A program made the translations under genes and the position numbers. DNA of 44,514 nucleotides from positions 1 to 44,514 of the forward strand of contig JAKSCL010000048.1 in NCBI GenBank assembly GCA_022360615.1, written 5' to 3'. The notes below the pieces were generated by a model. That model saw only the letters and a program-made list of their open reading frames with translations, made no database searches and had not been told where the DNA came from. Shown piece after piece: positions 1 through 44,514 of the stretch. This DNA is from Hyphomicrobiales bacterium. Its GTDB lineage: Bacteria > Pseudomonadota > Alphaproteobacteria > Rhizobiales > JAKSCL01. Each line of letters starts with the position of its first letter. Within the stretch, counting starts at the first letter, position 1.

Positions 1-82
1 CCACGACCGCATCATCGACGATCATCACTTTGATGCGGGACGAAGCCCCCGCCTGGCTACGTTCAAGTGCAATCGCCGACAT
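1..82 (-). CDS. cheB: Chemotaxis methylesterase CheB, N-terminal fragment
   Basis: Only the first 27 codons are inside the window; the gene continues past position 1. Reading leftward from the ATG at 82, the peptide has a short polar leader and then IKVMIVDDAVV, the first beta strand of a response-regulator receiver domain with its paired acidic residues. CheB removes methyl groups from chemoreceptors when phosphorylated by CheA. The assignment rests mainly on position, downstream of cheA, cheW and cheY on the same strand, because an N-terminal receiver fits other regulators too. No other in-frame ATG lies just upstream. A terminator between cheY and this start suggests it is at least partly transcribed separately. 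Confidence 0.6.
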   Translation of the reverse strand, partial: MSAIALERSQAGASSRIKVMIVDDAVV

Positions 83-152
83 CAACCCATACCCATACGC
101 TACTCGACTTGGCCGGAGACTGATTTGAAAACAGCCCCGTGACCTACCCCAC

Positions 153-178
153 AAAAAACTTGGCCAGACGACTGGCCG
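153..178 (-). terminator. Rho-independent terminator after cheY
   Basis: On the minus strand the arms GGCCAG and CTGGCC (6 bp) flank a TCGT loop and are followed by AAG and a run of six T. It lies 8 nt beyond the cheY stop, so the chpT/cheA-cheW-cheY transcript probably ends here, at least partially, before cheB. Confidence 0.75.
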
Positions 179-184
179 CAGGCC

Positions 185-550
185 CTAAAGGAGCCCGACT
201 TGCTGAAACTTGGATTCGACGATCTCCCGGTCGAAAGGCTTCATGATGTATTCATTGGCCCCGGCATGCATCGCGCGTGCGATCTGCCCGACATCGTTTT
301 CCGTCGTGCAGAAAACGACCGTCGGTTTGTCCCCACCGGGCTCCCTGCGCAGGGCCTGCAAGAATTCGAAGCCATCCATGACGGGCATATTCCAATCAAG
401 CAAGATGACTTCCGGCATATCTTCCCGGCATTTCTCAAGCGCCTTCTCCCCGTCTTCCGCTTCATCGATGCGGAAGGCAAGATCTTCGAGAATCCGGCGC
501 GCAACCTTACGGATGACGCTCGAATCATCGACAACCAGGCATGTTCGCAT
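185..550 (-). CDS. cheY: Chemotaxis response regulator CheY
   Basis: This is a stand-alone receiver domain of 121 residues, the usual CheY length. The acidic pair D8/D9, the phosphoacceptor D52 (within LLDWNMP), the switch Thr at 82/83 and the invariant K104 (MKPFD) are all present, so it should be phosphorylated by CheA and act on the flagellar motor or as a phosphate sink. There is no output domain. The ATG at 550 is preceded by a strong Shine-Dalgarno, GGAGGAG, seven bases or so upstream. It sits 53 nt after cheW on the same strand and is followed by a terminator, so it is the last gene of that transcript. Confidence 0.93.
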   Translation of the reverse strand: MRTCLVVDDSSVIRKVARRILEDLAFRIDEAEDGEKALEKCREDMPEVILLDWNMPVMDGFEFLQALRREPGGDKPTVVFCTTENDVGQIARAMHAGANEYIMKPFDREIVESKFQQVGLL

Positions 551-603
551 GCTTACTCCTCCAACTCAGCCGCCCGGAGGGGCGCCACTCGGTCCGACAG
601 CGG

Positions 604-1080
604 TCACGCCGCAAATGCAGCCGCCTCCATGCTCAAAACGCGGTCGACATTCAAAATGACCATCAAACGCCCTTCGAGGCGGTAGACACCCGCCGAAACA
701 CGTGCCCAACGCGAATCGAGATTGATCGGATTGCTCTCAAGCTCGGCTGTCGAGAGCCGGAGCACCTCTCCAACAGAGTCGATCAAGAGCCCGAAGCTCT
801 CACCGCCATATTCAATGCCGACGGCCATCGGCGTCTCTTCCGCATCGCGGGGCGGCATGCCGAGCCGGCCACGCATGTCGATTGCGGTGACGATACGGCC
901 GCGCAGATTGAGAACGCCCGCCACATCGCGCGGTGCAAGCGGAACAAGTGTGATCGATTCGGGAAGGAAAACGTCATGGACACGGTTGATCGGCAAGCCA
1001 AAAAGCTGCTCGCCAATGTGAACGGTGACGAATTCCGTTGTCTCGTCTTCGATGAGACTGACGACGTTGTCGTTATCCAT
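604..1080 (-). CDS. cheW: Chemotaxis coupling protein CheW
   Basis: The 158-residue protein is a single CheW-like (SH3-type) domain that couples chemoreceptors to the CheA kinase at the inner membrane. The fold is recognisable from FVTVHIGEQLFGLPINRVHDVF at the start, then LAPRDVAGVLNLRGRIVTAI and a closing ILNVDRVLS strand. I chose the ATG at 1080 rather than an upstream in-frame codon because it lies one base after the cheA stop codon, the typical arrangement for translational coupling, and because the longer version would add an unconserved basic extension inside cheA. Confidence 0.93.
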   Translation of the reverse strand: MDNDNVVSLIEDETTEFVTVHIGEQLFGLPINRVHDVFLPESITLVPLAPRDVAGVLNLRGRIVTAIDMRGRLGMPPRDAEETPMAVGIEYGGESFGLLIDSVGEVLRLSTAELESNPINLDSRWARVSAGVYRLEGRLMVILNVDRVLSMEAAAFAA

Positions 1081-1081
1081 G

Positions 1082-3826
1082 TCAGGCTGCCTCTTCCATC
1101 GGGACACTGGCTTCCTTGAGGGCTGCAATCAGCCCCTCGCGGTCGAATTTCGCCACATAGTCGAAGAACCCGGCCTGACGGCCGCGGCTGATCGCGGCGG
1201 GCGATGAATGCGAGGAAAGCGCGATAATCGGGAGTTGCTTCGTTCTGGGATCGTTTGTCACCGCTTCAGCGAACTCGAAACCGTTCATGCCCGGCATTTC
1301 GATATCGCTGATGATGACGTCGTACCGCGTGCCGCCAGCCAGCATGGCGAGCGCGGTCTGCGCGTCCTCCATGGTATCGACCTTATAGCCGGCAGCCTTG
1401 AGCACCGGCGTCAGCATGTTGCGGAAGAACGGGCTGTCATCGACGAACAGCGCACGCTTTGTCAGTGCCTCTGCGGACATTTCCTTGCGTTCGAACCAGT
1501 CCTCGAACGCGAGCGGCAGATAATGGCCAAGATCGAGGATTTCCGTGGCCTTGCCCTTGATCACGGCCGAGCCGAGCATGCCTGGGCGCTCTGAGCGGAT
1601 TTCGATGTCGAGCGTATCCTCAACGATATCGACGATGTCGTCGACCACGAGGCCCATGGAGTGGCTTGCGTCGGCGAAGACGAGAAGCGGTTGTGTGCCT
1701 TCCTTGCGACGCTCGGTCTCCGGCGTCACGAACACAAGCGGCATCAGCGTTCCGCGATACTGCACCACGGAGCGGCCATTGACCGTTTCAATATCTCCGA
1801 CATTGATCTCCTCAAGCCGCGTGACCAGCGAAAGGGGAACCGCTTTCGGCTCCGCTGAACCGGCGCGGAACAAGAGAAGCGATGTGGTGGCCTCGTTGCT
1901 CTTGCCCAACGCTTCGGCATCCACATCGATAGCATCGAGCGTTGTTGCAAGCGCCGAACCGAACTCTTGCGCGATCCCGTTCGGATCGATGATCATGATG
2001 ACACTGCCATCCCCAAGGATTGTGTTGCCGGAGAACATTGGAATATCCTTCAGCATCGTGGACATGGGCTTGACCACGATTTCCTCGGTATGGAAAACGC
2101 CATCGACGACAATGCCGAAGGTAAGCTGCCCCACCTGGGTGACAACGATGAAGCCGTCCTCCGCCGCTTTGCCCTCATCCTCGCCAAAGTGCGCCGGATC
2201 TTCGATACCGAAGATCTTACTCATCTGAATAAGCGGCAGCAGCTTGTTGCGAAGCCTAAGAACGGGCGTTTCCTTGATCGTCTCGATACGGTGATCGGAA
2301 TTCGTTTGCGCCCGCACGAGTTCGACCACATTGAGCTGCGGGATGGCGAAACGCTGCTCTGCGCTTTCGACGATCAACGCAGAAACGATGGCAAGCGTCA
2401 GCGGGATCTTGATGGTGAATGTCGAGCCTTGGCCCGTAATTGACTTCAGGTCGATCGATCCGCCGATGAGCTCGATGTTGGTGCGCACGACATCCATGCC
2501 GACACCGCGCCCCGACACCGAGGTGACTTTTTGCGCGGTCGAGAAACCCGCATCGAAGATGAACTTCTGGATTTGGGTTTCGCTCATCTTTTCGAGCTCA
2601 GCCTCGGTCACGAGGCCGCGCTCGACAGCTTTCTTGCCCACTTTTTCCAGATTGATTCCACGCCCATCATCGGACACCTCGATAATGATGTGGCCGCCCT
2701 CATGATAGGCCGAGAGCCGGACGGTGCCGGTCTCCTTCTTGCCGGCTGCAATCCGGTCCTCGGTTGATTCGAGGCCATGATCGGCAGAATTGCGAACCAT
2801 GTGGGTGAGCGGGTCCTTGATCTTTTCAAGCACCTGACGGTCGAGTTCGGTGTCCTCGCCGCTCATCTCCAACTCGATCTTCTTGCCCACCTCCTGGGCC
2901 AGGTCGCGCACGATGCGCGGCAGCTTCTGCCACGCATTGCCGATTGGCTGCATGCGCGTCTTCATGACGCCGTCCTGCAATTCAGCAGTCACATTGGACA
3001 AGCGCTGCAGGGGAACTTTGAACTCCGATTCCTCATGCCGCCGGACGATCTCAAGAAGCTGATTGCGTGTCAGCACCAGTTCGCTGACGGTTGTCATAAG
3101 CTTCTCAAGTGTATCGACATTCACCCGGATGGATTGATTCTTGACGCCGCCTTCGGAACGTTGAGGTGCACCGTCTTTTCCGCCGCTAGGCGCCGCTGCG
3201 GGCGCAGCCGGTGCAGGCTTCGGCTCATGGAATTCGGGGCCAGGCGCCTCCTGAAAGGCGCGCTCCAACTCATCGAGCGAGACTTCGCCAGGGCGGAGTT
3301 CGCGCTCGAGCGTTTGGTCGGGCAGGCCCGGTTCATCGGCGGCCGGAGCACCACTCTGCACCTCAGGGGCGGCTTCGGCTGCTCCGTCGGGCTCGCTGGG
3401 CGTGCCCGCATCTGCCTGTGCGGCTGCCGCCGCTTCGCCATCGCCACCTTCAAAGCTCAGCGAAAGGGCTTCGAGTTGGCCAATCAGATCCTGGTCATTG
3501 CCATCGGGTTCCTGGCCGGTCTGTTCCAATTCCTCAAGCAGCACCTTGATGCGGTCGATGGAGGACAGCACCAACGACACCGCGCCTGGCGTCACCGGCG
3601 CACCGTCGCGGAATTTGCCCATAAGCGTCTCAGCGGCATGCGCCACCGCTTCGAGCCGGGGCAAGCCAAGAAAACCGCAGGTGCCTTTGACGGTGTGAAC
3701 CAGCCGGAAGATATTGTCGAGAATCTCCGCATTGTTCGGTTCCTGCTCGAACTTCACAAGTTCGACGTCAACGACATCAAGGCTTTCAGCGGTCTCAGTG
3801 AGGAATTCAGAAAGAAGATCGTCCAT
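1082..3826 (-). CDS. cheA: Hybrid chemotaxis histidine kinase CheA with C-terminal receiver
   Basis: This 914-residue cytoplasmic kinase is much longer than classical CheA (about 650). In order it has an Hpt domain with the phosphorylated histidine at H44 (LVHTVKG), a long acidic Ala/Pro-rich linker (about 120-235) in place of a clear CheY-binding P2 domain, the dimerisation helices (about 235-300), an HATPase_c domain with an N box (MVRNSADHGLE) and G boxes, and a CheW-like P5 domain. A second CheW-like stretch (about 640-760) and a receiver domain at the end follow; the receiver has FVDDS and ISDIEMPGMNG with a phosphorylatable Asp. The receiver may act as a built-in phosphate sink. It follows chpT by 138 nt and overlaps the cheW start region by one-base spacing. 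A near-match to a CtrA site lies 87 nt upstream. Confidence 0.95.
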   Translation of the reverse strand: MDDLLSEFLTETAESLDVVDVELVKFEQEPNNAEILDNIFRLVHTVKGTCGFLGLPRLEAVAHAAETLMGKFRDGAPVTPGAVSLVLSSIDRIKVLLEELEQTGQEPDGNDQDLIGQLEALSLSFEGGDGEAAAAAQADAGTPSEPDGAAEAAPEVQSGAPAADEPGLPDQTLERELRPGEVSLDELERAFQEAPGPEFHEPKPAPAAPAAAPSGGKDGAPQRSEGGVKNQSIRVNVDTLEKLMTTVSELVLTRNQLLEIVRRHEESEFKVPLQRLSNVTAELQDGVMKTRMQPIGNAWQKLPRIVRDLAQEVGKKIELEMSGEDTELDRQVLEKIKDPLTHMVRNSADHGLESTEDRIAAGKKETGTVRLSAYHEGGHIIIEVSDDGRGINLEKVGKKAVERGLVTEAELEKMSETQIQKFIFDAGFSTAQKVTSVSGRGVGMDVVRTNIELIGGSIDLKSITGQGSTFTIKIPLTLAIVSALIVESAEQRFAIPQLNVVELVRAQTNSDHRIETIKETPVLRLRNKLLPLIQMSKIFGIEDPAHFGEDEGKAAEDGFIVVTQVGQLTFGIVVDGVFHTEEIVVKPMSTMLKDIPMFSGNTILGDGSVIMIIDPNGIAQEFGSALATTLDAIDVDAEALGKSNEATTSLLLFRAGSAEPKAVPLSLVTRLEEINVGDIETVNGRSVVQYRGTLMPLVFVTPETERRKEGTQPLLVFADASHSMGLVVDDIVDIVEDTLDIEIRSERPGMLGSAVIKGKATEILDLGHYLPLAFEDWFERKEMSAEALTKRALFVDDSPFFRNMLTPVLKAAGYKVDTMEDAQTALAMLAGGTRYDVIISDIEMPGMNGFEFAEAVTNDPRTKQLPIIALSSHSSPAAISRGRQAGFFDYVAKFDREGLIAALKEASVPMEEAA

Positions 3827-3912
3827 ATGACTCTCGCCACTCTAGAACAGCTGCATAAAAGAGCTCTGCACGCACCGCAGAAAAATTCTGAAGTGAGTGT
3901 CGGGCGAAAGCG

Positions 3913-3927
3913 TTAAGAAGTCTTGAA
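3913..3927 (-). promoter_or_regulatory. Possible CtrA-type site upstream of cheA
   Basis: Read on the plus strand this is TTAA, seven bases, TGAA: seven of eight bases of the palindromic CtrA recognition sequence TTAA-N7-TTAA. It is centred about 90 nt upstream of the cheA start. One mismatch makes it weak alone; several such near-matches are expected by chance in a window this size. The spacing matches the better sites near pal and the beta-barrel gene. Confidence 0.3.
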
Positions 3928-3964
3928 GGAAGCGTGTGGCCGACAGCTAGTACACGTTATGCGA

Positions 3965-4606
3965 TTAGACCGCTCGCGCAGTCAACGTAACCGTGTCATC
4001 CTCGGGCGTCCCGATAACCACCTTCATACCGGCCAATTCGGCGATCAGACGTGCGTAGTACGGCTGGATATTGTGAGAGGTGACATCGGGATGCGACGCT
4101 TCCGTCAGAAACGCCTTGACGTCCTCTGGCACCCGCGCATTGCGACCTTGCATCTTCAATAAAAAGGACGGCGCATCATCGCCTTCGGTTACTGTAACGG
4201 AAAGACTGCCGCCACGCGGGATGCATGTGATACCGATAATGACGAGATTAAGGAGAAGCTTGACCTGATCCTTCTTGGGCGCACCTGGGTAAGCGGCCCA
4301 CGTGAGTTCGATCTTGTCTGAATCGACGAAACCGCGCGTCACCTCCTCCGCTTCGCGAAGATCGATTGTCGCACCTGCGGAACTGGCCGCGCCGAAAACA
4401 AGCCTTGCAAATTGCAATTTCGCCGACGCCTGCGTTGCGCTTTTGCGGATAAGATCGAATGCCACCTCGCGCAACGATGCGTCTGCGTTCTCATCCAGGA
4501 CTTCAAGGCCGTTGATGATGGCGCCGACGGGATTGACGACATCGTGGCAAACACGGCTGCAAACCATGGCCGCAAGTTCAACCGATTCAGGCGCACTCTT
4601 TGACAT
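3965..4606 (-). CDS. chpT: Histidine phosphotransferase ChpT
   Basis: ChpT carries phosphate from the hybrid kinase CckA to CtrA and CpdR in the alphaproteobacterial cell-cycle phosphorelay. The protein has 213 residues. The dimerisation and phosphotransfer helix is clear: LAAMVCSRVCHDVVNPVGAI, with H21 as the phospho-accepting residue in the family motif (CSRxCHDxxxPxGAI), followed by a degenerate Bergerat-like domain. I chose the ATG at 4606; an in-frame ATG at 4627 and longer forms exist but lack conserved residues and a better ribosome site. It lies upstream of cheA on the same strand, and the gene between it and the YHS gene is 129 nt of spacer. Adjacency to che genes is a gene-order observation; a functional link is inference. 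Confidence 0.9.
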   Translation of the reverse strand: MSKSAPESVELAAMVCSRVCHDVVNPVGAIINGLEVLDENADASLREVAFDLIRKSATQASAKLQFARLVFGAASSAGATIDLREAEEVTRGFVDSDKIELTWAAYPGAPKKDQVKLLLNLVIIGITCIPRGGSLSVTVTEGDDAPSFLLKMQGRNARVPEDVKAFLTEASHPDVTSHNIQPYYARLIAELAGMKVVIGTPEDDTVTLTARAV

Positions 4607-4735
4607 GGTTGTCCATCCGCGAATCATGTGAGGAGAACCGGCATAATGAAGACGGCTCCAAAGCCTGCCAAGCGGCCAATCGGAACAATCCAAACATAAG
4701 CTTCTGGCCGAACATGCCGAATGCAGGACGTAAGC

Positions 4736-5236
4736 CTACTGCGGAAAGCGAGCGCGCCAGTTTTTCGTAGCCGTATCCTTGAACGCATCCGGGTCCATCA
4801 ACCAAACGGCGCGGTTGGCCGCGGAGCGGAAGAAATAGAGCTCGCCATTCCGCACCGCCCAGATTTCCGGATCGCCGGCGGCGAACGCCCCGCGCGCGAC
4901 GGAAAGCGCGTCGTGCCCGCCAAAACGTGGCGCATAGACAGTAGGCGCTTCAAGGAAAGCCGCCCTGTTGCCCTCATTGACGAACCGCCAGAAAACACCG
5001 GCCCACTCAAGTTCGCAGCAATCGGTACCGGGCCGGGCGTCATTGTCGACGAAATAGGCAACCGGATCATAGCCGCCAATCGCAAATCCTGTGTAATGGT
5101 CGCGCCAGACGACGTCATGTTGACTGGCCGCAGTCACCATCGTTGGGGCGGTAAGGAGGCCGGCCGCCAAAACGACGGCCCCCAATATGCGTCCTGGGGC
5201 AACGAGCCAAGCGCCACGTTCTCGCCACTTCGCCAT
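4736..5236 (-). CDS. Exported YHS-domain protein
   Basis: The 166-residue protein begins with basic residues and a hydrophobic segment (about 17-36) ending in TAA, a likely Sec signal peptide. The mature part opens with the YHS signature GYDPVAYF and contains a second conserved region with W, F and N residues (WRFVNEGNRAAF). YHS domains are small folds often found beside metal-handling or heme domains; this type in alphaproteobacteria is a periplasmic protein of unknown function. Two adjacent cysteines occur (DCCELEW), which could bind metal or form a disulfide. It starts back to back with eipA, sharing a 183 nt intergenic region. Confidence 0.75.
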   Translation of the reverse strand: MAKWRERGAWLVAPGRILGAVVLAAGLLTAPTMVTAASQHDVVWRDHYTGFAIGGYDPVAYFVDNDARPGTDCCELEWAGVFWRFVNEGNRAAFLEAPTVYAPRFGGHDALSVARGAFAAGDPEIWAVRNGELYFFRSAANRAVWLMDPDAFKDTATKNWRARFPQ

Positions 5237-5419
5237 GATCTCTCCTGCCCTTACGGAACCTCAACAGGCCGCAGCCAAACGCCGCCTCCGTGACTGTTCC
5301 TTAACGGTTTTTAGTAAAAATATTCACAACCCGTCGCGCCTTGCGGCCACTCAGCGCGATGGCCATATGCAGTGGTCATCAGCGCAAGTGAGCCCGGCGG
5401 AAACACCAGGAACGGAAAC

Positions 5420-6082
5420 ATGACAGTCAAAGCGCCTTTGTGCTTCCTCTTGCCAGCCAAAACCGTGTTTGCCGCCCTTGTCGCAATCGCCGTCACGGCC
5501 GCTCCCGCTGCGGCGCAGGCCCAAACCGGCACAGGCAACTATCCCTCCCCGCCGGTGACCGCGACGCCGAATTATGACACCGGCGCGCCGCAACAGGGTG
5601 ACAGCTTTTCAAGCGACGAAATCGTTCAAGCCGGTCATGAGTTTTTCGGAAACGCGTCGCAGAACATGGCGCTGGCAATCGAGCAGGCGTTCCAGCGTTA
5701 TGGCCAACCCAATGGATATGTTCTCGGCGAAGAGGCAAGTGCTGCATTCATCGGCGGGCTGCGCTACGGTGAAGGCACGCTCTACACCCGCAATGCCGGC
5801 AATCGCCCTGTTTTCTGGCAAGGGCCTTCGATCGGTTTCGATTGGGGCGGCGATGGCGCCCGCACGATGATCCTGGTTTATCAGCTTGACAGCCCGGACA
5901 GCATATACGGACGCTTTGGCGGCGTGTCCGGTTCGGCCTTTATCGTCGGCGGTGTCGGTTTCACGGCGTTGACCAACGGGAGTCAGACAGTGATTCCGGT
6001 CCGTTCGGGAATCGGTGCCCGTTTCGGTGCAAATGCTGGCTACCTTAAATTCAGCCGCCAGCCGACCTGGAATCCCTTCTAG
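5420..6082 (+). CDS. eipA: EipA-family (DUF1134) periplasmic envelope-integrity protein
   Basis: This 220-residue protein has a Sec signal peptide (about 1-33, ending AAAQA) and a mature domain rich in glycine and aromatic residues (GPSIGFDWGGDGAR, IYGRFGGVSGSAFIVGGVGF) typical of DUF1134. In Brucella the family member EipA is periplasmic, needed for envelope stress resistance, and its gene is controlled by CtrA. I chose ATG 5420 over an in-frame upstream codon at 5372 because a ribosome site (AGGAACGG) precedes it and it gives a normal signal peptide. The upstream region has a TTAA at 5301 but its partner half-site does not match, so I do not claim a CtrA site here. Function is transferred from the family, not shown by the sequence. 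Confidence 0.8.
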   Translation: MTVKAPLCFLLPAKTVFAALVAIAVTAAPAAAQAQTGTGNYPSPPVTATPNYDTGAPQQGDSFSSDEIVQAGHEFFGNASQNMALAIEQAFQRYGQPNGYVLGEEASAAFIGGLRYGEGTLYTRNAGNRPVFWQGPSIGFDWGGDGARTMILVYQLDSPDSIYGRFGGVSGSAFIVGGVGFTALTNGSQTVIPVRSGIGARFGANAGYLKFSRQPTWNPF

Positions 6083-6105
6083 CGCAGTCCGGTCGGCACA
6101 ATTTT

Positions 6106-6120
6106 AGGCAATTTTTGCCT
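6106..6120 (+). terminator. Weak hairpin after eipA
   Basis: AGGCAA and TTGCCT form a perfect 6 bp hairpin with a TTT loop, 24 nt after the eipA stop. There is no T-run after it on the plus strand, so it is at best a weak or factor-assisted terminator. Confidence 0.35.
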
Positions 6121-6287
6121 CATAAAAAACAAAACGCTGGCGAGATTACGGAAAGTATGCTGCTTGCCCGCAACACATCCGGCTCTTTAGGGGCGGAATT
6201 AGGGTTAACCGTCTGCTTCCACTGGAATGCTGGCTGCGAGCATGGCAAGTTGACAAAAGTTCCCGTTGATTTCGCGCGGAGGTTGCC

Positions 6288-7901
6288 GTGATCGAAGCGG
6301 CAATGATGTTTACACTGGGCTTTGCGATCGCAGGCCTGTGCAGTTTCATGTTTACGCCTTTGATTTGGCAGCGCGCGGTGCGGCTGACGACGCGCCGGAT
6401 CAAGGCGTCTTTGCCTTATTCGATTACGGATGTGGAAGCGAAGCACGACCGATTGAGGGCCGAGTTTGCGACAACCACCCGCGATCTGGAAAAAACCTGC
6501 GAGCGGCTGCGGCAGCGCACCGCGGAATTGCAAATGGCGGCGGGCCGCCAGATGGGGATCATCGACCAGTTGAAGATGGAGGTCCTCGAGAAGCAGGCGG
6601 TCATCGCGCAGCTCGAAGCTCAAAGTGAAGCAAAAAGCGGCGCAATCAGCGGCCTTGAGGACCGCATCTTCAATGATTCCCAACTTCTCCAGAATGAGAA
6701 GTCCGCGCTGACTGCGCTGCAGAACACGCTCGCGGAGCGCGAAGGCCAGATCTCAGGTCTGAAAGGCGACTGCGACACCCAACGTATCGAAATCGTTGCG
6801 CTCAAGACGCAAAACGACAATCTGCGCCAGCAGATGCAAGAGGCGGAAGAGGCCCGTGCGGCAATCGATCGCGCGCTCAACATCGAAAGCAATGCGCATC
6901 GCGGCACGATCGCAAAGAACGAAGAAATCGGCCAAGAGCTTTCCGCCACGCAGAAACGGCTTGAAGTGCTTGAAACCGCGATTGAGGGTCTGAGGCACGA
7001 AAAGGCCGAGAAGGACACCACGATCAGACAACTGCGCGAAGCCGTGTCACAGCATTCCGCCGGCGAACTTCGCAACGAAAAACATGCAAGCGCGCTTGAG
7101 AGCCAGTTGAAGGAAGCGGCTGACAATCAAGCACGGCTCGAATCGCGCATCACCGAGCTTGACCGCAAGGCCCTGACACAAGCTGGCAACGGCAAAACCG
7201 GTAAAACGGGAGCCGCCAAATCGGATGAAGCCATGCGCAATCTGCGGTCGGAATTGAGGGAAAAAGAGTTCGCACTTAAGGCCGCCGAATCCGAAATCAG
7301 CTCGATCGAAGCCACATTGGCCGGAAACCCGAACGCGAAAAACGGCAGATCGAACCTTCGTCTGACCGAAAACGTCAAGATGCTGCAAGAACTCAAGGCA
7401 GAGCGCGACCGGGCAGTTAGGGAAAACGAAGACCTCCGCAAAGCGCTGGAAGCGGCCCGCACATTCCAGGATACATCCGCCATGCCCGATATGAAGGTTC
7501 TTAGGCCCGCAAATGACACGGACAGCCCTGCGGTCGCGGAAAAGGCGAAAACCCGCGCAACCACACCGAGCGAACTGGAAAAGCTACGGCGTGAGGTCGA
7601 GGAACTGACCGAAGAACTAAAGGCTGCCAGAGCCGAAATCGCGTCCTTCAAGGAAAACAGCGAGAATGATGAAAAAGGCCGCGAAACATATGCGAACAAG
7701 ATCGACAACGTGGCCGCGAAACTCGTTACCGCTTCCGCCGAGACAAGTGGACAGGTGCATCAGATCGACAAAATCATCGAGGATTTTGTGAAGGAGAACG
7801 GCAGCGGCGACGATGAAACCGGGAAAATCGGACGAAACGAAAAGGTTTCGCTTCTAAGCCGCGTGAAAGCGGAACGCGGAGGCAAGCGCGCACGGCGCTG
7901 A
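6288..7901 (+). CDS. Membrane-anchored long coiled-coil protein, function unknown
   Basis: I do not recognise a named family. The 537-residue protein starts with one hydrophobic segment (about 5-30) followed by a basic stretch (QRAVRLTTRRIKAS), which by the positive-inside rule puts the rest in the cytoplasm. From about residue 48 to 340 and again 350-500 it is nearly continuous charged heptad coiled coil rich in E, K, Q and R, with short breaks near 305-320 (Gly/Lys-rich) and 400-425. The end is basic (VKAERGGKRARR). The start is a GTG with GCGGAGG five bases upstream. Such anatomy suits a scaffold, polarity or chromosome/envelope tether, but that is inference. It lies between eipA and a small convergent membrane-protein gene, with 12 nt between stops. 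Confidence 0.8.
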   Translation: MIEAAMMFTLGFAIAGLCSFMFTPLIWQRAVRLTTRRIKASLPYSITDVEAKHDRLRAEFATTTRDLEKTCERLRQRTAELQMAAGRQMGIIDQLKMEVLEKQAVIAQLEAQSEAKSGAISGLEDRIFNDSQLLQNEKSALTALQNTLAEREGQISGLKGDCDTQRIEIVALKTQNDNLRQQMQEAEEARAAIDRALNIESNAHRGTIAKNEEIGQELSATQKRLEVLETAIEGLRHEKAEKDTTIRQLREAVSQHSAGELRNEKHASALESQLKEAADNQARLESRITELDRKALTQAGNGKTGKTGAAKSDEAMRNLRSELREKEFALKAAESEISSIEATLAGNPNAKNGRSNLRLTENVKMLQELKAERDRAVRENEDLRKALEAARTFQDTSAMPDMKVLRPANDTDSPAVAEKAKTRATTPSELEKLRREVEELTEELKAARAEIASFKENSENDEKGRETYANKIDNVAAKLVTASAETSGQVHQIDKIIEDFVKENGSGDDETGKIGRNEKVSLLSRVKAERGGKRARR

Positions 7902-7913
7902 AAGGGTGCAGGC

Positions 7914-8321
7914 TCAATCTCCGGCAGCTTGACCGAGCGGCAGCGTCCGCAAAACCGTTCCCGTTTCGACATCTAGAACGACCAAAACGGCACCCGGATC
8001 ACTGCCACTTCCGCTGTCAACCACAAGCAGCACGCGGTCGCCATCGAGGCTTGCCGAAATAATCCGGCTCGGATCAATATCTTTCAGGTGGACTGCCGCC
8101 TCGGGCGAGATGGCGGCCGATTGTGAAACCTCCTCCGATTGGCTCAGACGCCAGCCGATGGCACCGAACACAATAAGAAAGCCGAACAGCATGATAGCCG
8201 AGCTTGCCATAACCATACGCCGCATGCGGCGTACGATGCGCTCCTGCTCGGGCGGCAGGGGCGGCTCATCGGTCTCAAATCCGCTATCGCCCTGATTGGA
8301 AGGGGAAGGATTGCCGGTCAT
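7914..8321 (-). CDS. Small single-pass membrane protein (possibly DUF6476-like)
   Basis: The 135-residue protein has an acidic, proline-rich N-terminus, a basic patch (RRMRRM, about 31-36), one membrane segment (about 38-58, IMLFGFLIVFGAIGW) and a C-terminal soluble domain ending in two beta-rich repeats (DGDRVLLVVD, GAVLVVLDVETGTVLRTLPL) reminiscent of a beta-propeller blade. Function unknown; divergent pairing with an RluD-type gene suggests the DUF6476 family, which I state with low confidence. The ATG at 8321 overlaps the rluD ATG in opposite orientation. No ribosome site is visible, so a later start at the RRMRRMVM region is possible. Confidence 0.65.
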   Translation of the reverse strand: MTGNPSPSNQGDSGFETDEPPLPPEQERIVRRMRRMVMASSAIMLFGFLIVFGAIGWRLSQSEEVSQSAAISPEAAVHLKDIDPSRIISASLDGDRVLLVVDSGSGSDPGAVLVVLDVETGTVLRTLPLGQAAGD

Positions 8322-9351
8322 GGACGACGTAATCGATATCCGTGTTCCCGAAGGTCTGGAACGCGACCGGCTTGATCGGGTACTTGCGCACGCCATCCCG
8401 CGTCTAAGTCGGTCCCGTTTGCAAACGCTGATCCGTAACGGCGCGGTTACAGTTGACGGCGCGACCATAAGAGAGCCACGCCACGCGGTCAAACCCGGCG
8501 CGCGGATCGGGCTGACTGTTCCTGAACCGGAGCCCGCGGCACCTGAGCCCCAACCCATTCCCCTTGATATCGTGCACGAGGATACCGATGTTATTGTCAT
8601 TAACAAACCTGCAGGCCTCGTCGTTCATCCCGCTCCTGGACATCCCAACAACACCCTTGTCAACGCGCTGATAGCCCATTGCGGCGATACGCTATCGGGT
8701 ATTGGCGGTGTGAAACGCCCTGGCATTGTGCACCGGCTTGACCGCGATACCTCCGGCTTGATGGTAGCTGCAAAAACGGAAACGGCGCATCTTGCGCTCG
8801 CTGAACAGTTTTCCGATCATGGCCGCTCAGGCCCTCTGGAAAGGGCCTATCTCGCCATGGTCTGGGGTGTGCCGAGACCCGCATCGGGACGGATCGAGGC
8901 CGCCATCGGTCGATCGAAACACAATGCGCTGAAACAGGCGGTCCGCAGTGACGGGAAACATGCTGGAACCCGCTACAAGCTGGTGAGTTGTTTTTACAAA
9001 GAACCGCAGAACGAGAGGGAAGAAGCGGTTGCAAGCTTGATTGAATGCCGGTTGGAGACCGGCCGCACGCATCAAATCCGTGTCCACATGGCTCATTTGG
9101 GCCATCCGCTTCTGGGTGATTCGCTTTATGGAGCCGGTTACAGGACGAAAATAGAAGCGCTACCGGATGAGGCAAAAACAGCGCTCACCGCGATGGACGG
9201 ACAGGCGTTGCATGCTTTCCGGCTCGGTTTCGACCACCCGTCATCGGGAGAACACATGGTTTTTGAGCGTCCGCCCCGCACCGCCATGGCAAGGTTGATC
9301 AGGGCCTTTCCGCCCGAAAAGGACCGGTCATCCTCTGGCCGCAATAGCTGA
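8320..9351 (+). CDS. rluD: 23S rRNA pseudouridine synthase RluD-type
   Basis: The 343-residue enzyme has an N-terminal S4 RNA-binding domain (about 13-70) and the RluA/RluD catalytic domain. The catalytic Asp is D141 in the signature HRLDRDTSGL; the loop NKPAGLVVHPAPGH and the C-terminal GRTHQIRVHMAHLGHPLLGD block are also diagnostic. RluD isomerises uridines in helix 69 of 23S rRNA, near the decoding centre. I chose the ATG at 8320, preceded by GGGGAAGGA, over a TTG at 8296. It is read just upstream of rpoH in the same direction. RluC/RluA-type specificity cannot be excluded from sequence alone. Confidence 0.88.
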   Translation: MDDVIDIRVPEGLERDRLDRVLAHAIPRLSRSRLQTLIRNGAVTVDGATIREPRHAVKPGARIGLTVPEPEPAAPEPQPIPLDIVHEDTDVIVINKPAGLVVHPAPGHPNNTLVNALIAHCGDTLSGIGGVKRPGIVHRLDRDTSGLMVAAKTETAHLALAEQFSDHGRSGPLERAYLAMVWGVPRPASGRIEAAIGRSKHNALKQAVRSDGKHAGTRYKLVSCFYKEPQNEREEAVASLIECRLETGRTHQIRVHMAHLGHPLLGDSLYGAGYRTKIEALPDEAKTALTAMDGQALHAFRLGFDHPSSGEHMVFERPPRTAMARLIRAFPPEKDRSSSGRNS

Positions 9352-9378
9352 TAGGCTTGAACTGCATGGGCCTAGGCC

Positions 9379-9407
9379 TGAACATGGGTTCGGAACACTG
9401 ATATAAT
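9379..9407 (+). promoter_or_regulatory. Sigma70-type promoter of rpoH
   Basis: TGAACA (9379-9384) and a perfect TATAAT (9402-9407) are separated by 17 bp. Transcription would start near 9414 and give an untranslated leader of about 84 nt before rpoH. The -35 matches four of six consensus bases. Confidence 0.6.
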
Positions 9408-9497
9408 CATGTGACCAGCCGGTTCCTTTAAAGAATGAAGTTCTGCATACTTTTTCCCTCTCTACGGTCAACAAGACCGATGAAGGAGACATAGACC

Positions 9498-10406
9498 ATG
9501 GCATCGAAAGCATTGCCCACGCTCTCATCCGAAAGCGGGCTGTCCCGCTATCTTTCGGAGATTCGTCGGTTTCCCATGCTGGAACCGGATCAGGAGTATA
9601 TGTTGGCGAAGCGGTGGCGTGAGGACGAGGACCGCGATGCGGCGCATGAGTTGGTCACAAGCCATCTGCGGCTGGTTGCGAAGATCGCCATGGGTTACCG
9701 CGGTTATGGCCTGCCCATGTCGGAAGTCATCTCTGAGGGCAATGTGGGCCTGATGCAGGCCGTGCGCCGTTTTGAACCCGAAAAAGGCTTCCGGCTGGCG
9801 ACCTATGCGATGTGGTGGATCCGAGCCGCGATCCAGGAATACATCTTGCGCTCCTGGAGCCTTGTGAAAATGGGGACGACGGCGAGCCAGAAGAAACTGT
9901 TTTTCAACCTGCGCAAAGTGAAGGGCCAGATTTCAGCTATCGAGGAAGGCGATCTGCGCCCCGACCAGGTTGCCACAATCGCGGAACGGCTTGGCGTGTC
10001 CGAAGACGATGTCGTCAATATGAACCGGCGTCTCGGCGGCGATTCCTCGCTCAATTCCCCGCTGCGCGCGGACTCCGAGATGGGCGAGTGGCAGGACTGG
10101 CTGGTCGACGAAACCGAAAGCCAGGAAACCCAGCTTGTCGAAAGCGAGGAGTATGAAAACCGGCTCGAACTTCTGACCGACGCCATGGATGTCTTGAACG
10201 AGCGCGAACGGCGCATTTTCGAAGCGCGCCGGCTGTCGGAAAACCCTATGACATTGGAAGAACTCTCCGAAGAGTTCGGTGTCAGCCGGGAACGCATCCG
10301 CCAGATCGAAGTGCGCGCCTTCGAAAAGGTTCAAAAGGCGGTCAAGAAAGCCGCTTCAAAACAATTGGCCGACGCTGCAAAACGTCTGGAAGAACCAGCA
10401 AGCTAA
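9498..10406 (+). CDS. rpoH: Heat-shock sigma factor RpoH (sigma32)
   Basis: This 302-residue protein has regions 1.2, 2, 3 and 4 of a group 3-like sigma factor: the core-binding and -10 recognition segment (GNVGLMQAVRRFEPEKGFRL, TYAMWWIRAAIQEYIL), the RpoH box (QKKLFFNLRK) that distinguishes sigma32 from RpoD, and the region 4 helix-turn-helix (EELSEEFGVSRERIRQIEVRA). It directs RNA polymerase to heat-shock genes such as ftsH, which is also in this window. The ATG at 9498 is preceded by GAAGGAGAC. Alphaproteobacteria often have more than one rpoH; whether this is the main copy is unknown. Confidence 0.96.
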   Translation: MASKALPTLSSESGLSRYLSEIRRFPMLEPDQEYMLAKRWREDEDRDAAHELVTSHLRLVAKIAMGYRGYGLPMSEVISEGNVGLMQAVRRFEPEKGFRLATYAMWWIRAAIQEYILRSWSLVKMGTTASQKKLFFNLRKVKGQISAIEEGDLRPDQVATIAERLGVSEDDVVNMNRRLGGDSSLNSPLRADSEMGEWQDWLVDETESQETQLVESEEYENRLELLTDAMDVLNERERRIFEARRLSENPMTLEELSEEFGVSRERIRQIEVRAFEKVQKAVKKAASKQLADAAKRLEEPAS

Positions 10407-10407
10407 A

Positions 10408-10451
10408 GCAAATCCAGGAAAAGTGGAAACCGGTTTTCCGTCCGGATTTGC
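10408..10451. repeat. Rhizobiales-style intergenic palindrome, copy 1
   Basis: The outer arms GCAAATCC and GGATTTGC are perfect reverse complements, and inside them GGAAAA and TTTTCC form a second palindrome around AACCGGTT-like sequence. It lies immediately after the rpoH stop. Related elements occur at 14332 and 26419. It may double as an rpoH mRNA 3' hairpin. Confidence 0.65.
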
Positions 10452-10466
10452 GACAAATCAATGACT

Positions 10467-10507
10467 TAGAGCGATTGAGCGAGTCGAAGAAAAGCGAAAT
10501 TGCTCTA
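10467..10507. repeat. Second inverted repeat downstream of rpoH
   Basis: TAGAGCGATT pairs with AATTGCTCTA (one mismatch) across a 21 nt spacer containing AAGAAAAGCG. Rhizobial genomes carry a family of scattered palindromes with AGAGC outer arms, and this resembles one. It stands 16 nt from copy 1, so the two may be halves of one composite element. Confidence 0.45.
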
Positions 10508-10685
10508 GCGGGCGTTCTCTGGAACGGTGCCCGGCGCGCCCACCACCCTCCTCTCTCACGCAATCGTGACGCTTGACCGGCTGGCTATCCCGGCACGGGC
10601 TCCTTAATTGAGCGGCGGCTTCAAGCTTAGGAACACCGCCCCCCGGTTTCCTGCGTCTCTCCCATTGCATTTGAAGGAGTGCACC

Positions 10686-11252
10686 ATGAGCACCATTAAA
10701 CCTCTTTTCCCGCGCCGGACCGTTCCCGATCTTTCCGTACCGCTTGCCGGCGGTGGAAACTGGACTCTTGGCGAGAAAACGCCCGAGAATTTTACGATGG
10801 TCGTGGTCTATCGCGGGCTTCACTGCCCCATTTGCAAAGGCTATCTGAACGATCTGCAGCGCCGCCTTCCAGAGTTCGAAAAGCACGGTGTCGAGGTGCT
10901 TGTCCTTTCAAGCGACAACAAGGAACGCGCAGAAAAAACGCGGGACGAATGGGGGCTTGACGCGCTCACGCTCGGTTACGGGTTGACGCTCGAAAAAGGC
11001 CGCGAATGGGGTCTCTATATCTCGTCCGGCATTGGCACGACCTCAATCGGCATAGAGGAGCCCGCGCTTTTCGTCGAGCCGGGCCTCTTTCTGGTACGCC
11101 CGGACAAAACACTTTACTTCGCAAGCGTTCAGACAATGCCGTTCGCACGGCCGGCCTTCGGCGACATCGTGACGGCGCTGGGTTTCGTGCTTTCGAAAAA
11201 CTATCCAGCACGTGGCGAAATCACCGATTTTCCGGCGCAAGCCGCCGAATAA
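10686..11252 (+). CDS. Peroxiredoxin-like AhpC/TSA family protein
   Basis: The 188-residue protein has a thioredoxin fold of the AhpC/TSA group. The active-site region reads VVVYRGLHCPICKGYL, with C47 and C50 forming a CPxC motif rather than the usual single peroxidatic Cys in PxxxTxxC, so it may be a thiol reductase or an atypical peroxidase. The C-terminal half has the conserved EPALFVEPGLFLVRPDKTLYF beta region. There is no signal peptide, so it should be cytoplasmic. The ATG at 10686 is preceded by AAGGAG at good distance; an upstream start at 10608 would add an unconserved leader. Confidence 0.82.
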   Translation: MSTIKPLFPRRTVPDLSVPLAGGGNWTLGEKTPENFTMVVVYRGLHCPICKGYLNDLQRRLPEFEKHGVEVLVLSSDNKERAEKTRDEWGLDALTLGYGLTLEKGREWGLYISSGIGTTSIGIEEPALFVEPGLFLVRPDKTLYFASVQTMPFARPAFGDIVTALGFVLSKNYPARGEITDFPAQAAE

Positions 11253-11322
11253 GAGCATTCGCAGCCAACAGCAGCGGAAAGGAGCGCTGGTGGTCGAAAC
11301 CGGCGCGCTACTCGCAGGACAA

Positions 11323-12969
11323 TCAGCCGCCGCCCCACTGGGCGAAAGCTTCAGCGAAGACAGCGTTGCCTTCTTCACCCTTATCAAGCGTCAAGATCGC
11401 CCGCTTGCCGCTTGAATAAAGAATCGGAACGTCGATCCATTGACCGGAACGCATGATTGCCTCATTGCGGCTCCGGTCTTGATCGATATCGGACAAGACA
11501 ACGAAGAAAAAGTTGCCATCCACACCTTCCGATACGGGATAAGGGCCGATGGCGGAGCTGGAAAGCGGCTCGCCGGCATCCGGTTCGTTAGCCTTGAAAG
11601 ACATGGTACCGATACCCGCCACATCCCCGAACCTGCCATCGTCACCGACCTGGAACAGAAGCTCCACCGTGTGGCTTGCCGGAAGTGTCTGGTCTGTGTT
11701 GAGACGGAAAGTCATGGTAAGCGCGAAACTGCGCTCCGGAACTGTCACATCGGCCTTGATTGTCGGGATGCTCGTATTGACCGCGTCGGGTTCGAGCGAC
11801 CATACAACGCCGCCATCGAGCCTCAAATCCGAGCCATCCGCAGCAGCGGCTTCTTCGTAAAGAATGGCCGTGCTCTGAGGAACGGCGGGCTGAACAGCCG
11901 GCACCTCGACTGGTGCGGGCGCAGGCGCCGTTTGTTCCACCGTTTCAGGCGTAATCTGGCGAACCGGTTGCTCGGGCGCAGGCAAGGTTTCTTCTGCGGA
12001 GGGCACACGGTCCTCGATTTTCGGGCCCCCGTCGTCGGTTTCAGCGACAACAGCCCCCTCTTCGCCTTCATCACCAAAGCCGAGAAAAGCACCGCCATAT
12101 TCGTAAATGACAGCGCCACCGATAACGACAGCCAGGACCGCCACAATCCCAATGGTGAGCTTGGCACTCACCGGCCTTTGCTGAGAATCGCCGGAAACTC
12201 CGGTTTCAGACCCGGGCAAGGGCGCATCGTAACCAAAAGACGTAGCCTCAGGCCTGACGAATTCCGGCTCTGCCTGACGGCCATAATAGTCATCGCCCGG
12301 TTGAGGGTGAGGCGTGTCGGAATAGTCGGCATATTGCGGTGCCTGTTCGCGGTAAGCACCCGAATCGCCATAATTGTTCCCCGCTGCCGTACCATGCGCG
12401 AGATCGGGATGAATCCCAAACTCGCGCACAGCCCGTTGCAGCCGGGCCTCGTTTTCCTGCACGACGTCTTCGGAACGCTGGGTCAGTTCGCTGGCGCCGG
12501 CTGCGTAAAACGAACCGGCCGGCGGTGCAGCCTCCTGATAACGTTGTCCGCCATCGTCAAATGCCGGTTCCGGATTGACAGGCTCTAGATGGCTGCTTTG
12601 CGGTTCGGCATCGACCGGTTCCGGCTGTGGCGAACGCGGCGGCGGGCTGGGGGGCGGCTGCTGGCCTGGAAGCGGTGACGGAGGAGGAGGCGGTGCCTGA
12701 TAAGACGGTTGTTCGGGCGGCAAGGGTGCTTGCACAGGTTGCGGCGGCGGCGAGGGCTGAACGCCATAGCGGCTCTCGATCTCGGCAACCGCGCTGTCGA
12801 GCGCGGAAAACTGCGCCTGCGCCTGATCACCGCCGACAGCCGCTCCCAAAGCGGCCAATTGACGCTCCAACGCCGCCCGCGCCCTTTCGTAGAGAACCCG
12901 GCGGTTCTCGGGCGTGTTTTCAGTGAGCCCTTCCACGGCGCGGCTCAGAACGGATCGGTAATCGGCCAT
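11323..12969 (-). CDS. Bitopic membrane protein with Pro-rich cytoplasmic part, unknown function
   Basis: I do not recognise a named domain. The 548-residue protein has an N-terminal helical segment (about 1-70, beginning MADYRSVLSRAVEGL), a proline- and glutamine-rich linker (about 71-135), a short charged helix (about 165-190, SEDVVQENEARLQRAVREFG), an acidic Tyr-rich stretch, one membrane segment (about 271-289) and a C-terminal part. The last 170 residues look like a beta-sandwich (WSLEPDAVNTSIPTIKADVTVPE, LTMTFRLNTD) that would lie in the periplasm. It starts 46 nt after the purA stop on the same strand, so the two are probably cotranscribed. Homologous genes seem to be restricted to related bacteria, which is recollection rather than a search result. 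Confidence 0.78.
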   Translation of the reverse strand: MADYRSVLSRAVEGLTENTPENRRVLYERARAALERQLAALGAAVGGDQAQAQFSALDSAVAEIESRYGVQPSPPPQPVQAPLPPEQPSYQAPPPPPSPLPGQQPPPSPPPRSPQPEPVDAEPQSSHLEPVNPEPAFDDGGQRYQEAAPPAGSFYAAGASELTQRSEDVVQENEARLQRAVREFGIHPDLAHGTAAGNNYGDSGAYREQAPQYADYSDTPHPQPGDDYYGRQAEPEFVRPEATSFGYDAPLPGSETGVSGDSQQRPVSAKLTIGIVAVLAVVIGGAVIYEYGGAFLGFGDEGEEGAVVAETDDGGPKIEDRVPSAEETLPAPEQPVRQITPETVEQTAPAPAPVEVPAVQPAVPQSTAILYEEAAAADGSDLRLDGGVVWSLEPDAVNTSIPTIKADVTVPERSFALTMTFRLNTDQTLPASHTVELLFQVGDDGRFGDVAGIGTMSFKANEPDAGEPLSSSAIGPYPVSEGVDGNFFFVVLSDIDQDRSRNEAIMRSGQWIDVPILYSSGKRAILTLDKGEEGNAVFAEAFAQWGGG

Positions 12970-13015
12970 ACGCTAACCTACTCGGCACGGTCCCCAAACG
13001 GGTGACGACGAATCA

Positions 13016-14308
13016 CTAGCCCTCAAACGGATCGTGAACAAGAATAGTATCGTATCGCTCCGGACTTGTTGACAACAAGGCAACGGGAGCGTCGATCAAC
13101 TCCTCAACCCGGCGAATATATTTAATCGCCTGGGCGGGAAGATCAGCCCAGCTCCTCGCCCCCTGTGTCGATACCTTCCAGCCCTCGAAACGCTCATAAA
13201 CCGGTTCGACCCGCGCCTGCGCACCTTGCGAGGCTGGCAGATTATGTATCAGTTCACCATCAAGGTGGTAACCGGTGCAAATCTTTATTTCGTCGAACGC
13301 ATCAAGAATGTCGAGTTTCGTGAATGCAATCCCGTCAATGCCCGCAACCTTGACGGTCTGGCGCACGAGGACGGCATCGAACCATCCACAGCGGCGGCGG
13401 CGGCCCGTGACGGTTCCAAACTCATGTCCCCTTTCCCCAAGCAGTTGACCGATATCGTTGTCCTGTTCGGTTGGAAATGGCCCCTCCCCGACCCTGGTCG
13501 TATAGGCCTTTGTAATGCCGAGCACATAACCGATGGCGCGTGGCCCAATGCCGCTACCGCTTGCGGCCTGGGCGGCAATGGTGTTGGAGGAGGTCACAAA
13601 AGGATACGTGCCGTGGTCGATGTCAAGAAGCGCGCCCTGCGCCCCTTCAAAAAGGATCCGCCGGCCTTCCCGGCGAGCGCGATCGAGCACCAGCCACACT
13701 GTCGCAACATAAGGCACGATGAACGCGGAGACCTCGGACAGCTCCTCGAAAATCTGATCCTGAGTGACTTCCGGCTGACCATAACCACGCCTTAAGGCAT
13801 TGTGATGATCGAGCAACCGGTCAATCTTGCCGCGCAACGTTTTGAGGTTCTTGAGGTCCTGCGCGCGGATCGCCCGGCGGCCCACCTTGTCCTCATAGGC
13901 CGGACCGATGCCGCGCTTTGTCGTGCCGATCTTCGTGCTGCCGCCATTTGATTCGCGGAAGGCGTCGAGCTCACGATGGAGAGAGAGAATGAGCGGTGCG
14001 TTCTCGGCAACCATCAACCGCTCAGGCGTGATCGTCACGCCCGATTCCCGCAACCGCGCCACTTCATCCACAAAGGCCCGCGGGTCGATCACTACCCCGT
14101 TGCCGATGATCGACAGGGTGTTCGATCGTACAACACCGGATGGAAGCAGGCTGAGCTTATAGACTTTCCCGTCGATCACGAGGGTATGCCCGGCATTGTG
14201 CCCCCCCTGGAACCGGACGACGATATCAGCCCGTTCCGATAGCCAATCGACGATTTTTCCCTTACCTTCGTCGCCCCATTGTGCACCGACGACCGCTACA
14301 TTTGTCAT
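13016..14308 (-). CDS. purA: Adenylosuccinate synthetase
   Basis: PurA condenses IMP with aspartate using GTP, the first step from IMP to AMP. The 430-residue length is normal. The N-terminal P-loop-like motif [14 protein letters not shown], the HNAGHT substrate loop and the [11 protein letters not shown]-type loop (here [14 protein letters not shown]) are intact, as is the [17 protein letters not shown] stretch. I chose ATG 14308; the upstream in-frame extension of 67 codons crosses an intergenic repeat and has no conserved sequence. A purine-rich AGAGGATGG precedes this start. Confidence 0.97.
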
Positions 14309-14331
14309 GGTCGTTGCCCATCCTCTTAAAA

Positions 14332-14374
14332 GCACGATCTGGAAAACGGGAACCGGCTTCCGAACGAATCGTGC
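14332..14374. repeat. Rhizobiales-style intergenic palindrome, copy 2
   Basis: Outer arms GCACGAT and ATCGTGC are perfect reverse complements; inside, GGAAAACGGGAACCGGCTTCC repeats the core seen in copy 1 (GGAAAA...GAAACCGG...TTCC). It lies just upstream of purA, between it and a divergent transporter gene. Confidence 0.6.
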
Positions 14375-14558
14375 AACAAACAACCACCAAGAACGATCGT
14401 CCGGCCCAGTCTGAACGGATTTCGCGCTTGGACATGCGGGGGAAGCGAAGGATGGCCACCCAGCTGGCCACTTTCGCGGGAACGAAGCCCGCCGACCCAC
14501 ATACACCAAACCGCCGAAAAAGGATAATGGCGGGTAGGCCCTAGGGAGATGAAACGCG

Positions 14559-15497
14559 ATGAACCCGTTCCGTCAAGCGGCACGATGGCTGTTTCATCAG
14601 CCCTATTTGCTGCTGGTTCTCACAACGCTTTTTTGGGGCGGCAACGCCGTGGCGGGCAAGCTCGCAGCCGGCGTCATCCCACCCTTCACCTTGACTTGCA
14701 TCCGCTGGGTCGGAACAGCTCTGATACTTTTCATTGTCGCCAGACCGATCATCATCCGGGATTGGCCGGCGATCCGACAGAACATCCGTTTCCTGTTCTT
14801 CTGCGGCGCGGTCGGCTTCGCGATTTTCAATTTCCTGCTTTACGGGGCGCTGAACTTCACCTCCGCCATCAATGCGGCAATCGAGCAGTCGGGGATGCCG
14901 ATGCTGATCATTCTTGGCATGTATCTCGTTTACGGTGAGCGGATAACGGCCCTGCAGGGCGTTGGCGTCGTGCTTTCCATCCTCGGCGTGCTTCTCACAG
15001 CCACGCGCGGCGATCTCTTCGCCATCATGACGCTCGATATGAATATCGGCGACGTCATGATGCTGGGCGCGGTGCTCGCCTATTCGATCTACTCGGTCGC
15101 CTTGAAAAGGAAGCCGCAACTGGATTGGCGGGTCATCATGTTTGGGATGGCCAGCGCAGCTGCCGTCGTCAGCATTCCGTTTGCGCTTTTTGAGATGGCA
15201 AGCGGGCGTTTCATGGCTTTCGTGCCCGAGGCGGCGATGCTTCTCCTTTACGTGGTGCTCTTTCCGTCGCTGATGGCACAGGTTTTCTTTTTTCGAGGCG
15301 TCGAATTGGTGGGAGCGAACCGCGCCGGACTTTTCATTAATCTGGTTCCGATATTCGGCGCCCTGCTCGCCGTGCTCATTCTGGGCGAGCGGCTCGAACT
15401 CTATCACCTGACCGGGCTTGGGCTGGTGCTCTGCGGCATCGGCCTTGCGGAAGTCTCGGCGCGCCGCCGCCGTGCCGCGGCGCTCGGCGACGCATGA
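14559..15497 (+). CDS. EamA/DMT-family transporter
   Basis: The 312-residue inner-membrane protein has about ten hydrophobic segments in two homologous halves of five, the layout of drug/metabolite transporters of the EamA family. The first half starts [18 protein letters not shown] and the second [16 protein letters not shown]; both contain the glycine and proline patterns of the repeat, and the second half ends with the [19 protein letters not shown] motif. The substrate cannot be told. The ATG at 14559 follows AGGGAG. The gene is divergent from purA and converges on serA with a seven-base gap. Confidence 0.9.
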
Positions 15498-15504
15498 GAA
15501 GACC

Positions 15505-17091
15505 TTAAAATGCAAGCGGCTTTGCCTGTTTGACATGCTCAAGTGCTCTGACGGCTTCAAGCGTTTCGCCCTCGATCAGCGCATCCACAGAAATCAGCGC
15601 GATCGCATCGCCGCCCGGCGCCTGCCGGCCAAGGGCGAAAGTGGCAATATTGACGCCCACATCCCCGAGGCACGTGCCAAGGCCACCGATGAAACCCGGC
15701 CTGTCTTCATTGGTGATGTAAAGCATGTGCGGTGAGAACTCCGATTCCATATTGATGCCCTTCACCTGGATGATCCGCGGCCGCCCGTCGGAGAAAACGG
15801 TCCCGGCGACAGAGCGTTCCTGGCGTTCGGTCACAATGGTAAGGCGGATATAGTTCTCATAGGCTCCCTGCTGTTCGCGGAAGGTCTCTTCGATATGAAT
15901 GCCGCGCTGCTTCGCCATGGCAGGCGCGCTCACCGTGTTCACCGTCTGCAGAAGCGGCTTCAAAACACCCGTCACCACGGACGCTGTCAGTGCTTTGGTG
16001 TTCATCTGAGCCACGTCGCCTTCATATTCGATGCGGATGCCGAGAACGCCCGTTTCCGTCAATTGTCCGGCAAATGAGCCCAGCTGTTCTGCGAGCGTAA
16101 GGAACGGTTTGATGCTGGGCGCCTCCTCCGCCGTGATTGAGGGGCTGTTGATGGCGTTCGAGATCGCACCGCTGATCAGATAGTCGCACATCTGCTCGGC
16201 CACCTGCAGGGCCACATTCTCTTGCGCTTCGGTCGTGGCTGCGCCCAGATGCGGCGTGCAGATCAGGTTCGGCACGCCGAAGAGCGGATTGTCTGTTGCC
16301 GGTTCCTCGGCAAAGACGTCGAGTGCCGCGCCGGCCACATGACCCGTTTCAAGCGCCTCCTTGAGCGCCGCTTCGTCAATCAGCCCGCCGCGCGCGCAAT
16401 TGATGATCCGTACACCCTTCTTCATCCGCGACAACGCATCCGCGCTAATGATGTTGCGCGTCTTGTCCGTGAGCGGCGTGTGGAGCGTGAGGAAATCGGC
16501 CCGCGCGAAGATGGTATCAAGATCGACTTTCTCAACACCGAGTTCCGCGGCACGCTCCGGCGAAAGGAAGGGATCGAAGGCGATCACCTTCATGCGCAAG
16601 CCGATGGCGCGCTGCGCGACGATGGAACCGATATTCCCGCAACCGATGACACCAAGCGTCTTCCCGGTGATCTCGACACCCATGAAACGGGACTTCTCCC
16701 ATTTGCCGGCCTGCGTCGACGTGTCGGCCGCCGGGATCTGGCGAGCCAGCGCCAGGAGTAGTGAAATCGCGTGTTCGGCGGTCGTAATGGAGTTCCCAAA
16801 GGGCGTGTTCATCACGATGATGCCCTTTGCAGTCGCCGCTTCGATGTCGATGTTGTCGACGCCGATCCCGGCCCGGCCAATGACCTTCAGCCCGTTTGCC
16901 CTGCCGAGCACCTTTTCGGTGAGTTTCGTCGCCGAGCGCACGGCGAGGCGATCATAGCCGCCGATCACCTCGGCCAGCGCCTGCTTGTCATTGCAAAGCT
17001 CCGGCTGGAAATCAACAACGAGCCCGCGGTCCTTGAAGATCTGTACCGCAGTCGGCGACAGCTTGTCGGAGATAAGCACTTTTGCGGTCAT
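15505..17091 (-). CDS. serA: D-3-phosphoglycerate dehydrogenase
   Basis: SerA oxidises 3-phosphoglycerate to 3-phosphohydroxypyruvate with NAD, the first step of serine synthesis. The 528 residues match the long form of the enzyme: the D-isomer dehydrogenase catalytic domain, the NAD-binding Rossmann part with GVIGCGNIGSIVA, the catalytic Arg (INCARGGLIDE), Glu and His (CTPHLGAATTEAQ), an allosteric substrate-binding domain (about 315-450), and a C-terminal ACT domain (about 455-528) expected to bind serine. It follows serC by 83 nt on the same strand. Confidence 0.97.
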   Translation of the reverse strand: MTAKVLISDKLSPTAVQIFKDRGLVVDFQPELCNDKQALAEVIGGYDRLAVRSATKLTEKVLGRANGLKVIGRAGIGVDNIDIEAATAKGIIVMNTPFGNSITTAEHAISLLLALARQIPAADTSTQAGKWEKSRFMGVEITGKTLGVIGCGNIGSIVAQRAIGLRMKVIAFDPFLSPERAAELGVEKVDLDTIFARADFLTLHTPLTDKTRNIISADALSRMKKGVRIINCARGGLIDEAALKEALETGHVAGAALDVFAEEPATDNPLFGVPNLICTPHLGAATTEAQENVALQVAEQMCDYLISGAISNAINSPSITAEEAPSIKPFLTLAEQLGSFAGQLTETGVLGIRIEYEGDVAQMNTKALTASVVTGVLKPLLQTVNTVSAPAMAKQRGIHIEETFREQQGAYENYIRLTIVTERQERSVAGTVFSDGRPRIIQVKGINMESEFSPHMLYITNEDRPGFIGGLGTCLGDVGVNIATFALGRQAPGGDAIALISVDALIEGETLEAVRALEHVKQAKPLAF

Positions 17092-17174
17092 CGCTAACCT
17101 CTTGATCGGGTTGACCAGCCTTGGTGACGGACACGGCCGGCTGCTGAAACGAATATGGATTGGAAAGGACGCCC

Positions 17175-18350
17175 TCAGGCGGCTTTGGGGAGCGCGTCGA
17201 TTTCAGCGCCAAAGGACCAGTCGAGCCAGGGCATGAGGGCAGCAAGGTCCGAATGTTCGACAGTCGAACCGGCCCAGATGCGCAAGCCCGCCGGGGCATC
17301 GCGATAGGAGCCGATGTCATAGGCGGCATCTTCCGCCTCAAGCCGCCTCGCAATCGCCTTGGCAAACGCGACTTGGGCATCCGTCTCAAGCGCTGTGACG
17401 CGCGGATCCACAATCTTCAAGCACACCGAGGTGTTGGAGCGCGTCTCCGGCACTTCGGCAAGAAAACCGACCCAGGGCGTTTCTCGAACCCACGCATCGA
17501 TGACTTCGAAATTCGCGTCAGCCCGGGCAAGAAGCGCTTCGAGACCGCCGATGCCCTCAGCCCATTTGAGGGCGTCGAGATAGTCCTCGACACAGAGCAT
17601 TGAGGGCGTGTTGATGGTCTCGCCGCGGAAAATGCCCTCGTTCAGCTTGCCGCCCTTGGCAAGCCGGAAGATCTTTGGCAAGGGCCAGGGCGGCGTATAA
17701 TTCTCAAGGCGCTCGACCGCGCGCGGAGAGAGGATCAGCATGCCATGGGCCGCTTCGCCGCCCATCACCTTCTGCCAGGAATAGGTGGTCACATCGAGCT
17801 TCGGCCAGTCAATACGCTGGGCAAAGACCGCAGAGGTCGCATCGCAAATGGTGAGGCCCGCACGGTCAGCCGGAATCCAATCCGCATTAGGGACACGGAC
17901 ACCCGACGTCGTGCCGTTCCAAGTGAAAACCACATCACGGTCGAAATCGACCGCCGAAAGATCGGGAAGCGTGCCGTAATCGGCAACCGTGACGCGGCAA
18001 TCCTCAAGCTTTAGCTGCTTGACTGCATCGGTTACCCAGCCAGAGCCGAAGGATTCCCAGGCAAGCATCTCGACGCCCCGCGCGCCAAGCATAGTCCACA
18101 TGGCCATTTCAAGAGCGCCCGTATCCGACGCAGGCACAATGCCGATCCGGTAATCCTCGGGAACGCCGAGAATCTTGCGGGTGAGATCGATGGAGGTTTT
18201 CAGCTTCGCCTTGCCAACGCTCGAACGGTGCGATCGGCCAAGCGGCGCATCGGACAGCGCGCCTGGAGACCAGCCTGGGCGTTTTGCGCAAGGGCCAGAA
18301 GAAAAACGGGGATTGCTCGGCCGCATGGCCGGCATGGGGAGTGCTGTCAT
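17175..18350 (-). CDS. serC: Phosphoserine aminotransferase
   Basis: SerC transaminates 3-phosphohydroxypyruvate to phosphoserine using PLP. The 391-residue protein belongs to the alphaproteobacterial type of fold I class V aminotransferases. The PLP lysine is K194 in [16 protein letters not shown], and the [13 protein letters not shown] start is typical. It is first in an operon with serA, and the 60 nt upstream fold into hairpins that would cover the ribosome site, suggesting post-transcriptional control. Confidence 0.96.
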
Positions 18351-18412
18351 ATCTGCTACCCTTCCAGATAGTCGCCTCTCGTTGGGGAGAGGTGTCCCGC
18401 GGACGGGGATAG
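18351..18412 (-). ncRNA. Structured leader of serC (serC-motif-like)
   Basis: On the minus strand a hairpin CCTCTC-CCCAAC-GAGAGG (18375-18392) is followed by CTATC-TGGAAG-GGTAG (18356-18371), which ends six bases before the serC ATG and holds the GGAAGG ribosome site in its loop. A conserved RNA called the serC motif is known from alphaproteobacterial serC leaders; the location and the two hairpins fit, but I have not aligned it to the published consensus. Confidence 0.5.
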
Positions 18413-18465
18413 CGGCATGGCCTTCTTAAATCAACTACGCAATTTTGCGGGGTTGGTTTTCAAGC

Positions 18466-18497
18466 GAAAAGGGCGCGCCGGATGACGCGCCCTTTTC
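18466..18497 (-). terminator. Bidirectional rho-independent terminator
   Basis: AAAAGGGCGCG pairs perfectly with CGCGCCCTTTT across an eight-base loop (CCGGATGA), giving T-runs on both strands. It lies 48 nt after the stop of the beta-barrel gene and upstream of the serC leader, so it terminates the former. Confidence 0.85.
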
Positions 18498-18544
18498 ACA
18501 TCGCCCAAAAACTGGGCTTTGGCCCCTGGCTTGGGGCCCCCCGA

Positions 18545-19282
18545 TCAATAGATCACATAGCGCAGACCGACGCGGAACTCGTTCGCTGTCAGATCGTCGA
18601 ATTCGACCGTATCGCCATTCACGTCCGGATCGGTTTCAACCTCGCCGAAATCGACATAGCGATAGTTCGCATCAAGGATCAAATGGTCCGAAAAGGCGTA
18701 GCTTACCCCAGCCATCAACGCGTAAGCAAAGTTCGTCTCCGAATTGCTTTCAAGATTCGTCGTTGAACCGTCTGGATTCACGCCGAACACGTCATCGACC
18801 GCGACATGGGCGAAGCCGACACCGCCGCCCACATAAGGTGAGAAGCCGTGAAAATAGCCAAGGTCGAGGTAACCGTTGACAAGACCGGTCCAGGTCGTGA
18901 TCGCCGATTCCTCGCGCGAGAACTGCACGCCCGAGCAGCTAAAGCACCGCGTCCCACCTGAAAAGTCGCTCTCGAAACGATAGTCGATCGTGATATCGCC
19001 GCGCAGAAACTTGTTGAACTTGTAGCCGAAGCCCGCACCAACCAGGAAGGTGTCGTCGAGATCTTCCTTTTCGAAATGGACTTTCCCATTACCGAAGGTT
19101 ACGTCGGGATCATCGAAATCGACATATCCGATATCGCCGCGGATATACCAGCCCGAAACGTCTTCGAGGATCGGCGGCACCAGTGGTGGTTCGACAATTG
19201 GCGGAAGGTCCGCCGCGAAAGCCGGCGTCGCAGCGAAAGCCGCAACGGCAGCGATATACTTAAGGCTACGATGGCTGCCCAT
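18545..19282 (-). CDS. Outer-membrane beta-barrel (Omp25/LomR-like porin family)
   Basis: The 245-residue protein has a Sec signal peptide (about 1-23, ending AFA), a Pro-rich linker (LPPIVEPPLVPP) and then alternating strands typical of an eight-stranded OmpA-like barrel (GWYIRGDIGYVDF, FLVGAGFGYKFNKFLRGDITIDY, FSPYVGGGVGFAHV, FAYALMAGVSYAF). It ends with aromatic Tyr (RVGLRYVIY), the usual C-terminal barrel signature. Two cysteines (CFSCSG) in one loop could be disulfide-bonded. This is the general type of Brucella Omp25 and rhizobial RopB. A perfect CtrA-type site lies 81 nt upstream and a near match further up. Confidence 0.9.
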   Translation of the reverse strand: MGSHRSLKYIAAVAAFAATPAFAADLPPIVEPPLVPPILEDVSGWYIRGDIGYVDFDDPDVTFGNGKVHFEKEDLDDTFLVGAGFGYKFNKFLRGDITIDYRFESDFSGGTRCFSCSGVQFSREESAITTWTGLVNGYLDLGYFHGFSPYVGGGVGFAHVAVDDVFGVNPDGSTTNLESNSETNFAYALMAGVSYAFSDHLILDANYRYVDFGEVETDPDVNGDTVEFDDLTANEFRVGLRYVIY

Positions 19283-19362
19283 GTCCTGACCTCTCTTTCA
19301 TACGCGGTCGGAGGCTCAAATCCTCCGCTTGTCCATCGAAACGAAATATGAGCGGACATAAG

Positions 19363-19378
19363 TTAAGTTACACTTAAC
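19363..19378 (-). promoter_or_regulatory. Perfect CtrA-type site upstream of beta-barrel gene
   Basis: TTAA-GTTACAC-TTAA, followed by C, is an exact match to the CtrA recognition sequence TTAA-N7-TTAAC. It begins 81 nt upstream of the beta-barrel start codon, where CtrA commonly overlaps the -35 region of its targets. A TATTTC-type -10 lies about 12 nt downstream on the minus strand. Confidence 0.65.
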
Positions 19379-19399
19379 CCTAACAAATTACTTCAATCG

Positions 19400-19414
19400 T
19401 TAATGAATGGTTAT
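19400..19414 (-). promoter_or_regulatory. Second near-match CtrA-type site
   Basis: TTAA-TGAATGG-TTAT matches seven of eight bases of the CtrA palindrome. It lies 37 nt beyond the perfect site, so the two together may form a cooperative pair upstream of the beta-barrel gene. Confidence 0.4.
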
Positions 19415-19662
19415 TCTTAAAATTTCCCTACTTTCTTCATGATGCAAGTCAATATAAACTTGAAAGACACTCACCGTTTCTGACGCCTTATAAGTAACAA
19501 TTGGGACACCCTCTAGGGCGAGCAGCACGAACGCCGGACAGATCCGGTCGCGAGAGCGTCCAAACCCGATGGAAAAGCCCTCCCTGCTTCGGAAGAGTCT
19601 TCCCATTGGGTATCTCCTTTCGAGCTTGTGCAGAATTGACGGTTAGCCGAGCGGAAAACGGC

Positions 19663-19821
19663 ATCCCCGCCTGACACAACCACCGCAATCGAGAGCGCGT
19701 TGGCCGCCGGCATGCAATGGGTCACCGCCGCGGCCTCGGCACCCGTCCAATCGGCAATGACGGCACTCGCGGCGGATTGCCGTTCATCGATGACAAGGAA
19801 TTCAGAACGGGCGAGGCGCGC
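19663..19821 (-). pseudogene. Decayed fragment of a SelA-like PLP-dependent enzyme
   Basis: Translating the minus strand gives a 53-residue segment, with FLVIDERQSAASAVIADWTG followed by AEAAAVTHCMPAANALSIAV, that matches the conserved region of SelA-like (seryl-tRNA selenium transferase fold) PLP enzymes, where the pattern is VDxxELxxAASxxIAxxTGAEAAxVTxxxAAA. A TAG stop (19825-19827) cuts the frame just before it, and after about 19663 the frame runs into unrelated sequence with no catalytic lysine region. No ribosome site or start is associated. I infer a remnant of a deleted gene; family recognition is by eye only. Confidence 0.45.
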
Positions 19822-19886
19822 GGGCTATAAACTCATGGGAGCCAGGCCTCATGCGCATCAAGACAATGTGTGTTCTTGAACAGCCG

Positions 19887-21260
19887 TCAGGCCGCAACCC
19901 GCGAAATCGTTTCGCACAAATCACCGACAATATTGCGTACAAGGGTTTCGTCCTCACCCTCGCCCATCACCCGGATGAGCGGCTCTGTCCCCGATTTGCG
20001 GATAACGAGGCGCCCGGTATTGCCAAGCTTCGTCTCAGCTGCCTCGATGGCCTTCTTCACCGTCTCCTCTTCGAGCGGCGCACCCTTTGTGAAGCGGACA
20101 TTGTCCAACACCTGTGGCAATGGATCGAAGCGGTGGCACACCTCGCTCACCGGCTTCTGCAGCCGCTGCACCACGGCCAGCACCTGAAGTGCGGCCACAA
20201 GACCGTCACCGGTCGTCGTGTAATCGGACAAAATGATGTGGCCAGACTGTTCTCCGCCCACATTGTAGCCATGATTGCGCATGTGTTCGACCACGTAGCG
20301 ATCACCAACCGCCGTGCGGGCAAGGGAAAGCTTGATGGATTCAAGGAAACGCTCAAGCCCGAGATTGGACATGACGGTCGCCACAATCCCGTTCGAGGCG
20401 AGGCGGTCGTCTTCTTTCCACGATTGCGCGACGACGGCCATGAGCTGATCGCCATCGACCACGCCGCCATGCTCATCGATGATGATGACCCTATCGCCAT
20501 CTCCATCGAGCGCGATACCGATGTCAGCGCGAACCTCATGCACCTTGGCCGCAAGCGCCTGGGTGGAGGTCGAGCCGCAATCCTTGTTGATGTTGAAACC
20601 GTCAGGCGCATTGCCGATGCGCACCACTTCCGCGCCCAGCTCCCACAGGGCTTCGGGCGCCACCTTGTAACCGGCGCCATGGGCGCAATCGATCACCACC
20701 CGCAAGCCGTCGAACCGAAGATTGCGCGGCAGCGTGCGCTTGGCGAACTCGATATAGCGTGCCTGCGCGTCCTCGATCCGTTTCGCCCGGCCAATATCCA
20801 TGGCATCGGCGAAATAAGCGGACATTTCGCCTTCCATCAGCGCTTCGATTTTCAACTCCACCTCGTCGGAGAGCTTGTAGCCATCCGCGCCGAAAAGCTT
20901 GATCCCGTTGTCGCTGAAAGGATTGTGGGAGGCGGAAATCATCACACCCATATGGCAGCGGAGCGAACGGGTGAGCATGGCGACCGCCGGCGTCGGCACA
21001 GGGCCAAGCAAAAACACGTTCCAACCGACTGCGGTGAATCCGGCCTGCAATGCCGATTCGATCATATAGCCGGAAAGCCGTGTATCCTTGCCGATGACGA
21101 TCCGCGGGTTGCGTGTGCCATTACGCAACGCCACCCCCGCCGCCATGGCAGCCTTCATGGCCAGATCGGGCGTCATCGGAAACCTGTTCGCGCGCCCTCT
21201 GATCCCGTCGGTTCCGAAGAATTTCCGCTGAGGCGCGTTATTCGACTTACGCTTCACCAT
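19887..21260 (-). CDS. glmM: Phosphoglucosamine mutase
   Basis: GlmM interconverts glucosamine-6-phosphate and glucosamine-1-phosphate on the way to UDP-GlcNAc for peptidoglycan and lipid A. The 457-residue protein has the phosphorylated active serine S111 in [15 protein letters not shown], the magnesium loop [12 protein letters not shown], the sugar-binding GEQSGHI and the phosphate-binding C-terminal [12 protein letters not shown]. The N-terminus is about ten residues longer than usual before FFGTDGIRG. It lies downstream of ftsH on the same strand, as in many proteobacteria, but behind a strong terminator. A GC-rich hairpin (21275-21293) sits 15 nt ahead of the start. Confidence 0.97.
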
Positions 21261-21442
21261 ATTCGCATGCCTTTGGCCCGTTATGGCCGGGCCTTTCCCT
21301 GATCCGGTAAGCGCCCCCAGCGCGAGGCCAGACCATGCCCAATTTTAACCGTTTGATGAAGGCTTCGTTAGCACAGGTCCGTTCAAAAAATGTGAGGAAG
21401 TTTAACAAACGAGAATTAAGGCTAACGGCGAAGACAGATGGC

Positions 21443-21469
21443 AAAAGGGCCCCGAAATCGGGGCCCTTT
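21443..21469 (-). terminator. Rho-independent terminator after ftsH
   Basis: GGGCCCCGA and TCGGGGCCC form a 9 bp GC stem with a two-base core (AA), flanked by AAAA and TTT, so it works on both strands. It is 30 nt after the ftsH stop and separates ftsH from glmM. Confidence 0.85.
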
Positions 21470-21498
21470 CATTCTCTTTCGGACAAATCTGGCTGCAA

Positions 21499-23430
21499 TC
21501 AAGTGGGTTGCGGTTCCATGCCGCCCGAATCCGGTTCATCGGAGGGCTTGTCGCTTGTCCGGCTCTTACCGGCTTTTGGAATGCCGGAGGATTTCGGCTG
21601 GGCCGGTTCCTCGGTTTCCCGCACCGGCGGTTTGCCATCGAGAAGATTGCGGATTTCATCGCCGGACAGGGTCTCATATTCGAGGAGACCATTGGCGATG
21701 GTGTGAAGCTGGTCTTCGTGGTCCGTCAGGACCTTGTGGGCCGTGTCATACCCCTCATTGACGAAGCCCTTGATCTCCTCATCGACCATCTGCTGGGTCT
21801 GCTCGGAGACGTTCTGGTGCCGGGCCACCGCATGACCGAGGAAAACCTCTTGTTCGTTTTCCGCATAAGCAAGCGGTCCAAGCTTGTCGGACATGCCGAA
21901 TTGCGTCGCCATCATCCGCGCGAGTTTCGTCGCCATCTGGATATCGGCCGAAGCGCCTGACGTTACCTTTTCGTGCCCGAAGATGATTTCCTCGGCAATC
22001 CGTCCGCCCATGGCGACGGCGAGGTCGGCCTTGCACTTCGCGCGCGTCAGCGAAACCTGATCGCGTTCCGGCAGGCGCATCACCATGCCGAGCGCGCGGC
22101 CGCGCGGGATGATCGTCGCCTTGTGGATCGGGTCTGAGGCCGGCTGGTGAAGGGCCACGAGTGCATGGCCTGCTTCGTGATAGGCCGTGAGCTTCTTCTC
22201 TTCCTCGCTCATCACAAGCGTCCGGCGCTCAGCCCCCATCATCACCTTGTCCTTAGCGTCCTCAAACTCCTGCATGGTGACCATGCGCTTGGAACGCCGC
22301 GCGGCAAGAAGGGCCGCCTCATTGACGAGGTTCGCAAGGTCGGCGCCCGAGAAGCCCGGCGTGCCGCGCGAGAGGACCTTCACATCCACATCCGGGGCAA
22401 GCGGCACCTTGCGGATGTGCACCTTCAGGATCTTTTCGCGGCCGATGATGTCCGGGTTCGGCACAACCACCTGACGGTCGAAACGGCCCGGACGCAGAAG
22501 CGCCGGATCGAGAACATCCGGACGGTTGGTGGCCGCGATCAGAATGATCCCCTCATTCGATTCAAAGCCGTCCATCTCGACGAGAAGTTGGTTAAGGGTC
22601 TGTTCGCGCTCGTCGTTGCCGCCGCCAAGGCCCGCACCGCGGTGGCGGCCGACGGCGTCGATCTCATCGATGAAGATGATGCATGGCGCGTTTTTCTTCG
22701 CCTGCTCGAACATGTCGCGCACACGGCTCGCGCCGACACCGACGAACATCTCGACGAAGTCGGAGCCCGATATCGTGAAGAACGGCACATTCGCCTCACC
22801 CGCGACAGAGCGGGCAAGAAGCGTCTTGCCGGTGCCTGGCGGACCGACGAGAAGAACACCGCGCGGAATACGCCCGCCGAGCCTTTGGAATTTTTGCGGA
22901 TCACGCAGAAAGTCGACGATCTCCTCAAGGTCGGCCTTGGCTTCGTCGACCCCAGCCACGTCCTCGAAGGTCACGCGGCCATGCGCTTCGGTAAGGAGTT
23001 TCGCCTTAGACTTGCCGAAACCCATCGCCTTGCCGCCGGTGCCCTGCATCTGGCGCATGAAGAAAATCCACACCGCAATCAGAAGCAGCATCGGGAACCA
23101 GGAGACGAGAACGCCAAGAAGCGACGGCACCTCATCGGATGGCGGGCGGGCGGAAATCTGAACGCCATTCGCGTTCAGCCGCTCTACGAGGGTCGGATCG
23201 TCCGGCGCAAAGGTCTGAAACGAACGGCCGTCATCAAAATGCCCGGTCACGGTCTGGCCGCTTATCGTCACATCGCGGACATTACCCTGGTCCACCTCCG
23301 CCAGGAGGTCGGAGAAGGTGATCTCATTTGTCCGAGACCGGTCCGTCGGGCCTTGGAACAGATTGAAAAGCGCGATGAGGAGGAGGGCGATAATCACCCA
23401 TAATGCCAAGTTACGGAAATTGCCGTTCAT
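21499..23430 (-). CDS. ftsH: ATP-dependent zinc metalloprotease FtsH
   Basis: FtsH is a hexameric inner-membrane protease that degrades misfolded membrane proteins and regulators such as RpoH and LpxC. The 643-residue protein has two membrane segments (about 8-26 and 102-124) around a periplasmic domain, an AAA ATPase with Walker A GPPGTGKT (196-203), Walker [12 protein letters not shown] and the SRH ([21 protein letters not shown]), and the protease domain with HEAGH (418-422). The C-terminal tail is disordered and Pro/Ser-rich. A promoter of sigma70 or sigma32 type lies upstream. Confidence 0.98.
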
Positions 23431-23512
23431 TACACCCTCGGGGTTGCGGGATATGGCCCTCGTCCGGGCTCACACGTGGAAGAAGGGCACACGCACCCAT
23501 TTCGCTATCGTA

Positions 23513-23541
23513 AAGATAGGAAAGAGGCTGAAATTTGCCAA
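23513..23541 (-). promoter_or_regulatory. ftsH promoter, possibly sigma32-dependent
   Basis: On the minus strand TTGGCA and TATCTT are 17 bp apart. The -10 context CCTATCTTTACG resembles the alphaproteobacterial heat-shock form CyTATnT, and ftsH is a classical heat-shock gene. The transcript would start near 23506, about 76 nt before the start codon. Confidence 0.5.
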
Positions 23542-23578
23542 CAAAAGCTTTCTATCGCCATTGCTTGAACAATCAGCG

Positions 23579-24901
23579 TTAATTGCCGGCTCGCTTCGCT
23601 TCGAAAGGACCGTTTAAGGCATCTTTGCCTTCGTCGCGGATTGGAAACATGACGGTGACATCGATCCCTTCCAGCGCGGCATCAAGGCCAGGCAAGGCGA
23701 CGAGACGGCCCTCCTCCCACATCGACAAAAGCATCGGCCGGACGGATGGCGCGATATCCGGCAATCCAGGTAAGGCGTCCCGCGCCTGAGCCCAGCGCTC
23801 GCCAAGCGGCTCTGCCCGCAGTGGCGGGCATTTGCTCGAAAGGGTAACAGCCATCCGCTGGTCCCACAAAACAGTCTCTCCGGATTGGATGAACTGCGTC
23901 TCAGGCACCCCGCGCCCCGCTTCGCGGACCACGAAGATGGACGTGTGATCGGCGCTGACGACAGTATAGCCCAACGTCGTCACATAACCGGGCCCCTTGG
24001 CTTGAAGCGCCGGCAATGCCGTTTCCAGCGCATCAAGCTTCAAGGGCCGCCCTCCGGAAACAATACGCATGGCGTGAGCCAAGACCCGAAGCCGTGTTTC
24101 GTCAGGAAGATCTGTGAAGCGCTCCAGTGCGATGACGCAGAAGCCGGCCCGGTGAATAGTGGCGATGTCTTCAAAGGCGCGCGCGGCATACCAGTCCAGA
24201 GCCTGGGAAGCACGCGCTGTGCGGGCGGCAAGGCGCGCAAGCCCCTCCGCCGCATCCGGCGTTCCTGCGCTGATATGCTTGAGGAGCGCGCGCACGCGCA
24301 CGCGCTCAAAACGCTCATCGAGATTGCTCGGATCGTCAATCCAGCAAATGCCGCGGGCGCTCAGATAACCTTGCAGATCACGCTTGCGGCAACCGAGAAG
24401 CGGGCGCACGGCCGTGATCCCACGGATCGCCATCACCTTGCGCATGGCAGCGAGCCCATCGATGCCGCCGCCCCTCAGCACCCGCATCAAAACAGTCTCA
24501 GCCTGATCATCCAGGTGATGGGCAAGGAGGAGATGGCTCAGACCGGCCTTGTGACAAGCATCGGTGAGGAGGCGATAGCGGGCCTCTCGCGCCCGTTGCT
24601 GGATGCGCGTACTGGCTGCGTGCGATGTCCATCTCAAGGTCTTGTGCAAAAATCCGCATTTGGCGGCTGCAGCTTCAACGCGCTCCGCCTCCATCGCAGC
24701 ATCCGGGCGCAAACCGTGATCGACGGTAAAGACTATTACCGGACGGGCATTGCCCGCCGTCTCATGCCAAGCATGAAAAAGGTGAAGGAGTGCAAGTGAA
24801 TCCGCGCCGCCGGACACCGCAAGCGCAAAACCTTTCGCGCCATCAAGACCTGAAAAAATGCGGTTCAGCCGTTCAAGCGGCCACTCCGTTTGACGCGACA
24901 T
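23579..24901 (-). CDS. tilS: tRNA(Ile)-lysidine synthase
   Basis: TilS attaches lysine to C34 of tRNA-Ile (CAU), switching it to read AUA codons. The PP-loop ATP-pyrophosphatase signature LAVSGGADSLAL (S30-S35) is present, with the family HHLDDQAETVLMRVLRGGG motif (LLAHHLDD) and the GLAAMRK segment. The 440-residue length includes a C-terminal substrate-binding region. The start is uncertain: I chose ATG 24901, but a TTG at 24949 that overlaps the cpoB stop codon is possible. It follows cpoB on the same strand and precedes ftsH, a conserved alphaproteobacterial order. Confidence 0.95.
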   Translation of the reverse strand: MSRQTEWPLERLNRIFSGLDGAKGFALAVSGGADSLALLHLFHAWHETAGNARPVIVFTVDHGLRPDAAMEAERVEAAAAKCGFLHKTLRWTSHAASTRIQQRAREARYRLLTDACHKAGLSHLLLAHHLDDQAETVLMRVLRGGGIDGLAAMRKVMAIRGITAVRPLLGCRKRDLQGYLSARGICWIDDPSNLDERFERVRVRALLKHISAGTPDAAEGLARLAARTARASQALDWYAARAFEDIATIHRAGFCVIALERFTDLPDETRLRVLAHAMRIVSGGRPLKLDALETALPALQAKGPGYVTTLGYTVVSADHTSIFVVREAGRGVPETQFIQSGETVLWDQRMAVTLSSKCPPLRAEPLGERWAQARDALPGLPDIAPSVRPMLLSMWEEGRLVALPGLDAALEGIDVTVMFPIRDEGKDALNGPFEAKRAGN

Positions 24902-24942
24902 GCGTATTCGCGGCGATTTGCCGCCTCTCTCGCTTAAACGGC

Positions 24943-26265
24943 TCAACAACCGTTGGCCGAAGCCGCCTCCCGGGCACGAGCGAGGACTGTTTCGGGCGCA
25001 TTGCCATGCTTCGACATCAGCTCCTGAAGTGAAGAGCAGGCCGCATCCCTCTGGTCGAGCTCCGCGAGTGAAAGCGCGAGCCCGAGAAGGCTTTCGGCCC
25101 GCTTCGAACCGCCCTCGTACTTCGTGTAAGTGGTCAGGAAGGCATCCGCTGCATCCCTATACTGCGAACGGGCGAAGTGGGTTTCACCGATCAGATACTG
25201 TGCATCGCCCGCAAGTGAATGCTGCGGGAAATCGGTGATGAACTGACGGAGCGCGGCTTCCGCGGCACTGTGGTTCTGGGCCGCATAAAGCGCGTGGGCC
25301 CGCTCATAGTCGACGAAGGGGTCGCGCGTGTTGATCGCCGCCGTCTGCTGGTTGGGGAGCTGCGAGCTCTCAACCGGCGCGTTGAGCGGCGGTACGCTCT
25401 GCGGCTGCGGGCTCGCGAGGCCCGGCTGCTGCCCCGCATCAAGCGCGCCTTGCCAGTTCAGCCCATCGGGAGAAGCCAAGCCGGACGGCCGTTGGCCCTG
25501 ATGGACGGGTTGCTGGCCTTGCACTTGAGGCTGCCCCTGAAACTGCGGCGGCTGCTGAAACGGCTGTTGGCCCTGAAACTGTGGCTGACCTTGAAACTGC
25601 TGGTTCGGGACCGGTATGTCCGCCGGCGGCAATTGCCGTTGCAGCAAATTTGGATTGCGGGCAAGCGCCGAGAGATCAAGCGGCTGGCCGGGTGCGGCTG
25701 GCTGCGAAACAATGGGTTCCTGATTGTATCCGGGATTTGGGTTGCCCGGGATCTGGCCGAGCACCTGCGGTCCAGGTGCCGGACCCGTGAAGCCGTCTTG
25801 CGTGAGCCCTTGCGGAACCGGCCCAACAGCAGGCTGGCCCGGACCGCCCGGCAGAACCGGAGTTGGGTCGGGAAGCGCGGTAATGCCGCCGCCCTGCAAA
25901 TCGCGGAAACGGAACTCGGTATCTTCACGGAAGCGGCGAAGCTGCTCTTCAAGCTGCTGAACCCTGAATGACGATTCCTGCACCTGGCCAGTCAGGGTGC
26001 GTATCTGCTCCTCAAGCGAATCGATCCGGAGAGAAAGCTGTGCAATCGTTTGCGGCGTCGCGCCCGGCGCACCGCCCTGCTGCGCGCCAGGATTATTGAT
26101 CATGCCGTAAACCTGCGCCTCAAGCCGCTGAACCCTGTCCTGCAGAAAAATAAAATCCTGCGGCGTTTGCGCTTTCGCCTCGCCGAATGCCATCACGGCG
26201 GCCGTGGAGGCAAAAAGCCCGGTCAACAGGGCTTGCTTAAGGATCTTAAACTGTATCATCGGCAC
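24943..26265 (-). CDS. cpoB: Tol-Pal accessory protein CpoB (YbgF)
   Basis: CpoB is the periplasmic partner that couples Tol-Pal action with peptidoglycan synthesis at division. The 440-residue protein is longer than E. coli CpoB (263). It has a signal peptide (about 1-32, ending AKA), an N-terminal trimeric coiled coil (about 38-120) and a very long Pro/Gln-rich linker. Around residues 221-257 that linker contains tandem Q-F-Q-G-Q-P units. The C-terminal domain (about 320-435) is made of TPR repeats (GDAQYLIGETHFARSQYRDAA). It is downstream of pal, after a 285 nt gap with a terminator, and upstream of tilS. Confidence 0.93.
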   Translation of the reverse strand: MPMIQFKILKQALLTGLFASTAAVMAFGEAKAQTPQDFIFLQDRVQRLEAQVYGMINNPGAQQGGAPGATPQTIAQLSLRIDSLEEQIRTLTGQVQESSFRVQQLEEQLRRFREDTEFRFRDLQGGGITALPDPTPVLPGGPGQPAVGPVPQGLTQDGFTGPAPGPQVLGQIPGNPNPGYNQEPIVSQPAAPGQPLDLSALARNPNLLQRQLPPADIPVPNQQFQGQPQFQGQQPFQQPPQFQGQPQVQGQQPVHQGQRPSGLASPDGLNWQGALDAGQQPGLASPQPQSVPPLNAPVESSQLPNQQTAAINTRDPFVDYERAHALYAAQNHSAAEAALRQFITDFPQHSLAGDAQYLIGETHFARSQYRDAADAFLTTYTKYEGGSKRAESLLGLALSLAELDQRDAACSSLQELMSKHGNAPETVLARAREAASANGC

Positions 26266-26418
26266 CGTGCCGCTTGCTCGATTGAATTGGCGAACCGCAG
26301 ACGCGCTTGGTTAGATCATTTTCCGCGAAAGTGGAATCACGAAGGATTTCAAATGCGCGTACCCGTCCCCAGGCACTTACGAGTATTGCAACCAAATCGT
26401 CCAAAGAATGGCGCCGGA

Positions 26419-26475
26419 GCAAATCCAGGAATGAAGCCCCGGCCGGACGGAAACCGTTTTTCCATTCGCATTTGC
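26419..26475. repeat. Rhizobiales-style intergenic palindrome, copy 3
   Basis: Outer arms GCAAATCC and GCATTTGC are nearly complementary; the middle has GGACGGAAACCGTTTTTCC, the same core as copies at 10408 and 14332 in the other orientation. The stretch before it (26322-26360) has a further GGAAA-type fragment. It lies in the gap between pal and cpoB. Confidence 0.5.
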
Positions 26476-26500
26476 GGCCAAAAAACAGAAGCGCCAAAAG

Positions 26501-26524
26501 AAAAGGCCCGGAGCAATCCGGGCC
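26501..26524 (-). terminator. Rho-independent terminator after pal
   Basis: GGCCCGGA and TCCGGGCC form a perfect 8 bp stem with loop GCAA; AAAA before it becomes a TTTT run on the minus strand. It lies 27 nt after the pal stop, so cpoB is probably transcribed from its own promoter in the remaining 240 nt. Confidence 0.8.
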
Positions 26525-26550
26525 ACTCCCAGTTGGAAACTTGCCTCTGA

Positions 26551-27036
26551 TTAACTCGAGACATTGTTGATAACGGATACGGACCTGCGGTTCTGCGACC
26601 AGCAGCTTTCGTCGTTACAGACGGCCACCGGACGCTCCTTACCGTAGGAAATCGTATTCAACCGGCTGGCATCAACGCCGCGCGAGACAAGGTAATCGCG
26701 CACCGCAGTTGAGCGTCTTGCACCAAGACCGAGGTTGTATTCGCGCGTACCGCGCTCATCGGCGTGACCTTCAATGGTCAACTGGTATTGCGGATAAAGA
26801 GCGAGCCACTGCGCCTGCTTGTCCAACGTGGCCCGCGCCGTCGGGCTGAGTGTGGTCTGATCGACGGCGAAGAAAACGCGGTCGCCCACATTCACGACGA
26901 AATCCTGCACGGAGCCTGGCTGCACAGCGCCACCGGCCACATCCCTGTTGTTTGCCGCGCATCCGGCGACGAAAAGCGCGGCCACGAGAGCGAGAGTTAA
27001 AGTACGAAAGCGCCGCGATATTTCGTTGCGCAACAT
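26551..27036 (-). CDS. pal: Peptidoglycan-associated lipoprotein Pal
   Basis: Pal is the outer-membrane lipoprotein that links the membrane to peptidoglycan and works with TolB and the TolQRA complex during constriction. The 161-residue protein has a lipoprotein signal with lipobox VAGC, Cys at 26, then a short linker and an OmpA-like domain (about 55-155) with the peptidoglycan-binding motif TIEGHADERGTREYNLGLGARR. I chose ATG 27036 over a GTG at 27045 because TGGAG lies at the right distance. Two cysteines (CNDESC) near the end probably form a disulfide. A perfect CtrA-type site is 83 nt upstream. Confidence 0.97.
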   Translation of the reverse strand: MLRNEISRRFRTLTLALVAALFVAGCAANNRDVAGGAVQPGSVQDFVVNVGDRVFFAVDQTTLSPTARATLDKQAQWLALYPQYQLTIEGHADERGTREYNLGLGARRSTAVRDYLVSRGVDASRLNTISYGKERPVAVCNDESCWSQNRRSVSVINNVSS

Positions 27037-27118
27037 GGCGGTCACTCCAATTCGACCAATTCCGTAAACGTTTCGGAAACCTAGGCAGTGGCGGTTAACG
27101 ACGGGTGAGAAAAACTAG

Positions 27119-27133
27119 TTAAGCCCTGGTTAA
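27119..27133 (-). promoter_or_regulatory. Perfect CtrA-type site upstream of pal
   Basis: TTAA-GCCCTGG-TTAA, an exact TTAA-N7-TTAA palindrome, starts 83 nt upstream of the pal start and lies in the short gap after tolB. The same spacing is seen upstream of the beta-barrel gene. A second TTAAC is at 27095. Together these suggest pal has its own CtrA-linked promoter inside the tol operon. Confidence 0.6.
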
Positions 27134-27164
27134 AGGACGCGCTCCGGGTTCTATCGGTGCGCCG

Positions 27165-28544
27165 TCAGTTAAGCAAGGGCGACCAGGCCGGATCGGACGC
27201 GAATGATGGCGTCGGCACCTTCTGGAGATTGAATCCTGTCAAATCCACGCTCCAAAGCTGCGGGCCTCCGGCCTCCCCTGGCACCTCCCGGAAGAACATG
27301 AGAACGCGACCATTCGGGGCCCAAGTGGGGCCCTCATTGTGAAAACCTTCGGTCAAAACCCGTTCACCAGAGCCATCTGGGCGCATTACGCCGATCAAAA
27401 ACTTGCCCTGATGCAATTTTGTAAAGGCGATGAGATCACCGCGCGGCGACCACACGGGCGTCGAATACCGCCCGTCGCCGAAACTGATGCGCTGCGGGTT
27501 CGAACCGTCGGCATTCATCACATAAAGTTGTTGTGATCCACCACGGTCGGACTCAAAAACGATCCGCCGCCCGTCAGGCGAGAAGGACGGGGCGGTGTCG
27601 ATCGACGGTGAATTCGTCAAGCGCGTCGTCCGCCGGCTTCTCAAGTCCATCGAATAGATGTTGGCATTGCCGCCCTGCTGCAGGCTCATGACAACCCGCT
27701 GACCGTCGGGTGAAAACCGTGGAGCAAAGGTCATGCCTGGGAAGTTGCCGACGATCTCGCGCTGCCCGGTTTCGATGTTGAGCAGGAAAACGCGCGGATC
27801 AGCGCCCGTGAAAGCCATATAGGTGATGTCCTGGCTCGTCGGGCTGAAGCGCGGGGTCAGGACCAGATCGCCACCATTCGTCAGATAGCGCACATTCGCG
27901 CCGTCCTGATCCATGATCGCGAGCCGCTTGCGCCGGTTGTCCTTCGGGCCGGTCTCGTCGACAAAGACGATGCGCGTATCGAAATAGCCCTTCTCACCCG
28001 TCAGCCGCTCATAGATGGCATCCGAAATAATGTGAGCGACGCGCCGCCAGTTCTCTGGCGTTGTGAAGAATTGCTGGCCGGTCATCTGCTGGCCCGCGAA
28101 CACGTCCCAAAGCCGGAACTCCGCCTTCAAGCGCCCATCGGGCTGCACCGTGATTCGGCCCGTAACGAGCGCCTGGGCATTGATGATTCGCCAATCGCCG
28201 AAGCGCGGCGCGGCGTCGAAATTCTCAATCCGCTCGACAAAGGCGTTCTCATCGACCGGTGTAAAAAGCCCCGAGCGTCGCAAATTGGTCTCGATCACAT
28301 CAGTGATATCACCGGCAACCTGCGCATCGCGGCCGCCGCCTGCGACGAAATCCGGGATCGCAATCGGGAGCGGCTGAATATTGCCCTCCGTGATATCGAT
28401 CCTCAGAAGCGCGCTTGCCGGCGAGGAAAAAGCAAGGAAAGTCAAGACGAGACAGGTCACCGCCGCCACGCGTGAGATCAAAGCGCCGGAGGAGCCAATG
28501 GGTCTGAATTTCTGAACGTTCATCATCTGATTGATTGGCATCAT
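27165..28544 (-). CDS. tolB: Periplasmic Tol-Pal protein TolB
   Basis: TolB is the periplasmic hub that binds Pal and TolA. The 459-residue protein has a signal peptide (about 20-46, ending ASA), an N-terminal alpha/beta domain (about 50-180) and a six-bladed beta-propeller with WD40-like PD40 repeats, visible as [25 protein letters not shown] and AWSP. The Met-rich start ([10 protein letters not shown]) leaves the exact start codon open. It is 43 nt after tolA. Confidence 0.95.
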
Positions 28545-28587
28545 CTGTGTGAATGGTGCGATTTATCCAAGGCTCAAAGAGGCCGGT

Positions 28588-29487
28588 TTATCGAAGCATC
28601 TGGCTCGGGTCGAAGCGCACTTCGACCGTCTGCCAGATATCAAACTTGTCTTGTGGTAGCTGATCGTAAGGCTGACAGCGGCGCACGGCGCGCAACGCGC
28701 TGTCCCCGGCCGCTTGACCGGCGATGCCCGGCGCCGATTCGACAATGAACGGCACGCCGACAAGATTGCCGCCCCGATCCAATTGCATGCGAACCTTGAC
28801 GATCAACGCATCAGCGTTGATGGCGCCAACCGGAGGGCTCCAGCACTCCGCTATCCGTTGTCTCAGATAATCCATCTCACTCTGCGTGATCCGGGCGTCG
28901 TTTGCATTCGGCGCACCGAGCGAAGCTTGCTGATTCTGCGGCAAGCTCTGGGTCGTTGCCTGCGGCGCGGGCTGATCGGGCGTCCTATCAAGAAGTGCGG
29001 CAATTCTGTTCGGATCGAACTGGTTATTCTCCAGCTCAGGCTCGGGCGGCCGCTGAGGCCGGTCAGGAATGTCCCGCGGACGGCTTACGGGTGTCGGAAC
29101 GTTTGTTTCCTCGGCGGGCTCGGCCTCGGGCGCGAGTTCCGCCTCGGGCGCGGGCGTTTCGGCTTCAGAAGCGGGTTCCGGCGCCTGGACAGGGATCGGC
29201 TCAGGTTCTGGAGGCAAAGCGGCGAGCTCCGTCTCCTGGCTTTCGGGCTCAGGCGCTTCGACAGCCTCGGGTTGCTCCACTTCGGCAACAGGGGCCGAAG
29301 GTTCCACCTCCGCCTCACCTTCCGCAACACCTGCTGTAATGCGGGTGAACTCCTCGATCGAGACGACGTCGACAGGTACGGATTCCATGCCGGAAATGTC
29401 GAATGCATCGGGCGCTGGGAAAGACATCAGCGACGCGGCGATGATGGCCACATGGGCGGTGGAGGATACGGTCAAGCCGACACGCAT
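28588..29487 (-). CDS. tolA: Tol-Pal membrane-spanning protein TolA
   Basis: TolA bridges the inner membrane TolQR motor and the periplasmic TolB-Pal complex. The 299-residue protein has one N-terminal membrane segment (about 5-23), a long Pro/Glu/Ala-rich extended middle (about 55-185) in place of the Ala/Lys helix of E. coli TolA, and a small C-terminal domain (about 200-299) with paired cysteines (AECWSPP and RRCQPY). This is the alphaproteobacterial form. It begins three bases after tolR. Confidence 0.9.
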   Translation of the reverse strand: MRVGLTVSSTAHVAIIAASLMSFPAPDAFDISGMESVPVDVVSIEEFTRITAGVAEGEAEVEPSAPVAEVEQPEAVEAPEPESQETELAALPPEPEPIPVQAPEPASEAETPAPEAELAPEAEPAEETNVPTPVSRPRDIPDRPQRPPEPELENNQFDPNRIAALLDRTPDQPAPQATTQSLPQNQQASLGAPNANDARITQSEMDYLRQRIAECWSPPVGAINADALIVKVRMQLDRGGNLVGVPFIVESAPGIAGQAAGDSALRAVRRCQPYDQLPQDKFDIWQTVEVRFDPSQMLR

Positions 29488-29490
29488 GGT

Positions 29491-29940
29491 CTAACCGCCC
29501 TCGAGCTCCTGGTCGGTGACAAGGCCGATGCGGTTGAAACCGGCACCGCTGATGCGGCCCATGACGCGCATGACAGCTCCGTAATCCACACCTTGATCGC
29601 CGCGCACGAAAATACGCTGGTCGTAGCCCTGATCGGCGATCGCCTCGAGGCGGGGGACGATTTCCTCAATCGTCACCTCGGTGTCCTGGAAAAAGATACG
29701 GCCTTGTGAATCGACCGACACCGCAAGCGGCTCCTGATCGCCTTCAAGCGGATTGGCGCGCGTCTCGGGAAGCTCGATCGGAACGCCGACGGTCAAAAGG
29801 GGTGCGGCGACCATGAAAATGATCAACAGAACCAGCATCACATCCACAAAGGGCGTGACGTTGATTTCCGACATGGGCGGTGTCCGCCGGCGGCCCCGGC
29901 CGCGGCTTCCCCCACCCGCATTCACTGTCCCCATTCCCAT
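29491..29940 (-). CDS. tolR: Tol-Pal motor protein TolR
   Basis: TolR is an ExbD-type subunit of the proton-driven TolQR motor. The 149-residue protein has a basic cytoplasmic start, one membrane helix carrying the essential Asp (D33 in PFVDVMLVLLIIFM) and a periplasmic domain. The N-terminal PPMSEINVTPFVDV motif is characteristic. It lies 41 nt after tolQ and three bases before tolA. Confidence 0.96.
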   Translation of the reverse strand: MGMGTVNAGGGSRGRGRRRTPPMSEINVTPFVDVMLVLLIIFMVAAPLLTVGVPIELPETRANPLEGDQEPLAVSVDSQGRIFFQDTEVTIEEIVPRLEAIADQGYDQRIFVRGDQGVDYGAVMRVMGRISGAGFNRIGLVTDQELEGG

Positions 29941-29981
29941 CGCGTTACAGTCCCATTTACACGGTCATAGCGTGAGGCGCG

Positions 29982-30656
29982 TCAGTACCTGTCATCAATT
30001 TGGCGCGAGAGTATGGCAGAAAACTCATCGGCAAAGCCCTCAAGCCGCGTCGCATGACGGTTGGCCATATCGGAAAACTTGTTATAGGCAGCAACGGCTG
30101 GAATCGCGGCGACAAGGCCGAGCGCGGTCGCAAAAAGCGCCTCTGCGATCCCCGGTGCAACGACCGCGAGATTCGTATCCTGCGACACGGCAATCGCCTG
30201 AAATGCCGTCATGATCCCCCAGACCGTTCCAAACAGCCCGATAAAAGGCGATGTGGAGCCAACGGTCGCGAGAAACAAGAGTTGTTTTTCAAGCCGGTTG
30301 GTCTCGCGCGTGATCGCCACATCCATGACTTTCTCGATCCGCTGCTGCAGGCCGGTAAAACTTTTCACCTGCGATTCCTGCGTGCGTTTCCACTCCCGCA
30401 TGGCGGCGACAAAGACGGCGGCGAGGGAGTGATTCTGCTTGGCTGACAAGGAGCGGTAGAGTTCTTCGAGTGAATGTCCGGACCAGAAGATCTTCTCGAA
30501 TTCGTCGGCAGCCCGATTAGCGGAACGGAAAGACAGCCATTTGTCGACCATGATGGCCCAGCTCCACACCGAAGCGAAGATAAGCCCGACCATGACGGCC
30601 TGCACCACAATATGCGCCTGCAGAAACAGGCCAATGATAGTAAAATCACCTTCCAA
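29982..30656 (-). CDS. tolQ: Tol-Pal motor protein TolQ
   Basis: TolQ is the ExbB/MotA-type channel subunit of the TolQR motor. The 224-residue protein has three membrane helices (about 15-35, 125-150, 165-190) and the conserved Gly- and Thr-rich GTVWGIMTAF and IAEALFATALGLVAAIPAVAAYN stretches. No ATG gives a sensible N-terminus. I chose the TTG at 30656, preceded by AGGAG 12 nt upstream, because it starts just before the first conserved segment (GLFLQAHIVVQAVM); an upstream in-frame ATG at 30821 would add a basic unconserved extension. It lies 240 nt after ybgC. Confidence 0.93.
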   Translation of the reverse strand: MEGDFTIIGLFLQAHIVVQAVMVGLIFASVWSWAIMVDKWLSFRSANRAADEFEKIFWSGHSLEELYRSLSAKQNHSLAAVFVAAMREWKRTQESQVKSFTGLQQRIEKVMDVAITRETNRLEKQLLFLATVGSTSPFIGLFGTVWGIMTAFQAIAVSQDTNLAVVAPGIAEALFATALGLVAAIPAVAAYNKFSDMANRHATRLEGFADEFSAILSRQIDDRY

Positions 30657-30896
30657 GGGTCGCCTAAGCTCCTGTTCGATGGCCGCAGCCGACCGGCAAG
30701 GAGAAACCCTTGCCCCGGCGAAACGCCGCGACCCCTTTTCGGCCACCAATGCGCCCGGGCCGAAGGGGCGCGACGACTGCCTCGCGAATGTGTTTAAACT
30801 TCGACGGCCATTCGGCCCCAAAATCCGTTATTTTAGCCCGGGGAACTAGCGCCGATTATGGTTAAGGAAGGCTTGAATGCGAAGACATGAGCGCCG

Positions 30897-31376
30897 TCAA
30901 GCGCTGTTCTCTTCCCGATAAAGAAAAGAGACAAAGACGTCCTGGACCGGTTTTGGAAAGCGGCGGGGCCTGCCTTCACGGCTAATGGGCACGACAAGCA
31001 CGTTCATCGAAAAAACGGTGGTTTCACCGCGTTCGATTTTCTGACGGGCAAGAAAAGAGGCACCCCGCATCTCGACAAGACGGGTTCTGACGATGAGGAG
31101 ATCGTCGATCATGGCCGGATGCATGAAATCTGCTTCGATGCGTTTCACCGCATAGGCATCCGGCCCGCCCTCGGTGGCGCGAAGGTCTTTGTGCTCGACG
31201 CCAATAAGACGCAGAAAATCCGAGCGGCCCCTTTCGCAGAACCGGATATAGCTTGCGTGATAGACGACGCCCGAATGATCCGTGTCTTCGTAATACACCC
31301 GCACCGGCATCACATGTTCGCGATTGACGATGCGGCCGGCCAAATCGGGCCAATGGTAATCCTGGTCCGGGTTCAT
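30897..31376 (-). CDS. ybgC: Acyl-CoA thioesterase YbgC
   Basis: The 159-residue hotdog-fold protein carries the YbgC signature DTDHSGVVYHASYIRF with the catalytic Asp and the FCERGRSDFLR stretch. YbgC thioesters are linked to phospholipid metabolism and its gene heads the tol-pal operon in many proteobacteria. The start ATG at 31376 overlaps the upstream phosphoesterase stop (ATGA), so the two are translationally coupled. Confidence 0.93.
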   Translation of the reverse strand: MNPDQDYHWPDLAGRIVNREHVMPVRVYYEDTDHSGVVYHASYIRFCERGRSDFLRLIGVEHKDLRATEGGPDAYAVKRIEADFMHPAMIDDLLIVRTRLVEMRGASFLARQKIERGETTVFSMNVLVVPISREGRPRRFPKPVQDVFVSFLYREENSA

Positions 31377-32293
31377 ACCAGCGGCTTCCCGAGTTCGACC
31401 ACGACAATTTCAGGTGGGCAGCCAAGCCGAAGAGGGAGGCCGGAGCAGCCAAGTCCACGCGATACAAGAAGATAGCGGCCTTCCTCAACAATATGCCCAT
31501 AAACGTAGCGCCGCCCGTAAACCGAGGGAACAACTGGAGCAAAACCGAAGAACCGAATCTGGCCACCATGCGTGTGTCCCGAAACGGTCAGCGAGACGCT
31601 GCTCGGCACCTGCGGAAAGATATCGGGTTCGTGCGCCATCAGGATAACCGGCTCGCTGTCAGCCGTGGGCGCAAGCGTTGCGGGAAGATCATCAAGTCCC
31701 ACCGGCTTTCGGCGGAAAAGGCCTCCCTGGGCCACAATTGCGTATTGATCTTCAAGACCGGCAATCCAAATCCGGAACCCATCTTTTTCGATTGGCGCAG
31801 CGCTGTTGCTGTGAACCAAAACACCTTCAGCCTCGAGATGTTGTCGCGCGTAAGGCATACTTGAAAACGTTTTATTCCCTCTCGCTTGCCAGCGCGCAAC
31901 GCGGTCGTTGTCCCAATCGTGGTTTCCAAGCACGGCGTGGACACCGAGAGGCGCTTTTAAAGCACCGAGCACTCGCGCCCATTCGTCAGGCGGCACCCGC
32001 GACGTAATGAAGGGCATAGCATGATCATAATCACCGACGAGAAGCATGGCGTCTGCATCTTGAGCATTGGCACAGCGCACAATTTCCGAAAGCCGGCGGG
32101 CGGACATCCACGGCTCGCACGCATGCGGATCGGTCAGAACAACAAGCCGCAAACGCAATCCATCCGGCCACCCTTCGGGCGTGAGTTGGTAGCGCGTCAT
32201 GACCGGTTCGCGCGCCGCCTCAAAGAGCGCGTAAACACCCAACAGCCCGCCGAGAACAACAAAACCGAAAAGAATGCCAATCCAGAGTGCCAT
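31373..32293 (-). CDS. Membrane-anchored metallophosphoesterase (paralogue 1)
   Basis: The 306-residue protein is a calcineurin-like metallophosphoesterase with a single N-terminal membrane anchor (about 5-24). Metal motifs are visible: LTDPHACEP, GDYDHAM, LGNHDW, MAHEPDIFP and GHTHGGQ. It resembles YaeI/YkuE-type enzymes that act at membranes. In the first motif the usual D-x-H is present as DPH. It has a close paralogue immediately upstream, a likely tandem duplication, and ends overlapping ybgC. The substrate is unknown. Confidence 0.88.
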   Translation of the reverse strand: MALWIGILFGFVVLGGLLGVYALFEAAREPVMTRYQLTPEGWPDGLRLRLVVLTDPHACEPWMSARRLSEIVRCANAQDADAMLLVGDYDHAMPFITSRVPPDEWARVLGALKAPLGVHAVLGNHDWDNDRVARWQARGNKTFSSMPYARQHLEAEGVLVHSNSAAPIEKDGFRIWIAGLEDQYAIVAQGGLFRRKPVGLDDLPATLAPTADSEPVILMAHEPDIFPQVPSSVSLTVSGHTHGGQIRFFGFAPVVPSVYGRRYVYGHIVEEGRYLLVSRGLGCSGLPLRLGCPPEIVVVELGKPLV

Positions 32294-32438
32294 GGTTATT
32301 CGAATGGATCCGGCGCTCAGGTTTTGGCCGTTCCGTTGCGGGAACCGGCATGGAGTTCAAGTTGCGTTGCGGGGCCGATCACACCCGTTCGGGTGCGCAG
32401 CGCCCCCATATCCGGCCAGCGATCATCCTTGTCTGAAC

Positions 32439-33353
32439 TCACCCCGGCGTCTCCCCTAGTTCAACAACGACAAGCTCGGGTGGAACGCCGAAACGGACCG
32501 GCAAAATGCTGCATCCGAGCCCGCCGGAGACGATCATATGACGGTTTTCCTCGACGATATGCCCGTAAGCGAAGCGATTGCCGAAAGCTGACGGCACGAT
32601 TGGAGAATAGCCGAGCAAACGTACCTGCCCGCCATGGGTATGTCCGCACAAGGTCAGCGCAACGCGTTCAGGGACTTCCGGAAAAATGTCCGGCTCATGG
32701 GCAAGCAGGATGACCGGGGCATCGTCCGTGACCTTGGCGAGCGTGCCCGGCAGATCATCAACGCCAGGCCGCTTTGAGTAACCCCAATTAAAAGCCGGGA
32801 TAAAGGCAAGCTGACTTCCGATACCGGCGAGCCAAAAGGGCCGGTTGTCCTTTTCGAGCCGGATCACGTCATTCTCGTAAAACGGAATCCCGACACGCTC
32901 GAGCGCGCGGTGAACGAAGGTCGGGCCACGCAGTTCTGCCATGGCGGTTTTGTCGTCCCACCAATCGTGATTGCCAAGAACCGCATGGACGCCAAGCGGC
33001 GCGCGCAATTCCGACAATACCTCCACCCAGACCTCGGCGGCCACCGCTCCCCACGCGAAACGGTGCCCGCCAACAAAATCCCCCAAAAGCACTGTGATGT
33101 CGGGCTGCAGCGCGTTCGCGGAGGCGACCACCCCGGCGATCCGCTCCGCAGACATCCAAGGCTCGCAGGCATGAATGTCCGTCAAGACCACAATACGAAG
33201 CGGAAACGATTCCGGCCAATTATCAGGCATCACACGGTAGCGAACCACTCTCGGCTGCTGCATCGGCCCATAACCAAAGGCGTAACCGCCAAAACCGGCC
33301 GCCCCCACGATTGCGCCGCCGGTAAGCGTCAAAAACTGCCGCCGCGTGATCAT
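32439..33353 (-). CDS. Tat-exported metallophosphoesterase (paralogue 2)
   Basis: This 304-residue protein shares the same core as its downstream neighbour (LTDIHACEPWMSAERI, LGDFVGG, LGNHDWW, LAHEPDIFPEVP, GHTHGGQVRLLG). It differs in its N-terminus: a twin-arginine signal MITRRQFLTLTGGAIVGAAG, so it should be folded in the cytoplasm and exported by Tat. I chose ATG 33353 because it gives this signal. The pair has diverged in targeting, which suggests different sites of action. It lies 46 nt after ruvB. Confidence 0.88.
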   Translation of the reverse strand: MITRRQFLTLTGGAIVGAAGFGGYAFGYGPMQQPRVVRYRVMPDNWPESFPLRIVVLTDIHACEPWMSAERIAGVVASANALQPDITVLLGDFVGGHRFAWGAVAAEVWVEVLSELRAPLGVHAVLGNHDWWDDKTAMAELRGPTFVHRALERVGIPFYENDVIRLEKDNRPFWLAGIGSQLAFIPAFNWGYSKRPGVDDLPGTLAKVTDDAPVILLAHEPDIFPEVPERVALTLCGHTHGGQVRLLGYSPIVPSAFGNRFAYGHIVEENRHMIVSGGLGCSILPVRFGVPPELVVVELGETPG

Positions 33354-33399
33354 GAGCGTCCTCCAGCATTCAAAAGACAGTTGGGAAAAAGGTGAAACC

Positions 33400-34443
33400 T
33401 CACAGGGGCGGTTCGTCCGGATCGTTGAAAAGACCGATCTGATTGTCCGCGCGGGACGGCATCGCGAGCCCCAAATGCCTGAACGAAAGGTCGGTAAGAA
33501 GACGCCCGCGCGGGGTGCGCTGCACGAAGCCCTGCTGGATGAGATAGGGCTCGACGATTTCCTCGATCGCGTCACGCGGTTCGGAGAGGGCAGCGGCAAT
33601 CGTCTCGATCCCCACCGGACCGCCACCGAACTTCAAGGCGATTGTCGAGAGATAGCGGTGGTCGAGCGAATCGAGGCCGAGCGAATCGACTTCCAGCTTC
33701 CGAAGCGCGCTGTCGGCCGTCGGTTTATCGATGGTTTCGGCCCTATCGACGATGGCGAAATCGCTGACCCGGCGCAGCAGGCGGCCGGCAATGCGCGGCG
33801 TGCCGCGCGAGCGCATGGCGATTTCGCGCGCGCCGTCCGCCGTCATCGGAATACCGAGAACGCGCGCTCCGCGCCGTACAATCGTCTCCAACTCCTCGAC
33901 CGTGTAGAAATTCAACCGCACCGGAATGCCGAAACGGTCCCGCAACGGCGTGGTCAACAAGCCGGAGCGGGTCGTCGCGCCGACCAGCGTGAATTTCGCC
34001 AGATCGATCCTCACGGAGCGTGCCGCCGGACCTTCGCCGATGATGAGATCGAGCTGGAAGTCCTCCATAGCCGGATAGAGGATTTCTTCGACCGCCGGGT
34101 TCAGCCGGTGGATTTCATCGATGAAGAGCACATCGCGCTCTTCGAGATTGGTGAGAAGCGCCGCCAAGTCACCGGCCTTGGCGATAACGGGCCCCGATGT
34201 GGCCCGGAAGCTGACGCCCAATTCGCGCGACACGATCTGGGCAAGCGTTGTCTTGCCGAGGCCCGGCGGGCCGACAAAGAGCACGTGGTCGAGCGCCTCG
34301 CCCCGCGCCTTCGCCGCTTCGATGAAGACCTTGAGATTCGCGCGCGCCTGTTCCTGTCCGATGAAATCGGCAAGCACCTGCGGGCGTAGCGAGGCATCGT
34401 CCTCAAGACGCTGTTCGGGGGAAATCAGACGCGATTCAGACAT
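33400..34443 (-). CDS. ruvB: Holliday junction branch-migration ATPase RuvB
   Basis: RuvB forms the hexameric motor that, with RuvA, moves Holliday junctions during recombination and repair. The 347-residue protein has the Walker A GPPGLGKT (58-65), Walker [10 protein letters not shown], sensor regions [18 protein letters not shown] and the C-terminal winged helix ([22 protein letters not shown]). I chose ATG 34443 because it gives the usual length; an upstream ATG would add 20 unconserved residues. A separate small membrane gene lies between it and ruvA. Confidence 0.97.
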
Positions 34444-34586
34444 CGACGACAAAGAGCGCGAATTTACTGCACAACGCAAGGCCGGAAGAAACATCCCCAT
34501 CAACGCCTGCCATGGCCGGTCTCCGCGAACACACGCTTAATCACGTCACGAGTGGAACACCCGGTCAGGGGATCGATTGGACGCGC

Positions 34587-35057
34587 TTACGCCGCTTGCG
34601 CGCCAATCACATGGAAGCGTTTCAAAAGCCAGTGGGCGAGGAACGCGGTGAAAAGCGAAATGACGGTGGTCAGCATCGTCATGCGGAAGGCGTCCGCCAC
34701 CGCGCCTTCATAATAAAGGCCCATGATGACCGCGAAGGGGAATTGCGCGAGAAGCGCCACCTTGAGCGCGAAGCCCCGCTCGAATGTCCCCGTTCTCCAA
34801 ACGCGGATGGCGCAGGGCAGCCCGCATACAAGCGCAAGCACAGTTCCCAGCATCGCCGCGACCATGAGAACCACGCGCAGCATCTTCAATGCATCGGCAA
34901 CCCCGATCCCCGCATCCGGATCGCTGAAAAAGGCCGGCAGCCACGACACGATATAGAACGCATAGAAGACGAGCCCGCCGAGCACCGGCCCTGCAAAGCC
35001 AATGGTCAAGACAACGAGAATTGCGCTTTTCAAATTGCCTTTTGCGTTCCCGCTCAC
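34587..35057 (-). CDS. Four-helix membrane protein inside the ruv operon
   Basis: I do not recognise the family. The 156-residue protein has four hydrophobic segments (about 12-35, 58-80, 94-114, 124-145) and a short cytoplasmic start. The start codon overlaps the ruvA stop (ATGA), so translation is coupled to ruvA; ruvB follows 143 nt later. It is on the same strand as ruvC, ruvA and ruvB. No DNA-repair signature is visible, so the link to Holliday junction processing is only positional. Small membrane proteins at this place are known in related genomes by recollection, not by search. Confidence 0.75.
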
Positions 35058-35671
35058 CCGGCCAGCTCCTTCAGCCCGAGTCTTATGAGCTTTGCCGTAT
35101 CGGCCTCATCCCCGGCAGCCCGCATGGCCGACGACACGGCGGCGGAGGCCTGCGCCTGGCCATAGCCGAGATTGACGAGCGCCGAGACGGCATCGGCAAT
35201 GGGGCCCGGCGCGCGTTTCTCGCCGAGATCGGCCTGCAGCGCGGCCAGTTCCGGGTCGCCCGTCGTGAGCGCCGGCGCCTTGTCCTTCAATTCGGAGACG
35301 ATGCGCTGCGCCACTTTCGGGCCGACGCCCGGCGCACGCGCGACCTGCGCTTTGTCCTGAAGCGCGATCGCACTTGAAAGATCTGCCGGAGAAAGGGTCG
35401 AGAGGATGGCAAGCGCCACCTTGGTGCCGACCCCTTGCACGGTCATCAACGCCCGGAACCAATCACGCTCCAGATCGCTACCGAAACCGAACAGCCGGAT
35501 CATGTCCTCGCGTACATAGGTCTCGATGGCGATTTCGGCGGCCTCGCCTTTTCGCGGAAGAGCCGAGAGCGTCCGCGTCGAGCAGTGGACGATATAGCCC
35601 ACGCCCTGTACTTCGATGATCGCGAAATCATCGCCATAGGAGTCGATGAGGCCTTTTAGCTTGCCAATCAT
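35054..35671 (-). CDS. ruvA: Holliday junction recognition protein RuvA
   Basis: RuvA binds four-way junctions as a tetramer and recruits RuvB. The 205-residue protein has the OB-fold N-terminal domain ([13 protein letters not shown] through about 65), the helix-hairpin-helix domain ([19 protein letters not shown] and [19 protein letters not shown]) and the C-terminal RuvB-binding domain (about 158-205). ATG 35671 gives the standard start. It lies seven bases after ruvC. Confidence 0.97.
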
Positions 35672-35678
35672 TAGGGCT

Positions 35679-36185
35679 TCATCCCGCAACCGCGCGCTTT
35701 GCCGGCGCGCCCCTGTGATGGGCGTGGCAAATCGCGAGCGCCAGAGCATCTGCGGCATCCGTTGTCCCGGGCCGTGCTTTCGGCAGGAGGATGCGGACCA
35801 TGTGATGAATTTGCGCCTTGTCCGCATGCCCAGCGCCGACAATCGCCTTTTTCACAGCATTCGGCGCATATTCGGCAACGGGCAAGCCAGCCTGCGCGGG
35901 CGCCAGCATGACGACGCCCCGCGCCTGCCCGAGCTTCAGCGTTGCCCGCGCATCCTTGTTGACGAAAGTTTCCTCGACAACGGCCTCATGCGGCGCAAAA
36001 TCGGCGATGATCTTGGCAATCCCTTCATGGATGGCGCGCAGGCGCTCCGACAGCGGCGCATCGGCATTTGAGGTCACAGCGCCGCAACCGCAATGGCTGA
36101 GCGCGGTTCCTGTAATCTCCACAACGCCCCATCCCGTGCGCCTTAGGCCGGGGTCGATGCCGATGATCCGAATCGTATGCGTCAT
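35679..36185 (-). CDS. ruvC: Holliday junction resolvase RuvC
   Basis: RuvC cleaves Holliday junctions as a dimer. The 168-residue protein has the acidic catalytic quartet D11 (GIDPG), E71, D143 and D146 ([14 protein letters not shown]), as in E. coli D7/E66/D138/D141. The length is standard. It is the first gene of the ruvC-ruvA-membrane protein-ruvB operon. Confidence 0.97.
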
Positions 36186-36230
36186 GGGTTGAGTTTATGC
36201 TGCGGACCAATGGCGCGCATCACCCGCGAG

Positions 36231-36259
36231 AAAAAGGCCTCCGGCAAGGCCGGAGGCCT
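36231..36259 (-). terminator. Rho-independent terminator after cbiM
   Basis: AGGCCTCCGGC and GCCGGAGGCCT form a perfect 11 bp stem with loop AAG, with AAAAA before it (TTTTT on the minus strand). It lies 23 nt after the cbiM stop and upstream of ruvC, so it separates the two genes. Confidence 0.85.
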
Positions 36260-36282
36260 AACCCCTCCAGTCGAATGCGTGC

Positions 36283-36966
36283 TCAGTGAGCCGGACGATA
36301 GAGCCGCCCGTGGAACAGCTTCGAATGCCGGAAATGGTCGAGCGCCTTCGCACCCGCCAGCACGGCGAGATCGAGGACCGGTTCGAACACGATGACGATC
36401 AGGTAGGCAAAGCCGAACGACGCGACATTCGAGAGATTCTCTGTACCGAAGCCTTGACCGTAAAAGGCCCAGAAGGCCACCCAGGCAATGATGCCGCCTT
36501 GATAGGACGCAGAAAGCGCCAGCGCCTGGAGGTATGTCACGTCCTTATAGGCCGTGTGAGCCGGGATAATCCGCTTGGCCAGAAGGTGAATGGCGAAAAG
36601 CGGTACCAAAAGCGTCGTGATGTTCACCGCATACATGGGGAGATCGGACGGCGCGAAAAACACGCCCTGCGCCAGAAGTCCAAGCGCCAGCCCGATGGCG
36701 GCCGCGCCCCCACCGAAAAGCAGGAGAAGCGTGGTTCCCAAAATGAAATGCACTTCCGAGACACCGACCGGGAAGTGCGGCAAAACCTCGAAAAAGCAAA
36801 AGACCAGCACCGTCGTCATGAGGGAGCGGATGGCGAGCGGAAAAAGACCGCCGTCGTGCCTGATGTCATCATAAACAAGCTTTGCGCCAAGCCCGAAAGC
36901 CGTGGCGGCGGTGGCGTAGCTGAGCACCATTTTGGCGCCGTCGACGACGCCCGGTTCGATATGCAT
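36283..36966 (-). CDS. cbiM: CbiM-family cobalt-transport permease
   Basis: The 227-residue membrane protein is a substrate-binding permease of the energy-coupling factor type. The N-terminal MHIEPG carries His2, which with the amino terminus and a second His (H73, SEVHFILGTTLL) coordinates the metal in CbiM/NikM. About six hydrophobic segments follow. I chose ATG 36966 because the N-terminal Met-His is essential for the family. Its leader is a cobalamin riboswitch, which supports cobalt or a B12 precursor as the cargo. No cbiN, cbiQ or cbiO is next to it, so it acts alone or with distant partners. Confidence 0.85.
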   Translation of the reverse strand: MHIEPGVVDGAKMVLSYATAATAFGLGAKLVYDDIRHDGGLFPLAIRSLMTTVLVFCFFEVLPHFPVGVSEVHFILGTTLLLLFGGGAAAIGLALGLLAQGVFFAPSDLPMYAVNITTLLVPLFAIHLLAKRIIPAHTAYKDVTYLQALALSASYQGGIIAWVAFWAFYGQGFGTENLSNVASFGFAYLIVIVFEPVLDLAVLAGAKALDHFRHSKLFHGRLYRPAH

Positions 36967-37035
36967 GGATTTGTCCTTTCTTCGCGCCCTTCGCGCGAGT
37001 TGCGGCGCCACGCGGACGCGCGGCACTGGACCAGT

Positions 37036-37200
37036 CACATTTCGGGCAGGTCTCCTGACTCGCGCTTCAACACCATCTTCCGCCTTCCCAGGATTCACCC
37101 AGTGGCATGATAGAAGCGGCTCGGCGCTCACAGTTGCGAGGGCAGTCACGGATCAGGACCCTCTTTTGGTCATCCCTACCGTGTTCCCTTTGGGCAATGT
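37036..37200 (-). ncRNA. Cobalamin riboswitch
   Basis: On the minus strand the leader has AAAGGGAACACGGT, a GCAACTGTGAGCGC stretch, the B12 box GCCACTG (near 37103-37109) and GAGTCAGGAGACCTGCCC, in the order of the AdoCbl riboswitch. It ends about 70 nt before cbiM, which it should repress when cobalamin is plentiful. The region 36967-37035 and 37201-37492 holds no gene. Confidence 0.93.
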
Positions 37201-37266
37201 CGCCACAAGAACGTGTCACCACAGCCCAATCCGGCGGGCTTCGCCCGCCCGGAACCCGAAGCCGGA

Positions 37267-37295
37267 ACTATACGAAGCAAGCGTTTCCCCACCAA
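37267..37295 (-). promoter_or_regulatory. Probable cbiM promoter
   Basis: TTGGTG and TATAGT are 17 bp apart on the minus strand, so the transcript would start near 37260, about 60 nt before the cobalamin riboswitch. The -35 is a weak match and the -10 good. Confidence 0.4.
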
Positions 37296-37492
37296 ACGGA
37301 AAAACGTCTATGAAATCCCGCCTTTGGGGCGGTTGGCGGAAACATCCTTTTCAAGTGTGGTGAAACCGGCCAGCCCCCTCACGGCAGCACGGCCGCCATG
37401 ACGGTCGCGGCTATGGACAAGCCTGCAGCGCTGCGGCCAAATGATTGCCTGCCCCTTTACCAATACGAGCACGGCTCGGTTTGGCTGCGCTC

Positions 37493-38272
37493 ATGGACCC
37501 ACTTCAAGCAATCGCGGCGATTATTCTGGCCTTACCGGCAAGCCCGGTGTTCTGGGGCTTGAGCGCAAGCGCTGTCTTCGCCGGTTTGATACGTGGCTTT
37601 TCGGGCTTCGGTACAGCGCTTGCCTTCATGCCGGGCGCCGGCGCGCTGGTGACGCCGGCCGTTGCGCTTCCCGTGATGATCATCATCGACACTGTTCCGA
37701 TTCTGCCTTTCCTGCCCCGCGCCATTCGCCATTGCAACAAGCGGGATGTGGCGCTGCTGGTTGCCGGTTGCGCGGTCACCGTTCCAATAGGGGTATGGCT
37801 GTTGCTGGTGCTCGACCCGGTGATTATGCGCTGGGCCATCGTCACGATCATCCTCGTGCTGGTTGCCGCCCTCGCCTTCAACCTGCGCTACCGGGGGCAG
37901 CCGACAACGGTGCTCACCTTCGCCACGGGACTTGTTTCGGGTATTTTCGGGGGCATGGCCGGCCTTTCGGGACCGCCCGTTATCATCATGTGGCTCGCCG
38001 GACAGAACAACGCGGAGCGCGTCCGCGCCAACACCATGGTGTTCCTGGCTTCGCTTACGGTGATTACCGGCACCACGCTTTTCTTGAACGGTTTGTTCAC
38101 GTTGCGGGCAGTCGCCTATGGAATCGCCTTGATGCCGTTTTACGGGCTCGGGCTTTTTCTGGGCGCCCGGTTGTTTCCGCTGGCAAGCGAACGCACCTTC
38201 AGGAGGGTCGCCTTTGCACTGATTGCGCTCGGCGCCATCATCACCATGCCGGTGTTCGACAATGTCTTCTGA
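37493..38272 (+). CDS. TauE/SafE family sulfite/anion permease
   Basis: The 259-residue inner-membrane protein has about eight hydrophobic segments and the family motif FSGFGTALAFMPGAGALV in the first repeat, with GIFGGMAGLSGPPVIIMWLAG in the second. TauE/SafE proteins move sulfite, sulfonates or other anions, though some may move metals. It lies divergent from the B12-controlled cbiM, and ends 12 nt from the convergent yebC stop. I chose ATG 37493 over an in-frame TTG at 37445 because the first membrane segment begins soon after it. Confidence 0.85.
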   Translation: MDPLQAIAAIILALPASPVFWGLSASAVFAGLIRGFSGFGTALAFMPGAGALVTPAVALPVMIIIDTVPILPFLPRAIRHCNKRDVALLVAGCAVTVPIGVWLLLVLDPVIMRWAIVTIILVLVAALAFNLRYRGQPTTVLTFATGLVSGIFGGMAGLSGPPVIIMWLAGQNNAERVRANTMVFLASLTVITGTTLFLNGLFTLRAVAYGIALMPFYGLGLFLGARLFPLASERTFRRVAFALIALGAIITMPVFDNVF

Positions 38273-38284
38273 ACAACGCGGTCT

Positions 38285-39034
38285 TCAAGCGGCCGAAAGC
38301 CGTTCCATGACCTGATCGTCGATTTCGAAATTGGCGTAGACGTTCTGAATATCGTCGTCGTCTTCGAGCGCATCGATGAGTTTCATCAATGTGCCTGCCT
38401 TCTCCTCATCGACCGGTGTCGAGGTCTGCGGCCGCCAGACCGGATTGACGGATGCCGCCTCGCCGAGGGCGCTTTCCAGCGCCTTCGACACCTCGCCCAG
38501 ATCCTCAAAAGCGCAGATGATCGTGTGGCCTTCTTCGTCGCTCTGAACATCATCCGCGCCCGCCTCGATTGCCGCTTCAAGCACAGTCTCGGGATCGCCC
38601 GCGCCCGCAGAATACTGGATTTCCCCGACCCGATCGAACATGAAGGCAACCGAACCCGTTTCACCTAGCGACCCGCCGTTTTTCGAAAACGTTGCCCGCA
38701 CTGTGCTGGCTGTACGGTTGCGGTTGTCAGTCAGCGCTTCGACGATGACCGCCACGCCGCCTGGCCCGTAACCTTCGTAGCGGATCTCCTCGTAATTCTC
38801 GGTGTCGGAGCTATCCGCCTTCTTGATTGCGCGCTCGATATTGTCCTTCGGCATCGACTGCGCGCGGGCATTCTGGACGGCGAGGCGCAGCCTTGGATTG
38901 CCGTCCGGATCGGCTCCGCCGACCTTCGCGGCTACGGTGATCTCTTTTGAAAGTTTGGAGAAGAGCTTAGAGCGCTTTTTGTCCTGAGCTCCCTTGCGGT
39001 GCATGATGTTCTTGAATTTCGAATGTCCTGCCAT
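38285..39034 (-). CDS. yebC: YebC/PmpR-family translation or transcription regulator
   Basis: The 249-residue protein matches the YebC/TACO1 family over its full length: [25 protein letters not shown] at the start, [20 protein letters not shown] and the [16 protein letters not shown] stretch. Recent work links YebC proteins to ribosome rescue at polyproline stalls, and older work to DNA-binding regulation. The start ATG 39034 has GGAAGGAATGGAG right upstream. In related genomes yebC sits just upstream of ruvC; here cbiM and the TauE gene intervene. Confidence 0.95.
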
Positions 39035-39103
39035 CTCCATTCCTTCCCGTGCGCCGGCAGCGCGCACGCAATGCGCCATGTCGCCAATGAATCCTACGAT
39101 CCG

Positions 39104-39133
39104 CTTATAGGACGAGGACAGAAGGAAATCCAA
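39104..39133 (-). promoter_or_regulatory. Probable yebC promoter
   Basis: TTGGAT and TATAAG are 18 bp apart on the minus strand, giving a start near 39097 and an untranslated leader of about 63 nt. Confidence 0.45.
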
Positions 39134-39197
39134 TGGGACAGGTTTGGATGTGGTAGGTCCGCATGCCCTACGTATTAAACCGTATCCAGCCTCAATA

Positions 39198-39212
39198 TTA
39201 GGGAACGCTTAA
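39198..39212 (+). promoter_or_regulatory. Near-match CtrA-type site upstream of chemoreceptor
   Basis: TTAG-GGAACGC-TTAA matches seven of eight bases of TTAA-N7-TTAA. It lies about 81-95 nt upstream of the chemoreceptor start, the same spacing as the perfect sites near pal and the beta-barrel gene, and 20 nt upstream of the inferred -35. Confidence 0.4.
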
Positions 39213-39231
39213 TGCGCTCAACGCAGATTGG

Positions 39232-39261
39232 TTGCATAGAAAACAAAATACACGGAATAAT
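39232..39261 (+). promoter_or_regulatory. Probable chemoreceptor promoter
   Basis: TTGCAT and AATAAT are 18 bp apart, with the start near 39268 and a short leader of about 25 nt. Confidence 0.4.
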
Positions 39262-39292
39262 TGCATTCATTCCTACAGATGCGGAACACCCC

Positions 39293-40552
39293 ATGCTCAA
39301 CTTCCTAAAAAGCGAAACACCTCCCACGCGCGGTCTCAACGGAAACCGGGCTTTCAACCAGGTGTCGCCCGAAGTGATGCGCGCAATGCTCGACCAGATG
39401 CCGATCAACGTGATGTTGGCCGATCCTGTCGACGCGACAATTTCTTTCATCAACGAGACGAGCAAAGCCACGCTCTCAACGCTCCGCGAACTCCTGCCAT
39501 CGGACGTCGACCCGCAGGCGATGGGCGGCGTTTCCATCGATGTTTTTCATAAACGTCCTCAACATCAGCGCAATATTCTGAGCGATCCTTCACGCCTGCC
39601 TCACCGCGCTAAGATCAAACTCGGCCCCGAGACCCTTGATCTCAAGATATCGGCCGTGCGGGACGGGGAAGGCAACTACATCGCGGCAATGCTCACCTGG
39701 TCGGTGATCACCGGCATAACCGACGCGATCCAATCCTTCGAGGGCCATGCGCAGAACGCGGTCGACCGCGTCAGCACGGCTGCCGGCCAGATGCAGGAAA
39801 CGGCAGAAAGCCTCATGCGGACAGCGGAAGAAACGACCATGAAGGCGACCGCCTCTGCTGCAGGTTCGGAGGAGGCGACTGTAAACGTCGAAAGCGTTGC
39901 CAACGCCACACAGGAGATGAATGCGTCCATCGGCGAAATCACCCGTCAGGTAAGCGAATCCACCCGGATCGCTTCGGAAGCTGTGGAAGCTGCGGCGCGC
40001 ACCCAGTCGACGGTGGAGACCTTGGCCAATGGCTCTGAAAAGATCGGGCAGATAATCGGCCTCATCCAGGACATCGCAAGTCAAACCAACCTTCTTGCCT
40101 TGAACGCGACCATCGAGGCGGCGCGCGCGGGTGAGGCAGGCCGCGGCTTCGCCGTCGTTGCCGCGGAGGTTAAGAACCTTGCCGAACAGACCACAAAGGC
40201 GACCGAGGACATCACCAGCCAGATCGGCAACGTTCAAGAAGCAACCCAGGAGGCGGTCGCGGCGATTGAGGAAATCAGCACGACCATCACCCGGATGAAT
40301 GAAGTGGCGGGTGCCATTTCAAGCGCCGTCGAAGAGCAAAGCGCCACAACGAATGAGATTGCCACGAATGTAAATGAGGCGGCGCTTGGTACGCGTGACG
40401 TCAGCTCAAACATGGCGCTTGTGCAGCAAGGTGCGACGGAAACGGGTGAATCGGCGCGCAATGTGGTGAGCGCCGCCGCCGATCTGACGGACAGCGCCGA
40501 GGACATGCGCGCACGGATCGAACGTTTCCTGGAAGAAGTGAAAGCGCTTTAG
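39293..40552 (+). CDS. Soluble PAS-domain methyl-accepting chemotaxis protein
   Basis: The 419-residue protein has no membrane segment, so it is cytoplasmic. An N-terminal PAS-like domain (about 28-140, [24 protein letters not shown]) is followed by the methyl-accepting signalling coiled coil with the conserved hairpin tip [20 protein letters not shown], near residues 259-288. PAS receptors of this type sense redox state or oxygen through a bound cofactor, but none can be assigned here. I chose ATG 39293; a start at 39212 would add a leader without conserved residues. It is transcribed opposite to yebC, and convergent with the next gene. Confidence 0.93.
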
Positions 40553-40581
40553 ACGCCTTCCCTTGGGAATGGTGCGCGCCG

Positions 40582-41409
40582 TCAAGACGTTGGGAACGCG
40601 CCCGCGCCAGTTGCCTCCAGCACACCGCCCAGACGCAGCGGCTGAATGCTGTGCGCCTTACCGCTGCCCGGTTCGAGATCGACCACGACCCCGCAGACCG
40701 ATCCCTCGCCCTTTCCAGGCTCCATCCGGCTTTCGGAAATGCGCCGGGTGAAGCGGTTGATGGGTTCGGTTTTTTCCATACCGATGACGGAATTGTAGTC
40801 GCCGCACATCCCGACATCGGTGATGAAGGCCGTGCCGCCGGAAAGCACACGGTGATCCGCAGTCGGCACATGGGTGTGAGTCCCAACGACAAGGGAAGCC
40901 CTGCCGTCGACGAAATAGCCGAAGGCCTGTTTTTCGGAAGACGCCTCGGCGTGGAAATCAATGATGATGGCGTCTGCCTCAGCGCCAAGCGTGCACATTT
41001 CAAGCACTTCGTTGACGGCGGCAAAGGGGTCATCGAGCGGTTCCATGAAGATACGGCCCATGGCGTTGATAACGAGCACGCGCTTGCCGGCGCTCGAAGT
41101 GAACTGCACCCAGCCGCGGCCGGGCGTGCCGCGTGGAAAATTGATGGGCCGCACCAGCGTCTCGGTGCGGTCGATATAGGTCAGCGTTTCCCGCTGGTCC
41201 CAGGCGTGGTTTCCGAGTGTGACCGCATCGACGCCGGCTTCCGTCAGCTCATTGAAGATGGCTTCGGTAATGCCGAAACCGCCAGCTGCATTCTCGCCGT
41301 TCGCGACGACGACGTCGGGCGCAAGCGACCGGCGCAATTCCGGCAAATGATCCGTCACCGCCTTTCGGCCGGAGCGGCCAACGACATCACCAAGGAACAA
41401 TATGCGCAT
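40582..41409 (-). CDS. YmdB-family metallophosphoesterase
   Basis: The 275-residue protein belongs to the YmdB family of metal-dependent phosphodiesterases, whose Bacillus member hydrolyses 2',3'-cyclic nucleotides. Metal motifs are visible: LFLGDVVGRSGR at the start, VANGENAAGGFG, LGNHAWDQRE and GTHTHVPTADH. It follows ygfA by 17 nt on the same strand, the usual alphaproteobacterial gene pair. Confidence 0.9.
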   Translation of the reverse strand: MRILFLGDVVGRSGRKAVTDHLPELRRSLAPDVVVANGENAAGGFGITEAIFNELTEAGVDAVTLGNHAWDQRETLTYIDRTETLVRPINFPRGTPGRGWVQFTSSAGKRVLVINAMGRIFMEPLDDPFAAVNEVLEMCTLGAEADAIIIDFHAEASSEKQAFGYFVDGRASLVVGTHTHVPTADHRVLSGGTAFITDVGMCGDYNSVIGMEKTEPINRFTRRISESRMEPGKGEGSVCGVVVDLEPGSGKAHSIQPLRLGGVLEATGAGAFPTS

Positions 41410-41426
41410 GGAAAGTCCGAAGGAGC

Positions 41427-42029
41427 CTAGACTTGCACGAAAGACCTCAAACCCGTTTCCGTCACAACGGCATCGAGAGGTTGATCATGGGCGTCGACCG
41501 GGATGTCATCGCACTCCTGCACGGAAAAAGCGATCCCGATCGCCGTCACCGCGCCGATCTGGCGCAACCCGGCCAAGGCACGGTCGTAAAAGCCTTTCCC
41601 ATAGCCGATCCGGCCACCATGCCGATCGAAGGCGGCAAGCGGCACAAGCACGGTGCGCGGGTTCAAAACGGGCACGCCGTCCGGCGGCGCAAGCGTTCCA
41701 AAGCCCGCCTGCGCAAGCGCATCGCCCGGCTTCCACGAGAGAAAGGAAAGCGAATCGTCCGGCAGAATGCGGGGCAGGCAAATCGCTTCACCAGCAAGGG
41801 CCAATTCGGCCAAAAAAGGTTGAATGTCGGCTTCGCTGCGGATCGGCAGATAACCGGCCACAGGACCGCCCCAGGCTCCCCTTACACCGTTAAGGTGCGC
41901 GCAAATCGCATTCGACAACCGAACACGCTCGGTGGGCAGCAGCGCGTTACGGCCGGCGAGCGCCCTTTTGCGGAGCGCGTCTTTCGATGCGGTTGGGGGG
42001 AACGGAGTCAAACGGGAACCTTCGACCAT
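41427..42029 (-). CDS. ygfA: 5-formyltetrahydrofolate cyclo-ligase
   Basis: The enzyme converts 5-formyl-THF to 5,10-methenyl-THF with ATP. The 200-residue protein has the family signature GRIGYGKGFYDRAL and the substrate region LPRILPDDSLSFLSW. It follows the 6S RNA gene, as in other proteobacteria where 6S RNA and ygfA are cotranscribed. Confidence 0.93.
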   Translation of the reverse strand: MVEGSRLTPFPPTASKDALRKRALAGRNALLPTERVRLSNAICAHLNGVRGAWGGPVAGYLPIRSEADIQPFLAELALAGEAICLPRILPDDSLSFLSWKPGDALAQAGFGTLAPPDGVPVLNPRTVLVPLAAFDRHGGRIGYGKGFYDRALAGLRQIGAVTAIGIAFSVQECDDIPVDAHDQPLDAVVTETGLRSFVQV

Positions 42030-42049
42030 GCTGAATGAAAGCAGAGCCG

Positions 42050-42210
42050 CGGCGGCCGTTGGAAGCGACGATCCCGGGAACCTACAAATGTAGGTGGGCG
42101 CCGTATGGCCAGGCCCACAAGCCCGGTCAGGGACAGCTCCCGATAGGATCGGTAAGGCCCCGGGGATTGTTATGTTCCTGACGAACCGCGCAGCTCTGCA
42201 GCGTCAATAT
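42050..42210 (-). ncRNA. ssrS: 6S RNA
   Basis: On the minus strand the region between zapA and ygfA folds like 6S RNA: a closing stem (ATCCCCGGGGCC with GGTTCCCGGGAT) and a hairpin with GCCCACCTACATTTGTAGG. A large internal bubble lies between. The alphaproteobacterial signature CCCACCTAC...GTAGG and the zapA-ssrS-ygfA order agree. 6S RNA binds RNA polymerase-sigma70 and lowers transcription in slow growth. Exact ends are uncertain by tens of bases. Confidence 0.88.
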
Positions 42211-42267
42211 AGGACAGATCGCGGCCGCGCCACAGCCCGCAGTCGCAATCCGCCAATGCGAAGTCGT

Positions 42268-42657
42268 TTAACCGGCTTCATTCTTGGTTCTGGCGGCTTG
42301 GACACTGCCCAGCGTTTCATTCACCGCCTCGATCCGGGCAGCGGCATCGTTCAACTGGGCCGCCATGATCTGCTGATCGGCTTCCAACTGTTCGGAGGCG
42401 AAGGCTGTCGCATCCTTTTGCTCGGCAATCGACCCCGACAACGCGTTCAGCTTCTGGCGCATTTCAAAACGTTCATCAGCGATCAACAGCGCGGCCATGG
42501 CAAGAAGCCTCATATCGCCGACTTCGCCAAACATCTCCTTGAAGGTCTCGATGTGGTTGTTGACCTCGGCGCACAGGCCGAGAAGGTGGTTCTCCTGGCC
42601 GTCATCGCAACCCATTCGAAAACTATGACCGTTGATCGTCACACTGACTTGCGCCAC
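42268..42657 (-). CDS. zapA: Cell-division protein ZapA
   Basis: ZapA bundles FtsZ protofilaments at the division ring. The 129-residue protein has the N-terminal beta-hairpin domain MAQVSVTINGHSFRMGC and a long C-terminal coiled coil (about 85-125), which is typical. It follows the DUF4164 gene by 24 nt and precedes 6S RNA. Confidence 0.93.
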   Translation of the reverse strand: MAQVSVTINGHSFRMGCDDGQENHLLGLCAEVNNHIETFKEMFGEVGDMRLLAMAALLIADERFEMRQKLNALSGSIAEQKDATAFASEQLEADQQIMAAQLNDAAARIEAVNETLGSVQAARTKNEAG

Positions 42658-42681
42658 TGCAGCCTCCGCTTACCTCAAACT

Positions 42682-43008
42682 TCAACGTGGCTGACGGGAA
42701 AGCACCTGTTCAACCGCGGCAATCGCCTGGTCGACACGTTTCATCGCATTCGCGTTCGCATCCCGGAGCGTCCGGTTTTCGTCCGAAAGCTGATCGATCG
42801 TCTCAGCCATGCGCGCCCGGTCGGTTTCCAATTGCTGGATCTGGATTTCCAACTGTTCGGCCGATTTAACCGCGTGGCCGTACTTGCTTGTGAGCGCTTC
42901 AAGGGCTCGAAGTGCCAGTTCAAGTCTTTGACTCGCCGCATTGACGCGTTCGCTTGACGCCCCTTGACCGGCTCCTTCCTGCGAAATTCCAGGAACCCCG
43001 TCCGCCAT
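42682..43008 (-). CDS. DUF4164 coiled-coil protein
   Basis: The 108-residue protein is mostly a single heptad coiled coil (about 20-100, LALRALEALTSKYGHAVKSA, LETDRARMAETIDQL), matching DUF4164, which lies upstream of zapA in many Hyphomicrobiales. A role in helping ZapA or in division is inferred from position. I chose ATG 43008; the in-frame ATG at 43068 would add 20 unconserved residues. Confidence 0.85.
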   Translation of the reverse strand: MADGVPGISQEGAGQGASSERVNAASQRLELALRALEALTSKYGHAVKSAEQLEIQIQQLETDRARMAETIDQLSDENRTLRDANANAMKRVDQAIAAVEQVLSRQPR

Positions 43009-43208
43009 ACTTTCCCTAAACCGCACCTGTGACGCCAACGAACCCAACCCCGCCGTCGCGATTCTCACCTAACCTGCTAGAGGATGATACGCTATTGCGC
43101 ACGAAACAGAAGAGTAAACAGGCGGTTAATCCCCTTTGATGAAATCTTGTTCCACGGAGCGCGGCACAGGCCGCCGCGACCGTACGCAGCAGCCATATGG
43201 TTCCTCCG

Positions 43209-43236
43209 TTGACTTGGCCCCGCGTGGTGCTATTTC
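43209..43236 (+). promoter_or_regulatory. Probable tkt promoter
   Basis: TTGACT and TATTTC are 16 bp apart, with the transcript starting near 43243 and a leader of about 90 nt. The rest of the 43009-43332 gap holds no gene that I can see. Confidence 0.5.
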
Positions 43237-43332
43237 TCGCGCTCGCAATCAGCGGAAATGGTGAATACTCACAAGTCACACGCCGTTTCCACAAGCCCCC
43301 AACGATCAAAGCAGACGCAGGTTCTAAACCGG

Positions 43333-44514
43333 ATGGCGAAAGCAGATATGGCCGCAACCTCCGGCCAATCGGACACGACCGACATGGACCCCGATATGGG
43401 GGACGAGGCAACGCGGCATCAACGCATGGCCTCGGCGATACGCGCCCTGTCGATGGATGCCGTTGAAGCGGCAAAAAGCGGCCACCCGGGCATGCCAATG
43501 GGCACGGCCGATATCGCGACCGTTCTGTTCAGCCGCTTTATGAAATTCGACCCCACTCAGCCCGATTGGCCGGACCGGGACCGCTTCGTCCTCTCGGCCG
43601 GCCACGGCTCGATGCTGCTCTACGCGCTGCTGCATCTGACGGGTTATAAGGACATCGACGCGGCGCAGATCCGCCGCTTCCGGCAGTTGAACAGCCGCAC
43701 GGCCGGGCATCCGGAGTTCGGGCACGCCGCCGGTATCGAAACGACGACCGGACCGTTGGGTCAGGGGCTCGGCAACGCCGTCGGCATGGCGCTCGCCGAA
43801 CGCATCCTCGCCGCCCGCTTCGGCGACGAACTGGTCGACCATTACACCTATGTCATCGTCGGCGACGGCGATCTGATGGAGGGCGTCAGCCACGAGGCGG
43901 CGTCCCTTGCCGGTCACGTGCGGCTGTCGAAGCTGATCGTGCTGTTCGACGACAACGAGATCTCCATCGACGGGCCGACCAGCCTGACGGTCAGCGACGA
44001 TCAGCAGGCGCGCTTCGCCGCCTGTGGCTGGGATGTCAGCGCCGTCGACGGTCATGATCCCGAGGCCGTGGCCGCCGCCATCGAGGCGGCGCTCGCCAGC
44101 GACCGGCCGTCGCTGATCGCCTGTCGCACCGAGATCGGCTTCGGCGCGCCGACCAAGGGCGGCACCGCGGCGACGCACGGCGCTCCGCTCGGCGAAGACG
44201 AGATCGCCGGCGCCCGCGCCAAGCTCGGCTGGTCGCATCCGCCGTTCGACGTGCCGGACGAGATCCGCGACGCCTGGCGGCAGTCCGCGGCGCGCGGCGA
44301 AGATACGCACGCGTCCTGGCGGCAGCGCTTTGACGCAGCCGACGCCGATATCCGCGCGGCGTTCGAGCGCGCGACCATCGGTGAACTGCCGGCCGAACTC
44401 GACACGGCGATTGCCGCGCACAAGCGCGGCCTGAGCGAGGCGACGCCGACCGTGGCGACGCGCGCCGCGTCAGGCGACGTGCTTGACGTGATCAATGCGG
44501 TCCTGCCGGAGACG
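43333..44514 (+). CDS. tkt: Transketolase, 5' part (runs off the window)
   Basis: Transketolase uses thiamine diphosphate to transfer two-carbon units in the pentose phosphate pathway. The first 394 residues are visible out of roughly 660. The N-terminal signature [18 protein letters not shown], the GHGSMLLY loop and the ThDP motif [20 protein letters not shown] followed by [11 protein letters not shown] are intact. The first 24 residues are an extra, Asp/Met-rich leader; a start at 43348 is also possible. From about 43560 onward the gene reaches about 70 percent GC and uses mostly G- or C-ending codons, unlike its own beginning and the rest of the window. Confidence 0.93.

Follow-up and report, generated by a model that had tools for sequence, protein, structure and literature searches.

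CtrA is the master cell-cycle regulator of alphaproteobacteria, and the question raised by this locus is whether it controls pal, the gene of the peptidoglycan-associated lipoprotein, apart from the tol genes beside it. The window (the whole stretch of 44,514 nucleotides analysed, from a Hyphomicrobiales bacterium) carries the gene order ybgC-tolQRAB-pal-cpoB-tilS-ftsH, and an exact TTAA-N7-TTAA palindrome of the CtrA type lies between tolB and pal. In several alphaproteobacteria pal-cpoB is a transcription unit separate from tolQRAB (PMC9275681).

The tolB-pal gap and its palindrome

The gene calls of the locus were borne out by family searches, the exception being tolA, which has no family match. 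On the minus strand are found the thioesterase gene ybgC (30897-31376; slightly under the cut-off of TIGR02799 and above that of TIGR00051), tolQ (29982-30821; TIGR02796), tolR (29491-29940; TIGR02801), a tolA-like gene assigned by position and composition (28588-29487), tolB (27165-28544; TIGR02800), pal (26551-27036; TIGR02802, 141.5 bits with a cut-off of 125.35) and cpoB/ybgF (24943-26265; TIGR02795). The tolB stop codon occupies 27165-27167, the pal ATG begins at 27036 and is preceded by a Shine-Dalgarno-like GGAG at about 27045-27048, and the gap between the two genes is 128 bp. Presumably cpoB is co-transcribed with pal, forming a pal-cpoB unit like that described in PMC9275681.

The palindrome, TTAAGCCCTGGTTAA, occupies 27119-27133, inside the gap, with 27119 at a distance of 83 nt from the first base of the pal ATG. 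An earlier note on this DNA had placed it there and had set two such sites in the window against about 0.1 expected. The coordinates were re-checked and hold, and so does the excess: the window contains exactly two exact TTAA-N7-TTAA sites, starting at 27119 and 19363, while dinucleotide shuffles of the window contain 0.05 on average and reached two in none of 100 trials. Across the 3.9-Mb genome the word occurs 16 times, compared with 7 occurrences for a 6-nt spacer and 10 for an 8-nt spacer, a modest enrichment.

A consensus scan of 26900-27400 found neither an intrinsic terminator nor an ordinary sigma-70 promoter with a good -35/-10 pair.

Architecture and conservation of the pal promoter element

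Upstream regions were gathered via Pal from Hyphomicrobiales relatives and similar sequences were removed, leaving 82; this reduces relatedness within the set and does not remove it, and one Azospirillum record from outside the order is included. TTAACC is present on the pal strand in 62 of the 82 upstreams, compared with 3.6 in shuffled sequences (maximum 9), and none of three control words is comparably enriched. TTAA-N20-TTAA occurs in 24 of the 82 against 0.36 in shuffles. A matrix built from the 63 upstreams that could be matched consists of half-sites at -24 (TTAACCR), -11 (KKAAC) and 0 (TTAACC), followed by a conserved TA at +15/+16, consistent with a -10 box; by the matrix threshold the remaining 19 relatives lack the element.

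In the window the conserved element extends on the minus strand from 27133 to 27078, with its conserved core from 27122 to 27093, and reads TTAACCAGGGC-TTAACTAGTTTTT-CTCACCCGTCG-TTAACC...TAGGTT. Its half-sites have their 5' ends at 27133, 27122, 27109 (weak) and 27098 and are spaced by 11, 13 and 11 bp. The most conserved of them, TTAACC at 27093-27098, defines position 0 of the matrix. Counted from it, the two half-sites of the palindrome stand at -35 (27133) and -24 (27122), and 11 bp away is the degenerate middle half-site CTCAC (27105-27109, at -11), a poor match to the KKAAC of relatives that counts against reading the element as a CtrA promoter. The matrix also predicts a -10 element, TAGGTT, at 27078-27083, and transcription of pal is predicted to start near 27071. 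If the conserved TA is taken as -12/-11, the pair formed by the middle half-site and TTAACC would fall at about -38/-27 relative to that start; the four half-sites would then lie at about -62, -51, -38 and -27, all upstream of the -10 box. The arrangement is that of a CtrA-type box, with the exact palindrome and the conserved TTAACC both upstream of the predicted -10.

What is conserved at the pal promoter is not the palindrome as such, which makes up the outer two half-sites of a larger element. The palindrome is exact in 7 of the 82 upstreams (0.30 in shuffles). Its pal-proximal half, at -24, is exact in 24 of the 63 matched promoters, and exact TTAA is found at -35 in 7 of the 63, the window's among them, compared with 0 to 2 at other offsets upstream of -24. 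The boundaries originally given to the site were therefore too narrow: the element continues as far as 27078, and the word conserved best (GGTTAA on the forward strand, 27093-27098) falls outside them.

Since pal upstreams had supplied the training data for the matrix, it was tested by hold-out. In leave-one-out scoring, 59 of the 82 pal upstreams exceed 10 bits, as do 3 of their reverse complements and none of the pal-coding controls. A matrix made without the window and its family gives the window's pal site 15.0 bits, the second-best score among 88,930 positions. When 800 kb of sequence from two relatives was scanned, the two highest scores fell on those genomes' own pal promoters, both of which were in the training set. 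The top held-out match in the window is at 43126-43129 (15.7 bits on the plus strand, 10.0 on the minus strand), between a minus-strand gene for a short coiled-coil protein (42682-43068) and, on the plus strand, a transketolase-like gene that starts at 43258 or 43334 and runs off the window end.

The element is confined in two respects. Only one of 60 pal upstreams from other alphaproteobacterial families exceeds 10 bits, which rules out class-wide conservation. Upstream of tolQ/ybgC, none of 30 relatives passes 10 bits (best 8.2), and the element is absent there in the window too. The earlier note's proposal of a promoter specific to pal is supported by this distribution, an element found order-wide upstream of pal and absent upstream of tolQ/ybgC. 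The same note had made its idea depend on finding the motif upstream of pal in close relatives, and at the level of the order the idea survives: what is kept is the element centred on TTAACC, but the exact palindrome is rare and the element has eroded in the only same-family relative, which retains TTAACC without the full architecture (0.7 bits). A TTAA at the tolB stop of that relative belongs to codons of the tolB C-terminus and was left uncounted.

A group including Bradyrhizobium, Pseudolabrys and Methylobacterium (L024, L048-L077) has a variant pal promoter in which a conserved TCAAGGTTGACGGAACnTTCGCTTAACC replaces the -24 TTAACC.

CtrA and other candidate regulators

The genome encodes a CtrA orthologue (NF045991, 421.7 bits with a cut-off of 350) that is 91% identical to the Caulobacter CtrA sequence used for comparison and identical to it in the recognition-helix region. 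As an internal control, autoregulation of ctrA gave a negative result: there is no strong double site in the 1.4 kb upstream of the gene. The 5' nucleotide of a full CtrA site falls near -35 in Caulobacter, for example at -39 in ctrA P2 (PMC4287350). The pair at pal likewise consists of half-sites 11 bp apart, with its 5' nucleotide at about -38; it differs in that its first half is degenerate and that two more half-sites precede it, at distances of 13 and 24 bp.

The second exact palindrome, at 19363-19377 on the minus strand, serves as a positive control for the CtrA reading. It stands at -95 of an Omp25/31-like outer membrane beta-barrel gene (18545-19282, minus strand; PF13505), so that the second site, too, precedes an envelope gene, as the earlier note had claimed. 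Of 24 Hyphomicrobiales relatives, 23 carry the exact palindrome upstream of this omp gene, in most cases between -77 and -114. The omp promoter shares its geometry with pal: half-sites spaced by 13 and 11 bp and a -10 element 16 nt from the last half-site. In 14 of the 24 relatives a third half-site is present 13 bp upstream.

Other exact sites in the genome adjoin fliX (two), ftsK, flgB/fliO and a chemoreceptor-like gene, and several of the 16 adjoin genes with no evident link to the cell cycle. The two boxes directly upstream of fliX (L007:1500-1552; C69:22560-22611) are 37 bp apart. Another exact site (L001; C16:2729-2743) precedes, by 36 nt, a gene for a FeeM-type N-acyl amino acid synthase, to our knowledge no usual CtrA target.

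There is a precedent for the pairing of regulator and target. In Ehrlichia chaffeensis the ompA promoter is bound by CtrA, which activates the gene (PMC9791040 and PMC9005958); the binding and expression data are credited to Cheng et al. 2011 (cited in PMC9791040), and Ehrlichia OmpA is Pal (PMC4197220). The likeness lies in the pairing of regulator and target; Ehrlichia belongs to the Rickettsiales, its ompA enrichment in ChIP is only 1.30-fold, and PMC9791040 presents the link as Ehrlichia-specific and places ompA outside the C. crescentus CtrA regulon. Within the same order, the main text of a study of S. meliloti CtrA (PMC4433202) does not mention pal, and in Brucella the promoters bound by CtrA include those of genes for the envelope and for division, its loss lowering the amounts of some outer membrane proteins (review PMC10787603). 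Taken together, the 11-bp spacing, the orthologue, the genes beside the other genomic sites, the omp geometry and the published Ehrlichia binding support the original reading of the site as one of the CtrA type.

Even if CtrA binds, it might repress or merely modulate a promoter that is active at a basal level, in which case pal would not be activated at constriction. Caulobacter CtrA does repress where its half-sites cover the -10 (PMC4287350), and a basal supply of Pal seems to be needed because no pal knock-out was obtained in S. meliloti despite attempts (PMC7327166). We consider this reading unlikely, however, since the predicted half-sites at pal are all upstream of the -10 box, which is the activating arrangement, and the scan for a sigma-70 promoter found no good -35/-10 pair.

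It is also quite unlikely that the conserved promoter is bound, in place of CtrA, by another regulator with a preference for TTAAC, whether of the OmpR family or MucR or SciP alone. Candidates exist, as the genome has at least nine full-length OmpR-type regulators, and MucR and SciP act on CtrA promoters (PMC4287350). Nevertheless, the 11-bp spacing and the -10 geometry fit CtrA, as does the presence of the motif at flagellar, ftsK and omp promoters. In Rhodobacter sphaeroides the two-component system CenKR also draws a line between the tolQRAB and pal-cpoB units, with CenR controlling the former but not pal (PMC9275681). The CenR motif, TGA-N8-TGA (PMC9275681), was not found in the tolB-pal gap, nor was GANTC, and control of pal by CenR or by GcrA/CcrM was rejected.

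A chance match without a role is a very improbable reading of the exact palindrome: the window's exact sites number just two and few pal upstreams have the palindrome intact, but only 0.05 sites are expected in the window, the half nearer to pal coincides with the conserved -24 half-site, and exact TTAA is concentrated at -35.

A probable CtrA-dependent supply of Pal

We therefore favor a dedicated CtrA-dependent promoter that drives pal, and probably pal-cpoB, apart from tolQRAB, and judge this reading likely. On sequence grounds the promoter element is real, conserved and pal-specific, and dependence on CtrA is its most likely interpretation. From these grounds we infer CtrA as the binder as well as the activation and timing of pal; timing at constriction would be a further step. 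Phosphorylated CtrA would bind the pair at about -38/-27 together with the upstream half-sites and would contact RNA polymerase at a promoter that has no good -35 box, so that pal would be activated when CtrA is active, and TolQRAB-ybgC would be transcribed without CtrA input. Because the element is conserved before pal across the order and does not recur elsewhere in the tol operon, the supply of Pal is probably timed separately from that of its Tol partners.

A broader version has about an even chance of being correct. Here pal and the nearby Omp25/31-type gene would represent a Hyphomicrobiales-specific class of CtrA promoter (half-sites at -24, -11 and 0, then the -10) from which TolQRAB is excluded, and the abundance of Pal, rather than the Tol motor, would be set by the cell cycle.

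Hyphomicrobiales include polar-growing bacteria. CtrA-type promoters are already known, and the putative pal promoter would be a further case. If the reading is correct, there would be a direct tie between the outer-membrane anchor that acts at constriction and the master cell-cycle regulator, in an order where knock-out of Tol-Pal failed in S. meliloti. It would also give a reason for the transcription of pal apart from tolQRAB in Hyphomicrobiales, and the link between CtrA and pal known from Ehrlichia would not be confined to that genus.
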